Source: Streptomyces sp. JJ38
GTDB lineage: Bacteria; Actinomycetota; Actinomycetes; Streptomycetales; Streptomycetaceae
DNA length: 64,000 nucleotides
Direction of reading: 5' to 3'
NCBI RefSeq assembly: GCF_019303475.1
Contig: NZ_JABLSI010000022.1
Span: 1-64,000, forward strand
A model generated the notes under the pieces. The model saw nothing but the letters and a program-made list of their open reading frames with translations. It did no database searches and had not been told where the DNA came from. This document shows positions 1-64,000 of this stretch, piece after piece; positions within the stretch are counted from its first letter, which is position 1; every line of letters begins with the position of its first letter. Both the position numbers and the translations under genes were made by a program.

Positions 1-191
1 CCCGGCTGAACCTGCTGCGCATCACCGCCCCGGCCAGGCTCGCACAGGCCGGAGCGGACCTGGACGCCGCGCCCGCCGTGCTGGCCGCAGCCCGGGGTGC
101 CGTCGCCGACGGCAACCTCGGATACGGTCTGCTCATCGCGGAGAAGCCGACCCGGCCGCCCGCCCGGCGCCCACTACCGGGACGTACGTAA
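1..191 (+). CDS. C-terminal fragment, possible SAM-dependent methyltransferase
   Basis: The gene enters from the left edge and is read in the frame beginning at base 3, ending in TAA at 189-191. The 62 visible residues contain an Ala-rich helix-like stretch, then GYGLLIAEKP and an Arg/Pro-rich tail. The closing beta-strand followed by a short tail resembles the end of class I SAM-dependent methyltransferases, but no SAM motif is visible because the N-terminal part is missing. The assignment is an inference from a tail only. A clear gap with a good ribosome binding site separates it from the next gene. Confidence 0.4.
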   Translation, partial: RLNLLRITAPARLAQAGADLDAAPAVLAAARGAVADGNLGYGLLIAEKPTRPPARRPLPGRT

Positions 192-272
192 GCACCCTCA
201 CATACCGGGACAAGCAGGCCCGCCTAGCGTCGTAAGTGAAGGCATGACAACCGGCAACTAGGGGGCTTCACC

Positions 273-755
273 ATGACCACCACCGTGCGCCTTTCCCCGC
301 GCGTCGCCGTCCTGCCCGTGCACGCCGTCTACGGCGCAGCGGCCGGGCTGGTGGGCGGCGTGGGGATGGGCATCTGGATGTCGGTGTCCCGTCCGATGGC
401 GGACACCGCGATGATCACCATGGTCGCGGGCCTGCTCGGCTCCACCAACGCCCTCGTCGGCTGGCTTATCCACCTAGGCATCGCCCTGTTCGCCGGAATC
501 GGGTTCGGCGTCGTGCTGGGCCAGTTCGCCCAGCGGATGGCGCCTGCGGTCGTCCTCGGGTTGGCCTACGGCGCCCTGTGGTGGGTGCTGGGCGCGCTGT
601 GGATCATGCCCGCCAACATGGGCATGCCCGTCTTCGACTGGAACGACGTCTCCGCGTCCAGCCTCGGCGCTCACCTCGTGTTCGGGCTGCTCGCCGGGGT
701 GACCTACGCTGCCGTCGCCCGCAGGACGGGCGGAACCGACGCCGTCGGCCGATGA
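273..755 (+). CDS. Small four-helix membrane protein, function unknown
   Basis: The 160-residue product has a short basic N-terminus and four hydrophobic segments at about residues 15-38, 46-80, 88-112 and 128-148. Gly/Met-rich pairs (GGVGMGIWM) and a WWVLGALWIMP motif occur in or near them. I see no enzyme motif. The pattern resembles uncharacterised actinobacterial and archaeal membrane proteins of the DUF6789 kind, a family memory rather than a search result. The ATG at 273 follows a GGGGG-type ribosome binding site. It sits upstream of a Crp-like regulator on the same strand, about 180 bases apart, so co-transcription is possible. Confidence 0.75.
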   Translation: MTTTVRLSPRVAVLPVHAVYGAAAGLVGGVGMGIWMSVSRPMADTAMITMVAGLLGSTNALVGWLIHLGIALFAGIGFGVVLGQFAQRMAPAVVLGLAYGALWWVLGALWIMPANMGMPVFDWNDVSASSLGAHLVFGLLAGVTYAAVARRTGGTDAVGR

Positions 756-829
756 CGCCGAAGGCGAGGCCGGGGAATGGACTCCCACCGGGAGGCCCCG
801 AGCCACGCGGCGGCACCACGCACGGCGTT

Positions 830-861
830 CCGGTGCCCTACTGTCTGACTGACGGCACCGG
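830..861 (+). promoter_or_regulatory. 8-bp perfect inverted repeat upstream of the Crp-like gene
   Basis: CCGGTGCC at 830-837 is matched by GGCACCGG at 854-861 with a 16-base spacer. It lies 74 bases before the start of the Crp/Fnr-type regulator. It could be an autoregulatory operator or a leader hairpin; the sequence does not distinguish these. Confidence 0.35.
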
Positions 862-934
862 GGCGCTTGCCGTCCCCGCCTGGGGCGTCGCACCCCCGCC
901 CTGGGCCCCCGGGCGACGCGAGGAGACCCACCAC

Positions 935-1660
935 ATGTTCGAGGACCACGACGGCGGGACCGACGAGCGTGAGCGCACCTGGTGCGTCTCCGAGGTCGAC
1001 ATCTTCCGCGACCTGGACGACGCGGAGATGGCGGCCATCGCCGCCGCGGCGCCCATGAAGACCTACAGCGCTGGCGAGATCCTCCACTCCCCGCAGCAGC
1101 CGAGCGAGATCCTCTTCATCCTCAAGCGCGGCCGGGTCCGCATTTTCCGCGTCTCCGCCGAGGGCCGGGCCCTCACCTGCGCCATCATCAGCCCCGGCAC
1201 AATCTTCGGGGAGATGGCGCTGCTCGGCCAGCACATGTACGACAACTTCGCCGAGGCCCTCGACGACGTCGCCGTCTGTGTCATGAGCCGCGCCGACGTC
1301 CACACGTTCCTGCTTTCCGACGCCCGCATCGCCGCGCGGATCACCGAGATCCTCGGCCGACGCCTGGCCGACCTGGAACAACGCCTGTCCGACTCCGTGT
1401 TCAAGTCCGTCCCCCAGCGGATCGCCACGACGCTGACCACCCTCGCCACGCGCAATGACAGCGCTGCGGGGAGACTGCGACCCGGCGCCCGCCAACCGCA
1501 GATCGCGCTCACCCACGAGCAGCTCGCCGCACTGGCCGGCACCTCGCGGGAGACGTGCACCAAGGTCCTGCGCGAGTTCGCCGACCGCGGCATGCTCCGC
1601 CTTGCCCGGGGTCGTATCACCGTTCTGGATCCGGCCCGCCTGCACGACGAGGCCGGATAG
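935..1660 (+). CDS. Crp/Fnr-family transcriptional regulator
   Basis: The product is 241 residues, a normal Crp length. Residues about 20-130 form the cyclic-nucleotide-binding-like beta-roll, with GEILHSP, LFILKRGRVRI and FGEMALLG. Residues about 150-230 carry a Crp-type winged helix ending in an HTH (LAALAGTSRETCTKVLREF). After GEMALLG the sequence reads QHMYDNFAEAL, so the Arg-Ser that holds the cyclic-nucleotide phosphate in E. coli Crp is missing. The ligand is therefore probably not cAMP (inference). I chose ATG 935 because AGGAG lies 9 bases upstream; the frame stays open further upstream. It is a plausible controller of the CHRD and DUF4331 genes downstream. Confidence 0.9.
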   Translation: MFEDHDGGTDERERTWCVSEVDIFRDLDDAEMAAIAAAAPMKTYSAGEILHSPQQPSEILFILKRGRVRIFRVSAEGRALTCAIISPGTIFGEMALLGQHMYDNFAEALDDVAVCVMSRADVHTFLLSDARIAARITEILGRRLADLEQRLSDSVFKSVPQRIATTLTTLATRNDSAAGRLRPGARQPQIALTHEQLAALAGTSRETCTKVLREFADRGMLRLARGRITVLDPARLHDEAG

Positions 1661-1710
1661 CCGGTCAACCGGTGGCCGGGGCTCCGGCGGTGTCGGCAGA
1701 GTCGTCAGAC

Positions 1711-1732
1711 GTGTGCAATCCGGATCCCACAC
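1711..1732 (+). promoter_or_regulatory. GTGTG-N12-CACAC inverted repeat upstream of first CHRD gene
   Basis: GTGTG at 1711-1715 and CACAC at 1728-1732 form a 22-bp dyad centred near GGATCC. It lies 118 bases before the first CHRD gene and 50 bases after the Crp-like gene. A GTGT-N14-ACAC dyad of the same 22-bp length occurs 128 bases upstream of the second CHRD gene (4849-4870). Crp/Fnr proteins usually bind 16-22 bp dyads with outer GTG/CAC-type half-sites, so this is a candidate operator. Confidence 0.35.
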
Positions 1733-1849
1733 GGCGACGAAGGGAGGGTGACAGCCGCCCATGGATGTGGACGTTCGCAGCGCCGCATCCGGCGGAACCG
1801 AGCCCACGGGGTCTGCTTCGGGCCCGTGGTCACCGGAAGGGAAGCCACT

Positions 1850-2641
1850 GTGATATCCCGGAACGTCACCCGGATCGCCGCATTCGCCGCGCTCCCCGCA
1901 GCCCTCGTTCTCGGAGCGTCCGTGCCCGCGTCGGCGGCCGAGGACCAGGCGTACCAGATCGACCTGGAGACCCTGAACGACTCGGGCGCCAGCGGGACCG
2001 CGCTGGTCAGCCTGGAGGGCACGGAGCTGACCGTGAAGATCCGGGCCAACGGCCTGGTGCCGAACGCGCCGCACGCCCAGCACATCCACGGTTCCACGCA
2101 GGGCCGGGACTTCCACTGCCCCGAGCCCGACGCTGACCAGGACGGGGACGGCATCGTCAGCACGGCCGAGGGCGTGCCCGACTACGGCGACGTCAACATC
2201 TCGCTGACGACCGAGGGCGACACCTCCAAGGAGAGCGGCCTCGCGGTCGACCGCTTCCCGAAGGCGGACCAGGACGGCAACCTCTCCTACGAGCGGACCA
2301 TCACCGTCTCGCAGGATGTCGCGGACCACTTCAGGGACCTGCACCTCGTGCAGCACGGCATCGACGTGAACGGCAACGGGAAGTACGACGGCGAGGCGGG
2401 AAAGAGCTCGCTGGACGAGAAGCTGCCGCTTGAGGCCACCGCCCCGGCCAACTGCGGCATGGTGAAGGGCGCTTCCATCGGTGAGATGCCCGAGGGCGGC
2501 GTGGAGACTGGCACCGGACCGGGCGCTGACGCCGGCCGGAACGGCTCGGAGACGGTGCTGGCCATGGGCGGCGCCGGCCTGCTGGCCGCAGCCGCTGCCA
2601 CGGCCGTCGCCGTGCGGAACCGGCGCGGCGAGCGCGCGTGA
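1850..2641 (+). CDS. CHRD-domain exported protein with EF-hand-like loop
   Basis: The GTG at 1850 follows GGAAGG and gives a 263-residue protein with a clean Sec signal peptide (hydrophobic core, then PASAAED). An upstream in-frame start would bury the signal, so I rejected it. The CHRD-type domain carries PHAQHIHG (His75, His78, His80). A canonical 12-residue EF-hand loop follows at about 96-107 (D-x-D-x-D-G...E), and DVNGNGKYD lies near 178. The C-terminus is a transmembrane helix with a basic tail (RNRRGERA), the shape of a surface anchor, but no LPxTG-like motif precedes it. Its stop overlaps the start of a class F sortase, implying translational coupling. Function is unknown; metal or calcium binding is inferred from the loops and histidines. 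Confidence 0.85.
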   Translation: MISRNVTRIAAFAALPAALVLGASVPASAAEDQAYQIDLETLNDSGASGTALVSLEGTELTVKIRANGLVPNAPHAQHIHGSTQGRDFHCPEPDADQDGDGIVSTAEGVPDYGDVNISLTTEGDTSKESGLAVDRFPKADQDGNLSYERTITVSQDVADHFRDLHLVQHGIDVNGNGKYDGEAGKSSLDEKLPLEATAPANCGMVKGASIGEMPEGGVETGTGPGADAGRNGSETVLAMGGAGLLAAAAATAVAVRNRRGERA

Positions 2642-3321
2642 CCCGCGGCCCCTCCCGGTGGCCACGGTCCGGCCGACGGACTGGGCTGGCGGCCGCTGGG
2701 GTCCTCGCGGCGGTCTCCGTGGCCCTGGTGGTCACGGGGCTGCCGCGCGGCATGGACGAGCCGCAGGGGATGCCCGCTCCGCCGGGTACGGCTCAGGCTG
2801 AGCGTGCGCCGGAGGGCCCCGGCACCGGTACTCGGGAACGTGGCTCGAAGACGGTGACCATGCAGCGTTCCGTGCCCACCACCGTCTCGGTGCCCTCGCT
2901 CGGACTGTCCTCCCCGCTGGAGAAGCTCGGGAGAGACTCGTCCGGGGCGATGCGAACTCCGCGGGACACCGACCTGGCCGGCTGGTACGAGCCCGGTCCC
3001 GCGCCCGGTGAGCAGGGACCGGCCGTGATCGCGGGGCACGTCACGTGGGACGGGGAGCCCTCCGTCTTCTTCCGTCTGGGCGAACTGCGTGCGGGCGACG
3101 GCGTTCTCGTGGAGCGGGCGGACGGCAGCACGGCCGAGTTCACCGTGACACGCGTTGAGCAGTATCCCAAGGACGCGTTTCCCACGGTCGAGGTCTACCG
3201 CAACCTCGATCACGCGGGCCTGCGCCTGATCACCTGCGGTGGCGCCTACTCCCGGGAGGACAGCCGGTACGCGGACAACGTCGTCGTCTACGCCGAGCTC
3301 ACGGGGTCAGGCGGGCCCTGA
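2638..3321 (+). CDS. Class F sortase
   Basis: This is a membrane-anchored cysteine transpeptidase of 227 residues. One N-terminal transmembrane helix (about 15-35) is followed by a Pro/Gly-rich linker and the sortase barrel. The catalytic residues are visible: His134 in IAGHVTW, Cys200 in LITCGG and Arg210 in SRYADN. The GTG start overlaps the stop of the CHRD gene (GTGA), so the two are translated as a pair. The expected role is processing or anchoring of the preceding surface protein, yet that partner has no canonical sorting signal. The 3' end overlaps the convergent second sortase by 23 bases. Confidence 0.92.
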   Translation: MTRGPSRWPRSGRRTGLAAAGVLAAVSVALVVTGLPRGMDEPQGMPAPPGTAQAERAPEGPGTGTRERGSKTVTMQRSVPTTVSVPSLGLSSPLEKLGRDSSGAMRTPRDTDLAGWYEPGPAPGEQGPAVIAGHVTWDGEPSVFFRLGELRAGDGVLVERADGSTAEFTVTRVEQYPKDAFPTVEVYRNLDHAGLRLITCGGAYSREDSRYADNVVVYAELTGSGGP

Positions 3322-3925
3322 CGACGAGGTTGGCCCGGTAGGTGCGGCGTTCGGGATCCCAGTCGGCGCAGGTGATGAGCGTCAGTCGCGGCTCGGTGGT
3401 GGGTCCGTAGACCGCCTCGGAGGGAAAATCCTCACGGCTGTGGACGGCGGTGTCGGTGACGGTGAACTCGGCCGCGGGGCCGCGCTCACGGTCGACCAGG
3501 ACGCGGTCCCCCGGACGCAGGGCGCCCAGGCCGTAGAAGGCGGCTGGGCCACTTTCTGAATCCACGTGCCCGACGACGACCGCGTTCCCGTTCTGGCCCG
3601 GGGTTGGCGTGTGGGTGAACCAGCCGGCGTGGTCGGCGTCGCCCGGGAGAGCGATGGAACCGTCGACGTCCAGACCGACCGGTTCCGTCTCCACCTCCAG
3701 GCCGACGGCGGGCACGCGGACGCGGTGGGGCTGTGCCCGTGCAAGGGCTCGTGTTGAGGAGGCCGGCGGCGCGGCGCGCGGTGCGGTGGCCGCCGGAGTC
3801 GGCGGGAGCCGGGACGAACCGGCGGTGGGGAGCCCGGAGACGACGAGGGCAACTCCGATGGCGGTGCAGGCGGTGGCCGCCGCGGTGCAGGCACCGCGGC
3901 GGCCACCGAGCCGGATTCGGGGCAC
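3299..3925 (-). CDS. Second class F sortase
   Basis: The product is 208 residues. It has an N-terminal transmembrane helix (about 14-35), an Ala/Pro linker and a sortase domain. Catalytic residues are His120 (VVVGHVDSE), Cys186 (LITCADW) and Arg197 (TYRANLVV). It starts with GTG 15 bases after the second CHRD gene, so the two form a unit. It differs clearly from the first sortase in linker and active-site surroundings (TCADWDPE instead of TCGGAYSRE), which argues against a very recent duplication. Together the two CHRD-sortase units make a mirror image around 3310. Confidence 0.92.
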   Translation of the reverse strand: MPRIRLGGRRGACTAAATACTAIGVALVVSGLPTAGSSRLPPTPAATAPRAAPPASSTRALARAQPHRVRVPAVGLEVETEPVGLDVDGSIALPGDADHAGWFTHTPTPGQNGNAVVVGHVDSESGPAAFYGLGALRPGDRVLVDRERGPAAEFTVTDTAVHSREDFPSEAVYGPTTEPRLTLITCADWDPERRTYRANLVVRARLTP

Positions 3926-3940
3926 AACCCGGCTCTCGTC

Positions 3941-4720
3941 TCAGCTGACTCGGCCGGTGCGGCGGCGCAGGTAGAGCGCGCCTCCGGCGGCTGCCAGTAG
4001 ACCGGCACCGCCGGCGACAGCCAGCGTGTTGCCGCCGCCGGTCCCCTGGCTACCGCCGAGACCGCCCTTGACCGGCCCCTTGGCGGCCTTCATGAGCGGA
4101 CCGCAGAGGGCGGGGTTGGTGGCCTCGGCCGGAAGCTTGGGGTCGAGCTCTGAGGGCCCGAGGACGTTGTCGTACTTACCGTTGCCGTTGACGTCGGTGC
4201 CGTGCACGACCACGACGGCGGTGCCGTCACGCAGGCTCTTGGCGGCCTCCGCGCTGACGTCGATGGTGCGGTGGTAGTCGACCTTCGGCCCGACGGGGAA
4301 GCGGTCGACGGCCAGGGCCGAATCGGGGCTGGTGTCGCCCGTGGTGGTGAGCGAGGTCCCGATGCCGCCGTAGAAGGGCGCACCGTCGGTGGTGAAGATG
4401 GACTTCATCCCGTTGACTGTGCGGGCCGCCGAGGCGGGCGGGCACTGGCCCTTCGCCGCGATGTGGAAGTGCTGTGCGTGCGGGGCCTTGGCCAGCAGAC
4501 CGTGTGCGGTGACGCTGACGGTCGCCTTGTGACCCTTGAGCTTGACCGTGGCGGTGCCCGAGCCCTTGACCTTGCTGAAGGGCACCGGCTCCAGATGGGC
4601 CTGCAGGTGCACCGTGTCGTGCTTGCCCCCGCCGTCCGCGGAGGCGGACGGTGCCAGGGCGATGCCGGGTGCGACCACGGCCACGGTGGCCATGGCGACA
4701 GCAGTAGTGCGGTTCATCAT
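3941..4720 (-). CDS. Second CHRD-domain exported protein
   Basis: The ATG at 4720 follows GGAAAGAG and yields a 259-residue protein with a signal peptide (ALAPSASADGG). A second ATG lies immediately after it at 4717. It shares with the first CHRD protein the HAQHFHI histidine motif, SLTTTGDTSPDSALAVDRFP, DVNGNGKYD, LPAEATNPALCG and a C-terminal membrane helix with a basic tail (LYLRRRTGRVS). The EF-hand loop of the first copy is absent; the corresponding stretch is a shorter PPASAARTVNG. No LPxTG-like sorting motif is seen. It forms a unit with the second class F sortase. Function is unknown. Confidence 0.85.
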   Translation of the reverse strand: MMNRTTAVAMATVAVVAPGIALAPSASADGGGKHDTVHLQAHLEPVPFSKVKGSGTATVKLKGHKATVSVTAHGLLAKAPHAQHFHIAAKGQCPPASAARTVNGMKSIFTTDGAPFYGGIGTSLTTTGDTSPDSALAVDRFPVGPKVDYHRTIDVSAEAAKSLRDGTAVVVVHGTDVNGNGKYDNVLGPSELDPKLPAEATNPALCGPLMKAAKGPVKGGLGGSQGTGGGNTLAVAGGAGLLAAAGGALYLRRRTGRVS

Positions 4721-4848
4721 GTCTCTTTCCGCCGAGGGGAATCCGACGCGCGACGGCGAGGGGCTCAAAGGCGCGTCGCGGGGGGTCTGCACGCCGTGGT
4801 GTCTCGATCGTCAGCCTGTGCCCGCCCTTCCTCCGCTGCCACTCCAGC

Positions 4849-4870
4849 GTGTCCTCCGGAGCCGCCACAC
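4849..4870 (-). promoter_or_regulatory. GTGT-N14-ACAC inverted repeat upstream of second CHRD gene
   Basis: GTGT at 4849-4852 and ACAC at 4867-4870 form a 22-bp dyad 128 bases upstream of the second CHRD start. Read on the minus strand it begins GTGTG, like the element at 1711-1732, and both contain TCCGGA in the middle. The equivalent placement before both CHRD genes suggests one shared regulator. Confidence 0.35.
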
Positions 4871-5294
4871 ACTCCCGTCGCGCATGCGGAAGGACATCTC
4901 AACTGCCTTGCCTTTTAACGTCGTTCCAGCCTGCGAAGGCCATGTCTCGGGGATCAGTTCTGCGCCTTCCAAGCTCATCGACCAGTCGAGTGACCACCCC
5001 GTACCCGGAGACGACCACGGCGCTCACGTCGCGAGTCGGCCGCGGCGTCCGAAGCCCCGCCGTAGCGGACGATGTCTTGCGTCTGCCGCTCACTCCGCAC
5101 TGGGCGTCGGCGCTGTGGGCCACTGCCTGTTCGGAGCAACGGAAGGTACTCATTCCGAGTGATCCTGCTCCCTCCTTATGTGTCGTTCACGTCCCTGGTC
5201 ACCTGGGCATTCCGTGGTTTCCAGCGTCTTGGTGCGCCGGGACACCCCGTAGCGGTGATCCCCGCTGTCGGGTGTCCGGTGATGGTTTGCTGCG

Positions 5295-5309
5295 GTCACG
5301 CGCGGTGAC
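5295..5309 (+). promoter_or_regulatory. GTCAC-N5-GTGAC dyad upstream of DUF4331 gene
   Basis: GTCAC at 5295-5299 and GTGAC at 5305-5309 flank GCGCG. The same half-sites (GTCAC-N4-GTGAC) form the core of the long palindrome at 7130-7155 upstream of the TPR gene. Two related dyads in front of consecutive genes of one locus suggest a common regulator. Confidence 0.35.
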
Positions 5310-5501
5310 GAGGCCGCGCGCGGCGCCCGAGCTTTCGAGCGGTGCCGAGTTGCCCCGGGCGAGCCGCCTGTGCGCCGACGAATCGGCGCCTGCCCGCATC
5401 GGCCGGAGCTCTCACCCCGTCGCTGACATCGGCGTACCGGGGCAGGGACCTCCGCCGACAGGCGGCTTCCTGCCTGCCCGGCGCCGGGAGAGTAGGTTCG
5501 T

Positions 5502-7109
5502 TTGACCAGGCACACCCGCCGTGCCGACCGAGGCAGGCTGTTCAGCCGGTCCCTAGCCGGACTCGGCGCCACCACCCTCGCGGCGTCCGTCGCCGTGGCC
5601 GGGCTGGCCCCGGGCGTCAGCTCGGCGTCCAGCCACCGTGAGGCACCGCTGATCGCCGGCGATCCGCGCGCGGACAACACCGACCTGTACGCCTTCACCA
5701 GCCCGGACCGGCCGGACACGGTGACCTTCGTGGCGAACTGGATTCCCTTCGAAGAGCCCGACGGCGGCCCGAACTTCTACCAGTTCGCGGACGATGCCCG
5801 CTACAACATCAAGATCGACAGCGACGGCGACGGCCGGGCCGACCTCACCTACTCCTGGAAGTTCCGCACCCACGTCCGGGACGCCGAGGGCCAGTTCCTC
5901 TACAACACCGGACCGGTGACGTCGCTCGACGACCCTGACCTGAACATCCGGCAGACGTACTCGCTCACCGTCACCGACCGCTGGGGCCAGCGGCACAAGC
6001 TGCTGCGTGACGCGCCTGTGGCGCCGTCCCGCGTCGGCAACGCCTCGATGCCCGACTACGCGGCGCTGCGCGACGAGGCCGTGGTGGAGGCCGGGCGCGG
6101 CACGCGCAGCTTCGCCGGTCAGACCGAGGACCCGTTCTTCGCCGACCTGCGGGTCTTCGACCTCCTTTACGGTGGCGACCTCAGCAAGCGGGGCAAGGAC
6201 ACCTTCGCCGGGTACAACGTCAACACCATCGCCCTCCAGGTCCCCAAGAAGGCCCTCGCGCTGCACCACAGCCCGAAGCGCAACCCGGTCATCGGCGTGT
6301 GGAGCACCACCGACCGCAAGGGCGCGGACGTGACCGGCAAGGGCGCCGGACACGACCGGTGGCGGCAGGTCTCCCGCCTGGGCAATCCCCTGGTCAATGA
6401 GGTCGTCGTACCGCTGAAGTTCAAGGACGCGTTCAACACGCTGGAGCCGTTCCAGGACCGCACGGTCCAGCCGGTCGTGGACAAGGTCCTCGACCCGATC
6501 CTGCCCAAGCTCGTCGAGCAGGTCTACGGCATCCCCGCGCCGCCCGCGCCGCGCAGAGACCTGTTCGAGATCTTCCTCACCGGGATCTGTGAGGAGTGCG
6601 GGCCGATCAAGGCCGATCTCAACTCGCACCGCCTCAACCGCGACGCCCGCCCAGAGACCATCGTTCCGGCCGAGGAACTACGCCTGAACATGAGCGTTCC
6701 GGTGACCGAGCAGCCCCAGCGGCTCGCCGTCCTCGCCGGTGACCTGGGCGGTTGGCCGAACGGCCGTCGGCTGACCGACGACGTCGTCGACATCGCGCTG
6801 CAGGCCGCCGAAGGCGCCGCGCAGACCGGTGAGCTGGTGGACGCTTTGGCCGAGGGTGACAAGGTCGACGCCAACGACGTGACGTTCGGCGCCCGGTTCC
6901 CGTACGTGGCGCTGCCGCACCAGGGCTCCACCCCGGACGGCCGCGCGGCCAAGACCTCGGCTACGGCCTCCGAATCCGCCGTGAAGCGGGCCGTGGCCCC
7001 GGCCGTATCGACGGGCCTGGCCACGGCGGGCATCGGGCTGCTGGGCTTCGGCGGCCTGCGCATGTGGCGCGAGCGTGACCGCTCGCGGCGCCATCGCCAC
7101 GGCCACTGA
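5502..7109 (+). CDS. DUF4331 exported protein with C-terminal membrane anchor
   Basis: The 535-residue product starts at TTG 5502 after GGGAG. It has an Arg-rich leader and a signal peptide ending near SSASSHREAPL. SHREAPLIAGDPRADNTDLYAF is the hallmark opening of DUF4331 proteins, here split for length: SHREAPLIAGDPRA, then DNTDLYAF. A calcium-type loop D-S-D-G-D-G lies at 106-111. Further hallmark stretches are FADDARYNI, VNTIALQVPK and GNPLVNEVV. A transmembrane helix (about 500-520) and a basic His-rich tail (RSRRHRHGH) end the protein. DUF4331 has no assigned function to my knowledge. The TPR and NicO transporter genes follow on the same strand, suggesting a metal-linked envelope role. 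Confidence 0.9.
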   Translation: MTRHTRRADRGRLFSRSLAGLGATTLAASVAVAGLAPGVSSASSHREAPLIAGDPRADNTDLYAFTSPDRPDTVTFVANWIPFEEPDGGPNFYQFADDARYNIKIDSDGDGRADLTYSWKFRTHVRDAEGQFLYNTGPVTSLDDPDLNIRQTYSLTVTDRWGQRHKLLRDAPVAPSRVGNASMPDYAALRDEAVVEAGRGTRSFAGQTEDPFFADLRVFDLLYGGDLSKRGKDTFAGYNVNTIALQVPKKALALHHSPKRNPVIGVWSTTDRKGADVTGKGAGHDRWRQVSRLGNPLVNEVVVPLKFKDAFNTLEPFQDRTVQPVVDKVLDPILPKLVEQVYGIPAPPAPRRDLFEIFLTGICEECGPIKADLNSHRLNRDARPETIVPAEELRLNMSVPVTEQPQRLAVLAGDLGGWPNGRRLTDDVVDIALQAAEGAAQTGELVDALAEGDKVDANDVTFGARFPYVALPHQGSTPDGRAAKTSATASESAVKRAVAPAVSTGLATAGIGLLGFGGLRMWRERDRSRRHRHGH

Positions 7110-7129
7110 TCCCGGCCACAGCGACGGAC

Positions 7130-7155
7130 CGGCCGGTCACCGCGGTGACCGGCCG
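7130..7155 (+). promoter_or_regulatory. 26-bp perfect palindrome between DUF4331 and TPR genes
   Basis: Bases 7130-7142 are the exact reverse complement of 7143-7155, with no loop. The core is GTCACCGCGGTGAC. It begins 21 bases after the DUF4331 stop and lies 80 bases before the TPR start. No T-run follows. The absence of a loop fits a protein-binding site at least as well as a terminator. Confidence 0.55.
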
Positions 7156-7235
7156 ACGTCCGCCCCTTCGAACAGCCGCCTCCGGTTCGAGGCGCAATCT
7201 CCGCCCCAGCCCGCTACCCGGAAGAGAGACCGCCC

Positions 7236-8588
7236 GTGATGGACCGGCTCCGACGCACCCGGTGCCGTCCCGCCCTGATCGCCTGCGCTCTGGGCCTGAC
7301 GGCGACCCTGTTCGCCGCCGGAGCCATGCTGCTCCCACCCCCCGACGGGCCCGCGTCAACACGAGAGGACGCGGCTCCGGCGACAACCGGACGGCCGGGC
7401 GATGACCTGGCGGCTCCCGGCGGCGACCGGGACATCCAGGCGCTGCGGGAACGGTTGCGCCGTGTCCCGGCCGATCACACCGGCTGGGCCGAGCTGGGAG
7501 TCCGCTACGTCCAGCGGGCACAGACCTCGGCAGACCCGCAGTACTACGCCAAGGCCGAGCGGGCCCTGCGCCGCTCCCGGACCCTCTCCGAGGAGAACAA
7601 CCACCTGGCGTCCATGGGCCTCGGCGCCCTCGCCGCAGCACGCCACGACTTCACGACCGCGCTGCAGCACGCCCGGGAAGCCGTCCACGCCAACCCGCAC
7701 CACGCACCCTCGTACGGCGTCCTGTCCGACGCCTACCTGCAACTCGGCCGATACGACGAGGCGTTCAAGGCCACTCAGCGGATGGTCGACCTCCAGCCCG
7801 CGACTCCCTCCCTGGCCCGCGCGTCCTACACATGGGAGCTGCGCGGGGAGACGGAGCGTGCGGAGGGGCTGATGCGGCGCGCACTGGACGCGGCCGCGGG
7901 ACCGCACGACATCGTCTTCGCTCGCAACCATCTCGCCCTCCTCGCGCTCGACGACGGCCGGCCACGCGACGCCCTGGTCCACGCTGAGAAGGGACTGAGG
8001 TCGGCACCGCACGAGCCCGCCCTGCTCGCGGCACGCGCCCGCGCCTATGCGGCGCTCGGCCGCACCGAACAGGCGGTCGCCGACTACCGGTCCGCCATCG
8101 CACGTGTTCCCCAGCCCTCGACCATCCTGGCGCTCGCCGACCTCCTGCAGTCCCTCGGCCGCACTCGTGAGGCGGAGGAGCAGTACGAGCTGTTCCGCAC
8201 CACGACGCGTCTCTTCCGCACCGCCGGGGTGGCCCCGGAAGCCGAGGCCGTCCTCTTCTCCGCCGACCACGGCGACATCCGCCAGGCCCTCGCGCTGGGC
8301 CGCGCAGCCGCCACCCAGCGGCCGTTCGTCACTTCCCTGGACGCCTACGCCTGGGCCCTCCACCGCGCGGGACGGTCTCGGGAGGCGCTGCGCTGGGCCG
8401 ACCGCGCCCTCGCCCTCGGCACCCGAAGCGCACTCTTCCACTACCACCGCGGCCGCATGCACCAGGCACTCGACGACACCGACGCCGCGCGCGGCGACCT
8501 CAGCCGCGCCCTGGACATCGACCCCCACTTCCACCCCCTGCACGCGCCCCGCGCCCGTGCCGCCCTCGACGAGATCGGCCCGACCTGA
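7236..8588 (+). CDS. Exported or membrane-anchored TPR protein
   Basis: The product is 450 residues. A basic N-terminus and one hydrophobic segment (about 13-33) act as a signal or anchor, then at least six tetratricopeptide repeats cover about 65-445 (for example AALGRTEQAVADYRSAIARVP and AWALHRAGRSREALRWADRALALG, each a helix pair). TPR domains are protein-interaction scaffolds. The start is GTG 7236, directly followed by ATG 7239, after GGAAGAGAG. The stop overlaps the start of the NicO transporter by one base, so it is probably an assembly or partner protein for that transporter or for DUF4331 (inference). Confidence 0.88.
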   Translation: MMDRLRRTRCRPALIACALGLTATLFAAGAMLLPPPDGPASTREDAAPATTGRPGDDLAAPGGDRDIQALRERLRRVPADHTGWAELGVRYVQRAQTSADPQYYAKAERALRRSRTLSEENNHLASMGLGALAAARHDFTTALQHAREAVHANPHHAPSYGVLSDAYLQLGRYDEAFKATQRMVDLQPATPSLARASYTWELRGETERAEGLMRRALDAAAGPHDIVFARNHLALLALDDGRPRDALVHAEKGLRSAPHEPALLAARARAYAALGRTEQAVADYRSAIARVPQPSTILALADLLQSLGRTREAEEQYELFRTTTRLFRTAGVAPEAEAVLFSADHGDIRQALALGRAAATQRPFVTSLDAYAWALHRAGRSREALRWADRALALGTRSALFHYHRGRMHQALDDTDAARGDLSRALDIDPHFHPLHAPRARAALDEIGPT

Positions 8589-10255
8589 TGACCGGCACCC
8601 GCCGCCGTATCCCCGCCGTGTGCGCCCTGCTCGCCGCCGTGTGCGCGGGCACACTCGCCACCGCGTGGCCCGCCGCCGCCCACCCGCTGGGCAACTTCAC
8701 CGTCAACCACTACCTCGGACTGCGGCTGACCCCCGACGGGATCGACACCACCCTCGTCGTCGACCGCGCCGAACTCGCCGCCGCCCAGGAACGCACCGCC
8801 GTCGACACCGACAGCGACGGCACCTCAAGCGCTCCCGAACGCGAACGCTACGCCGCCCGGCAGTGCGACGAGCGGGCCCGGGACCTGCACGTCACCGTGG
8901 CCGACAGCCCCCGGATCACGACGGTGACCTCCGCGACGTTCACCTACCGCCCCGGCGAGGCCGGGCTCCGCACCAGCCGCCTGGAATGCGCGCTGCACAC
9001 CCCCGCCGACCTCGCCACATCCGCCGAGGTGTCCGTCACCGACTCCCACCAGGCACCGCGTATCGGCTGGCACGAACTGACCGCAGTCGGCGACGGCGTG
9101 ACCCTGACCGACTCCACCGCGCCAACCAAATCCGTCACCGACGAGCTTCGCCAGTACCCCGACGACCTGCTCATGGAGCCGTTGGACCAACGCAGCGCGA
9201 CCCTGAGCACGGAACCCGGCTCAGCCACCGGCGAAGGCCCCGGAACCGCCGCACCCGCGCTCCCGGAGCTCGGCCCGATCAGCTCGGCCTACACCGCACT
9301 GAGCGACTTCTTCACCGATCTCGTCGGCAGGCGCGAACTCACGCTTCCCGTGGGCCTGCTGGCCCTCTCCCTGGCCGTGGTCCTGGGTGCCTCGCACGCC
9401 GTCCTGCCCGGACACGGCAAGACCGTCATGGCCGCCTACCTCGCAGGGCGCCGCGGCCGGGCCCAGGACGCCGTCACCGTGGGAGCCACCGTCACCGTCA
9501 CGCACACCGCGGGCGTCCTCGCCGTCGGCCTCCTCCTGCCCGTCGTCACCTCGGTGGCGGGAGAGACGGTCCTCGGCTGGCTGACTCTGGCCAGCGGCCT
9601 GCTGGTCACCGCGATCGGCCTCAGCCTGCTCAGCGGCGCCCTACGCGGGCGCACCCTCGACCACCACCATCACCACAGCCACGGTCACCACCACCCACAT
9701 GACCACGACCACCATCCCGGCCACAGCCACGGTCCCGGCCACGACCGCAGCCACGGAGGCGCCGCACACCCGGCCGAGGCCCCCTCCGTCCCCCGCAGCC
9801 GGGCCGCCACGGCAAGCCAGACCCAGCCCGGCACCGTGGCCGTCCTCACCAAGACCACACCCGCCACGCCAGAACACCACGGGCACCAGCACGCCCACCC
9901 CCACCGGCACCCCCACCCGGGCAACCGAAGAGGACTCATCGGCATCGGCATCGCCGGCGGGCTCGTCCCCAGCCCTTCCGCGCTCGTCGTACTGCTGGGC
10001 GCCATCGCCCTCGGCCGCACACCCTTCGGAATCCTGCTCGTCCTCGGCTACGGCCTGGGAATGGCCGCAACCCTCACCGCCGCAGGGATTCTGCTCGTCC
10101 GATTCCGCGACCACGCGGTGGCGACGTGGAGCTCCCGCCTGCCCGAAAACGCTTTGGTACGCCGGATCAGCCGACTTGGTGCCCCACTCACGGCCACCCT
10201 GGTCGTCCTCGTCGGGCTCGGCCTCACCATCCGCGCGCTCATCGGTGCCTGGTGA
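8588..10255 (+). CDS. NicO/RcnA-type nickel/cobalt transporter with His-rich loop
   Basis: The 555-residue product has a signal peptide ending at WPAAAHPLGNF. An extracytoplasmic N-terminal domain (about 30-240) includes a canonical EF-hand-like loop at 73-84 (D-T-D-S-D-G...E). Six membrane segments follow in two blocks. The NicO signature is ASHAVLPGHGKTVMAAYL at about 265; the second block has IAGGLVPSPSALVVLLGAI. Between the blocks is a cytoplasmic or external loop with two histidine clusters (about 358-393 and 430-446), typical of metal-sensing or metal-storing loops. Homologues move Ni2+ or Co2+; direction (uptake or efflux) cannot be read from sequence. It overlaps the TPR gene by one base. 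No cobalamin riboswitch was found upstream. Confidence 0.9.
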   Translation: MTGTRRRIPAVCALLAAVCAGTLATAWPAAAHPLGNFTVNHYLGLRLTPDGIDTTLVVDRAELAAAQERTAVDTDSDGTSSAPERERYAARQCDERARDLHVTVADSPRITTVTSATFTYRPGEAGLRTSRLECALHTPADLATSAEVSVTDSHQAPRIGWHELTAVGDGVTLTDSTAPTKSVTDELRQYPDDLLMEPLDQRSATLSTEPGSATGEGPGTAAPALPELGPISSAYTALSDFFTDLVGRRELTLPVGLLALSLAVVLGASHAVLPGHGKTVMAAYLAGRRGRAQDAVTVGATVTVTHTAGVLAVGLLLPVVTSVAGETVLGWLTLASGLLVTAIGLSLLSGALRGRTLDHHHHHSHGHHHPHDHDHHPGHSHGPGHDRSHGGAAHPAEAPSVPRSRAATASQTQPGTVAVLTKTTPATPEHHGHQHAHPHRHPHPGNRRGLIGIGIAGGLVPSPSALVVLLGAIALGRTPFGILLVLGYGLGMAATLTAAGILLVRFRDHAVATWSSRLPENALVRRISRLGAPLTATLVVLVGLGLTIRALIGAW

Positions 10256-10430
10256 ACGGCAACCGCCCCAGTAACCTGCGGTGACCCGCAGCAGGCGCCT
10301 GACCTCGTCGTCCTCAATCTCGCCGACGCGTCCGCGCGGTGCCACCCGCGTAGCCCGGTGATCCCGCGCGGTCCGGACCAACATCCAAGCGGCGCGTCAC
10401 GTCACAACGCGGGTATCGGCGCTCGTGTCA

Positions 10431-10979
10431 CTATGCGTCGCAGTCACGGAGGCCGACTGCGTCATGCCGCCAGAACGGCTCCGCATAGACCAGCGTCCCC
10501 GTCATCCATGGCTCATATCCGGGGAACCTGAGGACCTGAAAGGCGCCGTCGGGGATACGCAGGGACGGCTTGCGCAAGCCCAGGCCACCACCGGGTGCGA
10601 AGCCGAAACGCGAGTAGTAGCCCGGATCGCCCTCAAGGAAGACGAGGGGAACAGCCCGCTCGGTGAGGACGCCCAGCCCGTGGCGGACCAGGGCCGAGCC
10701 GATACCGCGCTTCTGGAGCTGAGGCATCACGGCCAAAGGACTGAGGACTTGCACGTCAACGAGCCTTCGAGGGGCATCCAGAAGACTGCGGGTGAACATG
10801 ACATGGCCGACGACCTGCCGGTCGTGCTCGGCTACCAGCGAGAGACCGGCCCCGGGTGTGATGGTGTCCCGCAGGGTATCGACCATGGCGGCCACGACAA
10901 GTCCATGCTCACCGAACGCCTGCAGGTGAACATCGCGCACGGCCTGCCTGTCGCCCGGAAGTTCTTCACGAAGATCCAT
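10431..10979 (-). CDS. GNAT-family N-acetyltransferase
   Basis: The 182-residue product starts at ATG 10979 (MDLREELPGD). The open frame extends far upstream, but that extension is Arg/Pro/Ser-rich and not domain-like. The acetyl-CoA-binding motif A is seen as VMPQLQKRGIGSALVRHGL (about 97-115), preceded by VVGHVMFT and followed by LVFLEGDPGYYSRFGFAPG. The latter matches the predicted N-acetyltransferases of the YhbS type (COG3153). The substrate is unknown. The ribosome binding site is weak. It is convergent with the NicO operon and separated by about 175 bases. Confidence 0.88.
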   Translation of the reverse strand: MDLREELPGDRQAVRDVHLQAFGEHGLVVAAMVDTLRDTITPGAGLSLVAEHDRQVVGHVMFTRSLLDAPRRLVDVQVLSPLAVMPQLQKRGIGSALVRHGLGVLTERAVPLVFLEGDPGYYSRFGFAPGGGLGLRKPSLRIPDGAFQVLRFPGYEPWMTGTLVYAEPFWRHDAVGLRDCDA

Positions 10980-11138
10980 CCCCGGAGGGTATGGGGATCT
11001 CCGGGGCTTTGCACACGTTTTGGAGCGGGAAGGACACGCGGCCGGCGACCGCCCAGTGCAGCTATGAACCGAGCCCCCGGCTGAAGGCGTGCCGGGGCGG
11101 CGCGTGAGCGATGCGTGAGCGGACGGGCGCCTGTGGCT

Positions 11139-11245
11139 CGTCATCGACTGGATGACGTGGCACGGCTCGTGCCCTCTGGCCAGGCATCTCCGGACGACGG
11201 AGGACCGTCCGGACCTCACCGGACGGTCCTCACCAGGACTTTTAA
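11139..11245 (+). ncRNA. Candidate small structured RNA ending in a terminator
   Basis: Three consecutive stem-loops lie on the + strand. CGTCATC/GATGACG spans 11139-11157 and GGCACG/CGTGCC spans 11159-11173. A perfect 13-bp stem (11200-11212 with 11219-11231, loop ACCTCA) is followed by a short T-run at 11240-11243. No + strand protein gene ends here; the neighbouring genes are both on the minus strand. An orphan terminator with ordered hairpins upstream is the signature of a small RNA. There is no expression evidence. Confidence 0.35.
11200..11231 (+). terminator. Orphan intrinsic terminator
   Basis: A perfect 13-bp stem with a 6-base loop is followed within 12 bases by TTTT. It is oriented to the + strand, although no + strand gene precedes it in this interval. 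Confidence 0.65.
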
Positions 11246-11360
11246 TGCGCAGGTCTCGTGACATGCCCGTGTGCGGCCAGGTGCGTGCTCCACAATGAGG
11301 CGGCATGGCCCCCGGAGGCGGCGCAAACCATCTCAAGAGCACGGCGCAGCGGGGACATCC

Positions 11361-11413
11361 CAGGGACTTTTCAGGGACTTTCACGTCTGTCCCAGGGAGG
11401 TTTCAGGGACATT
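11361..11413. repeat. Four short CAGGGA repeats
   Basis: YCAGGGA occurs at about 11360, 11371, 11392 and 11403, three times as CAGGGAC followed by A/T-rich bases (CTTT, CTTT, CATT). The block lies 20-70 bases beyond the sdaA terminator. I see no gene using it; it may be a binding-site array or neutral sequence. Confidence 0.4.
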
Positions 11414-11431
11414 CCGCCGCGTAAGCAGGGA

Positions 11432-11476
11432 AGGCCCTGACAGCGCTGAAAGGTACGAACGCGCTGGTCAGGGCCT
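11432..11476 (-). terminator. Terminator of the gcvT-gcvH-glyA-sdaA operon
   Basis: AGGCCCTGAC at 11432-11441 pairs with GTCAGGGCCT at 11467-11476. The stem extends inward through AGCGC/GCGCT with one bulged base. It lies 7 bases after the sdaA stop. No clear T-run follows on the minus strand. Confidence 0.8.
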
Positions 11477-11482
11477 GTTTCC

Positions 11483-12865
11483 CTAGCACTCGATGATGTT
11501 CACCGCGAGGCCGCCGCGGGCGGTCTCCTTGTACTTGACACTCATGTCGGCGCCGGTGTCCCTCATCGTCTTGATGGCCTTGTCCAGCGAGACGTGGTGG
11601 CGGCCGTCGCCGCGCAGCGACATCCGGGCGGCCGTCACGGCCTTGACCGCCGCCATGCCGTTGCGCTCGATGCACGGGATCTGCACCAGGCCGCCGACCG
11701 GGTCGCAGGTCAGGCCCAGGTTGTGCTCGATGCCGATCTCGGCGGCGTTCTCCATCTGCTCGGGGGTGGCGCCCAGCACCTCGGCGAGGCCGCCGGCCGC
11801 CATCGAGCAGGCGGAGCCCACCTCGCCCTGGCAGCCGACCTCGGCGCCGGAGATCGAGGCGTTCTCCTTGAACAGCATGCCGATCGCGCCGGCCGCGAGC
11901 AGGAAGCGGACCACGCCGTCGTCGTCCGCGCCCGGGACGAAGTTCACGTAGTAGTGCAGCACGGCCGGGATGATCCCGGCGGCGCCGTTGGTCGGGGCGG
12001 TCACGACGCGTCCGCCGGCCGCGTTCTCCTCGTTGACGGCCATGGCGTAGAGCGTCACCCACTCCATGGCGTGCGCCTGGGCGTCGCCCTCGGCACGGAG
12101 CTGGCGGGCCGTCGTCGCGGCCCGGCGGCGCACCTTCAGCCCGCCGGGCAGGATGCCCTCCTGCGAGCTGCCGCGCGCCACGCACTCCCGCATGACCTGC
12201 CAGATCTCCAGCAGACCGGCCCGGATCTCCTCCTCGGTGCGCCACGCCTTCTCGTTCTCCAGCATCAGCGCGGAGATCGACAGGCCCGTCTCGCGGGTCA
12301 GCCGCAGCAGCTCGTCGCCGGTGCGGAACGGGTAGCGCAGGACGGTGTCGTCGAGCTTGATGCGGTCCTCGCCGACCGCGTCCTCGTCGACGACGAAGCC
12401 GCCGCCGACCGAGTAGTAGGTCTTCTCCAGAAGCGGTCGGCCCTCGGCGTCGTAGGCGAAGAGGGTCATGCCGTTGGCGTGGTAGGGGAGGGAGCGCCGA
12501 CGGTGCAGGATCAGATCGGTGTCGGCGTCGAAGGCGATCTCGTGGGCGTCGCCTATCTCGGTGCCGAGCAGCCGCAGGGTGCGCTCGCCGCGCACCCGCT
12601 CCACCCAGGCGTCGGCCTGGGCGACGTCCACGGTGCGGGGGGAGTGGCCCTCCAGACCGAGGAGGACGGCCTTCGGCGTGCCGTGGCCGTGTCCGGTCGC
12701 GCCGAGCGAGCCGAAGAGCTCGGCGCGGACGGAGGCGGTCTGCGCCAGCACTCCGTCGTTCTTCAGCCGGCCGGCGAACATGCGTGCCGCGCGCATCGGG
12801 CCGACGGTGTGCGAGGAGGACGGGCCGATGCCGATGGAGAACAGGTCGAAGACGGAAATGGCCAC
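11483..12865 (-). CDS. sdaA: L-serine ammonia-lyase (iron-sulfur, single chain)
   Basis: This enzyme deaminates L-serine to pyruvate and ammonia using a [4Fe-4S] cluster. The 460-residue chain carries the N-terminal [13 protein letters not shown] signature. Cluster cysteines are Cys345, Cys387 and Cys398, spaced 42 and 11 as in the Legionella enzyme. A C-terminal Cys460 (NIIEC) matches the tail cysteine that plugs the active site in that family. The GTG start follows GGGAG. It is the last gene after gcvT, gcvH and glyA, so the glycine riboswitch upstream of gcvT probably reaches it, although a hairpin separates it from glyA. It gives the operon an outlet from glycine through serine to pyruvate. 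Confidence 0.97.
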
Positions 12866-12996
12866 GGGGCGGACTCCCTTTCCCGGTACGGGGGATCTTC
12901 CCGGCTCCCCGGACGGCGCCGGGAGGTGTTCGGCGGTGCCGGGGAGCTCGGGCGGTGCCCCACGCTCGTGGGTGGAGCTTTGTGCGGACGGTGGCG

Positions 12997-13032
12997 CCGG
13001 GACGCCGCACGGGGTGCCGTGCGGCGTCCCGG
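12997..13032 (-). terminator. Perfect 16-bp hairpin between glyA and sdaA
   Basis: Bases 12997-13012 pair perfectly with 13017-13032 around a GGTG loop, 10 bases after the glyA stop. It would terminate or attenuate transcription before sdaA. No T-run follows, as is common in Streptomyces. Confidence 0.8.
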
Positions 13033-13042
13033 CGGGTCCGGG

Positions 13043-14317
13043 TTACTTGCCCAGACCCGGGTACAGCGGGTGCTTCTCGGCGAGCGCCGTCACCCGGACG
13101 GCGAGCGCCTTGGCCTTGGCCTCGTCGAAGTCCGGCAGCAGCGCCTCGGCGATGACGTCGGCGACCTCGCGGAAGTCGTCCTCGCCGAAGCCGCGGGTGG
13201 CCAGCGCCGGGGTGCCGATGCGCAGCCCGGAGGTGACCATCGGCGGACGCGGGTCGTTGGGCACCGCGTTGCGGTTGACGGTGATGCCGATCTCGTGCAG
13301 CCGGTCCTCCGCCTGCTGGCCGTCGAGCTCGCTGTTGCGCAGGTCGACCAGCACGAGGTGCACGTCGGTGCCCCCGGAGAGCACCGCGACGCCCGCCTCG
13401 ACGGCGTCCGGCCGGGTCAGCCGCTCGGCGAGCAGCTTCGCCCCTGCCAGCGTACGCTGCTGGCGCTCCTTGAACTCCTCGCTCGCCGCGATCTTGAACG
13501 AGACCGCCTTGGCCGCGATGACGTGCTCCAGCGGGCCGCCCTGCTGACCGGGGAAGACCGCTGAGTTGATCTTCTTGGCGTGTTCCTGCTTGGACAGGAT
13601 CACGCCACCGCGCGGGCCACCGAGCGTCTTGTGCGTCGTGGTGGTGACGACGTCGGCGTGGGGCACCGGGTTGGGGTGCAGCCCGGCCGCGACCAGGCCC
13701 GCGAAGTGCGCCATGTCCACCATGAGCAGCGCGTCGGTGGCGTCCGCGATCCGGCGGAAGGCGGCGAAGTCCAGCTGCCGCGGGTAGGCGGACCAGCCCG
13801 CGATGATCAGCTTGGGCTTGTGCTCCGTGGCGAGACGCTCGACCTCCTCCATGTCGACGAGCCCCGTCTCGGCGTCCACGTGGTACGCGACGACGTTGTA
13901 GAGCTTGCCGGAGAAGTTGATCCGCATCCCGTGCGTGAGGTGGCCACCGTGGGCCAGGTCCAGGCCCATGATGGTGTCGCCCGGCTTGAGCAGGGCGAAC
14001 ATCGCCGCCGCGTTGGCGGAGGCGCCGGAGTGCGGCTGGACGTTCGCGGCCTCGGCGCCGAACAGCGCCTTGATCCGCTCCCGGGCGATGTCCTCGACGA
14101 CGTCGACGTGCTCGCAGCCGCCGTAGTAGCGGCGGCCCGGGTAGCCCTCCGCGTACTTGTTGGTCAGGACCGAGCCCTGGGCTTCGAGGGCCGCCACCGG
14201 AGCGAAGTTCTCCGAGGCGATCATCTCCAGGGTGGACTGCTGCCGGTGGAGCTCGGCGTCGACGGCGGCGGCGACGTCCGGGTCCACCTCGTGGAGGGAA
14301 CTGTTCAGAAGCGACAT
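13043..14317 (-). CDS. glyA: Serine hydroxymethyltransferase
   Basis: This PLP enzyme interconverts serine and glycine with tetrahydrofolate and methylene-tetrahydrofolate. The product is 424 residues, the usual length. Hallmarks are the N-terminal [23 protein letters not shown], the PLP-lysine motif [14 protein letters not shown] at about 225-238 and the closing [16 protein letters not shown]. It lies 29 bases after gcvH and before sdaA. In this glycine-responsive operon it most likely uses the methylene-THF made by GcvT to convert glycine into serine. It is likely a second glyA beside a housekeeping copy elsewhere (inference). Confidence 0.98.
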
Positions 14318-14346
14318 GGAATGTGTCCGTCCGGGTCGGGAGGGGA

Positions 14347-14727
14347 TCAGCCGGCGGTGTAGGCGGTGTACTCGTCCGCCGAGAGCAGGTCGTCCTGCTC
14401 GCCGGTGACGCGCACCTTGAAGAGCCAGCCGCCCTCGAAGGGGGCGCTGTTGACGAGGCTCGGGTCGTCCACGACGTCCTGGTTGGCCTCCACGACCTCG
14501 CCGCTGACCGGCGAGTACAGGTCGCTGACCGACTTCGTGGACTCCAGCTCACCGCAGGTCTCGCCGGCGGTCACGGTGTCACCCACCTCGGGCAGGTCGA
14601 CGTAGACGACGTCACCGAGGGCGCTGGACGCGTGCTCGGTGATGCCCACCGTGGCGACGCCGTCCTCGGCGGCCGACAGCCACTCGTGCTCCTTGCTGTA
14701 ACGGAGCTGCTCAGGGTTGTTGGTCAT
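14347..14727 (-). CDS. gcvH: Glycine cleavage system H protein
   Basis: This is the lipoylated carrier that shuttles the aminomethyl group between the P, T and L proteins. The 126-residue product has the hybrid lipoyl fold, with the modified lysine at Lys65 in [11 protein letters not shown] and the preceding [20 protein letters not shown] chose ATG 14727 ([17 protein letters not shown]), which matches the family start and has GGGAG upstream; an earlier in-frame start adds unrelated residues. It lies between gcvT and glyA. gcvP is not in the window. Confidence 0.98.
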
Positions 14728-14829
14728 GGTGTGGATTCTCCCGGATGCTGGTGGGGCGGGTGCCACAGGGGAAAGGTGACACGGGCGAAGGGGAAGAGGG
14801 AAAGCGGTGAGCGGCGAGCGGTGTGACGC

Positions 14830-15975
14830 TCAGCGTTCCCGCTTGTAGAAGGGCAGCGCCACGACGGTGTACGGCTCGTGCTTGCCGCGGATGTCGACGG
14901 CCACGCCCGTCGTGCCGGGCGCCGCGTGCGCGGCGTCCACGTAGGCCATGGCAATCGGCTTGCCCAGGGTGGGGGAGGGGGCGCCGGAGGTGACCTCGCC
15001 GATCGGCGTGCCGTCGGCGGCGACCACGGTGAAGCCCGTGCGGGGCACGCGGCGGCCCTCGGCCACCAGCCCGACCAGCACCCGCGGCGGGGCGGCGGCG
15101 GCCCTCGAAGCGGCGGCCTCCAGGGCCTCACGGCCGACGAAGCGGCCCTCGTTCGTCGTCTTCTCGAACTTGACCACCCGGCCCTGACCGGCGTCGAACG
15201 GCGTGGTGGCGCGGGTCAGCTCGTTCCCGTACAGCGGCATGCCCGCCTCCAGGCGCAGGGTGTCGCGGCAGGACAGGCCGCAGGGCACCAGGCCCTCGCC
15301 CTCCCCGGCCCCCAGCAGGGCCTGCCACAGCTTCTCCGCGTCCTCGGGGGCGACGAACAGCTCGAAGCCGTCCTCGCCGGTGTAACCGGTGCGGGCGATG
15401 AGAGCGGACACCCCGGCGACGGTCCCGGGGAGCCCGGCGTAGTACTTCAGGCCCTCCAGGTCGGCGTCGGTGAGCGAGGCGAGGATGCCGTGGGCCTTCG
15501 GACCCTGCACGGCCAGCAGCGCGTAGGCGTCCCGGTCGTCTCGCACGGCGGCGTCGAATCCGGCCTGCCGCTCGGTGAGCGCGTCCAGCACCACCTGGGC
15601 GTTCGAGGCGTTGGCCACCACCATGAAGGTGTCCTCGGCCAGCCGGTAGACGATCAGGTCGTCCAGAATGCCGCCGTTCTCGTCGCAGATCATGGTGTAG
15701 CGGGCGCGGCCCGGCTTCAGCGCCGAGAGGAAGCCGACGAGGGCGTGGTCCAGCAGTTCACCGGCCTGCGGGCCGCTGACGGTGATCTCGCCCATGTGGG
15801 AGAGGTCGAAGAGGCCGGCGCGGGTGCGGACGGCGTGGTGCTCGTCACGCTCGCTGCCGTAGCGCAGCGGCATGTCCCAGCCGGCGAAGTCGGTCATCGT
15901 CGCCCCCAGCGCGCGGTGGACGGCGTCGAGGGCGGTTCGTCGGGGCTGGGCGTTCTCAGGCAGGGCGTCAGACAT
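14830..15975 (-). CDS. gcvT: Aminomethyltransferase (glycine cleavage T protein)
   Basis: It transfers the methylene group from H-protein-bound aminomethyl to tetrahydrofolate, releasing ammonia. The product is 381 residues. Visible family motifs are MTDFAGWDMPLRYGS, GLFDLSHMGEI, ARYTMICDENGGILDDLIVYRL, RTGYTGEDGFELF and CRDTLRLEAGMPLYGNEL, with the conserved aspartate in the YTMIC-D region. It is the first gene of the operon and directly follows a tandem glycine riboswitch. It should therefore be induced by excess glycine. Confidence 0.98.
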   Translation of the reverse strand: MSDALPENAQPRRTALDAVHRALGATMTDFAGWDMPLRYGSERDEHHAVRTRAGLFDLSHMGEITVSGPQAGELLDHALVGFLSALKPGRARYTMICDENGGILDDLIVYRLAEDTFMVVANASNAQVVLDALTERQAGFDAAVRDDRDAYALLAVQGPKAHGILASLTDADLEGLKYYAGLPGTVAGVSALIARTGYTGEDGFELFVAPEDAEKLWQALLGAGEGEGLVPCGLSCRDTLRLEAGMPLYGNELTRATTPFDAGQGRVVKFEKTTNEGRFVGREALEAAASRAAAAPPRVLVGLVAEGRRVPRTGFTVVAADGTPIGEVTSGAPSPTLGKPIAMAYVDAAHAAPGTTGVAVDIRGKHEPYTVVALPFYKRER

Positions 15976-16010
15976 TCAGGGCTCCCAGGCAGGGCGGACA
16001 CGTCCTCCCC

Positions 16011-16230
16011 ATCTGTCATCGGAACCTGAGAGGTTCGCCGCAGACCCATTCGGGCCACGGCTTGCACCTTCGGTGGGACGGCCCGGAGATCCGGAACCCG
16101 CCCGCTTTTCAGATCTGCCTCGCTCGCGCGGTATCGGGGCCTGAGAGATTCAAGGGAGGACTTGCTCCTTCGGCGCCCCCCATCTGGTGACCGGTGCCCC
16201 GGTGACCAGAATGCGGAGACTCTCCCGCGC
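16011..16230 (-). promoter_or_regulatory. Tandem glycine riboswitch
   Basis: Read on the minus strand, the leader shows two aptamers in series. The first runs from GCGGGAGAGTC through GCCGAAGGAGCAAG to CTCTCAGGCCCCGATACCG. The second has CCGAAGGTGCAAGCC and ends CCTCTCAGGTTCCGATGACA. These are the conserved elements of glycine aptamers, and the cooperative two-aptamer layout is the standard one before gcvT. The 3' end of the second aptamer is about 35 bases before the gcvT ATG, so control of translation initiation or early termination are both possible. In actinobacteria this class switches glycine cleavage genes on. Confidence 0.95.
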
Positions 16231-16467
16231 GTGCTCGAACGGCCGGTATGAAGTTCGCGGGCACATCATTGCACGCGAAATCGCGCGCGAACCAGCCACC
16301 CGTGAGGCCCGCGGGAACAGGCCCGCGTTCGCGTCGCACCGTAGCCGGAGGGAACCGCAGCGTGGCGGGCGGTCATCATAGGGGATGCTGCCCAGGGAAG
16401 GCTGTACAGGAAGGGCCGCACAGGAGCGCCGCGCCGAGCGCGTGGGGCCCCGGGAGGGAGAAGCGGC

Positions 16468-17139
16468 ATGATCCGGAACGAACCCAGGTTCGGCCCAGCG
16501 CAGCCCTGCCCCGCCGTGGTCGGGGTACCGCGGCAGCCTGCCGTGCCCCCGCGTGGGCGCGTCCCCGCCAGAGTCCGGGATCTGCGGGCCCCGGCCCGCG
16601 CCCTCCCCGTGACGTTCCCCGGCGGCGACCGGGTGGTCGTCTCCGGGGTGCCCGGCAGCGGCAAGTCCACCCTCATCCGCGCCCTGACCGCGCGCTCCGA
16701 GGACGCCGTCGCCGTGGACTCGCAGGAGGTCCGCGAGCTGTGGGAGCGCCGTGTGCCGCGCTGGCTGCCGTACGCCCTCTACCGCCCCGCGGTGCGGATC
16801 GACCACTACCGGCGGCTGCGGCGCGCGCTCGCCGGCGGATCCGGGGTGGTCGTCCACGACTGTGGGAACCTCCCCTGGGTACGGCGCTGGCTCGCCCGCG
16901 ACGCCCGGCGGCGCGGCGTGCGGCTGCACCTGATCGTCCTGGACGTGCCGCCCGGCACCGCGCTGAACGGACAGGCCGAACGCGGCCGGACGGTCTCCCC
17001 CTACGCCTTCGCCCGGCACCGGCGTGCCACGGGCAGGCTGCTGGCCGAGCTGGAGGCGGGCCGCCTCCCCGCGGCCTGCGACACGGCGCTCATCGTCGAC
17101 CGCTCCTACACCGACGTCCTGCACGGCCCCCGCGACTGA
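16468..17139 (+). CDS. P-loop ATPase/kinase-like protein
   Basis: The product is 223 residues. A Walker A motif GVPGSGKST is at about 60-68, and VVVHDCGNLPW follows at about 128, where a Walker-B-like aspartate would sit. The rest is Arg-rich and helical, as in the small zeta-toxin/adenylylsulfate-kinase-like P-loop family. Substrate is unknown. The ATG has a strong GGAGGGAG ribosome binding site. It is divergent from the glycine operon and followed by two SseB genes, an arrangement I recall as conserved in Streptomyces. Confidence 0.8.
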   Translation: MIRNEPRFGPAQPCPAVVGVPRQPAVPPRGRVPARVRDLRAPARALPVTFPGGDRVVVSGVPGSGKSTLIRALTARSEDAVAVDSQEVRELWERRVPRWLPYALYRPAVRIDHYRRLRRALAGGSGVVVHDCGNLPWVRRWLARDARRRGVRLHLIVLDVPPGTALNGQAERGRTVSPYAFARHRRATGRLLAELEAGRLPAACDTALIVDRSYTDVLHGPRD

Positions 17140-17154
17140 CTCGGGGCACCGGGG

Positions 17155-17189
17155 CACCGGGGAGCCCCGGTGGCCGGGCGCGCGCCCGG
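17155..17189 (+). terminator. Two adjacent GC hairpins after the P-loop gene
   Basis: CACCGGGG/CCCCGGTG with a 2-base loop (17155-17172) is followed immediately by the perfect 16-bp palindrome 17174-17189. The position 15 bases after the stop fits a terminator. No T-run follows. Confidence 0.6.
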
Positions 17190-17247
17190 GGCCGAAGATC
17201 ACCCGCCTGCCGCCGGGGCCGCGGAACGACGACAGTAAGGTGCAGCC

Positions 17248-18078
17248 ATGACCGTTCCGCCGCAGTCAGGGCAGCCCCGGCCGGGGACGCCGCACGCACC
17301 AGCGCCACCCCCGCACTCCGGGCCCGGGCACGGCGGCGGCTGGCCCGGCAACGAGCTGGAGGAGACGCTCGCGGCCGCCGTGGGCAGCCCCGGAGCCGGG
17401 GCCCGGCTGATGGAGGTCCTGGGGCGCAGCAGCCTGTGGGTGCCGCTGCCGGAGGGCGGCGGCCCGGACAGCCGTGACGTGGACCTGCCGACGATCGAGC
17501 TGGACGGCGGCGCGGTCTACGTCCCCGTCTACAGCTCCGAGCAGCAGTTCCACCAGTGTGTGCGGGTGCCGATGAGCTTCGCCGTCGTCCCCGCCCGGGA
17601 GTTCGCCCGCGGTCTGCCCCCGCACGTCGGCGTCGCGATCAACCCCGAGGGCGTCGTCGGCGCCCCTCTGCCGCCCGAGGCCGTGGCGCTGCTGTGCCGC
17701 GAAGGCGGGGCCGAACGCGTCCCCGGCACGCCGAGCGGCGCCCGGGTACGCCTCTTCGAGCCGGACTGGCAGGACGATCCGGTCGACTTCCTCTCCGCCG
17801 TCGCCGCGGAGTTCGCCGCCCTGCCCCAGATCCGCGGCGCGCGCCGCGGGCTCGCCAGCGCCGAGGGCGACCCGCCCGCGCTGTTCGTCGGCGTCGAGCT
17901 GGACCTGCTGGAACCCGAAGCCCGGCAGGCCACCCACGACGCCGTGGCCAGGGTCCTGGGCGTGCATGCGGTCCGCTGGCCCGTGCAGCTCGTCTTCCTC
18001 GACGCGGCCCCGCAGGACCCGGTCGTGGGCTGGCTCCGCGAGTGCGTGCGGCCCTTCTACTCACGCGCCCCTGAGTAG
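17248..18078 (+). CDS. SseB-family protein
   Basis: The product is 276 residues with a disordered Pro/Gly-rich start (1-33). An SseB N-terminal-type domain (about 35-140) has SSLWVPLP, GAVYVPVYSSEQQFHQ and MSFAVVPAREFARGLPPHVGVAINP. A C-terminal domain covers about 165-270. SseB is named for enhanced serine sensitivity in E. coli, and the biochemical role is unknown. Its place beside a glycine/serine operon is suggestive but unproven. The second SseB-like gene follows after 168 bases. Confidence 0.85.
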   Translation: MTVPPQSGQPRPGTPHAPAPPPHSGPGHGGGWPGNELEETLAAAVGSPGAGARLMEVLGRSSLWVPLPEGGGPDSRDVDLPTIELDGGAVYVPVYSSEQQFHQCVRVPMSFAVVPAREFARGLPPHVGVAINPEGVVGAPLPPEAVALLCREGGAERVPGTPSGARVRLFEPDWQDDPVDFLSAVAAEFAALPQIRGARRGLASAEGDPPALFVGVELDLLEPEARQATHDAVARVLGVHAVRWPVQLVFLDAAPQDPVVGWLRECVRPFYSRAPE

Positions 18079-18246
18079 ACTGCCCCGTCGGCCTGAGTAC
18101 GGGCGGCCCCGCCGGGGTGGGTGCGTGGCGCGGCGCGGCTGAGTAGTCCCGGACCTGCCACCTCGGGCTCGTAAGGTGATTGGATACCTCAAGGGGGCGC
18201 TCGCCGGTGCCCGGAGCACGGACGAGAGCGGAGAAGGGCGGCGGAC

Positions 18247-19017
18247 GTGAGCGCGGGTGAGAGCGTCAGGGAGCTGCTGCGCCAGGTGTCGCCCGGCCGG
18301 GACGACAGGTACGACCGCTACGAGGCACTGCTGCACGCCCTGGCCGACGCCCCGGTGTGGCCGCTGCTGTGGGACGGCGCGGCGGACGACCCGGAAGCGC
18401 ACTACGCGCGCATGGACGTGGCGGGCCACCCCTACGTCCCCTCTGTGACCTCACCTCAGGAGCTGCACGCCAGCGGCTGGGCCCGCGGCCACACCTCGGC
18501 CACCGGGCGGGACGTCGCCGCGGCCCTCTACCCGCACCGCATCGGTCTGTGGCTCGACCCGCACGGCCCCGGCGGCGGGCTCGGCGTCCCCTGGCCGGAC
18601 CTGCGCCGCATCGCCGGCGGGCTGGACCGGCTGGCCGCGGGGCCGCTCCACATCAGCGAGCCCACCGTGCGGGCCCCGCAGTTCTACGCCCAGCTCACCC
18701 ACCACGCGCAGCGCACCCCCGCCGTGCGCAGCCTGCGCCGTGCCTGGGTCCGCCCCGCGGTCGGCGCGGCCTTCCTGGTCATCGGCGTCGACGTGTACGA
18801 GCCGGGCCCCGGCGCCGCGCACACCGGGCTCGCGGTGGTCCGTCAGGCCGCCGGCGCGCTGCCGCCCGGGCTGCCCGTCTCCGTCGTCACCATGTCCGAC
18901 GCGCACGAGCCCGTGGCGATGTGGCTGCACGCCAACTCCCGCCCGTTCTTCGACCGGGACGCCGCGGTGTCGGCGGGTGCTCCCGCCCGCGGGTACGGCT
19001 ACCCGCACGCCCGCTGA
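18247..19017 (+). CDS. Second SseB-like protein
   Basis: The product is 256 residues. It lacks a clear N-terminal SseB repeat but shares the C-terminal half with its neighbour: a long helix, GAAFLVIGVDVYEPGP, VVRQAAGALPPGLPVSVVTMSD and the same ending pattern (WLHANSRPFFDRD, compare WLRECVRPFYSRA). It is thus a divergent tandem paralogue. The GTG start follows GGCGGAC, a weak ribosome binding site. Function is unknown. Confidence 0.8.
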   Translation: MSAGESVRELLRQVSPGRDDRYDRYEALLHALADAPVWPLLWDGAADDPEAHYARMDVAGHPYVPSVTSPQELHASGWARGHTSATGRDVAAALYPHRIGLWLDPHGPGGGLGVPWPDLRRIAGGLDRLAAGPLHISEPTVRAPQFYAQLTHHAQRTPAVRSLRRAWVRPAVGAAFLVIGVDVYEPGPGAAHTGLAVVRQAAGALPPGLPVSVVTMSDAHEPVAMWLHANSRPFFDRDAAVSAGAPARGYGYPHAR

Positions 19018-19160
19018 CAAGTCGCTGGGCCTGTACGCATTTGCGCCCGTGGGGCGCCTTTCGAGCGGCTGTCGACATGGTGCGGCGTATCGCCCCATAC
19101 GCTGCCGCGCCCCGCCCCCGAGCGGCTGGTCTCAGCTCGGTATCACCGGCATGCGGACGG

Positions 19161-19189
19161 TTCACACCTCTATGGATGCACAGTAATGT
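19161..19189 (+). promoter_or_regulatory. Candidate vegetative promoter for the peptide transporter
   Basis: TTCACA at 19161-19166 and TAATGT at 19184-19189 are 17 bases apart, close to the sigma-70/HrdB consensus. A start site near 19196 would leave a 40-base leader before the binding-protein gene. Confidence 0.45.
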
Positions 19190-19235
19190 GCGGGCGACCA
19201 GAATCTGTTGCACCACCAGACCCCTGAGGTGGACG

Positions 19236-20906
19236 ATGCGTAAAACCAGATCCAGGGTCGTCAAGGCGATCGCGGCCACCCTAGCGGTCGGACTGATAAC
19301 GGCCGGATGTGCCAGCGAGCGTGACGACGACGGCGGCAACGGCGAGGGCGGCGGAACGTTCGTCTTCGGCGCCCCGGGCGACCCCTCGTCCCTGGACCCG
19401 GCACTGGCCAGCGACGGTGAGACGTTCCGCGTCACCCGGCAGGCCTTCGAGGCGCTGATCGAGCACGAGCCGGGCGGTTCCAAGCTGGTCGGCGGCCTGG
19501 CGGAGTCGTGGGAGAGCAACGACGCCGGCACCGAGTGGACGTTCAACCTCCGCGACGGCGTCGAGTTCCACGACGGCGAGAAGCTGACGGCCGAGGCCGT
19601 CTGCGCCAACTACGACCACTGGTTCAACTGGACCGGTACGTACCAGAACAAGGCGGTCTCCTACTACTGGCAGACCATCATGGGCGGCTTCGCGAAGAAC
19701 GAGAGCGAGGACACCGCCGAGCCCAACTACAAGGGCTGCACCGCCAAGGACGAGCTCACCGCCGTCATCTCGGTGCACGAGGCCTCCGCCAACCTGCCGG
19801 GCGGCTTCTCCCTCCAGGCGCTGGCCATCCACTCGCCGAAGGCCATCGAGGCCTACGAGAAGGAGGCCGCCAGCGGCGAGGGTGACGCCATCAAGTACCC
19901 GAAGTACAGCCAGGAGGCCGGCACCGTCGCCGGCACCGGCCCGTTCCGCATCAAGGAGTGGGACAAGGGCAACAAGGAAGTCACCCTGGAGCGCTTCGAC
20001 GCGTACTGGGGCGAGAAGGCCGGTGTCGAGAAGCTCGTCTTCCGCACGATCTCCGAGGAGAACGCCCGCCGTCAGGCGCTGGAGGCCGAGGGCATCCACG
20101 GCTACGACCTGGTCGCGCCCTCGGACGTCTCCGGTCTTGAGGAGAAGGGCTTCCAGGTCCCGGTCCGCGGCGTCTTCAACATCTTCTACCTCGGGATGTC
20201 GCAGGGTGGGAACGACGCCCTGAAGAAGAAGGACGTCCGGCAGGCGATCACCCACGCCATCGACCGGGAGAACATCGTCAACACCCAGCTCCCCGAGGGC
20301 GGTGTCGCCGCCACCCAGTTCATGCCGAAGACGGTGGACGGCTACTCGGAGAACGTCGCGACCTACGAGCACAGCACCGACAAGGCCAAGAAGCTGCTGG
20401 CGGACGCGGGCGAGTCGGATCTGACGATCGACTTCTGCTACCCGACCGAGGTCACCCGCCCGTACATGCCGGCCCCGGCCGACATGTTCGAGCTGATGAA
20501 GGCCGACCTGGAGAAGGCCGGCATCACGGTCAACCCGAAGCCCATGACGTGGGCCCCGGACTACCTGGACGCCACCGAGAAGGGCTCCTGCGCCCTGCAC
20601 ATCCTCGGCTGGACCGGTGACTTCAACGATGGTTTCAACTTCATCGGCACCTGGTTCAACGGCTTCGACGAGCAGTGGGGCTTCCGTGAGCCGGCCATCT
20701 TCGACGCGGTGAAGACCGCCGGGTCGGAGCCCGACGTCGCCAAGCGCGTCGAGCTCTACAAGAAGGCCAACGAGGCGATCATGGAGTACATCCCGGGCGT
20801 GCCGATCTCGTCCTCGCCCCCGTCGATCGCCTTCGCCAAGACCGTGAACCCGCCGACGACCTCCCCGCTGACCCAGGAGAACTTCGCCGAGGTCAGCTTC
20901 AAGTAA
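19236..20906 (+). CDS. Peptide-type ABC transporter substrate-binding lipoprotein
   Basis: The 556-residue product starts at ATG 19236 after GAGGTGG. A lipoprotein signal with lipobox LITAGC is followed by an acidic Gly-rich linker. The body is a family-5 (OppA/DppA) solute-binding protein: GDPSSLDPALASDGETFRVTR, AESWESNDAGTEWTFNLRDGVEFHDG and VRQAITHAIDRENIV, here quoted in parts. The family delivers oligopeptides, dipeptides or similar solutes to the permease, and specificity cannot be read. It is followed by two permeases and two ATPases. A strong hairpin after it would make this gene more highly expressed than the rest. Confidence 0.95.
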   Translation: MRKTRSRVVKAIAATLAVGLITAGCASERDDDGGNGEGGGTFVFGAPGDPSSLDPALASDGETFRVTRQAFEALIEHEPGGSKLVGGLAESWESNDAGTEWTFNLRDGVEFHDGEKLTAEAVCANYDHWFNWTGTYQNKAVSYYWQTIMGGFAKNESEDTAEPNYKGCTAKDELTAVISVHEASANLPGGFSLQALAIHSPKAIEAYEKEAASGEGDAIKYPKYSQEAGTVAGTGPFRIKEWDKGNKEVTLERFDAYWGEKAGVEKLVFRTISEENARRQALEAEGIHGYDLVAPSDVSGLEEKGFQVPVRGVFNIFYLGMSQGGNDALKKKDVRQAITHAIDRENIVNTQLPEGGVAATQFMPKTVDGYSENVATYEHSTDKAKKLLADAGESDLTIDFCYPTEVTRPYMPAPADMFELMKADLEKAGITVNPKPMTWAPDYLDATEKGSCALHILGWTGDFNDGFNFIGTWFNGFDEQWGFREPAIFDAVKTAGSEPDVAKRVELYKKANEAIMEYIPGVPISSSPPSIAFAKTVNPPTTSPLTQENFAEVSFK

Positions 20907-20922
20907 GCACACCAGCACGTGC

Positions 20923-20960
20923 GGTCCGCCCGGCCACCACATCCCGTGGCCGGGCGGACC
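20923..20960 (+). terminator. Perfect 15-bp hairpin between binding protein and permease genes
   Basis: Bases 20923-20937 pair with 20946-20960 around an 8-base loop, 17 bases after the stop. It probably acts as a partial terminator or 3' stabiliser, the usual means of raising binding-protein levels over the membrane subunits. Confidence 0.75.
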
Positions 20961-21006
20961 ACGTCTCAAGCCCTAGTTCGAACCCCAAGAAAGGGGGTAG
21001 TGCGGG

Positions 21007-22011
21007 GTGTTGCGTCTCGTCGTACGCAGACTGCTGCAGCTCATACCCACCCTGTTGGGCCTGTCGGTCCTCCTCTTCGCCTGGGTCCGCCTGCTGCCGG
21101 GCGGACCGGCCGCCGCCATCCTCGGCGAGAGAGCCACGGCGGCCGACAAGGCCCAGATCGAGAAGGCGCTCGGCCTCGACCAGCCCTTGTGGGTGCAGTA
21201 CTGGCGCTTCCTGGAGCGGCTCGGCCAGCTCGACCTCGGTACCTCGACCCAGACCGGACAGCCGGTGTGGGACGAGTTCACCCGCGCCTTCCCCGCCACC
21301 GTGGAACTGGGCATCACGGCCATGGTGATCGCCGTCGCGGTGGGCATCCCCCTCGGCTACTTCGCCGCCCGGCGGCGCGGCGGCTGGCTGGACGTCACCG
21401 CCGTCTCCGGCTCCCTGGTCGGCATCTGCATCCCGGTGTTCTTCCTCGCCTACATCCTCAAGGCGGTCTTCGCCGTCGAGCTGGGCTGGTTCCCGAGCTA
21501 CGGCCGCCAGACCACCGGCATCGACGCCACCGAGGTCACCGGTTTCTACGTCCTCGACGGCCTGCTCACCGGTGAGTTCGACGCCTCCTGGGACGCCCTG
21601 CGGCACCTCGTGCTGCCCGCCCTGGCGCTCGCCTCCATCCCGCTGGCGATCATCACCCGCATGACGCGGGCCAGCGTGCTGGAGGTGCTGGGCGAGGACT
21701 ACGTCCGCACCGCCGAGTCCAAGGGCCTCAAGCAGAGCGTGGTCCGCGGCCGGCACGTCATGCGCAACGCCCTGCTTCCCGTCGTCACCGCGATCGGGCT
21801 GCTGACGGGTGGCCTGCTCTCCGGGGCCGTGCTCACCGAGTCGGTGTTCGCCTTCGGCGGCATCGGCTCCTTCATCAAGACGGGCATCGACCAGCGCGAC
21901 TACCCCGTGCTCGTCGGCTTCATCATGTTCATCGCCCTGGCCTACGTCATCATCAACCTGCTGGTCGATCTGGCGTACAGCCTCATCGACCCGAGAGTGC
22001 GGGTGCACTGA
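21007..22011 (+). CDS. ABC transporter permease (OppB/DppB type)
   Basis: The product is 334 residues with six membrane segments. It opens with LRLVVRRLLQLIPTLLGLSVL and has the GPAAAILGERATAADKAQIEKALGLDQPL-type periplasmic start of the family (quoted in part). The EAA coupling loop is seen as EVLGEDYVRTAESKGLKQ at about 230. The start is GTG 21007 after AGGGGGT. Its stop overlaps the next permease start by one base. Confidence 0.95.
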   Translation: MLRLVVRRLLQLIPTLLGLSVLLFAWVRLLPGGPAAAILGERATAADKAQIEKALGLDQPLWVQYWRFLERLGQLDLGTSTQTGQPVWDEFTRAFPATVELGITAMVIAVAVGIPLGYFAARRRGGWLDVTAVSGSLVGICIPVFFLAYILKAVFAVELGWFPSYGRQTTGIDATEVTGFYVLDGLLTGEFDASWDALRHLVLPALALASIPLAIITRMTRASVLEVLGEDYVRTAESKGLKQSVVRGRHVMRNALLPVVTAIGLLTGGLLSGAVLTESVFAFGGIGSFIKTGIDQRDYPVLVGFIMFIALAYVIINLLVDLAYSLIDPRVRVH

Positions 22012-22964
22012 TGAGCACCAAGACCGACAAGATCGACCGGCTCGCGGAGCTCACCGCGAGCAGCGAGACCACCACGGGGCAGAGCCTGTGGGTCGAGGCC
22101 ATGCGCCGGCTGCGGCGCAGCAAGATGGCGCTCATCGGCGCCGCCGTCATCAGCGTGTTCCTGGTCCTGGCCGTCATCGGCCCGTGGATCGCGCCCTATG
22201 ACCCGACCGCGCAGCTCTGGCGCGGCGAGGTCTTCACCAACCGCAACGTCTTCGTGGGCCCGCGCGGCGAGAACTGGCTGGGGCTCGACCATCTCGCCCG
22301 GGACGAACTCTCCCGGATGCTGGTGGGCGCGCGGCAGACCCTGCTCGTCGGCATCGTCGCCACCCTGCTCGGCCTCTCCGTCGGCGCCCTCATCGGCGGC
22401 GCCTCCGGCGCTGCCCTCACCCTCGGCGGCGCCGTCGGCAAGCGCATCGACACCGTGGTCATGCGCTTCATCGACATGATGCTCGCGCTGCCCTCGCTGC
22501 TGCTGGCCGTGTCCATCGCCGCCGTGATGGGCCAGTCGCTGCTGGCCGTCATGATCGCGGTGGGTGTGGTGCAGATCCCCATCTTCGCCCGGCTGCTGCG
22601 CGGCGCGATGCTGGCCCAGGGCGGCTCCGACTACGTGCTGGCGGCCCAGTCGCTCGGGGTGCGCAAACGGCGCATCGCCCTCGGCCACGTCCTGCCCAAC
22701 TCGCTCAGCCCCGTCATCGTGCAGGCGACGCTGAGCCTGGCCACCGCCATCATCGAGGCCGCGGCCCTGTCCTTCCTGGGGCTCGGCAACCCCGACGCCT
22801 CCCAGCCGGAGTGGGGCGTCATGCTCGCCCAGGCCCAGGACTACCTCGACGCCGCGCCGATGCTGGCCGTGTACCCGGCGCTCGGCATCATCATCACCGC
22901 CCTCGGCTTCACCCTGCTGGGCGAGGCGATGCGCGAGGCCCTCGACCCGAAACTGCGGAGCTGA
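22011..22964 (+). CDS. ABC transporter permease (OppC/DppC type)
   Basis: The product is 317 residues. A cytoplasmic N-terminus is followed by a first helix (about 40-62), the family stretch GENWLGLDHLARDELSRMLVG and the core permease domain. The EAA loop reads AQGGSDYVLAAQSLGVRKRR. It starts at ATG 22011, overlapping the OppB-type stop by one base, and is followed 4 bases later by the ATPase gene. Confidence 0.95.
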   Translation: MSTKTDKIDRLAELTASSETTTGQSLWVEAMRRLRRSKMALIGAAVISVFLVLAVIGPWIAPYDPTAQLWRGEVFTNRNVFVGPRGENWLGLDHLARDELSRMLVGARQTLLVGIVATLLGLSVGALIGGASGAALTLGGAVGKRIDTVVMRFIDMMLALPSLLLAVSIAAVMGQSLLAVMIAVGVVQIPIFARLLRGAMLAQGGSDYVLAAQSLGVRKRRIALGHVLPNSLSPVIVQATLSLATAIIEAAALSFLGLGNPDASQPEWGVMLAQAQDYLDAAPMLAVYPALGIIITALGFTLLGEAMREALDPKLRS

Positions 22965-22968
22965 TGAC

Positions 22969-24057
22969 ATGCCGTTGCTTTCCGTGGACGAACTGACCAT
23001 CACCTTCAGCGGGCGCGGCAGCCGCGACGTCCGGGCCGTGGACGGCGTCTCCTTCGACGTCGACCAGGGCCAGGTCGTGGGTCTCGTCGGGGAGTCGGGC
23101 TGCGGCAAGTCCGTCACCTCGCTGGCTCTCATGGGCCTGCTGCCCGGCCGCGGTGTGCGGATCGGCGGCCGGGCCGAGTACGACGGCACCGACCTGCTGA
23201 AGCTGTCCAAGGCACGCATGCGGGACATGCGTGGCTCCCGGCTCGCCATGATCTTCCAGGACCCGCTGTCCTCCCTGAACCCGGTCGTCCCCATCGGCGT
23301 CCAGGTGACGGAGATCCTGCAGCGGCACCGGGGGATGAAAGGGGAGGCCGCCCGCAAGGAGGCCGCCCACCTGCTCGACCGGGTCGGCATCCCCGACCCG
23401 AACCGGCGGCTCAGGGAGTATCCGCACCAGCTCTCCGGCGGTATGCGGCAGCGCGCGCTCATCGCCATGGCCGTGGCCTGCGCGCCCAAGCTGCTCATCG
23501 CGGACGAGCCGACCACCGCGCTCGACGTCACCATCCAGGCGCAGATCCTGGAGCTGCTCAAGGAGCTGGTGGACGAGGAGGGCACCGCCCTGCTGATGAT
23601 CACCCACGACCTGGGTGTCGTCGCCGGGCTGTGCGACCAGGTCAATGTGCTCTACGCGGGCAAGGTCGTCGAGTCGGCCGAGCGACGCCCGCTCTTCGAC
23701 GCGCCGACCCACCCCTACGCGCACGGCCTGCTCGGCTCCATCCCCCGGCTGGACGCCCCGCGCGGGGAGCCGCTCAAGCCCATCCGCGGCTCCATCAACG
23801 ACCGCATCGACTGGGCCGACGGCTGTGCCTTCGCCCCGCGCTGCGACCACTACACCCTGGAGTGCCTGAGCGGTACGCCGGAGCTGCGCGAGCCGTTCAC
23901 GCCCGGCCACCAGGCCCGGTGCGTGAACCCGGTCGCGCGGGAGGGCGTCCCCGGCCGGGAGGCGGCCGATCCGGAGCAGCCCGGCCTGAAGAAGCCGGGC
24001 ACGCAGCGGTCCGGTGCGCAGAAGTCCGACCTGGAGAAGACGGAGGCCGGATCATGA
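22969..24057 (+). CDS. ABC transporter ATP-binding protein (OppD/DppD type)
   Basis: The product is 362 residues. Walker A is GESGCGKSV (about 43-51), the ABC signature is LSGGMRQR, Walker B is LLIADEPTTALD and the switch histidine is in MITHDL. The C-terminal oligopeptide-type extension has the Cys pattern FAPRCDHYTLEC...RCVNP that is often linked to an Fe-S site. A Pro/Lys/Gly-rich tail of about 35 residues follows. It ends in an ATGA overlap with the second ATPase. Confidence 0.95.
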   Translation: MPLLSVDELTITFSGRGSRDVRAVDGVSFDVDQGQVVGLVGESGCGKSVTSLALMGLLPGRGVRIGGRAEYDGTDLLKLSKARMRDMRGSRLAMIFQDPLSSLNPVVPIGVQVTEILQRHRGMKGEAARKEAAHLLDRVGIPDPNRRLREYPHQLSGGMRQRALIAMAVACAPKLLIADEPTTALDVTIQAQILELLKELVDEEGTALLMITHDLGVVAGLCDQVNVLYAGKVVESAERRPLFDAPTHPYAHGLLGSIPRLDAPRGEPLKPIRGSINDRIDWADGCAFAPRCDHYTLECLSGTPELREPFTPGHQARCVNPVAREGVPGREAADPEQPGLKKPGTQRSGAQKSDLEKTEAGS

Positions 24058-25094
24058 GCCTGCTCGAACTCGACGACGTCAAGGTGCACTTCCCGGTCAA
24101 GAAGGGCCTCTTCTTCGACCGGACCGTCGGCCACGTCTACGCCGTCGACGGGGTGTCCCTGAGCGTGGAAGCCGGGCAGACCTACGGCCTGGTGGGCGAG
24201 TCGGGCTGCGGGAAGACGACGCTCGGCCGCGCCGTGCTCCGGCTGGTGGACATCACCTCGGGCGGTGTCGTCTTCGACGGCACGGACCTCGCCCAGCTCC
24301 CGAACGAGGAGATGCGGCAGCGGCGGCAGCGGCTCCAGATGGTCTTCCAGGACCCGCTGGGCAGCCTCAACCCGCGGCAGAACATCGAGTCCATCCTCGC
24401 CGAGGGCATGGCCGCGCACGGTATCGGCGCGGGTGCCGAGGAGCGCCGCGAGCGCATCCTCGACATCCTGGCCAGGGTGGGGCTCCCGGCCAACTCGCTC
24501 TCCCGCTACCCGCACGAGTTCTCCGGCGGTCAGCGGCAGCGCATCGGCATCGCCCGCGCGCTGGTGCTGGAGCCGGACGTCATCATCTGCGACGAGCCGG
24601 TCTCCGCGCTGGACGTGTCCATCCAGGCGCAGGTGCTCAACCTGCTGGAGGAGCTCCAGGAGTCGATGGGCCTGACGTACCTCGTCATCGCCCACGACCT
24701 GGCGGTGGTGCGGCACATCTCCGACGTCATCGGCGTCATGTACCTGGGCTCGCTGGTGGAGGAGGCGCCCAGCGACCTGCTGTACGCCCAGCCGCGCCAC
24801 CCCTACACCCGGGCGCTGATGTCGGCCGTGCCGGTGCCCGACCCGGAGGTGGAGGACGCCCGCGAGCGCATCCTTCTCACCGGCGACCTGCCCTCCCCGG
24901 CCAACCCGCCGACCGGCTGCCGGTTCCACACCCGCTGCCCGTGGAAGCAGGAGAAGCTGTGCGCCACGGACCGGCCCGCGCTGACGGACGTCGGCGACGG
25001 CCACCGGGTGGCCTGTCACTACGCCGCCGAGATCGCCGACGGCACGATCACGCCCGCCGGTGAACGGAAGGCCCCGGCGGAGGCCCCGGCCTGA
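24054..25094 (+). CDS. ABC transporter ATP-binding protein (OppF/DppF type)
   Basis: The product is 346 residues. I chose ATG 24054 (MSLLELDDVKVHFPVKKG), the family start, which overlaps the preceding stop. Walker A is GESGCGKTT, the signature is FSGGQRQR and Walker B is VIICDEPVSALD. The C-terminal Cys motif is CRFHTRCPWKQEKLC. With the preceding ATPase it forms the heterodimeric motor of the peptide transporter. A perfect hairpin follows the stop. Confidence 0.95.
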   Translation: MSLLELDDVKVHFPVKKGLFFDRTVGHVYAVDGVSLSVEAGQTYGLVGESGCGKTTLGRAVLRLVDITSGGVVFDGTDLAQLPNEEMRQRRQRLQMVFQDPLGSLNPRQNIESILAEGMAAHGIGAGAEERRERILDILARVGLPANSLSRYPHEFSGGQRQRIGIARALVLEPDVIICDEPVSALDVSIQAQVLNLLEELQESMGLTYLVIAHDLAVVRHISDVIGVMYLGSLVEEAPSDLLYAQPRHPYTRALMSAVPVPDPEVEDARERILLTGDLPSPANPPTGCRFHTRCPWKQEKLCATDRPALTDVGDGHRVACHYAAEIADGTITPAGERKAPAEAPA

Positions 25095-25098
25095 TCAC

Positions 25099-25137
25099 CG
25101 CCGTTCCCCGCGCCCCGCAAGGGTGCGGGGAACGGCG
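25099..25137. terminator. Bidirectional terminator, peptide transporter / TRIC gene
   Basis: A perfect 13-bp stem (25099-25111 with 25125-25137) with a 13-base loop lies between two convergent genes, 5 bases after the transporter operon stop. Confidence 0.85.
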
Positions 25138-25182
25138 CGACGGGCCTTACGCGGGCCGGCGACGCACACGCGGGGGTGCCGC

Positions 25183-25806
25183 TCAGCCGGCCTCCTGTTG
25201 TTCGTGGGAGCGCGAGCGGGGCAGGCTGAGGCCGAAGTACATGGCGGCTATGCGCAGGGCGAAGACGACGCCGGCGGAGGCGATGGTCGCCGGGGTCTGG
25301 GCGACCTCCAGCCAGTGGAGTACGAGGTAGCACAGAGCTCCGGCGAAGGCGGCCGTCGCGTAGACCTCCTCGCGCAGCAGCAGCGGCGGCAGCTCGCCGC
25401 ACAGGATGTCCCGGACGACCTCGCCGGTGACGCCGGTCATCACCGCCAGGATCAGCACGGCCAGCGGGGTCACCTCGGCCTCCAGGGCCGCACGGGCGCC
25501 GATCACCGTGACGACGGCGAGCCCGACGGCGTCCACGAGCAGCAGCGCGCGGTGCGGCAGCCTGCGGAAGCGCAGGTAGACCATGGTGCTCACCCCGACG
25601 GAGGCGATGACGGTGAGCAGCACCCAGTCCTGCGTCCAGTACAGGGGGTCGCGGTCGAGGATGAGGTCGCGCAGGGTGCCGCCGGAGACGCCGGCGGCGA
25701 AGGCGAGGACGAGACCGCCGAACGGGTCCATGTTGGCGCGGTGAGCCGCGAGGACTCCGCTGGCGGCAAAGGCGGCGACGCCGACGAGGTAGAGCACGTG
25801 GAGCAT
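25183..25806 (-). CDS. TRIC-type cation channel (UPF0126 family)
   Basis: The product is 207 residues with about seven hydrophobic segments in two homologous halves. Each half contains the signature Gly-Gly/Val...Arg-Asp: SGGTLRDLILDRDPLYW and TGEVVRDILCGELP. This duplicated pattern defines the bacterial TRIC family, trimeric K+/Na+ channels. It is divergent from the thioesterase gene with a 62-base gap. Confidence 0.93.
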   Translation of the reverse strand: MLHVLYLVGVAAFAASGVLAAHRANMDPFGGLVLAFAAGVSGGTLRDLILDRDPLYWTQDWVLLTVIASVGVSTMVYLRFRRLPHRALLLVDAVGLAVVTVIGARAALEAEVTPLAVLILAVMTGVTGEVVRDILCGELPPLLLREEVYATAAFAGALCYLVLHWLEVAQTPATIASAGVVFALRIAAMYFGLSLPRSRSHEQQEAG

Positions 25807-25830
25807 GACCCGATGATCCCACCCCTTAAC

Positions 25831-25844
25831 TTACTGAAAAGTAA
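25831..25844. promoter_or_regulatory. AT-rich TTACT-N4-AGTAA dyad in a divergent promoter
   Basis: TTACT at 25831-25835 and AGTAA at 25840-25844 lie in one of the most AT-rich spots of the window, between the divergent TRIC and thioesterase genes. It could be a MarR/TetR-type operator or part of a promoter. No regulator gene is adjacent. Confidence 0.35.
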
Positions 25845-25868
25845 TAAGGTCGATGTACTGTGCATGCC

Positions 25869-26741
25869 ATGACCCAGGCACTGCAGGACGGGCCGGTTCC
25901 CCACGCCACGCCCGCCACGATCGGAAACAGCGAGTTCGACCGTGACACCCGGGTGGAGCGGCAGGAGCCCGGACAGTACGCCGTGGACCTCTCCGCGGGC
26001 TGGTCCATCGGGGGAGCGGTCAACGGCGGCTACCTCCTGGCCGTCATGGGCCGGGCCCTCGCGGACGCCCTCCCGTACCCCGACCCGTTCACGATCACCG
26101 CCCACTACCTCACCGCCACCCAGCCCGGCCCCGCCGTCATCCGCACCGACCGGGCCCAGGCCGGGCGCACGCTCGCCGCGGGCTCGGCCTCCCTCGTCCA
26201 GCGGGACGAGGAAGGCACCGAGGTCGAGCGCCTCCGGGTGCTGGCCTCCTACGGCGACCTGGCCGCGCTGCCCGACGACGTGCGCACCACCGCCGAGCCG
26301 CCCCCGATGCCGCCCCTCGGGAAGTGCCTGGGCGCCCAGGACGACCCGAACTACGACCCGGCCACCGCGCCCCCCATCGCCGGCCGACTCGACCTGCGGC
26401 TGGACCCGGCCACGGTGGGCTGGGCCGTCGGCGCCCCGAGCGGGCGCGGGGAGATACGGGCCTGGTTCGCCCTGGCCGACGGCCGCGACCTCGACCCGCT
26501 CGCCCTGCTCCTGGCGGTCGACGCCCTGCCGCCCACCGCCTTCGAGCTCGGTCTGACGGGCTGGGTGCCGACCGTGGAGCTGACGGTCCACGTCCGCTGC
26601 CGCCCGGCCCCCGGGCCGGTGCGGATCGCGCTCACCACCCGCAACCTGGCCGGCGGCTTCCTGGAGGAGGACGCCGAGGTCTGGGACAGCGCGGACCGGC
26701 TCGTCGCCCAGTCCCGCCAGCTCGCCCGCGTCCGGCTCTGA
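25869..26741 (+). CDS. Acyl-CoA thioesterase family protein (TesB-like hotdog)
   Basis: The product is 290 residues from ATG 25869; a GTG 9 bases earlier is an alternative. Two hotdog-like halves are expected. The first has SAGWSIGGAVNGGYLLAVMGRAL and ITAHYLTATQPGPAVI; the second ends GWVPTVELTVHVRCRPAPGPV and GGFLEEDAEVWDS. These are typical of actinobacterial thioesterases of the TesB/4-hydroxybenzoyl-CoA type. The substrate is unknown. It stands alone and is convergent with the FNT gene. Confidence 0.85.
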   Translation: MTQALQDGPVPHATPATIGNSEFDRDTRVERQEPGQYAVDLSAGWSIGGAVNGGYLLAVMGRALADALPYPDPFTITAHYLTATQPGPAVIRTDRAQAGRTLAAGSASLVQRDEEGTEVERLRVLASYGDLAALPDDVRTTAEPPPMPPLGKCLGAQDDPNYDPATAPPIAGRLDLRLDPATVGWAVGAPSGRGEIRAWFALADGRDLDPLALLLAVDALPPTAFELGLTGWVPTVELTVHVRCRPAPGPVRIALTTRNLAGGFLEEDAEVWDSADRLVAQSRQLARVRL

Positions 26742-26755
26742 CGCCCGGGGCCCGC

Positions 26756-26795
26756 GCGGGTGGCGTCCCGGGAACGCGGGTGGCGTCCCGGGAAC
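26756..26795. repeat. Exact 20-bp tandem duplication
   Basis: The unit beginning GCGGGTGGCGTCCC at 26756-26775 is repeated without change at 26776-26795, in the convergent gap after the thioesterase gene. Its position 14 bases after the stop suggests a recent slippage duplication. Confidence 0.9.
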
Positions 26796-26800
26796 GCGCG

Positions 26801-26834
26801 AAGGCGGCCCGCTCCGCCCGGGAAGAGCCGCCTT
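26801..26834. terminator. Convergent terminator, thioesterase / FNT genes
   Basis: AAGGCGGC at 26801-26808 pairs with GCCGCCTT at 26827-26834. Read on the minus strand the hairpin is 15 bases after the FNT stop. The AAGG/CCTT ends give a modest T-rich edge. Confidence 0.65.
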
Positions 26835-26849
26835 CCGTCGTCCGCGGGG

Positions 26850-27725
26850 TCAGGACACGGGAGCGTCCGCGGGCTTCTCCTCGTCCTGTACCGCCTCCGC
26901 GGGCCGCGGGGCCGGCGGACGGCCGCGCTGCGTCCCGGTGCGGGCGTGGGTCGCGTAGAGGGTGAGGCCGACGAAGGTGAGGCCGCCGACCAGGTTGCCG
27001 ACGACGGTGGGGATCTCGTTCCAGAGCAGGTAGTCGGAGAGGGAGAACTCGCCCCCGAGCATCAGGCCGGAGGGGAAGAGGAACATGTTGACGATCGAGT
27101 GTTCGAACCCCATGTAGAAGAAGACCAGGATCGGCATCCACATGCCGATGACCTTCCCGGAGACCGAGTCGGACATCATCGCGGCGACGACGCCGGTGGA
27201 GACCATCCAGTTGCACAGCACACCGCGTATGAAGAGGGTCAGCATGCCGGCGGCCCCGTGGTCGGCGTAGCCGACGGTACGGCCCTCGCCGATGACGGCG
27301 ATCTTCTGGGCGACCTCGCTGGGATCCGTGGTGAAGGCGTAGGTGAAGATCACCGCCATCATCACGGCGACGGTGAACGCCCCGGCGAAGTTGCCGAAGA
27401 AGACGAGCGTCCAGTTGCGCAGCACCGAGCGCGCGGTGACGCCGGGCCGACGGTCGATCAGGGCGAGCGGTACCAGGGTGAACACGCCGGTCAGCAGGTC
27501 GAAGCCGAGCAGGTAGAGCATGCAGAACCCGACCGGGAACAGCAGCGCCCCGACCAGCGGCTCGCCCGTCTGCACGGTGACGGTGATCGCGAACGCCGCA
27601 GCCAGCGCCAGGATGGCACCGGCCATGAAGGCGCGGATGACGGTGTCGCGGGTGGACATGAACACTTTGGACTCGCCGGCGTCGATCATCTTGACGGCGA
27701 ACTCCGACGGACTCAGATACGACAT
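26850..27725 (-). CDS. Formate/nitrite transporter (FNT) family channel
   Basis: The product is 291 residues. I chose ATG 27725 (MSYLSPSEFAVKMIDAGESKV), the family start; the longer open frame upstream crosses the betB terminator. Six membrane helices are predicted. FNT signatures are FFGNFAGAFTVAVMM, the central histidine helix IRGVLCNWMVSTGV and FEHSIVNMFLFPSGLML. The cytoplasmic tail is Pro/Glu-rich. FNT channels pass formate, nitrite or hydrosulfide. It is downstream of the betaine aldehyde dehydrogenase but separated by a strong hairpin. Confidence 0.95.
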   Translation of the reverse strand: MSYLSPSEFAVKMIDAGESKVFMSTRDTVIRAFMAGAILALAAAFAITVTVQTGEPLVGALLFPVGFCMLYLLGFDLLTGVFTLVPLALIDRRPGVTARSVLRNWTLVFFGNFAGAFTVAVMMAVIFTYAFTTDPSEVAQKIAVIGEGRTVGYADHGAAGMLTLFIRGVLCNWMVSTGVVAAMMSDSVSGKVIGMWMPILVFFYMGFEHSIVNMFLFPSGLMLGGEFSLSDYLLWNEIPTVVGNLVGGLTFVGLTLYATHARTGTQRGRPPAPRPAEAVQDEEKPADAPVS

Positions 27726-27784
27726 GGCGGCATTCTTGCGCTGTCGGGCCGCCAGCGGGAGAGCCCTTCCCGCCCCGGAGGCGT

Positions 27785-27830
27785 GTGCGCGAGGGCGCGG
27801 GGCGGCGACGGGCCCCGCGCCCTCGCGCAC
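27785..27830 (-). terminator. Perfect 19-bp terminator hairpin after betB
   Basis: Bases 27785-27803 pair perfectly with 27812-27830 around an 8-base loop, 5 bases after the betB stop. It isolates the betaine genes from the FNT gene. Confidence 0.88.
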
Positions 27831-27835
27831 CGGGG

Positions 27836-29275
27836 TCACCGGGCGAACCAGCGTTGCGGCTCCGGCGCGGTGTTCTCGTAGATGTGCTTGGCCTGCCGGT
27901 ACTCGGCGAGCCCGTCGTGGCCGAGCTCCCGGCCGATGCCGGAGCGCTTGAACCCGCCCCACTCGGCCTGCGGCAGATACGGTCCGAAGTCGTTGATCCA
28001 GACCGTGCCGTGCCGCAGCTTGCGCGCCACCCGCTCGGCCCGGCCGGCGTCCCCCGTCCACACGGCCCCGGCCAGTCCGTACTCGGTGTGGTTGCCGAGC
28101 TCGACGGCCGTCGCCTCGTCGGTGAACCGCTCCACCGTCAGGATCGGCCCGAAGGTCTCCTCCTGGACGATGCGCATGTCCCGGCTACAGTCGTCGAACA
28201 CCGTGGGCCGGAAGAAGAAGCCGCCCTGCAGCTCCGGGTCCTGCGGGCGGGAGCCGCCCGCGACGAGCCGGGCCCCCTCCTTGCGGCCCAGCTCCACGTA
28301 CGCCTCCACCTTGGCCAGGTGCGCGGCCGAGACCAAAGGCCCGCTCTCGGTGGCCTCGTCCATGCCGTTGCCCAGCCGGATGCGCTCGGTGCGCTCCACC
28401 AGATGGGCGACGAACTCCTCGTGCAGCGACTCCTCGACGATGAGCCGGGTGCCGGCCGAGCACACCTGCCCAGCGTGGAAGAACACCGCCATCAGCGCGT
28501 AGTCGATCGCCGTGTCGAAGTCGGCGTCGGCGAAGACGATGTTGGGGTTCTTGCCGCCGAGCTCCAGTGCGACGTCCTTGACGGTGTCCGCGGCCGAGCG
28601 CATGATCCGGCGCCCGGTCTCGAGCCCGCCGGTGAAGGACACGAGATCGACCTCCGGGCTCTCCACGAGCGGTGCGCCGGTGGCCGCGCCGTCGCCGAGC
28701 ACCAGGTTGACGACGCCGCGCGGGGCGCCCGCCTCCGCCAGCAGCTCCACCATCTTGATGGTGGACAGCGGGGTGATCTCGCTGGGCTTGACGACCATGG
28801 TGTTGCCCGCCGCCAGCGCCGGGGCCACCTTCCAGGAGGCCTGTAGCAGCGGGTAGTTCCAGGGGGCGATGAGGGCGCAGACGCCGACCGGCTCGTACAC
28901 GACCCGGCTGCGCACGCGCGGGTCGCCCGCGTCCACCACCCGGCCGGCGTCCGCCTCGGCCTGCCCGGCGTAGTACTCGAAGACGCGGGTGACGTCGTCG
29001 ACGTCGATGCCGCTCTCCACCAGCGTCTTGCCGGTGTCGAGCGTCTCCAGCCGGGCGATCTCCGCCTTGTCCCGCTGGAGGTACTCGGCCATCCGGCGGA
29101 GCAGCGCGGCGCGTTCCCGGGGCGCCCAGGAGGGCCACTCGCCGCCGTCGAACGCGGCGCGCGCCGCGGCGACGGCGGCCCGCGCGTCGGCCGGGCCGCC
29201 CTCGTCCACGGTGCGGACCACGGACTGGTCGTAGGGGTTGATGACCTCGCGCGTGGCGCCACCGGCAGCCGCCAC
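27836..29275 (-). CDS. betB: Betaine aldehyde dehydrogenase family enzyme
   Basis: It oxidises betaine aldehyde (or a related aldehyde) to glycine betaine with NAD(P)+. The product is 479 residues from GTG 29275. Visible are [21 protein letters not shown], the catalytic Glu in [13 protein letters not shown], the catalytic Cys in [10 protein letters not shown] and [13 protein letters not shown]. Translation upstream of the GTG reads LYIDGEW, the usual N-terminal strand of this family, so the real start may be a non-standard codon such as CTG at 29296. It is divergent from choline dehydrogenase, which supplies its substrate. Confidence 0.93.
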
Positions 29276-29360
29276 CCACTCTCCGTCGATATACAGACTG
29301 GACGTGGGAAGTCCTTTCCCGGTTGCGCCGAATGCGGCCTTACCGTTGTGCGTTGGAATT

Positions 29361-29388
29361 CGCTACGCATTACGTTAGGCGCGTAGCG
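29361..29388. promoter_or_regulatory. 8-bp inverted repeat in the betB-betA divergent promoter
   Basis: CGCTACGC at 29361-29368 matches GCGTAGCG at 29381-29388, with a 12-base spacer containing ATTACGTTAGGC. It is centred between the divergent betaine genes and could let one regulator control both. No BetI-like regulator lies in the window. Confidence 0.55.
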
Positions 29389-29421
29389 CAGTGGAGTGCA
29401 ACGAATAGCCCAGGGAGCGGC

Positions 29422-31080
29422 ATGGGTCAGGCAGAGTACGACTACATCATTGTCGGCGGCGGCTCCGCGGGATGCGCGCTGGCGAATCGTCTGAGCGCCG
29501 ACCCGGCCCACCGTGTTCTGGTGCTGGAAGCCGGGCGTCCGGACTACAAGTGGGATGTCCTCACCCATATGCCCGCCGCACTCACGATGATCATCGGAAA
29601 TCCGCTCTATGACTGGTGCTACGAATCCGAGCCGGAGCCGTATATGAACGGCCGTCGGGTCAGCCATGGCCGGGGTAAGCTGCTTGGCGGATCGAGTTCC
29701 ATCAATGGGATGATTTTCCAGCGCGGCAATCCGATGGACCTGGAACGCTGGGCCTCCGACCCGGGAATGGAGACCTGGGACTACGCCCACTGCCTGCCCT
29801 ATTTCAAGCGGATGGAGCACTGCGCGGCCGGGGCCGACGAGTGGCGGGGGCAGGGCGGGCCCCTGTGGCTGGAGCGCGGGGAGGCCGCCAACCCGTTGTT
29901 CTCCGCCTTCCTGGAGGCGGCGCAGCAGGCCGGCCACTCGCTGACCTCGGACGTCAACGGCTACAAGCAGGAGGGCTTCGCCCGCTTCGACCGCAATATC
30001 AAGGACGGCCGCCGGTGGTCGGCCGCCCAGGCGTATCTGCACCCCGTCATGAAGCGGCGCAACCTCACCGTGCAGTGCTTCTCCCAGGCCGACAGGGTGC
30101 TCTTCCAGGGAAAGCGGGCGGTGGGCGTCGCCTACCGCCGTTTCGGACGGGACCGCCGCGAGGTGTACGGCGGCGAGGTGATCCTGTGCGGCGGCGCCAT
30201 CAACACCCCGCAGCTCCTGCAGCTCTCCGGCATCGGAAATCCGGACGAGCTGACCCGGGTGGGCGTGGAGATGGTGCACGAACTGCCCGGCGTCGGGGAG
30301 AACCTCCAGGACCATCTGGAGGTCTACGTCCAGCACGCGGCCAAGCAGCCCGTCTCCTTCAATCCGCTCATCAAATGGCGTAACCGGCCCGGCGTCGGGC
30401 TGCGCTGGATGACGTCCCACACCGGGCCCGCGGCCACCAACCACTTCGAGGCCGGCGGCTTCGTGCGCGGCAACGACGAGGTGGAGTATCCCAACCTGAT
30501 GTTCCACTTCCTGCCCATCGCGGTGCGCTACGACGGCACTCCGGTGGACGCCGAGCACGGCTATCAGGTGCACATCGGCCCGATGTACTCCGACGTGCGC
30601 GGCTCGGTGAAGATCAAGTCGGGGCACCCCGACGAGCACCCGGCGCTGCGGTTCAACTACCTCTCCACGCCCAACGACCGCAAGGAGTGGGTGGAGGCGA
30701 TCCGGGTGGCCCGGGACATCCTGAAGCAGCCCGCCTTCGCCGAGTACGACGCGGGCGAGATCTCCCCCGGCCCCGAGGTCTCCGACGACGAGTCCGTCCT
30801 GGAGTGGGTCGCCCGCGACGCGGAGACGGCCTACCACCCGTCCTGCACCGCCCGGATGGGCGTTGACGAGATGTCCGTCGTGGACCCGACCTCCATGCGC
30901 GTCCACGGGGTCGAGGGGCTGCGGGTGGTCGACGCCTCGGCCATGCCCTACCTGACGAACGGCAACATCTACGCGCCCGTGATGATGCTCGCCGAGAAGG
31001 CCGCTGACCTGATCCTCGGCAACACCCCGCTACCGCCGTCCGACGCACCGTTCTACCGCCACCGCGCACAGGAGGACTGA
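29422..31080 (+). CDS. betA: Choline dehydrogenase-type GMC oxidoreductase
   Basis: This FAD enzyme oxidises choline to betaine aldehyde. The 552-residue product starts at ATG 29422 after AGGGAG. The FAD-binding start is [20 protein letters not shown], then [17 protein letters not shown], and [16 protein letters not shown] (GMC signature 2). [10 protein letters not shown] carries the active-site histidine, and the end reads [23 protein letters not shown] (quoted over its length as [12 protein letters not shown], then APVMMLAEK). The transporter gene follows after 5 bases. It pairs with betB to make glycine betaine, an osmoprotectant. Confidence 0.95.
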
Positions 31081-31085
31081 CGTCC

Positions 31086-33182
31086 GTGACCGAACCCACC
31101 AGCGGCGCCACGGCGGTCACTCCACCGCCCCACCAGGTGAAGACCCTCGTCTTCGCCGGTTCCGCCACGCTGATCCTCGCGGTGTCGATCTGGGCGATCA
31201 TCACGCCGGAGGGAGCCGAGGAGGCGATCGGCCACGTCGTCGGCTGGGTCTCCGACGGACTGGGCTGGTACTACTTCGTCGCCGCGACCCTGTACCTGCT
31301 CTTCGTGGTGTTCATCGCCATGTCACGGTACGGGCGCATCAAGCTGGGCCCGCAGCACTCCCGTCCGGACTACGGGCTGTTCGCCTGGGCGGCCATGCTC
31401 TTCGCCGCGGGCATCGGCATCGACCTGATGTTCTTCTCCGTCGCCGGGCCGGTCAGCCACTACCTGGCCCCACCCGAGGGCGATCCCGAGACCGTCGAGG
31501 CGGCCCGGCAGGCGGTGGTGTGGACGCTGTTCCACTACGGCATCACCGGCTGGGCGATGTACGCCCTCATGGGCATGGCGCTCGGCTACTTCTCCTTCCG
31601 CTACCGGCTGCCGCTGGCGATCCGCTCGGCCCTGTACCCGATCATCGGCCGGCGCATCCACGGCAAGATCGGTGACGGCGTCGACCTCGCGGCCGTCCTC
31701 GGTACCGTCTTCGGCATCTCGGTCTCGCTGGGCATCGGCGTCGTCCAGCTCAACTACGGGCTCAACTTCCTCTTCGACGTCCCCGAGGGGCTCGCCGCGC
31801 AGATCGCCCTCATCGCGGTCGCCGTCGTCCTCACCACGGTCTCCGCCGTCGCGGGCGTGGACCGGGGCATCCGCCGGCTGTCCGAGCTCAACGTGGTGCT
31901 CGCCATCGGCCTGATGCTCTACGTGCTGATCGCCGAGAGCCCGACCCGGCTGCTCAACGCCCTCGTCCTGAACATCGGTGACTACGTCAGCCGCTTCCCG
32001 TCGATGACGCTCAACACCTTCGCCTACGACCAGCCCACCGACTGGCTCAACGCCTGGACGCTGTTCTTCTGGGCCTGGTGGGTGGCCTGGGCGCCCTTCG
32101 TCGGGATGTTCCTCGCCCGGATCTCGCGAGGCCGCTCCATCCGGCAGTTCGTCGCCGCCACGCTGGTGATCCCGTTCTTCTTCACGCTCACCTTCCTGTC
32201 CATCTTCGGCAACAGCGCGCTGTTCATCGTGCGCGGCGGCAACACCGCGTTCGGCGAGACGGCCATGAACCTCCCCGAGCAGGGCTTCTACGGGCTGCTG
32301 GACCAGTACCCCGGTGTGTGGTTCAGCGCGGGTCTCGCGACCCTGGTGGGGCTGTTCCTCTACGTCACCTCGGCCGACTCGGGTTCGCTCGTGCTGGGCA
32401 ACCTCAGCTCCCACCTGCCGAGCCCGATCACCGACTCCCCGCCGTGGCTGCGGGTCTTCTGGGCGGGCACCATCGGCCTGCTCACGCTCGCCATGCTGAT
32501 CGTCGACGGCGTGGACGCGCTGACGAACGCCACCATCATCATGGGCCTGCCGTTCTCCCTGGTGATGTTCCTGATCATCGCGGGCCTCTACAAGGCGCTA
32601 CGGGTCGAACGGATGCGGGAGGACGCGCTGACCACCACCCTGCCGTCCTCCCTGTCCGGCCGGACGTCGAGCACCGGGCCGGCGGCGGAGCGCAACTGGC
32701 GGCTGCGGCTCGCCCGCGCCATGAGCTTCCCCAGTCGGCGCGCGGCCCTGCGGTTCGTCGACGAGGTCTGCCGCCCGGCGTTCCACGAGGTCGCGGGTGA
32801 GCTGCGGGACCAGGGCGAGGAGGCCACCGTCAGCGAGATCCCCGACGAGGAGAACGGGCTCCCGGCCCTGGAGCTGCGGGCGCCGATGGGCCGCACGGAG
32901 GAGTTCGTGTACCAGCTCTGGCCCATCGAGCGACCCACGCCTGCCTTCGCCACCAGGACGATCGGCGAGCACGACACCTACGTGCGCTTCGAGGTGCACC
33001 TCGCCGACGGCAGCCAGGGCTACGACGTGATGGGCTACAGCCGGGAGCAGCTCCTCGGTGACATCCTCGACCAGTACGAGCGTCACCTGGAGTTCCTGCG
33101 GCTGCACCGGGAGGCGGTCGCCCACACCCGGCTCCCCGACCACCGCCCGGACACCGCGGACCTCCAGCTTCCCGAGGACTGA
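31086..33182 (+). CDS. betT: BCCT-family choline/betaine transporter
   Basis: The product is 698 residues. Twelve membrane segments (about 15-500) are followed by a soluble C-terminal domain of about 180 residues. The BCCT signature is WTLFFWAWWVAWAPFVGMFL, followed by ARISRGRSIRQF, and the Gly-rich GIGVVQLNYGL lies earlier. Long C-terminal tails in BetT-type carriers sense osmotic conditions. GTG 31086 has an AGGAGG site inside the end of betA, so the two are coupled. Choline import is the likely role because the next two enzymes consume it. Confidence 0.93.
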   Translation: MTEPTSGATAVTPPPHQVKTLVFAGSATLILAVSIWAIITPEGAEEAIGHVVGWVSDGLGWYYFVAATLYLLFVVFIAMSRYGRIKLGPQHSRPDYGLFAWAAMLFAAGIGIDLMFFSVAGPVSHYLAPPEGDPETVEAARQAVVWTLFHYGITGWAMYALMGMALGYFSFRYRLPLAIRSALYPIIGRRIHGKIGDGVDLAAVLGTVFGISVSLGIGVVQLNYGLNFLFDVPEGLAAQIALIAVAVVLTTVSAVAGVDRGIRRLSELNVVLAIGLMLYVLIAESPTRLLNALVLNIGDYVSRFPSMTLNTFAYDQPTDWLNAWTLFFWAWWVAWAPFVGMFLARISRGRSIRQFVAATLVIPFFFTLTFLSIFGNSALFIVRGGNTAFGETAMNLPEQGFYGLLDQYPGVWFSAGLATLVGLFLYVTSADSGSLVLGNLSSHLPSPITDSPPWLRVFWAGTIGLLTLAMLIVDGVDALTNATIIMGLPFSLVMFLIIAGLYKALRVERMREDALTTTLPSSLSGRTSSTGPAAERNWRLRLARAMSFPSRRAALRFVDEVCRPAFHEVAGELRDQGEEATVSEIPDEENGLPALELRAPMGRTEEFVYQLWPIERPTPAFATRTIGEHDTYVRFEVHLADGSQGYDVMGYSREQLLGDILDQYERHLEFLRLHREAVAHTRLPDHRPDTADLQLPED

Positions 33183-33186
33183 CGGC

Positions 33187-33225
33187 GCCGTTCCCCCGGG
33201 GATCACGGGGCTCCGGGGGAACGGC
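33187..33225. terminator. Bidirectional terminator, betT / mnmA
   Basis: A perfect 13-bp stem (33187-33199 with 33213-33225) and a 13-base loop lie between the convergent genes, 4 bases after the transporter stop. Confidence 0.85.
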
Positions 33226-33242
33226 GGCGGGGGAAGCGGGGT

Positions 33243-34394
33243 TCAGCCGACGACCCGGGCGGCCCGGGTCGTCGTGGCGATCGTCGCCGAGCCGACGACG
33301 CGCGTGCCGTCGTACAGCACCACCGCCTGGCCCGGGGCCACCCCGCGGACCGGGGAGGCGAAGGCGACCCGCAGCTCCCCGTCGGCCAGCTCGGCCGTCA
33401 CCGGCGTCTCGTCCCCGTGCGCCCGCAGCTGCGCGGTGTAGGACCCGGGCCCGGCGGGCGGGGTGCCGCACCAGCGCGGCCGGATCGCGGTGAGCGCGGT
33501 GACGTCCAGCGCCTCGGCCGGGCCGACGGTGACCGTGTTCGTCACCGGGGAGATGTCCAGGACATAGCGGGGCTTGCCGTCCGGCGCCGGGCGGCCCAGC
33601 CGCAGGCCCTTGCGCTGCCCGACCGTGTAGCCGTACGCGCCGGTGTGCGTGCCGAGCCGCTCCCCGTCCTCGTCGACGATGTCGCCCTCGGTCGTCCCCA
33701 GCCGGCGGGCGAGGAAGCCCTGGGTGTCGCCGTCGGCGATGAAGCAGATGTCGTGGCTGTCCGGCTTCTTGGCCACGGCCAGATCCCGACGCTCGGCCTC
33801 GGCCCGGATCTCCTCCTTCGTGGCCCGGGTGTCGCCGAGCGGGAACATGGCGTGCGCCAGCTGCCGCTCGTCCAGCACGCCGAGCACGTAGGACTGGTCC
33901 TTGGCGGCGTCGCTCGCCCGGTGCAGCTCCCGGCCGCCGTCCGGCCGCGTCACCACCGTCGCGTAGTGCCCGGTGCACACGGCGTCGAAGCCCAGGGCCA
34001 GCGCCTTGTCGAGCAGGGCCGCGAACTTGATCTTCTCGTTGCAGCGCAGGCACGGGTTCGGGGTGCGCCCGGCCTGGTACTCGGCGACGAAGTCGTCCAC
34101 CACGTCCGCGCGGAACCGGTCGGCCAGGTCCCACACGTAGAAGGGGATGCCGATGACGTCGGCGGCGCGCCGCGCGTCCCGGGAGTCCTCCAGAGTGCAG
34201 CAGCCCCGGGCTCCGGTGCGGAAGGACTGGGGGTTCGCCGAGAGGGCCAGGTGCACTCCCGTCACGTCGTGGCCCGCCTCCACCGCGCGGGCGGCGGCCA
34301 CGGCGGAGTCCACACCGCCGGACATGGCGGCGAGCACCCGCAGCCGACGGTGCGGGCCGGGAGCGGTGGGGAGGTCAGCGGTGGAGTCAGTCAT
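33243..34394 (-). CDS. mnmA: tRNA-specific 2-thiouridylase
   Basis: It thiolates U34 of tRNA-Lys, -Glu and -Gln using ATP and sulfur from a cysteine desulfurase. The product is 383 residues from ATG 34394. The PP-loop is [11 protein letters not shown]. Catalytic cysteines are in [14 protein letters not shown] and [11 protein letters not shown], and [10 protein letters not shown] and GQRKGLRLG are also present. The N-terminus has about 17 extra residues before the PP-loop. A cysteine desulfurase gene, its likely sulfur donor, lies 1.6 kb upstream on the same strand. Confidence 0.97.
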
Positions 34395-34534
34395 AGCGCC
34401 TCCCAGGGTACGGTCCCGCCGGAGCGGGGCGCGGCCCGGAACCGTGCGGAGCCCCACGGCGTTATGGCTTCGGAAGGACGACAGCGCCGCCCGGAGCGGT
34501 GGGCGGGCTGGCGCGAGCGATACCAGGGGGAGCC

Positions 34535-35254
34535 ATGGCGGCGGAGCGCGGGACGAGCCCGGCCGGCGGCGGCCGGAGTCGGGGCCGCCGGGGTGTCAGC
34601 AGACGGACGCTGCTCGTCGGCGGCGGGACGGCCGCGGTGCTCGGCGGCGTCGGCTACGGCCTGCGGGAGGACCTGCGCGGCCTGTGGTACCGCATCCCGG
34701 GCAACGTCGCGCCGCGCATCGAGGGCGAGGTGGACTTCCCCGAGGCCCGCTGGGTCGCGGCGTCGGGCGCCAACTGGCGGCTGGCCAGCCGCCCGCACGA
34801 CTTCACCATCGACCGGGTGGTGATCCACGTCATCCAGGGCAGCTACGCCACGGCGCTGCGGGTCTTCCAGGACGCGGGCCACGGGGCGGCCACGCACTAC
34901 GTCGTGCGCACCTCCGACGGCCGGGTCGCGCAGATGGTGCGTGAGCTGGACGTCGCCTACCACGCGGGCAACCGGAGTTACAACGAACGCAGCGTCGGCA
35001 TCGAGCACGAGGGCTTCGTCGACCGCCCCGAGGACTTCACGGACGGCATGTACCGCGCCTCCGCACGGCTGACCGCCGACATATGCGACCGCTACTCCAT
35101 ACCCAGGGACCGCGAGCACATCGTGGGGCACAACGAGGTGCCGGGTGCCGACCACACCGACCCCGGTCCGCACTGGGACTGGGAGCGCTACCTGCGCATG
35201 GTGCGCGACGCCCGGCCGGTGCCGCGGCCCTCGGCCACCCCCGTCAGCGGTTGA
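34535..35254 (+). CDS. Tat-exported N-acetylmuramoyl-L-alanine amidase
   Basis: The product is 239 residues. A twin-arginine signal ([17 protein letters not shown]) is at about 21-37. An amidase_2/PGRP fold follows, with zinc-ligand histidines in [10 protein letters not shown] and [26 protein letters not shown], and the closing [11 protein letters not shown]. It cleaves the bond between muramic acid and L-alanine in peptidoglycan outside the membrane. ATG 34535 follows AGGGGGAG. The 3' end overlaps the convergent DUF4190 gene by 11 bases. Confidence 0.93.
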
Positions 35255-35828
35255 GGTCCTCCTCGAACTCCCGGTCGCACTCCGCGATCTTCGCTCGGTC
35301 GGTGCCCGCGTCCTCCAGGCACTCCCGGTAGGTACCGAACTCCTCGGTGTTCCAGAACGCGATGCCCACCGCGAGGGCGAGTGTCGAGCCGATCAGGGCC
35401 AGGCCGCCGAGCACGAGGCCGACGATGCCGAGGGCCGGGCTCGTCGCCTCGCCACGGTTCTTGCGCCGCACGTGCAGGATGCCGAAGATCACGGCGAGCA
35501 GCCCGAGCAGCAGTCCGCCGAGGACCGTCCAGAACAGCAGCGCGGCGATGATGCCGAGCACCAGTGCCGTGATGCCGAAGCCGTTGCGCGGTGGGAGCGG
35601 CGGAGCGCCGTAGGGTCCGCTGTACCCGCCCGGTCCGCCGTACCCACCGGGCCCGCCGTACCCGCCGGGCCCGCCCGGACCACCCGGAGGGCCGTACCCG
35701 CCCTGGCCGCCGTATCCGCCCGAGCCGGGGGGCGGGCCGTACGGGTCCTGGGGCCGGCCCGCGGAGCCGGGCCCGCCGTGGGATTCCTCGGGTCCTGGCC
35801 CGTGCGGGGGCGGGGGGTTCGACGTCAT
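35244..35828 (-). CDS. DUF4190 membrane protein with Gly/Tyr/Pro-rich head
   Basis: The product is 194 residues. Residues 1-80 are a low-complexity cytoplasmic head with repeated GGYGGP units. Two hydrophobic hairpin segments follow (about 85-115 and 130-157), with FGILHVRRKNRGEA between them, the DUF4190 pattern. A short acidic tail (REFEEDLNR) ends it. Such heads may drive self-association. Function is unknown. Confidence 0.85.
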   Translation of the reverse strand: MTSNPPPPHGPGPEESHGGPGSAGRPQDPYGPPPGSGGYGGQGGYGPPGGPGGPGGYGGPGGYGGPGGYSGPYGAPPLPPRNGFGITALVLGIIAALLFWTVLGGLLLGLLAVIFGILHVRRKNRGEATSPALGIVGLVLGGLALIGSTLALAVGIAFWNTEEFGTYRECLEDAGTDRAKIAECDREFEEDLNR

Positions 35829-35956
35829 ACCGCAATCCTTTCAGACGGGGTCGGGGTGAACCGGCCGGTGGCGGGGTGATGACCCGTGCCGGTTACCCGG
35901 GTTCGGATTTCCGTAACAGCCGATCGTCCGTACGGGGGAGCCGGGTGCCGCGCGGG

Positions 35957-37126
35957 TCAGCTCAGCCCGGCCGTGCGGGCCCGCGCGACGGCCGGTCCGA
36001 TCGCCGCGGCCAGGGCGTCCACGTCGGCCCGGGTGGAGGTGTGGCCGAGGGAGAAGCGCAGAGTGCCGCGCGCCAGTTCCGGGTCGGCGCCGGTGGCGAG
36101 GACGACGTGGCTGGGCTGGGCGATGCCGGCCGTGCAGGCGGACCCCGTCGAGCACTCGATGCCCTGGGCGTCCAGCAGGAGCAGGAGGGAGTCGCCCTCA
36201 CAGCCGGGGAAGGCGAAGTGGGCGTTGGCGGGCAGCCGGCCGGACGGGTCCGGGTCGCCGCCGAGTACGGCGTCGGGGACGGCGGTGCGGACGGCGTCGA
36301 CCAAGGCGTCCCGCAGGGCGCCGACGTCGCGGGCGAACTCGGCCTGCCGCGCCGCCGCGCGCTCGGCGGCCACCGAGAAGGCGGCGATGGCCGGTACGTC
36401 CAGGGTGCCGGAGCGCACGTCGCGCTCCTGGCCGCCGCCGTGCAGCAGGGGCTCGGGCGCCTGGTCCCGGCCGAGGACGAGCGCGCCGATGCCGTAGGGG
36501 CCTCCGGTCTTGTGCCCGCTGACGGCCATCGACGCGAGACGGGAGGCGCCGAAGTCGACCTCGGTCTGGCCCAGCGCCTGGACGGCGTCCGCGTGCAGGG
36601 GCACCTCGGCCGCGCGGGCCACCTCGGCCAGCTCCGCCACGGGCTGGAGGGTGCCGATCTCGTTGTTGGCCCACATGACGGTGGCCAGGGCCACGTCCGC
36701 CGGGTCGTGCTCGATCGCCTCGCGCAGCGCCTCGGGGTGCACCCGGCCCACGCCGTCGACGGGCAGCCACTCCACCCGGGCCCCCTCGTGGTCGGCCAGC
36801 CAGTGCACGGCGTCCAGCACGGCGTGGTGCTCGACGGGACTCGCGAGCACCCGGGTGCGGCGCGGGTCGGCGTCCCGGCGGGACCAGAACAGGCCCTTGA
36901 CGGCAAGGTTGTCGGCCTCGGTGCCGCCGGAGGTGAAGACGATCTCGCTGGGGCGGGCCCCCAGCGCGGCGGCCAGGCGTTCTCTGGACTCCTCGACCGT
37001 GCGCCGGGCCCGGCGCCCCGCCGCGTGCAGGGAGGAGGCGTTTCCGGTGACGGCGAGCTGGGCGGTCAGCTCCCGGACCGCCTCCGGCAGCATGGGCGTT
37101 GTGGCGGCGTGATCGAGGTAGGCCAT
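35957..37126 (-). CDS. Cysteine desulfurase (IscS/NifS family)
   Basis: This PLP enzyme releases sulfur from cysteine as a protein-bound persulfide. The product is 389 residues. It opens AYLDHAATTPMLPEAV. The PLP lysine is in SGHKTGGPYGIGAL and the catalytic cysteine loop reads ECSTGSACTAGIAQPSHVV. The loop length is that of IscS-like group I enzymes. It is the probable sulfur source for MnmA on the same strand. Confidence 0.96.
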   Translation of the reverse strand: MAYLDHAATTPMLPEAVRELTAQLAVTGNASSLHAAGRRARRTVEESRERLAAALGARPSEIVFTSGGTEADNLAVKGLFWSRRDADPRRTRVLASPVEHHAVLDAVHWLADHEGARVEWLPVDGVGRVHPEALREAIEHDPADVALATVMWANNEIGTLQPVAELAEVARAAEVPLHADAVQALGQTEVDFGASRLASMAVSGHKTGGPYGIGALVLGRDQAPEPLLHGGGQERDVRSGTLDVPAIAAFSVAAERAAARQAEFARDVGALRDALVDAVRTAVPDAVLGGDPDPSGRLPANAHFAFPGCEGDSLLLLLDAQGIECSTGSACTAGIAQPSHVVLATGADPELARGTLRFSLGHTSTRADVDALAAAIGPAVARARTAGLS

Positions 37127-37245
37127 GGTGCGGCAATTCTACGAGTCCCCGTCACCCGTCCGGAGGCACATACCGGTCGACTGCCGCGGGATGCCCGGGA
37201 CGGCGGGTCGTGCGGGGAGGCGCGCCGTGCGCCGGGCCCGGAGCG

Positions 37246-38133
37246 TCAGGGGCCGGGCAGCCGGTGGGCCCGGGCGGCGTCGAGCAGCGGGGCGAGGAGG
37301 TCGCCGTGTTCCGCGATGCGGCCGGGCAGGGCGTGGACGTCGAAGCGCAGGGGCCGGCCGGTGCGGCCCGCTGCCACTTCTTCCCAGGTCAGCGGCGTGG
37401 ATACGGACGGCGTCGGGGCCGCCCGCGCGGTGTAGGGCGCGGCTGTGGTCTTGGCCGCGTTGTTCTGGCTGTGGTCGATGAAGACCCGGCCCGGGCGCAG
37501 GCTCCGGTCCATCCGGTGGACGGCGAGGCCGTCCAGCTCGCGTTCGGCGTGGGCAGCGAGCCGCTTCGCGTAGCGGCTCACCTCGTCGGACGGCGTCGGG
37601 CGCAGGGCGGCCATGAGGTGGAGGCCCTTGCCGCCTGAGGTCTTGGGCCATGCTTCCAGGCCGTCCTCGGCGAGCCGCTCGCGCAGCCACTCCGCGACGG
37701 CGCAGCACTCGGCGACGGTGGCCGGCGCGCCGGGGTCGAGGTCGAGGACCAGTCGGTCGGCCTGGGCCGGGTTCTCGTGCCGCCACTGCGGCACGTGCAG
37801 CTCCGTGACGAGGTTGGCCGCCCAGATGAGGGCGGGCAGGTCGTCGATGACGACCTGTCGGCCGGTCGAGCGGCTGGAGCGGGGCACCTCGGCGACCGTC
37901 ACCCACTCGGGGGTGCCCGGGGGCACGTTCTTGCTGAAGAACGCCTCGCCCGTCGAGCCGTCGGGGTAGCGCAGGAAGCTGACCGGCCGCCCGGTGAGGT
38001 GGGGGAGGAGGGCGTCGGCGCAGGTGGCGTAGTAGTGGATCAGCTCGCCCTTGGTGGTGCCGTCGGGGTACAGGACCTTGTCCAGGTTGCTGAGGGCCAG
38101 CCGTCGGCCCGCCACGTTCGTCATCGGCGGCAT
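37246..38133 (-). CDS. LigD-type polymerase domain protein (NHEJ)
   Basis: This is a primase/polymerase-fold enzyme that fills gaps during Ku-dependent end joining. The product is 295 residues from ATG 38133; an ATG at 38124 is an alternative, and the longer open frame is not domain-like. Motifs are LSNLDKVLYPDGTTKGELI, the metal-binding DLDPG, KTSGGKGLH, and DHSQNNAAKTTAAPY. It is a stand-alone polymerase module without the ligase and phosphoesterase domains of mycobacterial LigD. It is divergent from ku with a 67-base gap. Confidence 0.95.
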   Translation of the reverse strand: MPPMTNVAGRRLALSNLDKVLYPDGTTKGELIHYYATCADALLPHLTGRPVSFLRYPDGSTGEAFFSKNVPPGTPEWVTVAEVPRSSRSTGRQVVIDDLPALIWAANLVTELHVPQWRHENPAQADRLVLDLDPGAPATVAECCAVAEWLRERLAEDGLEAWPKTSGGKGLHLMAALRPTPSDEVSRYAKRLAAHAERELDGLAVHRMDRSLRPGRVFIDHSQNNAAKTTAAPYTARAAPTPSVSTPLTWEEVAAGRTGRPLRFDVHALPGRIAEHGDLLAPLLDAARAHRLPGP

Positions 38134-38200
38134 AACCTGATAATCCCATGGAGTGCTCGCAAATAGGGTGTAGTGGACGACTCCGGCGAGGAGTGATGAC

Positions 38201-39199
38201 GTGCGGTCCATCTGGAAGGGCTCGATCTCGTTCGGCCTGGTCAGCATCCCCATCCAGCTCTACGGCGCGACGCAGAGCCACACGGTCGCCTTTCACCAGG
38301 TCCACACGGCCGAGGGCTGCGGCGGGCGCATCCGCTACCGCAAGTTCTGCGAGCTGGAGGAGGTCGAGGTGCCGCCCGAGGAGATCGGCAAGGGGTACAG
38401 GACGGCCGACGGCGACACCGTCCTCCTCACCGACGAGGACCTGGCCTCCCTGCCCCTGCCGACCGCCCGGACCATCGACATCCTCTCCTTCGTACCGCTG
38501 GACGACATCGACCCGATCCAGCTCGACCGCGCCTACTACCTCAGCGCCGAGACGGCTGCGGCGGGCAAGCCCTACGTCCTGCTCCGGGAGGCCCTGAAGC
38601 GCAGCGGCAAGGCGGCCGTGGCCAAGTTCGCGCTGCGCGGCCGGGAGTCGCTCGGCCTGCTGCGGGCCGTGGACGACACCCTCGTGCTGCACTCGATGCT
38701 CTGGCCCGACGAGGTGCGCTCCTCCGGCGGCCTCGCGCCCGCTGCCGACGTCACCGTCCGGGACGCCGAACTGGACATGGCCGAGACGCTGATGGACTCC
38801 CTGGGCGACCTCGACTGGGGCGGGCTGCACGACGACTACCGTGCCGCCGTCGAGGAGCTCGTCGAGGCCAAGCAGGAGGGGCGGGAACCGGCCGAGGCGG
38901 CGCCCGAGCCGCGCGGCCGCGTCATCGACCTGATGGCCGCGCTGGAGAGCAGCGTCGCCGCGGCGCGGGAGGCGCGCGGCGGCGAGCGTGAGGGCACCGG
39001 CACCGTGACCGAGCTGCGGCGCGAGGAGGAGAAGCCCCGCAAGAGGGCGGCGAAGAAGGCCGCCGCGAAGAAGCCGCCGCCCCGGAAGCGCGCCGATAAG
39101 CAGACCGCCTCCGGTGAGACGCCCCCGCGCAAGGCGGCGAAGAAGCAGCCCGCGAAGAAGACGGCCGCCAGGAAGACCACCCGCAAGCGCGCCTCCTGA
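38201..39199 (+). CDS. ku: Ku DNA end-binding protein
   Basis: The homodimeric ring binds double-strand ends and recruits the NHEJ ligase and polymerase. The product is 332 residues from GTG 38201 (GAGGAG upstream). The Ku core is residues 1-250: MRSIWKGSISFGLVSIPI, GGRIRYRKFCELEEVEV, and HSMLWPDEVR. The C-terminal 80 residues are a Lys/Ala/Pro-rich tail (KKAAAKK repeats), as in other Streptomyces Ku proteins, likely for nonspecific DNA binding. It is divergent from the polymerase gene, so the two are probably co-regulated. Confidence 0.97.
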   Translation: MRSIWKGSISFGLVSIPIQLYGATQSHTVAFHQVHTAEGCGGRIRYRKFCELEEVEVPPEEIGKGYRTADGDTVLLTDEDLASLPLPTARTIDILSFVPLDDIDPIQLDRAYYLSAETAAAGKPYVLLREALKRSGKAAVAKFALRGRESLGLLRAVDDTLVLHSMLWPDEVRSSGGLAPAADVTVRDAELDMAETLMDSLGDLDWGGLHDDYRAAVEELVEAKQEGREPAEAAPEPRGRVIDLMAALESSVAAAREARGGEREGTGTVTELRREEEKPRKRAAKKAAAKKPPPRKRADKQTASGETPPRKAAKKQPAKKTAARKTTRKRAS

Positions 39200-39214
39200 G
39201 CGCCTCGCGGAGGC

Positions 39215-39841
39215 TCAGGCCTGCCACAGGAAGAGGGCCTCCCGGCACGGCTCGCACGCGAAGCCGTAGCCGCAGCCCCCGCCCCCGAAGTAGGCCGCCG
39301 TCCGGTGGTCGTGGCCCTCCTCCCACTGGGCCACGAAGGCCGTCCGCCGGCCGCAGCGCGCGCACGTCGGCGTCTCGTCGCCCTGGAGCCACGAGGGTTC
39401 CCCGCCGAGCCGTCCCAGCACGTCGCCCAGCGGCCGGTCCCGCGCCTTGGCCCAGCGGGTGGACGCGTCGTAGTAGTCGGCGGCGTCGACGTCCGCGTAC
39501 CGCACGGCGCAGACCTCACCCAGACGAGTGCGCCCCGAGGGCGGCACCTGGGCCGGGCTCGCCCCTTCGGCGGGCAGGAGCAGCGCCCGGTTGCCGCCCG
39601 ATCGCGGCGCCCAGGCCGCGCAGTTGCCCCGGTCGTTGTCGCACATGAAGACGGCGAGCAGCCCCCGGCCGTCCGGGCCCCCGAGGTCGTCCATCCGCAC
39701 CTGCGCGAGGAACTGGAGGGCGCCGCCGCAGGCCGAACACCTCGGCCACGTGAACCCCTCGGGCACGAGCGGCACCCCGCCCGTCCGCGTCACCGCCGCG
39801 TCCTCGGCCGCCGTGCCGCCATACGTCATCAACCTGATCAC
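39215..39841 (-). CDS. Cysteine-rich DUF1963-like protein
   Basis: The product is 208 residues from GTG 39841; ATG 39829 is an alternative, and the longer frame is only Gly/Arg-rich. GGVPLVPEGFTWPRCSACGG followed by LQFLAQVRMDDL is the opening pattern of the DUF1963/YwqG family. It also has several zinc-ribbon-like pairs: CSACGG, CARCGR and CEPC. Function is unknown. It is convergent with ku, 15 bases apart. Confidence 0.7.
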   Translation of the reverse strand: MIRLMTYGGTAAEDAAVTRTGGVPLVPEGFTWPRCSACGGALQFLAQVRMDDLGGPDGRGLLAVFMCDNDRGNCAAWAPRSGGNRALLLPAEGASPAQVPPSGRTRLGEVCAVRYADVDAADYYDASTRWAKARDRPLGDVLGRLGGEPSWLQGDETPTCARCGRRTAFVAQWEEGHDHRTAAYFGGGGCGYGFACEPCREALFLWQA

Positions 39842-40444
39842 GACACCAGACTGACACCCGCCGCGCCCCCGGCCACCGCGTGACCCGCGGGGGTGCCGCC
39901 GCCGTCCGGTGCCGCCCCGCGCGCCAGGGGCTGGGGGCTCGGGCGCCAGCCCTGTCATCGCTTGCGCGTCCGGATGCTCCTCGCTGCCGAGGCGAAGCCA
40001 TTCCGTCCGAACTCGCGGTCCTCTCCGCTGCGGTCGGACGTGGCGGAGCGCACCAAGGCCCTCCTCCCAGGGGAAGGCGTCACCCCGGCCCTGCTTGGCG
40101 GATGGGGTTCGCCTGGTGCGAAATCGACTCGGACGCCTCGCGGTCGCCGACCCCTCACCGGCGGTGGGGGCAGCCGCTGTCCTGTGGGCCCGCGTGCTGC
40201 TGATCCTCGCCGAGGCAGCACGGGATGAGGGATGGCCCGGCTGGCAGTCCGAATGGTCGGACCGCTGCGAGTACTACGTAGTGGCGACGAAGAGCCCTTC
40301 GGTACCTGCGGAGCGGAGGACCGTAGCCACGGTCGACCGCGCCCACTGTGTAACCAATCCGTCCCCCTGTGCAACCGTCCCGGCCTATCGTGTGTCTCAT
40401 CCACGCCGTCCCCCCAGCCACTCTCCCGCTGAGAGGTTCTGCTC
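39842..40444. other. Gene-poor 600-base stretch with a possible gene remnant
   Basis: No gene here is convincing. One + strand stretch from GTG 40116 to about 40370 has coding-like composition and reads AAAVLWARVLLILAEAARDE and SEWSDRCEYYVVA. Its frame runs on into the start of the PASTA gene without a sensible end, so it is at best a remnant. Two partial direct repeats (CTGTGTAACC and CTGTGCAACC) at about 40347-40377 lie 70-100 bases before the PASTA gene and could be regulator sites. G+C is lower than in neighbouring genes. Confidence 0.3.
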
Positions 40445-41098
40445 ATGCGTCTCCGCATCCGTGCCGTTGCCGCCGCGACCGTTGCCGCCGTGCTCGTCGG
40501 CACTGGTGGCTGCACCGAAGACACCGCTTCCGAGGGCACGAAGGATGCCAATCCGTCCGCAACGGAAGACACCACCGCCCCGGGCAAGGATCCAGCTGAC
40601 GAACCCGCCACGGAGACCGCCGAACTGCCAGACCTCACCGGCAAGGGCCTCCAGGTAGCCCAGGATGCCGCGCAGGCCGCAGGGTTCCACGTACTCACCT
40701 CGCACGACTCGGCGGGGCGGGACCGCAAGCAGGCGTTCGACCGCAACTGGAAGGTGTGCTTCCAGACTCCGGCGGCAGGTGAGCATCCGACGGACATCGA
40801 AGTGGACTTCGGGACGGTGAAGCTGGAGGAGGACTGCCCTGCGCAGGACGTCAAGGACTCGGCGCCGGAGGCGACCGAGGGCACGATGCCGGATGTTGTT
40901 GGAGAGTCAGCCAACGTCGCGCGTGACGCGCTTCCCGACAATGCGTCCATCACTGTGAACGACGTGTCCGGTGAGGATCGGGCGGTGCTGATGGAGTCGA
41001 ACTGGCAGGTGTGTTCGCAGGAGCCGGCTGCTGGGGCGCCGTTTGCAGGGGAGCCGGTGACACTGAGCGTGGTGAAGTTCGAAGAATCCTGCCCGTGA
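40445..41098 (+). CDS. PASTA-domain lipoprotein
   Basis: The product is 217 residues. A lipoprotein signal has lipobox VGTGGC, followed by an acidic Thr/Glu/Pro linker (about 28-60). Two PASTA-like repeats cover about 60-130 (LPDLTGKGLQVAQDAAQAAGF) and 140-217 (MPDVVGESANVARDAL). PASTA modules usually sit on Ser/Thr kinases or penicillin-binding proteins and bind cell-wall fragments or beta-lactams; here they are on a free lipoprotein. Each repeat ends with a Cys pair (KVCFQTP...EDCP, QVCSQEP...ESCP), suggesting a disulfide. It starts a variable island. Confidence 0.85.
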   Translation: MRLRIRAVAAATVAAVLVGTGGCTEDTASEGTKDANPSATEDTTAPGKDPADEPATETAELPDLTGKGLQVAQDAAQAAGFHVLTSHDSAGRDRKQAFDRNWKVCFQTPAAGEHPTDIEVDFGTVKLEEDCPAQDVKDSAPEATEGTMPDVVGESANVARDALPDNASITVNDVSGEDRAVLMESNWQVCSQEPAAGAPFAGEPVTLSVVKFEESCP

Positions 41099-41293
41099 CC
41101 GGCACCAGCACCGTAACTCACGCGGGCGCACAGCTCGACGGCTATGTTGTTTCCCCCATTTCGTCGGCCGCTGCCCTGGGGGCGGTGGTCTACCCGCTAC
41201 TCCCGTACGTGGCATTCTCGCGCAATCCCCCACCACGCAGGCGCCATTCCACGCATCCTGGAGGCCCAGCCCCTGCCGCGAAAGGAGCCCTGC

Positions 41294-41720
41294 GTGCTCA
41301 GGTTCATCGGCACCACCAGCGACGAAGGTGAATGCCCCACCCTCTACGAGGACACCGAGACTGGCGACATCATTGTCCAAGGCGACACGGTTCGAACGCG
41401 TCCGGATCGTCGACAACCCGCCGACCGAGGGCCAGAGGTTCCTGCTCGCCAGCGCCCTCGGCAACGTCAACGCCGGCGAGGATATTCGGAACCTCTACCG
41501 ATCGGCTGCTGAAGAGCTCGCCCTGCCAGCCTATGACTTCTGGCTGTTCGACTCGCGCCTGGTCGCACGCTTCCACTTCGGGGAAGTCGAAGAGACCCTC
41601 GGTGTAGAACTCCTCGACGACCCGACCTTCGTCGTAGAAGCGTGCAAGGCCCGTGATGCCGCCTGGCACTACGCCGTTCCTACCGCCGACTTCCAGGCCC
41701 AGGCGCGGGTACGTTCCTAG
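41294..41720 (+). pseudogene. Fusion scar of two DUF genes (small partner + DUF6879)
   Basis: From GTG 41294 (AAAGGAG upstream) the frame reads LRFIGTTSDEGECPTLYEDT and on to IIVQGDTV. This is the start of a small actinobacterial protein usually found beside DUF6879 and XRE genes. At about 41388 that frame degenerates into Arg-rich nonsense. The adjacent frame instead reads RFERVRIVDNPPTEGQRFLL, GEDIRNLYRSAAEELALPAY, and FWLFDSRLVARFHFGE to the stop at 41720, the C-terminal two thirds of a DUF6879 protein. Both the tail of gene one and the head of gene two are missing. The join lies at ACGGTTCGAA. A deletion with frameshift is the simplest reading. A GTG at 41328 could still start the second frame. 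Confidence 0.7.
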
Positions 41721-41721
41721 C

Positions 41722-42564
41722 GTGAGCACAGACTTCCAGACGGCCCGGATCGCACTCGGTGCGCGGCTTCGTGAGCTCCGCACCGAGACCGGGCTCAGCG
41801 GCAAGGAGTTCGCCAACCGCCTGGGCTGGCAGGCATCCAAGGTGAGCAGGCTGGAAAACGGAAGGCAGACCGCGACCGTCGAGGACCTGGAGACGTGGGC
41901 ACGCGCTGCCGGCTCACCCGAGGCCACCCCAGACCTGACCACACGCCTGCGCTCCCTCGAACGCGGCCATAGCTCCTGGCGGCGTCAACTGGCAGCCGGT
42001 CACCGTGCTGTTCAGGACCTGAAGGTCATCGAGCACCAGCGGACAACGACTACGCGCGGCTACGAGGCCACCGTGGTGCCCGGCCTGTTCCAGACCCCGG
42101 ACTACGCCCGTCACGTGCTGTTGCACAGCGCCAGCCTGCACGGCACGAAGCGGGACACCGACGAGGCCGTACGGTCCCGGATGCGGCGCCAGGAGGTCCT
42201 GTACGAGCCGGGGAAGCGCTTCCGGGTGTTGCTGTGGGAGGGGGCACTGCACGTCCTCGTCTGCCCGCGCGAGGTGATGGCCGCGCAGCTGGACCGGCTC
42301 GCGGGCCTCATCGGACGAGACACCGTGACCCTCGGTATCGTGCCGCTCGGCGCACCGATGTCGGTCACAGCGAAGCACGGCTTCTGGGTCTTCGACGAGA
42401 AGCGGGTGACCGTCGAGACGATCAGCACGGAACTCCGCTTCACCTCGGCCGAGGACGTCGCGTCGTATGTACGCGTGTGGGATCGGCTCGACCAGTCGGC
42501 CGTGTACGGCCCTCCGGCGCACCGGCTGATCGCGCGAGCCCGCGCAAGCCTGACGATCGCCTAG
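41722..42564 (+). CDS. XRE-family regulator with DUF5753 domain
   Basis: The product is 280 residues. An N-terminal helix-turn-helix (about 10-65: LGARLRELRTETGLSGKEFA, then WQASKVSRLENGRQTAT) is followed by the DUF5753 domain (about 95-275: TTTRGYEATVVPGLFQTPDYAR, RMRRQEVLYEPGKRFRVLLWEGAL, quoted in part). Such WhiJ-like proteins are abundant in Streptomyces and usually pair with small DUF397 (BldB/AbaA-like) or DUF6879 partners. GTG 41722 lies one base past the pseudogene stop. No DUF397 gene is next to it. Confidence 0.92.
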   Translation: MSTDFQTARIALGARLRELRTETGLSGKEFANRLGWQASKVSRLENGRQTATVEDLETWARAAGSPEATPDLTTRLRSLERGHSSWRRQLAAGHRAVQDLKVIEHQRTTTTRGYEATVVPGLFQTPDYARHVLLHSASLHGTKRDTDEAVRSRMRRQEVLYEPGKRFRVLLWEGALHVLVCPREVMAAQLDRLAGLIGRDTVTLGIVPLGAPMSVTAKHGFWVFDEKRVTVETISTELRFTSAEDVASYVRVWDRLDQSAVYGPPAHRLIARARASLTIA

Positions 42565-42593
42565 GCATCCGGCCACAACGACCGATCACACAA

Positions 42594-42613
42594 GCGCAAT
42601 CGCGCGCAATCGC
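42594..42613. repeat. Tandem 10-bp direct repeat upstream of small-gene cluster
   Basis: GCGCAATCGC occurs twice head-to-tail, 38 bases before the start of the first small gene and 30 bases after the XRE gene. The position and 10-bp period (one helical turn) fit a regulator binding site. Confidence 0.5.
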
Positions 42614-42651
42614 CGCACAACGAATCACCGGCGACCCCTAGCTTCCTGGCC

Positions 42652-43068
42652 ATGGACGTAGGGACACGCAACCCCATCCGCGCGGCCAGACCTGACTGGC
42701 TGCCCGACGAGCACACCCTGGCCGCCGTAGCGGCCGGCCGCTGGTGGGACGCGATCCGCGTCGAAGGCGACCTCGGCACCCGGCTCGCCAACACCCTCCT
42801 CGACGCTCAGGGCCGCCGCTGCGGCCCCGTCGTACGAGACCCGCTTGGGCCCCGGCCAACGACGTACTTCCTCGTGGCCGCAGGAACGTCCGCCCGCTGG
42901 GCCGAGCCCGGCACCGAGGCCCTGGGCGTGTGCTGCTACGTCGTACTACCCGGCAACCTGGACGGAGACACGAGGACCGTCCACTGGGTTTCTCCGCCGC
43001 GCGACCGTCTCGTCGGCGCCACCACGCTGCGTCGCCTGCTGCCGACCCTGCGGGAGGTCCCGTCATGA
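42652..43068 (+). CDS. Small protein of unknown function (first of a coupled pair)
   Basis: The product is 138 residues. It contains AAGRWWDAIRVEGDLG, GRRCGPVVRDPLG, TTYFLVAAGTSARW and TRTVHWVSPP, a pattern I recall from uncharacterised Streptomyces proteins next to XRE regulators. No catalytic motif is recognised. It starts at ATG 42652 with a modest upstream site. Its stop overlaps the next gene start (ATGA). The same order of elements is seen in the next gene product. Confidence 0.75.
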   Translation: MDVGTRNPIRAARPDWLPDEHTLAAVAAGRWWDAIRVEGDLGTRLANTLLDAQGRRCGPVVRDPLGPRPTTYFLVAAGTSARWAEPGTEALGVCCYVVLPGNLDGDTRTVHWVSPPRDRLVGATTLRRLLPTLREVPS

Positions 43069-43508
43069 CACGCCCCGGGAATGTCTGGCTCGCCGAGACG
43101 GCCGGGCAGCCTGACGGCGTTCGGCGGGTGTGGCGGAACGAGGACCTGGCCGCGATCAGCACTGGCAGAGCGTGGCTCGCGCTGGGGGCGCCACTGCTGC
43201 GCAGCGTGGACTTCATGCAGCCGCTGAATCGCGCTGGACAGCTCGGGCCAATGCTCGCGTACCCGGAAGCGGACCGGAGCTGGTGGCTGGTGCCGCTCGA
43301 CGCCGAGAACGCAGTTGCTGATCTGCCGATGCTGACCGTCCGTCCGGCAGGCTGGCGGCTGCTGTGTCCGCCTGCGGACGGGTACGCGCGGGGCAGGGTG
43401 TGGCCGGAACGGCGGACGGCAGCGGGATGCTCACTCCACCGGACATCCTCGGTGCGTGCTGTGGACGCGGCGGGCTGCCTGCGGAGGCATGCGGATGAGC
43501 CGCTCTGA
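43065..43508 (+). CDS. Small protein of unknown function (divergent paralogue of the preceding gene)
   Basis: The product is 147 residues from ATG 43065 (GGAGG 7 bases upstream). STGRAWLALGAPLL, GQLGPMLAYPEADRSWWLVP and LTVRPAGWRLLCPPADGY follow the same layout as the preceding product (GRWW..., GP..., LVAAG, ...PP). They are therefore probably related and may act together. It overlaps the next gene by 14 bases. Function is unknown. Confidence 0.72.
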   Translation: MTRPGNVWLAETAGQPDGVRRVWRNEDLAAISTGRAWLALGAPLLRSVDFMQPLNRAGQLGPMLAYPEADRSWWLVPLDAENAVADLPMLTVRPAGWRLLCPPADGYARGRVWPERRTAAGCSLHRTSSVRAVDAAGCLRRHADEPL

Positions 43509-43872
43509 GGCCGCACGTGCAGCCCTGACTGCCGACCAGCTTCGGGCGGACACGGCATGGGGCGACTGGATCAGGCACGCTCGCGACTGCCCGAAGTGCG
43601 GTCACGTCGGCGGCTTGTGCGAGGAGCGTGTCGCCCTGAACCGGACGTGGTTCGCAGCGCGAGCGGCAGCGGAGGTCCCGCCGCCGCAGGGGCCGCCGTA
43701 CGAACGGCACAGCCGCGAGGGCCTGACCGACGAACAGGTGCGCGGCGAGGCATGCGTCCACTGCGGCGCCGACCTCGACAGCACGGCCCTGGACGTGCCG
43801 CCGCAGCGTTCCCGCTGGTACGGCTCCCTGTCGTTCTGGTTTCCGAGGGCCTGCCCCGGCTGCCGCCCGTGA
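43495..43872 (+). CDS. Small zinc-ribbon-like protein
   Basis: The product is 125 residues from ATG 43495 (GGAGG 7 bases upstream). It has paired cysteines CPKCGHVGGLC (about 36-46), CVHCGADLD (about 85-93) and CPGC at the end, a zinc-ribbon arrangement with an intervening Arg/Ala-rich helix. Function is unknown. It belongs to the coupled small-gene string. Confidence 0.72.
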   Translation: MSRSEAARAALTADQLRADTAWGDWIRHARDCPKCGHVGGLCEERVALNRTWFAARAAAEVPPPQGPPYERHSREGLTDEQVRGEACVHCGADLDSTALDVPPQRSRWYGSLSFWFPRACPGCRP

Positions 43873-44051
43873 CGCGCCGCCTGGTCGTGGCCGCGCGCGT
43901 GCGCGTTCCCCGCGCCGACCTGCCGCCGCACGCGGCCCGGGTGCGGCCTTACGTCTACCTGCCCTACAACATCTGGGACCGCCCGCCCCGCGGCCCCTAC
44001 GCCGCGTCCGCCGAGGCGGCGGACGCCCGACTCCACGCCGGAGGCAGCAGC

Positions 44052-44513
44052 ATGACCACGGCAGCCCGCGACCTGCTCACCGAGCAGGAGTTCACCTCCG
44101 TCCGTTCCACGGTCCTCGACGGCAACCCCGACATGAGCGAGGCCATGGCTGAGCGCATCGTCGACGAGGCGCTCAAGTTCGTTGTCGCCTGCGCCAAGAA
44201 CCCCGGCATCGGACTCGCGCCGTCCCGGGTCGTCGACGAGGGCTGGCACGCCCTCCTCCTCCACTCGGCCGCCTACGCCCGCATCTGCACCCAGCTCGGC
44301 AGCTTCGTCCATCACTTCCCCGGCTACGACCCCACCCACTACGACCCCGCGATCATCGATCGCACCCGGGAGAAGATCGCCGCCGCCGGGTACGAGGTCG
44401 ACGCCGAACTGTGGGGCCACCCCACGGAGGGCGTGCTGGTCTCCGTGGCCGCGAAGTGCCAGCACGCCCCCTCGTGCACGATCCGCCCCATGCCGAAGCC
44501 CGACTGGCCCTAG
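44052..44513 (+). CDS. GRDP/DUF1399-like small protein
   Basis: The product is 153 residues from ATG 44052, with GGAGG 7 bases upstream. A GTG at 43869, overlapping the previous stop, would add 61 residues of Arg/Pro-rich sequence and remains possible. The signature is VVDEGWHALLLHSAAYARIC followed by FVHHFPGYD. The D-x-x-W-H...Y...C pattern resembles the glycine-rich-domain-containing protein family. Function is unknown. Similar genes are common beside Streptomyces XRE regulators, from memory. Confidence 0.75.
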   Translation: MTTAARDLLTEQEFTSVRSTVLDGNPDMSEAMAERIVDEALKFVVACAKNPGIGLAPSRVVDEGWHALLLHSAAYARICTQLGSFVHHFPGYDPTHYDPAIIDRTREKIAAAGYEVDAELWGHPTEGVLVSVAAKCQHAPSCTIRPMPKPDWP

Positions 44514-44522
44514 GCTCACGGC

Positions 44523-44756
44523 ATGGACGCATTTCGAGCTCGGCAACTGGCCCGCCTCCTGACGCTGAGCGGTATGGCCGCGACCGCGGTACCGGTCGAC
44601 GCCGAGGACCCGGCCGGCGAGTGGCTGGTCCACGATGACGAGGGCCGCGACATCACCAGAACGGCCCGCCAGGCGCTCCGTGTCGGGGACCCCCGACACC
44701 CGGTCCAGGGTCGGGGCTTCCTCGTCCCGGGCTCCGGTCAGTCCACAGTGGGCTGA
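44523..44756 (+). CDS. Small hypothetical protein
   Basis: The product is 77 residues, 9 bases after the preceding gene. It is a helix-rich start (FRARQLARLLTLSGMAATAVP) then EWLVHDDEGRDITRTARQAL. There is no recognised family. Codon use and close spacing support a real gene, followed by a hairpin terminator. Confidence 0.55.
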   Translation: MDAFRARQLARLLTLSGMAATAVPVDAEDPAGEWLVHDDEGRDITRTARQALRVGDPRHPVQGRGFLVPGSGQSTVG

Positions 44757-44765
44757 CCCTGGCCG

Positions 44766-44801
44766 CCTCCCGCCCGTCAGCGCCTCCGGCGCGGGCGGAG
44801 G
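44766..44801. terminator. Terminator between the small-gene cluster and dps
   Basis: A compound stem is built from CCTCCCGCCC/GGGCGGAGG outside and GCGCC/GGCGC inside with a TCC loop. It lies between convergent genes. Confidence 0.7.
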
Positions 44802-44817
44802 GGAGGGCTACCCGGCC

Positions 44818-45291
44818 TCATTGCTTGTGCTCGGCCTGGAACATCCAGTGGTGCTTTTCGAGGTCGCCGGTCAGGCCGATGAAGACGTCCTCCGTGACCG
44901 GGTCGACCTTGCCGACGGCGCCCATGCGCTCGCGCATGCGGGCCACCACGGTGCCCAGCGCCGTCGTCATGGTGGCGACGGCGTCGACGTCCTGCTGCCA
45001 GCCGTCGACCACGTGCTCGATGCCGCTGTCCGAGGCGACGGTGCCGACCCGGCCGTCCGGCGGCAGCCCGAGGGCGGACGCGCGCTCGGCCACGGTGTCC
45101 GAGTACTGGCGGGCGGTGTCGACGACGTCGTCGAGCTGGAGGTGGATGGTGCGGAACCGAGGGCCGACGACGGTCCAGTGGATCTGCTTGGCCACCAGTG
45201 ACAGGTCGACGAGGTCGACGAGGGCGCCCTGTAGCGCCTCACCGACCACCTTGAGGTCCTGCTCGGGGAGAGTGCTCTTGACGGCGTACAT
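44818..45291 (-). CDS. dps: Dps-family ferritin-like DNA protection protein
   Basis: The product is 157 residues. The Dps dinuclear iron site is visible: LVAKQIHWTVVGPRFRTIHL (His ligands), then LDDVVDTARQYSDTVAERA (Asp/Glu ligands). It forms a dodecamer that oxidises and stores iron and protects DNA. A GTAA-N14-GGGTAC motif upstream matches the sigma-B/H-type promoter that controls dps genes in Streptomyces. Confidence 0.96.
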   Translation of the reverse strand: MYAVKSTLPEQDLKVVGEALQGALVDLVDLSLVAKQIHWTVVGPRFRTIHLQLDDVVDTARQYSDTVAERASALGLPPDGRVGTVASDSGIEHVVDGWQQDVDAVATMTTALGTVVARMRERMGAVGKVDPVTEDVFIGLTGDLEKHHWMFQAEHKQ

Positions 45292-45341
45292 CCGTTGACC
45301 TCGCTCCTTGCGTGTCGGGTATGGGGTGCCGTGCGACGCGG

Positions 45342-45365
45342 GTACCCGGGGCGCGGGCGGCTTAC
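45342..45365 (-). promoter_or_regulatory. Candidate sigma-B-type promoter of dps
   Basis: On the minus strand GTAA (45365-45362) is followed after exactly 14 bases by GGGTAC (45347-45342). The -10 element lies about 50 bases before the dps start. The known stress-sigma consensus is close to GTTT-N14/16-GGGTAY, so the -10 is perfect and the -35 partial. The -35 overlaps the stop codon of the upstream MreB-like gene. Confidence 0.55.
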
Positions 45366-46381
45366 GCCACCGCGACGGTGGCGGGTGCGGCGAAGCTCGT
45401 CTCCAGCCGGGCGAAGTCCTCCAGGCAGCGGCCCGTGCCCACCGCCACGCAGTTCATCGGCTCGTCCGCGACCGTGACCGGCATGCCGGTCTCCCGGGAG
45501 AGGCGCTCGTCCAGCCCGTGCAGCAGGGCGCCGCCGCCGGTCAGGACGATGCCGCGCTCCATGATGTCGCCGTACAGCTCGGCGGGGCAGGCGTCGAACG
45601 TCCCGCAGACGACGTCGACGATCGACTGGACCGGTGCCTCCAGCGCCTCCAGCACCGCGTCCGCACTCAGCTGCACCGATTTCGGCATTCCGGTGACCTT
45701 GTCCCGGCCGCGGACGACGATCTGGCCGTCCCGGCCCAGCGCCACCTTGATCTGCTCGGCCGTGCGCTCGCCGACGGCGATGGTGTGCTGCTTCTCCACG
45801 TAGGTGGAGATCGCCGCGTCCAGCGAGTCGCCCGCCACCCGGGAGTGCCGCGCCGCCACCACGCCGCCGAGGGAGATGATGGCCACCTCGGTGGAGCCCG
45901 CGCCGATGTCGACGATCATCGAGCCGCACGGCTCGTAGACCGGGAGCCCGGCGCCGATCGCCGCGGCCATCGGCTGCTCGATCAGGTGCACGGAGCGGGC
46001 CCCGGCACGCGACGTGGCCTCCAGCACCGCCCGCCGCTCCACTCCGGTGACGCCGCTCGGTGTGCAGACGACGATCCGTGGCGCGCGGCTGCGACTGCGG
46101 CGCGCTTTGGCGATGAAGTGCCGCAGCATGCCTTCCGCGGCCTCGTAGTCGGAGACGACGCCGCCCTTGAGGGGGCGGGTCGCGACGATGGTGCCGGGGG
46201 TCCGGCCCACCGCCTGACGGGCCTCGTCTCCGACGGCGAGCACGTTCCCGTTGCGGGAGTCGATGGCCACCACGGAGGGTTCGTCGAGTACGACGCCGCG
46301 CCCGCGGGCGTACACGAGGGTGTTGGCGGTGCCGAGGTCTATGCCGAGGTCACGGGTGCTGAACGACGTCATGTTGGCCAT
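45362..46381 (-). CDS. MreB/Mbl-like bacterial actin
   Basis: The product is 339 residues, full length for MreB. Nucleotide-binding segments are DLGTANTLVYARGRGVVLDE (phosphate 1), VDIGAGSTEVAIISLGG (phosphate 2) and GIVLTGGGALLHGLDE (adenosine). PSGVTGVERRAVLEA and EQPMAAAIGAGLPV are MreB hallmarks. It stands alone beside dps, without mreC/mreD, so it is a paralogue of the Mbl or sporulation-wall kind and not the main mre operon copy (inference). An internal ATG at 46372 is an alternative start. Confidence 0.92.
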   Translation of the reverse strand: MANMTSFSTRDLGIDLGTANTLVYARGRGVVLDEPSVVAIDSRNGNVLAVGDEARQAVGRTPGTIVATRPLKGGVVSDYEAAEGMLRHFIAKARRSRSRAPRIVVCTPSGVTGVERRAVLEATSRAGARSVHLIEQPMAAAIGAGLPVYEPCGSMIVDIGAGSTEVAIISLGGVVAARHSRVAGDSLDAAISTYVEKQHTIAVGERTAEQIKVALGRDGQIVVRGRDKVTGMPKSVQLSADAVLEALEAPVQSIVDVVCGTFDACPAELYGDIMERGIVLTGGGALLHGLDERLSRETGMPVTVADEPMNCVAVGTGRCLEDFARLETSFAAPATVAVA

Positions 46382-46525
46382 GGACGTGACTTTCGCTTTC
46401 GTGGTGGTTCACGGGTCTTGTATGTGATTGTCATGGTTTTTCTGAGGGATGCCACCGGGCGCCGGACCGGCTGTGGCAATCGGGGCACCGGCCCGAACGC
46501 GCGGCGACGGCCATAGGGTGGCCGC

Positions 46526-47227
46526 ATGGCTACGCATCTGATCACCGGGGCGGGTTCGGGCATCGGCGCGGCACTCGTCCGCGAACTCCTCGCGCGAGGG
46601 GACACGCTGTGGCTGCTGGCCCGGAACGCCGGACGGGCCCGCGAGCTCGCGGAGGAGTTCGGCGACGGCGAGGGAACCGTGCGCACGCTCGTCGGCGACC
46701 TCGCCGAACCCGAGCGGCTGTCCTGGGCGTTCGGGCACCAGAGCCTGCCCGGGGAGCTGGACTCGCTCGTCCACAGCGCCGGGGTCTGCGACCTGGGTGA
46801 GGTCGGCGAGCTGACCCCCAAGGTGTGGCAGGCGACCCTCGCGGCCAACCTCGTCGCCCCCGCGGAGCTGACCCGGCTCCTGCTGCCGCAGCTCCGGCTC
46901 GCCCGCGGGCACGTCGTCTTCGTGAACTCCGGCGCCGGACTGCGCGCCAACCCGCAGTGGAGCGCGTACGCCGCGAGCAAGCACGGGCTGAAGGCGCTCG
47001 CCGACTCCCTGCGCGGCGAGGAGGCCGGGAACGGGGTGCGGGTCAGCAGCGTCTACCCCGGGCGTACCGCGACGCCGATGCAGGAGAAGGTGCACCGCCA
47101 GGAGGGCCGGACCTACCGGGCGGAGGACTGGATGACGCCCGAGTCCGTGGCCCGCACCGTGCTCACCGCCCTCGACCTGCCGCGCGGCACCGAGATCACC
47201 GACCTCAGCGTCCGCCCCACCGGCTGA
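46526..47227 (+). CDS. Short-chain dehydrogenase/reductase
   Basis: The product is 233 residues with the classical SDR layout. The cofactor loop is TGAGSGIGAAL (about 7-17), then HSAGV. The catalytic residues are a Ser in NSGAG and Tyr/Lys in YAASKHG, and VYPGRTATPM follows. The substrate is unknown. It precedes the MetE-core gene by 112 bases, a neighbour relation I recall as conserved in Streptomyces. Confidence 0.92.
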   Translation: MATHLITGAGSGIGAALVRELLARGDTLWLLARNAGRARELAEEFGDGEGTVRTLVGDLAEPERLSWAFGHQSLPGELDSLVHSAGVCDLGEVGELTPKVWQATLAANLVAPAELTRLLLPQLRLARGHVVFVNSGAGLRANPQWSAYAASKHGLKALADSLRGEEAGNGVRVSSVYPGRTATPMQEKVHRQEGRTYRAEDWMTPESVARTVLTALDLPRGTEITDLSVRPTG

Positions 47228-47243
47228 CCCGTCGCGCCCCGGC

Positions 47244-47292
47244 CCCCGGCTCCGGCTGCGGATCGGTCCCCGGCTCCGGCCCCCGGCTCCGG
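47244..47292. repeat. Three copies of CCCCGGCTCCGG
   Basis: The 12-mer occurs at 47244-47255, 47268-47279 and 47281-47292, in the gap between the SDR and MetE-core genes. It could be a low-complexity expansion. Confidence 0.75.
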
Positions 47293-47339
47293 CAGGCTGT
47301 CCTTCCGGGCCGCCACGGCGCGCGTCGTAGGCTGCGGCT

Positions 47340-48374
47340 GTGAGTGAGAGCGAGTCGAGGTTCAGCTGGGGTCCGGGCGCGGCGAGCGGCATCGGTTCGA
47401 TGCCCGGCGAGGACGTGCGGGAGGCCGTCCGCACCGTCGTGGGAACGCTGGAGGGCCCACGCCACCTGCCCTTCCTGCCGGAGCTGCCCGCCCGCGGCCC
47501 CGGCGCCGACATGATCGGGCGGACGGTCGGGCTGCTGGTGGAGCTGTTCGCCCACGTCGAGCCGAGTGGTTGGCGGATCAGCGACCGGCCCGGGCGTGAC
47601 ACCCGCAGGGCCCGGGCCTGGCTCGGCCAGGACCTGGACGCGCTGGAGGAGTTCACCCAGGGGTACACCGGAGGGCTCAAGCTCGCCGTCACCGGCCCCT
47701 GGACGCTGGCCGCCACCGTGGAGCGGCGTTCCGGCGAGGCCATGCTCGGCGACGCCGGAGCCTGCCGCGACCTGACGGCGTCCCTCGCCGAGGGGCTGCG
47801 GGCCCACCTCGCCGACGTCCGGCGCCGGATCCCCGGTGCCCACCCGGTACTCCAGCTCGACGAGCCCGCGCTCACCTCCGTCCTCGACGGCTCCGTCCCC
47901 ACGGCCAGCGGGTACCGCAGGCATGCCGCGGTGGACCGCGCCGTCGTCCGGGACGCGCTGGCCGAACTGGTGCGCGCGGCGGGCGAGGTGCCCGTCGTCG
48001 TCCACTCCTGCGCTCCCCGGGTGCCGTTCGCGCTGCTGCGTCAGGCCGGCGCGGCCGGGGTCTCGTTCGACGCGGCACTGCTCACCGAGCGTGACGACGA
48101 GGCGATCGGCGAGGCGGCCGAGGCGGGCTTCGCGCTCTTCGCGGGTGTCGTGCCGGGCACGGGCACGGCCCCGGGGGCATTGTCGGACCCGGCCGGTAGC
48201 GTCATGGGTGTCAGGTCGCTGTGGCGCAGGCTGGGGCTGTCGCCCGGGCTCCTCACCGAGTCCGTGGTGCTCACTCCCGCCTGTGGTCTCGCCGGTGCCG
48301 CACCGGGCTATGCCCGCGGCGCGCTGGCGCACTGCGTCCGGGCAGCGCGATCACTGGCCGACAACCCGGAGTGA
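47340..48374 (+). CDS. MetE C-terminal-like methionine synthase family protein
   Basis: The product is 344 residues, only the barrel size of the MetE C-terminal domain and much shorter than full MetE (about 750). It reads SGIGSMPGEDVREAV, GGLKLAVTGPWTLAA, VLQLDEPALTSV, VVVHSCAPRVPF and VLTPACGLAGA; the His/Cys residues in HSC and the PACG cysteine resemble the MetE zinc site. Such core-MetE proteins use other methyl donors in some microbes, and the substrate here is unknown. It lies 27 bases before ligA. Confidence 0.88.
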   Translation: MSESESRFSWGPGAASGIGSMPGEDVREAVRTVVGTLEGPRHLPFLPELPARGPGADMIGRTVGLLVELFAHVEPSGWRISDRPGRDTRRARAWLGQDLDALEEFTQGYTGGLKLAVTGPWTLAATVERRSGEAMLGDAGACRDLTASLAEGLRAHLADVRRRIPGAHPVLQLDEPALTSVLDGSVPTASGYRRHAAVDRAVVRDALAELVRAAGEVPVVVHSCAPRVPFALLRQAGAAGVSFDAALLTERDDEAIGEAAEAGFALFAGVVPGTGTAPGALSDPAGSVMGVRSLWRRLGLSPGLLTESVVLTPACGLAGAAPGYARGALAHCVRAARSLADNPE

Positions 48375-50603
<2,229 letters not shown>

Positions 50604-50798
50604 CGTGCTGTCATGCCCCTGGCGTCACCGCCGTCCCTCCGGTAACGCCCTTGATTTCCCGGTCAGATGACGGAGAATTAGCCGATCCGCGCGGATAACC
50701 ACGGCCTGATCGGTGCCTCCGACGCCAGCCCGGCACCTACTGTGGGAATCGTGCGCCTGCCGTGGCGCGGTGCACCGACGGCCGTGAGAGGGACGCGC

Positions 50799-53114
50799 AT
50801 GCAGCAGACACCCGAAGAGCGCGACGCCGCCTCCGCGGGCGGTGGGCGCAGCCGCGCCCACACGGCCGTCGGGGACGCCGGGCCGCGGGCGCCGCGCGGC
50901 GGGCCGCGGACCCCGCGTGGCAGCGAGCGCCGCCTCTCGGCCACCGCCTTCGTCCGCCCCGGCTCCCTCAGCCAGCCCGCCTGCAGCGCCGAGGGCGCCT
51001 CGGCCCCCGTCTGCGCCGTGCGCCGCGCCGTCATGGCCTCCGTCCCGGGGCTGCGCGGGCTCGTCGTCGCCCTGGGCGCGGCGGCGCTGCTGACCGGCCT
51101 GTTCCTGTCGGCGCGCGCGGGCCGCGCCCTGTTCCCCGCAGGCACCGCCGGGTGGGCCTTCGCGGCCCTGACCGGCATCGTCGTCGTCCACCTCGTCGCC
51201 CTCGGCCGGGACCGCTGGTGGGGCGGCACCGGCTCCGGCTCCGCCCTCACCCTCGCCATCCTGTTCCTCTATGGCTGCGCCCCGGCCAGCCTCGTCAGCA
51301 TCGCCGTCGTCGTCTTCGTCGGCGCCGCCCGGCACCGCAGCTGGCGCCAGTCCGTCGTGCACGGCGCCGTGGACATCCTGGGCATCGTCAGCGCCACGCT
51401 CGCCCTGGCGGCCTTCGGCACCCGGCCCACCGTCGAGGACCCCTGGGGGCCCGTCGGCTGGACGTGGGCCGCCGTCCCCGAGATGCTCGCCGTCGCCTGC
51501 GTGTATCTGTTCGTGACCCGGGTCCTGGAGTGGTACTGCCGCAGCCACCGCACCACCCTGCCCGCCCCCGCCGTGCCGACCGCCGCCCGCACCGCGCTGA
51601 TCCGCCAGGGGCTGATGTGTGTCGCGCTCGTCGGCATCTCCCCGCTCATCGTCGTCGTCGCCGAGGCCAGACCGCTCGTCCTGCCGCTGTTCGCCGTCCC
51701 CCTCATCGCCCTCGACTCCACCCTCTGGATCGCCCGCGTGCGCGCCGAGGAGCAGCTGCGCGACCCGCTCACCGGGCTGCCCAACCGGCTGTGGCTGATG
51801 GAACGCACGTGGACGGCCCTCGACGACGCCGACCGGCAGAAGGCCCGCTCCGCCCTCGTCCTCATCGACCTCGACCGCTTCCGCTCCGTCAACGACACCC
51901 TCGGCCACCTCGCCGGCGACCGGCTCCTCCTGCAGATCGCCGACCGGCTGCGGCTCGCCCTTCCGCGCGGCGCCGAGGCGGCCCGGCTCGGCGGCGACGA
52001 GTTCGCCGTGCTGCTGCCGCTCGCCGCCTCGGCCACCAGCGCCCAGCGGGTCGCCCGCAACCTCGTCTCGGCGCTCAGCTCCCCCCTCCACCTCGACGGC
52101 CTCAGCCTCGTGCTGGAGGCCAGCGCGGGCGTCGCCGTCTTCCCCGACCACGCGCTGGAGGCGGAGGGCCTGTTGCGCCGCGCCGACGTAGCGATGTACG
52201 AGGCCAAGCGCGACCGCAGCGGCGTCGAGGTCTACGACGCCGCCCGTGACGGCAACACCCCCGACCGCCTGGGCCTCCTCGGCGATCTGCGGCGCGCCCT
52301 GGACGCCGGCGAGGTGGAGCTGCACTATCAGCCCAAGGTCCGCTTCGACGGCCAGGTGACGGGCCTGGAAGCGCTGGTCCGCTGGGTCCACCCCGAGCGC
52401 GGCCGGGTTCCGCCCGACACCTTCATAGCGATCGCCGAGACCTCCGGGCTGATGCCCCGGCTCACCGAGTACGTGCTGGAGACGGCGCTCAGCCAGGTCG
52501 CCCGCTGGCGCGCCGCGGGGCTGGCCGTGCCCGTCGCCGTCAACGTCTCGCCGCGCGACGTGCACACGCCCGGCTTCGCCGGGGCCGTCGCGGCCCGGCT
52601 CGCCCGGCACGGCGTCCCGGCCGGCGCCCTTCAGCTCGAGATCACCGAGCACGTCCTCCTGGAGGACCCGCAGCAGGCCGCCGACACTCTCGCCGGGCTC
52701 ACCGGACACGGCGTCAAGATGTCGCTCGACGACTTCGGCACCGGCTACTCCTCCCTCGTCCACCTGCGCCGGCTGCCGGTCAGCGAGCTGAAGATCGACC
52801 GCTCCTTCGTGGCCCGGCTCGCCGTGGACACCCAGGACGCCGAGATCGTGCGCTGCACGGTCGATCTGGCGCACTCCCTCGGCCTGCTCGTCGTCGCCGA
52901 GGGCGTGGAGGACGACGAGACCTGGGAGCGGCTGCGCGACCTCGGCTGCGACGCCGTGCAGGGCTGGCTGGTCTCCGCCGCGATGCCGGCCGCCGAGACG
53001 ACGGCCTGGCTGCGCGCCCGGGGCGTCGGCCCCGCCATGCCCGCCCCCGTCCCCACGGCCGCGCCCGCGCTCCCGCCGGGCATGGCCCACCCCTCGCTCC
53101 CCTCGGCGGACTGA
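50799..53114 (+). CDS. rmdB: Membrane GGDEF-EAL cyclic-di-GMP enzyme
   Basis: The product is 771 residues from ATG 50799 (GAGAGGGA upstream); GTG 50742 is an alternative. A disordered head is followed by about eight membrane segments (about 85-305), then GGDEF (ARLGGDEFAVLLPL; motif intact) and EAL (GLEALVRWVHPERGR; ELEIT, DDFGTGYSS and KIDRSF intact). In Streptomyces, the RmdB protein encoded near ligA degrades c-di-GMP and controls aerial development. The location and architecture match it; the name is given by this correspondence. Both catalytic motifs look competent. Confidence 0.9.
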   Translation: MQQTPEERDAASAGGGRSRAHTAVGDAGPRAPRGGPRTPRGSERRLSATAFVRPGSLSQPACSAEGASAPVCAVRRAVMASVPGLRGLVVALGAAALLTGLFLSARAGRALFPAGTAGWAFAALTGIVVVHLVALGRDRWWGGTGSGSALTLAILFLYGCAPASLVSIAVVVFVGAARHRSWRQSVVHGAVDILGIVSATLALAAFGTRPTVEDPWGPVGWTWAAVPEMLAVACVYLFVTRVLEWYCRSHRTTLPAPAVPTAARTALIRQGLMCVALVGISPLIVVVAEARPLVLPLFAVPLIALDSTLWIARVRAEEQLRDPLTGLPNRLWLMERTWTALDDADRQKARSALVLIDLDRFRSVNDTLGHLAGDRLLLQIADRLRLALPRGAEAARLGGDEFAVLLPLAASATSAQRVARNLVSALSSPLHLDGLSLVLEASAGVAVFPDHALEAEGLLRRADVAMYEAKRDRSGVEVYDAARDGNTPDRLGLLGDLRRALDAGEVELHYQPKVRFDGQVTGLEALVRWVHPERGRVPPDTFIAIAETSGLMPRLTEYVLETALSQVARWRAAGLAVPVAVNVSPRDVHTPGFAGAVAARLARHGVPAGALQLEITEHVLLEDPQQAADTLAGLTGHGVKMSLDDFGTGYSSLVHLRRLPVSELKIDRSFVARLAVDTQDAEIVRCTVDLAHSLGLLVVAEGVEDDETWERLRDLGCDAVQGWLVSAAMPAAETTAWLRARGVGPAMPAPVPTAAPALPPGMAHPSLPSAD

Positions 53115-53249
53115 GCCCGCCCCTTCGTGCCGCGGGCGCCCGCGCCGGTGCCGTGCCCCCGGTCGTCGGCTGTCGGGGGCGGGAGGCGGAGCGCATAGGA
53201 TTGGGCGGCAACCGGAACATCCCATGCCCAGACCCGTAAGGACCGCCGC

Positions 53250-53546
53250 ATGCCTGGCATCACGCGCGAGGAGGTCGCGCACCTCGCCAAGCTGGCACGC
53301 CTGGAGCTGAAGGACGAAGAGCTCGACCACTTCGCCGGACAGCTCGACCAGATCCTCGGAGCGGTCGCCGCCGTCTCCGAGGTGGCCACCGAGGACGTGC
53401 CGCCGACCTCCCACCCGCTGCCGCTGACCAACGTCATGCGCCCGGACGAAGTCCGTCCGAGCCTGACGCCCGAGCAGGCGCTCTCCGGCGCCCCGGCCCA
53501 GGAGCAGCAGCGTTTCAAGGTGCCGCAGATCCTGGGTGAGGAGTGA
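53250..53546 (+). CDS. gatC: Asp/Glu-tRNA amidotransferase subunit C
   Basis: The product is 98 residues: [29 protein letters not shown] and [20 protein letters not shown]. It wraps the GatA/GatB interface of the enzyme that converts Glu-tRNA-Gln (or Asp-tRNA-Asn) into the amidated form. The ATG has AAGGA upstream. The stop is 6 bases before the gatA ATG. Confidence 0.98.
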
Positions 53547-53551
53547 CCGGT

Positions 53552-55041
<1,490 letters not shown>

Positions 55042-55045
<4 letters not shown>

Positions 55046-55284
55046 GCAAGATCAAGAAGGCCACGCGGTTCAAGAAGACCAAGGCCGGCACCTACCTGTC
55101 CATCGGCAGCTCGCTGTTCGGCGCCGTCAGCGTGGTCCGGCAGGCGCGGCAGGCACGGGAGGAGAGCGACGGGCTGCGGCTCGTGGACGCCGTCGTCTCG
55201 GCCGCCGCCATCACCACCGGCGTCCTCCTCCTCGTGCGAGAGCTGCGCAGCTGGGGCAGCGACGACGTCCTCGCCGGTGACTGA
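55042..55284 (+). CDS. 80-residue membrane protein inserted between gatA and gatB
   Basis: The product has a Lys-rich start ([19 protein letters not shown]), one or two hydrophobic segments (about 20-32 and 53-70) and an acidic end. It begins with GTG overlapping the gatA stop (GTGA), so it is translationally coupled, and gatB follows after 18 bases. Being fixed inside a core operon suggests a real, selected gene. Function is unknown. Confidence 0.8.
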
Positions 55285-55302
55285 TCGAGAGGCTGTACTT
55301 CC

Positions 55303-56811
55303 GTGACTCTGCTCGACCTGGTGTCGTACGAGGACGCCCTCGCGACCTACGACCCCGTCATGGGCCTGGAGGTCCATGTCGAACTCGGCACCAAGACCAA
55401 GATGTTCTGCGGCTGCGCCACCGAACCCGGCGCACCCGCCAACGCACAGACCTGCCCGACCTGCCTCGGCCTGCCCGGCTCCCTGCCCGTCGTCAACGCG
55501 ACGGCGGTCGAGTCGGCGGTGAAGATCGGCCTCGCGCTCAACTGCTCGATCGCCGAGTGGTGCCGCTTCGCCCGGAAGAACTACTTCTATCCGGACATGC
55601 CGAAGAACTTCCAGACCTCCCAGTACGACGAGCCGATCGCCTTCGACGGCTATCTGGACGTCCAGCTGGAGGACGGGGAGATCTTCCGCGTCGGCATCGA
55701 GCGCGCCCACATGGAGGAGGACACCGGCAAGTCGACGCACATCGGCGGCGCGACGGGCCGCATCCACGGTGCCTCCCACTCCCTCCTGGACTACAACCGG
55801 GCGGGCATCCCGCTCATCGAGATCGTCACCAAGCCGATCACCGGCGCCGGTGACCGCGCCCCGGAGATCGCCCGCGCCTACGTCGCCGAGCTGCGCGAGC
55901 TGATCCGCGCCCTCGGCGTCTCCGAGGCCCGCATGGAGATGGGCCAGATGCGGTGCGACGTCAACCTCTCGCTCATGCCGAAGGGTTCCGAGACCTTCGG
56001 CACCCGCAGCGAGACCAAGAACGTCAACTCCCTGCGCAGCGTGGAGCGCGCCGTGCGCTTCGAGGTCCAGCGGCACGCCGCGGTCCTGGACGGCGGCGGC
56101 GTCATCGTCCAGGAGACCCGCCACTTCCACGAGGACGACGGCAGCACCACCTCCGGCCGGGTCAAGGAGGAGGCGGAGGACTACCGCTACTTCCCCGAGC
56201 CGGACCTCGTGCCCGTCGCCCCGGCGCGGGAGTGGGTCGAGGAGCTGCGGGCCGGCCTGCCCGAGCTGCCGCGGCTGCGCCGCAACCGGCTCCGGGAGGA
56301 GTGGGGGATCTCGCAGCACGAGATGGAGTCCGTGCTCAACGCGGGCGCCCTCGACCTCATCATCGCCACGATCGACGCCGGGGCCCCCGCGGACCAGGCC
56401 CGCAAGTGGTGGATGGGCGAGCTGGCCCGGCGGGCCAACGAGACCGGCACCGAGCTGGCGGCGCTGACCATCACCCCGGAGCAGGTCGCTCGGGTGTGCG
56501 CGCTCGTCGCCGAGGGCTCGCTCAACGACAAGCTGGCCCGGCAGACCATCGAGGGCGTCCTCGACGGCGAGGGCGGCCCGGACGAGGTCGTCGAGAAGCG
56601 CGGGCTGAAGGTCGTATCGGACGAGGGCGCGCTCGGCGCGGCCGTGGACGAGGCCATCGCGGGCAACGCGGCCATCGCGGACAAGATCCGCGGCGGCAAG
56701 GTCGCGGCGGCCGGTGCGCTCGTGGGCGCCGTCATGAAGGCGACCCGCGGCCAGGCCGACGCCGCCCGCGTCCGCGAGCTGATCCTGGAGAAGCTCGGCG
56801 TCGAGGGCTGA
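55303..56811 (+). CDS. gatB: Asp/Glu-tRNA amidotransferase subunit B
   Basis: It activates and amidates the mischarged tRNA. The product is 502 residues: [20 protein letters not shown], paired cysteines ([19 protein letters not shown]), [15 protein letters not shown] and [11 protein letters not shown]. The C-terminal tRNA-binding YqeY/GatB-like helical domain covers about 345-500. GTG 55303 follows GAGAGG. It ends the gatCA-orf-B operon. Confidence 0.98.
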
Positions 56812-56924
56812 CACCGGGCCGGACCGTCCGCCCGGGGCCCGTCCCGGGTCCGGCGCGTCCGACATCCGGTCTAAGGCGTCCGGGCTTCGGCCTAAGGCCC
56901 CCGGCTCCGGGAGTCTGAGGTCTT

Positions 56925-56956
56925 CGGGGCGCCGGGGCCTAAGCCCCGGCGCCCCG
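56925..56956 (+). terminator. Perfect 14-bp hairpin after gatB
   Basis: Bases 56925-56938 pair with 56943-56956 around a CTAA loop. It lies 114 bases after the gatB stop. Confidence 0.75.
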
Positions 56957-57059
56957 GAGATCGGGAAGTCGTCCGATGCGCCCCGGCCTCCTCAGAGCGG
57001 AAGCTGTAGGAGCCTCACCGAACGGTGGGGCTCTTGCCGACTCCCGAGGAGAGACCACC

Positions 57060-57224
57060 ATGTACGAGGACTTCCTGGCGCACGAGGCTCGCTCCCGCAT
57101 CGACCGGCTCCGCGCCGAGGCCGCGCAGCAGCGGCTGGCCGACGTGGTCCGGCGGGACGCCTCGGACGACGGACGACGCAGGGAGGGGCCCTGGCACCGG
57201 GGCCGCTGGGTGAAGGCCGCCTGA
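57060..57224 (+). CDS. 54-residue charged protein
   Basis: From ATG 57060, with GAGGAG 10 bases upstream, the product reads MYEDFLAHEARSRIDRLRAE, then AAQQRLADVVRR and an Arg-rich end. It is one long amphipathic helix with basic and acidic alternation. No family is recognised. The strong ribosome binding site and coding bias support a real gene. The LAL regulator follows 27 bases later. Confidence 0.6.
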   Translation: MYEDFLAHEARSRIDRLRAEAAQQRLADVVRRDASDDGRRREGPWHRGRWVKAA

Positions 57225-57251
57225 GGCGCGGGCGGAAAAAGCCCTGCCACC

Positions 57252-60200
57252 ATGTCCATCCCCTGTGCGATGCTCGACGGCGTGCAAGCCTCCAGCATCA
57301 GTCCCGTGTTCGTCGGCCGTGGTGCCGAGCTGTCCGAGCTGACCGATGCGCTCGCCCGCGCGGCCGTGGGTGAGCCCCAGGTCGTGGTGGTGGGCGGAGA
57401 GGCCGGCGTGGGGAAGACGCGCCTGCTGGAGGAGTTCCTCACCGCCGCCCGCCGCGCCGACGCGGTGACGGCCGTCGGCGGCTGCATAGAGATCGGCGCC
57501 GACGGGCTGCCCTTCGCCCCCGTCTCCACGCTGCTCCGCTCGCTCTACCGCCAGTTCGAGGCCGAGCTGTCGGCCGCCGTGGCGGGCCAGGAGGGAGAGC
57601 TGGCCCGGCTGCTGCCGGAGCTGGGCGAGCCCACCCACCAGTTCGACGACGAGGTCGGCCGCGCCCGGCTCTTCGAGCTCACGGCTCGCCTGCTGGAGTC
57701 CCTCTCCAGGGAGAGAACCCTCGTCCTGTCCGTGGAGGACCTGCACTGGGCGGACCGCTCGACCCGCGAGCTGCTCGCCTACCTCATCCGGTCGGTCCAC
57801 CACGCCCGGCTCGTCCTCATCGCCAGCTACCGGTCGGACGACATCCACCGCCGCCACCCGCTGCGGCCCTTCCTGGCCGAGCTGGACCGTCTGAGAACGG
57901 TCCAGCGGGTCGAGCTGCCCCGGTTGGGCAAGGAGGAGGTACGCGGCCAGATAGCCGGTATCCAGGGCGTCCCCGAGCCGGCGGGCGAGCTGGTGGAGGA
58001 CGTCTTCCAGCGCTCCGAGGGCAATCCGTTCTTCGTCGAGGAACTGGTCGCCCACTGTGCCACCTGTGACATCAGCGAATCCCTGCGCGACCTGCTGCTC
58101 GTCCGCGTCGAGGCGCTCCCCGAGGCCGCCCAGCGCGTCGTCCAGATCGCCGCCGAGGGAGGTACGACGGTCGAGTTCGGTCTGCTGGCCGCCGTCGTCG
58201 GGGCCCCGCAGGACGAGCTGCTCGCCGCTCTCCGTGCCGCCGTAGGCGCCCACGTCCTCGCCCCCACGGAGGACGGGGACGGCTACCGTTTCCGGCACGC
58301 GCTCGTCCGCGAGGCGGTCAGCGACGACCTGCTGCCCGGTGAGCGCGCCGCGCTCAACCGCCGCTACGCCGAAGCCGTCGAGGCGAACCCCGAGCTCGTC
58401 CGGGCCGAGCACTGCGCCGCCCGGCTGGCCAGCTACTGGTACCACGCGCACGACACCGCCAAGGCGCTGCCCGCCGTGCTGGAGGCGGCCGTCGAGGCCC
58501 GCCGCCGCTACGCCCACTCCGAGCAGCTGCGGTTGCTGAACCGGGCCCTGGAGCTGTGGGAGAGCGCCACCCCCGAGACCCGCCGCTCCCTGCGGCCCTT
58601 CGACCACGCCGACGCCTATCCGGCCTGCGGCTGTGAGGACGACGCCGTGCGCTACATCGACCTTCTCGCCGAGACGGTATCCACAGCGCTGCTGGCCGGC
58701 GAGCGCAAGCGCGCCCAGACCTCCATCAAGCAGGCGCTGCGGATCCTGGAGGAGGCCGAGGGCGGCCACCTCGGCGACCCGCTGCGCGCCGCCTGGTTCT
58801 GGACACAGAAGAGCAAGCTGAAGGGGCTCAACCGGCAGGGCGACGGCTGGGACGAGCTGGCCAGGGCCCAGGACCTCGTCCGGGGGCTGCCGCCCTCTCC
58901 GGTGCACGCCGAGGCGCTGGCCAACGTCGCCGCCTACGCCGCCCTGCACCCGCACGGCCCGGACACCATCACCACCGCCCAGCGCGCCGTCGACCTGGCC
59001 GGGGTCGTGGGCGCCGAGGCCATCGAGCTCCACGCCCGCGTCACGCTCGGCTACCTCCTCGTCGAGTCCGGGAACGCGGAGGCGGGCGTCACCGAGATGC
59101 GCGCCGCCGCCCGCCGCAGTGGCGAGCAGGGCATGGTGGCCGTCGTCGGGCGTGCCTACACCAACCTCGGGGACGTGCTGCACAGCCTGGGACGCTTCGC
59201 CGAGGCGCTGGAGGTGCTGGAGGAGGGGCTGCGCCTGCTCAAGCGCTTCGGCCAGCCGAGCTTCCGGGGCTGGCTGCACGGCAACCGGGGGGAGACCCTC
59301 TACGCCCTGGGCCGCTGGAACGAGGCCGAGCGGGCCTTCTCCGACTCCCGGCAGAACGCCGACAGCCCCTGGTCGCTCATCACCTCCTCGCTGGTGGCCG
59401 GACAGCTCGCGGTGGCCCGCGGCCGCCCCGGCGCCGCCGCCGAGGCGCTGGAGGAGGTGCGCCGGCTGTGTGGCACCCACGACCCGCAGCCGCAGCACAT
59501 GATCCCGATGTTCGCCCTGGAGATGGACATCGAGGCGGCCCGGGGCCGGCTGGACGCCGCCCGGGAGCTGTTCGCCAAGGCCGTCGAGATCGGCTTCCCC
59601 ATGGGCAGCGAGCGCTACGCCTGGCCGCTGCTGTTCTCGGCGGCCACGGCCGAGTCCGAGGCCCGGGGCCTGCCCTCGGCGGAGCCGGGCCGGGCCGAGG
59701 TCCTGGCGGTCATCCGCCGCACGGCACGGCGGCTGCCCCGGCTCTACCCGGCCCCGACGGTCTACGGGCTGCTGATCGACGCCGAGGTGCTGCGTGCCGA
59801 GGGACGCAGCGACGTCACGCGCTGGGAGGAGGCCATCGCCGGGCTCGACCGGCTCGACATGCCCTACCTCCTGGCCTTCGCCCGGTGCCGGCTGGCCGAG
59901 GCCCTGCTGGACGCGGGAACCGACCGCGCCGGGCGCGAGCGTGCCGCCGGCCTCCTGCGCCAGGCCCACGCGGTGGCCGACGGGCTGGACGCCGTCCCGC
60001 TGCGGGACGCGGCCGAACTGCTGGCCGCCCGGGCCCGGATCGCCCTGCGGCCGGAGCCGAGCGGGCCGACGGCGATCGCTCCGGCGCCGGACACCCCGGG
60101 GGAGTCCTTCGGCCTCACACGGCGCGAGCGGGACGTGCTGACGCTGGTGGCGGCGGGCCGCAGCAACCGCCAGATCGCGGAGGAGCTGTACATCTCACCG

Positions 60201-60323
60201 AAGACGGCGAGCGTCCACGTCTCGAACATCCTGTCCAAGCTGGACGTCGGCAACCGGGGGCAGGCCGCCGCGCTGGCGCACCGGATGGGCATGGTCTCCC
60301 CGCAGCCCGCCTCGGCACGCTGA
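57252..60323 (+). CDS. Large LuxR-family (LAL) transcriptional regulator
   Basis: The product is 1023 residues from ATG 57252; ATG 57270 is an alternative. The N-terminal AAA/STAND ATPase has VFVGRGAELSELTDAL, Walker A GGEAGVGKTR (about 50-59) and Walker-B-like LVLSVEDLHWAD. A long TPR-like helical midsection covers about 400-930. The C-terminal LuxR helix-turn-helix is LTRRERDVLTLVAAGRSNRQ, then EELYISPKTASVHVSNIL. LAL proteins are MalT-like ATP-dependent activators. No adjacent pathway genes indicate a target. Confidence 0.95.
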   Translation: MSIPCAMLDGVQASSISPVFVGRGAELSELTDALARAAVGEPQVVVVGGEAGVGKTRLLEEFLTAARRADAVTAVGGCIEIGADGLPFAPVSTLLRSLYRQFEAELSAAVAGQEGELARLLPELGEPTHQFDDEVGRARLFELTARLLESLSRERTLVLSVEDLHWADRSTRELLAYLIRSVHHARLVLIASYRSDDIHRRHPLRPFLAELDRLRTVQRVELPRLGKEEVRGQIAGIQGVPEPAGELVEDVFQRSEGNPFFVEELVAHCATCDISESLRDLLLVRVEALPEAAQRVVQIAAEGGTTVEFGLLAAVVGAPQDELLAALRAAVGAHVLAPTEDGDGYRFRHALVREAVSDDLLPGERAALNRRYAEAVEANPELVRAEHCAARLASYWYHAHDTAKALPAVLEAAVEARRRYAHSEQLRLLNRALELWESATPETRRSLRPFDHADAYPACGCEDDAVRYIDLLAETVSTALLAGERKRAQTSIKQALRILEEAEGGHLGDPLRAAWFWTQKSKLKGLNRQGDGWDELARAQDLVRGLPPSPVHAEALANVAAYAALHPHGPDTITTAQRAVDLAGVVGAEAIELHARVTLGYLLVESGNAEAGVTEMRAAARRSGEQGMVAVVGRAYTNLGDVLHSLGRFAEALEVLEEGLRLLKRFGQPSFRGWLHGNRGETLYALGRWNEAERAFSDSRQNADSPWSLITSSLVAGQLAVARGRPGAAAEALEEVRRLCGTHDPQPQHMIPMFALEMDIEAARGRLDAARELFAKAVEIGFPMGSERYAWPLLFSAATAESEARGLPSAEPGRAEVLAVIRRTARRLPRLYPAPTVYGLLIDAEVLRAEGRSDVTRWEEAIAGLDRLDMPYLLAFARCRLAEALLDAGTDRAGRERAAGLLRQAHAVADGLDAVPLRDAAELLAARARIALRPEPSGPTAIAPAPDTPGESFGLTRRERDVLTLVAAGRSNRQIAEELYISPKTASVHVSNILSKLDVGNRGQAAALAHRMGMVSPQPASAR

Positions 60324-60329
60324 GCGGCG

Positions 60330-60361
60330 GCGGGCGGGCCGGGGCGCCCCGGCCCGCCCGC
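60330..60361. terminator. 32-bp perfect palindrome between convergent genes
   Basis: Bases 60330-60345 are the exact reverse complement of 60346-60361. It lies 7 bases after the LAL stop and serves as a bidirectional terminator for the LAL and sugar dehydrogenase genes. Confidence 0.85.
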
Positions 60362-60417
60362 GTCTCACCGCCGTCCCGGCCGGCCCGCGGCCGCGGACTC
60401 GACGGGACGCCGGGCGG

Positions 60418-61608
60418 TCACCGCACCTCCAGCTTCAGGACGCGGTCGTCGTCCCCCTCCGGGCTGCCCCGGCCGTCCGTCTCGTTGGTCACCAGCCACA
60501 GCTCTCCGCCCCGGTCCGCGACGACGGTGCGCAGCCGCCCGTACTCGCCCTCCAGGAACGCCTCGGGCTCGGCGACGGTCTCCTCGCCGTCCAGCGGGAC
60601 GCGCCACAGCCGTTCCCCGCCCAGCCCCGCCATCCACAGCGAGCCCTCGGCCCAGGCCAGCCCGGACGGCGAGGCCTCGGCCGGGCGCCACTGCGCGACG
60701 GGGTCGACGAAGCCCTCCTCGCCCGCGGCGCCCTCGGCCTCGGGCCAGCCGTAGTTGCCGCCCGGCTCGATCAGGTTGACCTCGTCCCACTCGTTCTGCC
60801 CGAACTCCGAGGCCCACAGCCGTCCCTGGCCGTCGAAGGCGAGCCCCTGCACGTTGCGGTGGCCCAGGGAGAACACCCGTGAGCCCGGCTCGGCGTTGCC
60901 CTCCGCCGGCGCGCTGCCGTCCGGCTCGACGCGCAGGATCTTCCCGGCCAGCGAGTCCAGGTCCTGGGCCGCACCGCGCCGGTCCGCGTCCCCGGTGCCG
61001 ACGTAGAGCATGCCGTCGGGGCCGAAGGCCATCCGCCCGCCGTTGTGCCGCGGTCCCTTGGGGATGCCCCGGACCAGGATGTCCGGCTGGCCCAGCCCGG
61101 ACTCGGGATCGTCGGCGTCGTAGGCCATGCGCACCACGCGGTTGTCGGAGTTGGTGGTGTAGTACGCGTAGAGGTGACCGCCCGCCGCGCCGCCGCCGAG
61201 CGCGATGCCCAGCAGCCCGCCCTCGCCGCCCGGCTCCACGCCCGTCACCTCGCCGACCTCGGTGACGCTGCCGTCCTCCCCGCTCACCCGCAGGATCGTC
61301 CCCGCGTCGCGGGAGGAGACCAGCAGGTCCCCGCCGGGAAGCGGTGCCAGGCCCCACGGGGACTCCAGCCCGGTGGCGACGGTGCTCAGCACCTCGACCG
61401 AGCCCTCGGCCGGGGGCGGCTCGACGGGACGCGTCGGGCGGGGCTCGGTGGGTGAGGCGGCCTCCGAGGGCGGAGTCCGCTGCTCCTGCGCCGAGGGGCG
61501 CGGGGCCGTGCGCCCCGCGGTGCCGTCGTCCGCCGGGCCGCCCGCGCAGGCGGCCGTGAGCAGCAGTGCGGTGGTGGCCAGCGCGGCTGCGCAAGCGGGG
61601 CGTCGCAC
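60418..61608 (-). CDS. PQQ-type glucose/sorbosone dehydrogenase lipoprotein
   Basis: The product is 396 residues from GTG 61608. A lipoprotein signal has lipobox LTAAC, followed by a Pro/Thr/Glu-rich linker (about 24-70). A six-bladed beta-propeller of the soluble glucose dehydrogenase family follows: TGLESPWGLAPLPGGDLLVS, GGEGGLLGIAL, GHRNVQGLAFDGQGRLWASE and GGNYGWPEAEG. The family uses PQQ or other quinone cofactors to oxidise sugars outside the membrane. The substrate is not known. Confidence 0.92.
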   Translation of the reverse strand: MRRPACAAALATTALLLTAACAGGPADDGTAGRTAPRPSAQEQRTPPSEAASPTEPRPTRPVEPPPAEGSVEVLSTVATGLESPWGLAPLPGGDLLVSSRDAGTILRVSGEDGSVTEVGEVTGVEPGGEGGLLGIALGGGAAGGHLYAYYTTNSDNRVVRMAYDADDPESGLGQPDILVRGIPKGPRHNGGRMAFGPDGMLYVGTGDADRRGAAQDLDSLAGKILRVEPDGSAPAEGNAEPGSRVFSLGHRNVQGLAFDGQGRLWASEFGQNEWDEVNLIEPGGNYGWPEAEGAAGEEGFVDPVAQWRPAEASPSGLAWAEGSLWMAGLGGERLWRVPLDGEETVAEPEAFLEGEYGRLRTVVADRGGELWLVTNETDGRGSPEGDDDRVLKLEVR

Positions 61609-61703
61609 GGTGGGTTCCTCTCTTCGGCCTGTCCCTCTCAGGACACCACATCGGGCCGACGGGTGCGGGGTGATCGTCAGGACGGACGAGCGTCGTTCGG
61701 CTC

Positions 61704-62702
61704 TCAGTCCCAGGAGCCCTGCGCGGGCGGCAGGCCGCGGATCTCGGCCAGGTCATCGGCGGTCAGCCGCAGCCGCGCGGCGCGGGCGTTCTCCGCCGCC
61801 CAGCGGGCCTTCTTGGTGCCGGGGACGGGAATGACGTGCGGGCCCTGGGCGAGCAGCCAGGCCAGCGCCACCTGGGCCGGGGTGGCCCGCGGGTGCCGGG
61901 CCGCGACGCGCCGCAGCCCGGCCACGACCGGCTGGTTCGCGGCCATCATCTCGGCGGTGAAGCGCGGGTGCCGGGCGCGGATGTCGTCCGGCTCGAAGCC
62001 GCTGCCCGGGGTCAGGGTTCCGCTGAGGAAGCCGTGTCCGAGCGGCATCGCCGCCAGCAGGCCGATTCCGCGCTCCGCACACCACGGCAGCAGTGCGCCC
62101 AGCGCCTCACGGGACCACACGGACAGCTCCGCCTGCACCGCGCTGACCGGAAACACCTGCTGGATCCGGCGCAGTTGGGCCAGCGTCGGGGCGTGCAGGT
62201 CCGTGCCGGGTCCGCGCCGGTGTGCGCGGGCGTCGACCGCGCACAGCCCGAGAGCGCGCACCTTCCCCGCCGTCACCAGCTCGGCCATGGCGCCCCAGGT
62301 CTCCTCGACGGGCACCTCGGGGTCGGGGCGGTGCAGTTGGTAGAGGTCGATGACGTCGGTCTGCAGCCGCCGCAGCGAGGCGTCGCAGGCGCGGCGGATA
62401 TAGCCGGGGCGGCCGTTGGCCACGATGTGCTGGTCGCCCACGAGCAGCCCGGCCTTGGTGGACACGAAGGCCTCCGCCCGGCGCTGCCTGAGTACCCGTC
62501 CTACCAGCAGTTCGTTGGTGAACGGCCCGTACATGTCGGCGGTGTCCAGCAGCGTCGTCCCCTCGTCGAGAGCGGCGTGCAGGGCCCGCAGCGCGCCCTC
62601 GCCCCCCTGCTGGGACGTCGTGTAGGCCCAGCTCATCGGCATGCAGCCGAGGCCGATCGCCCCCACGCGCAGCGCCGCAGCGCCGAGTGTCCTGCCCTCC
62701 AC
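61704..62702 (-). CDS. Aldo/keto reductase
   Basis: The product is 332 residues from GTG 62702 (AGGGGGAG upstream); the much longer open frame is an artefact of missing stops. Motifs of the (beta/alpha)8 NADPH enzymes are LLDTADMYGPFTNELLVG (catalytic Asp and Tyr), VSTKAGLL (Lys), LYQLHRPDPEVP (His) and VIPVPGTKK (cofactor). The substrate is unknown. It is divergent from the hydroxyacid dehydrogenase gene. Confidence 0.94.
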   Translation of the reverse strand: MEGRTLGAAALRVGAIGLGCMPMSWAYTTSQQGGEGALRALHAALDEGTTLLDTADMYGPFTNELLVGRVLRQRRAEAFVSTKAGLLVGDQHIVANGRPGYIRRACDASLRRLQTDVIDLYQLHRPDPEVPVEETWGAMAELVTAGKVRALGLCAVDARAHRRGPGTDLHAPTLAQLRRIQQVFPVSAVQAELSVWSREALGALLPWCAERGIGLLAAMPLGHGFLSGTLTPGSGFEPDDIRARHPRFTAEMMAANQPVVAGLRRVAARHPRATPAQVALAWLLAQGPHVIPVPGTKKARWAAENARAARLRLTADDLAEIRGLPPAQGSWD

Positions 62703-62810
62703 CGGCTCCGCTCCCCCTTTCACCGTCGAAGCCCCCAAACTAACCGGTCGGCGCGGCCCCGTTCGCCCGAGGTCACCGGGGGTCCGGTCCGACGGCATAG
62801 CCTGGCCGTC

Positions 62811-63752
62811 ATGAGCGCAACCGACGTATGGCTTCCGCTGCCTCTGGACGAGTTCGACGACCTCCCCGGGGCCTTCACCTACCGGTACTGGAACGCCGAC
62901 AGCCCCTACCCGGCGGACCCGGCCGACTGCCTCGCCTACGTCGTCCCCTACCTCAAGCCGGCCGCGGACGTGCTGGCCCCGCTGGAGCGGATGCGCTCGG
63001 TGCGGCTCGTGCAGACCCTCACCGCGGGCACCGAGCACATGCTTCCCGGTCTGGCCGCCCTGCCGCCCGGAGCCGCGCTCTGCAACGCCGTCGGGGTGCA
63101 CGATGCCAGCACCGCCGAGCTCGCCCTGACCCTGATCCTCGCCTCCCTGCGCGGCGTACCGGACTTCGTCCGGCAGCAGGACGCTGGCCGGTGGCGCGGG
63201 GGGTTCCGGCCCGCGCTCGCCGACCGCCGGGTGTTGATCGTCGGCTACGGCGGCATCGGGCGCGCCGTCGAGGAGCGGCTGCTGCCCTTTGAGGTGGCCC
63301 GCGTCGACCGCGTGGCCCGTACCGCGCGCGCCGAGCGGCACGGCCCGGTCCAGAGCCTCGACGCACTGCCCACGCTGCTGCCCGAGGCCGATGTCGTCGT
63401 GGTGGCCGTGCCGTTGACCGAGGGGACGCGGCACCTGGTCGACGGCGGTTTCCTGGCCCGGATGCCGGACGGCGCGCTGCTGGTGAACGTCGCCCGCGGC
63501 GGCGTGGTGGACACCAAGGCGCTGCTGCCGGAACTGGAGTCCGGCCGGCTGCGGGCCGCCCTGGACGTGACCGACCCCGAACCGCTGCCCGAGGACCACC
63601 CGTTGTGGCGTGCGCCGGGTGTCCTGATCACGCCGCATGTCGGTGGCCCCTCGACCGCGTTCCGGCCCCGGGCGCGCGCCCTGGTTCGGGCGCAGCTCGA
63701 CCGGCTCGCGGCCGGCGAACACCCCGCGCACGTCGTCCACCGGGCGGCCTGA
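62811..63752 (+). CDS. D-2-hydroxyacid dehydrogenase family protein
   Basis: The product is 313 residues from ATG 62811. The NAD loop is VLIVGYGGIGRAVEE. Catalytic-domain motifs are NVARGGVVDTKAL (Arg), DVTDPEPLPEDHPLW (Glu) and ITPHVGGPS (His). The N-terminal half has ERMRSVRLVQTLTAGTEHML. It reduces 2-keto acids or oxidises 2-hydroxy acids; the substrate is unknown. Confidence 0.94.
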   Translation: MSATDVWLPLPLDEFDDLPGAFTYRYWNADSPYPADPADCLAYVVPYLKPAADVLAPLERMRSVRLVQTLTAGTEHMLPGLAALPPGAALCNAVGVHDASTAELALTLILASLRGVPDFVRQQDAGRWRGGFRPALADRRVLIVGYGGIGRAVEERLLPFEVARVDRVARTARAERHGPVQSLDALPTLLPEADVVVVAVPLTEGTRHLVDGGFLARMPDGALLVNVARGGVVDTKALLPELESGRLRAALDVTDPEPLPEDHPLWRAPGVLITPHVGGPSTAFRPRARALVRAQLDRLAAGEHPAHVVHRAA

Positions 63753-63967
63753 CGGCGCGGCCGGGCCGCCGCCCGCCTGGCACCGAACCGGTCGAAACCG
63801 GCACCTCCTGCGCCCCCTTGGCAACGCGCCGCAGGCGTTCGGGTGCGGAGTGTATCGGTAAACCCCCAGGTCGTCACGTTCTGTAGAGGTCCTATATCCG
63901 TGAGTGACGGAACTGGTGTATCGTCCGGACGGGGAGATACCAGGACACCCAGGGGGGCGACGGGCGA

Positions 63968-64000
63968 ATGCGTGGCCAAAGGACGAACTGCCTGAACAGG
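63968..64000 (+). CDS. Possible start of a gene cut by the window edge
   Basis: ATG 63968 follows a GGGGGGCG stretch at an acceptable distance and stays open to the edge (MRGQRTNCLNR). Only 11 residues are visible, so no function can be assigned. A GTG at 63900 opens only a 31-codon frame and is less likely. The preceding 215 bases contain no other gene and should hold the promoter. Confidence 0.3.
   Translation, partial: MRGQRTNCLNR

Follow-up and report, generated by a model that had tools for sequence, protein, structure and literature searches.

A conserved DUF4331-TPR-NicO cassette of Actinomycetota and its CHRD-class F sortase neighbors in a soil bacterium

In Actinoplanes missouriensis, deletion of all four class F sortases was reported to cause no phenotypic change, and two tail-anchored neighbors without a known pentapeptide motif were left open as possible sortase substrates (2026 study, PMC13251363). 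The CHRD domains of human chordin have a solved SOD-like Greek-key fold in which the metal-binding histidines are not conserved (PMC13382577). The same fold is predicted for the CHRD proteins described here, which differ from those of chordin in keeping an invariant QHxH motif and a third histidine. The RcnA/NicO and HupE/UreJ transporters share transmembrane histidine motifs and a His-rich loop with the NicO protein of our locus, and HupE_UreJ_2 is found in the related cassette of Pseudoalteromonas. The NicO protein differs from these transporters in its additional exported N-domain, in scores below the curated cut-offs, and in the constant presence of DUF4331 in genomes that carry its subtype. 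To our knowledge, no function is known for DUF4331, and no paper on this family was found in our literature search.

The window, that is, the whole stretch of DNA analyzed in this study, comprises the initial 64 kb of contig C33 from a genome of 5.9 Mb. Judged by DUF4331, this genome is nearest to Streptomyces, with 81% to S. sp. JJ66. The seven genes named in the earlier note are all present (Table 1), although the names CHRD and NicO rest on sub-threshold matches. Homologs occur in Streptomyces, Kitasatospora, Actinomadura, Micromonosporaceae, and other Actinomycetota; therefore, these ORFs are genes. The two stop/start overlaps on which that note had based its operons are confirmed in the ORF coordinates: the stop codon of CHRD1 and the GTG start of sortase 1 share bases 2638–2641, and the stop codon of the TPR gene and the ATG of NicO share base 8588. 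The two sortase genes converge and share 23 bases. A scan for promoters and terminators gave no signal above chance. The gene at 273–755 encodes a membrane protein with no family match. Positions 11483–15975 look like a routine metabolic cluster, with genes for serine dehydratase and glycine cleavage as well as glyA.

Table 1 Genes of the two surface modules in the window, with the basis of each assignment
Feature	Position	Strand	Basis
CHRD1, exported, predicted Cu/Zn-SOD fold, EF-hand-like loop, GGVETG-TM-RR tail	1850..2641	+	Sub-threshold Pfam CHRD match, AF2 model
Class F sortase 1, 4-base overlap with CHRD1	2638..3321	+	NF033748; GHV, LITC, and SRYADN catalytic-type motifs
Class F sortase 2	3299..3925	-	NF033748, just under cut-off
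CHRD2, exported CHRD/SOD-type protein, GGLGGSQ-TM-RRR tail, without EF-hand loop	3941..4720	-	Alignment; second pair on contig C85
DUF4331 protein, signal peptide, SSHREAP domain start, DSDGDGRAD loop, TM helix at the C-terminus, no sorting motif	5502..7109	+	PF14224
TPR protein, extracytoplasmic	7236..8588	+	TPR families; family present in 113 DUF4331 loci
NicO/RcnA-like transporter, exported N-domain, His-rich loop, HxxxPGHGK and THT motifs	8588..10255	+	PRK10019

The DUF4331, TPR, and NicO genes form a previously undescribed, obligate conserved cassette and probably constitute one functional unit. The DUF4331 protein of the window is a full-domain member of PF14224, matching model positions 1–421 (E = 1.9e-153, 512 bits). 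Among 148 Streptomycetales genomes, full-length DUF4331 is represented by 83 copies in 77 genomes, and the NicO subtype of the window by 75 copies in 70 genomes, a count from which four weaker NicO matches limited to the transmembrane part were left out. All 70 NicO genomes have a full-length DUF4331 (Fisher's test, 1.4e-34, a value that overstates independence since the sequences are related), and 73 of the 75 NicO copies are located within 8 kb of a DUF4331 gene. The seven genomes with DUF4331 only all encode a divergent form. Divergent DUF4331 proteins at two loci (L128:9428-10819 and L131:7691-9328) lack a signal peptide, their first residues being MSSHREAP, and have no NicO nearby; the assignment of this start to the group rests on these two aligned members. 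NicO never occurs without DUF4331, whereas DUF4331 can lack NicO, suggesting that NicO probably serves DUF4331.

Tblastn and de novo neighborhood clustering placed the three genes together in Streptomyces, Kitasatospora, Actinomadura, Micromonosporaceae, and Frankia-like MAGs. Of 20 distant Actinomycetota loci, most have the TPR gene next to DUF4331, and more than half contain NicO. In Lichenicola, Comamonadaceae, and Pseudoalteromonas, which belong to the phylum Pseudomonadota, the genes follow a comparable order, with a transporter of the HupE type. In plasmid records, DUF4331 is accompanied by TPR-like and HupE/UreJ genes in Pseudomonadota and by TPR in Bacteroidota. In plasmids of Paracoccus and Sulfitobacter, DUF4331 has a set of type II secretion genes and an A24 peptidase as neighbors (L185:6917-15341 and L245:4253-11326), as expected for an exported protein. 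No match to DUF4331 was found in phages. Co-occurrence by chance only, which the earlier note had named as a possible refutation, is not borne out for DUF4331, TPR, and NicO, and the trio is a true conserved unit. A record titled Microtetraspora glauca (L055) has the same gene order as the Streptomyces loci and is possibly mislabeled or contaminated.

The class F sortase is tied genetically to CHRD and, in a second, paralogous type of cassette (DUF4331-sortase-TPR), to DUF4331. Sortase 1 is a class F member according to NF033748 (189 bits; cut-off 166), and sortase 2 scores slightly below the cut-off (158 bits). The tail consensus GG[VI]x[AT]GxGG (search pattern G[GAS][VIALM]x[TA]GxG), followed by a TM helix and a basic tail, is present in 30 of the 32 DUF4331 proteins encoded directly before a class F sortase and in 2 of the 105 that have no sortase next to them (Fisher's test, 1.5e-25, with related sequences counted and independence thus overstated). 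Of these two exceptions, one is located at the end of a contig; the sortase of the other escaped the gene caller but is seen by tblastn. In a separate phylum-wide set, the motif is present in both DUF4331 proteins with a sortase and in none of the 18 without. The DUF4331 tail in the window does not contain the sorting motif, and on this count the protein does not qualify as a class F substrate.

CHRD1 and CHRD2, as read from their sequences, have the features of a class F substrate: a signal peptide, the motif, a TM helix, a basic tail, and an adjacent class F sortase. In almost every complete locus, such CHRD tails (GGVETG and GGLGGSQ) have a class F sortase as neighbor. When compared with the NCBIfam GVDTG sorting domain NF058571 (cut-off 29 bits), the CHRD tails of some relatives pass (39.1 and 31.7 bits) and the CHRD1 tail scores 26.9 bits. 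In contrast, the DUF4331 tails mostly carry the A-for-T variant GGVxAGxGG and remain below the cut-off at 20–28 bits. Contig C63 carries a row of genes (L222:7779-10773) for an ECF-like sigma factor, a TM-tailed DUF4397 protein, a class F sortase, and a probable anti-sigma factor.

CHRD1 is predicted to adopt a Cu/Zn-SOD fold with three candidate copper-binding histidines. The scores for Pfam CHRD (PF07452) are 21.4 bits for CHRD1 and 20.1 bits for CHRD2, with a gathering threshold of 24.1. The AF2 model of CHRD1 (pLDDT 75, core over 90) matched Cu/Zn SOD in the PDB with a Foldseek E-value of 9.3e-6 and a VIA Z score of 12.3 (rmsd 2.6, 115 aligned). By sequence, CHRD had no match in the PDB, CHRD1 had no match to PF00080 (Sod_Cu) at E-values up to 10, and PF00080 was over its cut-off in none of 99 Streptomycetales genomes. 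QHxH, H169, and C90/C202 are invariant in an alignment of 24 CHRD sequences, and hhalign placed QHIH of CHRD on HxH of SodC (E = 5.8e-4, probability 29%). CHRD shares the predicted fold and the HxH register with SodC, whereas the bridging histidine, the zinc ligands, and Arg143 appear to be missing, the ligand mapping being based on motifs. Distant SodC-like proteins of Actinomycetota with VPDTG or LPDTG tails (L253 and L254) suggest wall-anchored SODs. For DUF4331, a beta-sandwich combined with helices was modeled (pLDDT 75.6); the family gave no significant match in the PDB by sequence and no confident match by fold. The alignment for folding was built from the window and genome loci, without plasmid loci.

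The NicO protein of the window matched PRK10019 (E = 6.9e-23) with 81 bits, below the curated cut-off of 195, and had no match to PF03824. Its exported N-domain has a predicted mature N-terminal histidine and, in the alignment, two conserved cysteines. Handling of a metal or of calcium is plausible based on families and motifs. DsbD-like electron transfer by the transporter was rejected, as the PF13386 match is weak and no cysteine pair is conserved in the transmembrane part. Outside the window, an ECF sigma factor with an RskA-type anti-sigma factor usually accompanies the cassette. Other recurrent neighbors, each family annotated from one representative, include fasciclin, DUF4394, ferritin-like, and cupredoxin proteins, and a NiCoT permease in one related group. 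Adjacency to NiCoT was discarded as a general proof of nickel, being restricted to a few related loci and absent from the cassette surroundings in all 148 Streptomycetales genomes. The Crp-like regulator that the earlier note placed at the edge has a clear family match (Pfam/NCBIfam); its orthologs occur in just six other genomes, none of them beside DUF4331, and it was dropped as a cassette member and regulator.

We propose that two surface modules lie side by side in the window, a DUF4331-TPR-NicO unit and self-contained CHRD-class F sortase pairs, and give this reading a probability of roughly 45%. DUF4331 would be an exported envelope protein, held in the window by its C-terminal TM helix, with the TPR protein and the NicO transporter as a dedicated accessory pair. 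NicO and TPR would most likely move a Ni/Co-type divalent metal across the membrane, and this movement may either load DUF4331 or let DUF4331 capture metal outside. The class F sortase would cleave the neighboring CHRD protein at the GGVxTG-type motif and fix it, with its predicted SOD fold, to the cell wall, where it probably binds copper via the three candidate histidines. The linkage, tail motifs, and conserved residues in this proposal come from sequence and the SOD fold from prediction; which metal is moved and in which direction, as well as its loading and the attachment to the wall, are what we infer.

A system of metal homeostasis, in which NicO would export excess Ni/Co, DUF4331 and TPR would buffer the metal outside, and an ECF sigma/RskA pair would act as a switch, seems to us somewhat unlikely. 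NicO groups with RcnA-type exporters, and an ECF sigma factor and an anti-sigma factor (RskA_C in the member tested) recur in 31 and 30 DUF4331 neighborhoods, respectively, and both also occur in Pseudoalteromonas. However, a general exporter should occur without DUF4331 in some genomes and none was found, and no metalloregulator stood out among the recurrent neighbor clusters. The same obligate partnership would be left unexplained if DUF4331 bound polysaccharides or matrix at the cell surface, with a transporter for a substrate other than Ni/Co, a reading we consider unlikely. Its surface location and a weak structural likeness to CBM74 of Sas6, the best solved match of the DUF4331 model (VIA Z 8.2, rmsd 4.2, 195 aligned), agree with such a role, but Z scores near 8 are common by chance for such models.

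The earlier note had assembled all seven genes into one cell-surface machine for metal or calcium capture, which now appears improbable. CHRD1, DUF4331, and NicO all show loops of the EF-hand type, and CHRD and sortase genes are found beside the trio in several lineages with differing orders (L039, L048, L059, L060, L121, and L130). In the 148-genome comparison, no more than 10 kb separates CHRD from DUF4331 in the window, G003, G009, and G025, and in G088 CHRD is close to a DUF4331 that is partial; among the named loci, L039, L048, L059, and L060 show such closeness. For the 148 genomes, this proximity is estimated to exceed chance (about 0.1 expected under random placement), but in few lineages. 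Against this, CHRD-sortase is located away from DUF4331 in about 20 of the 25 genomes having it, and the DUF4331 of the window lacks the sorting motif. Furthermore, a second CHRD2-sortase 2 pair in this genome is kept beside a mere 89-codon C-terminal remnant of NicO (L218:9847-12043, contig C85); the window locus seems to have been duplicated there, and the copy to have decayed. The neighborhood search that the note had called for linked DUF4331 with TPR and NicO, and CHRD with sortase, and separated these halves in most genomes.

Beyond the two-module reading, DUF4331-TPR-NicO/HupE might be a system shared across phyla: a dedicated transporter, together with a TPR factor, would metallate an exported protein, which each phylum would then display with its own surface machine (a class F sortase, a membrane tail, or type II secretion), a speculative view that we hold to be doubtful. 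The obligate transporter partner of DUF4331 provides a first functional handle on this widespread family. The link between tail motif and sortase, the most testable result of this study, yields candidate class F sortase substrates together with a consensus, and such an enzyme-substrate link could help answer what the poorly understood class F sortases do.
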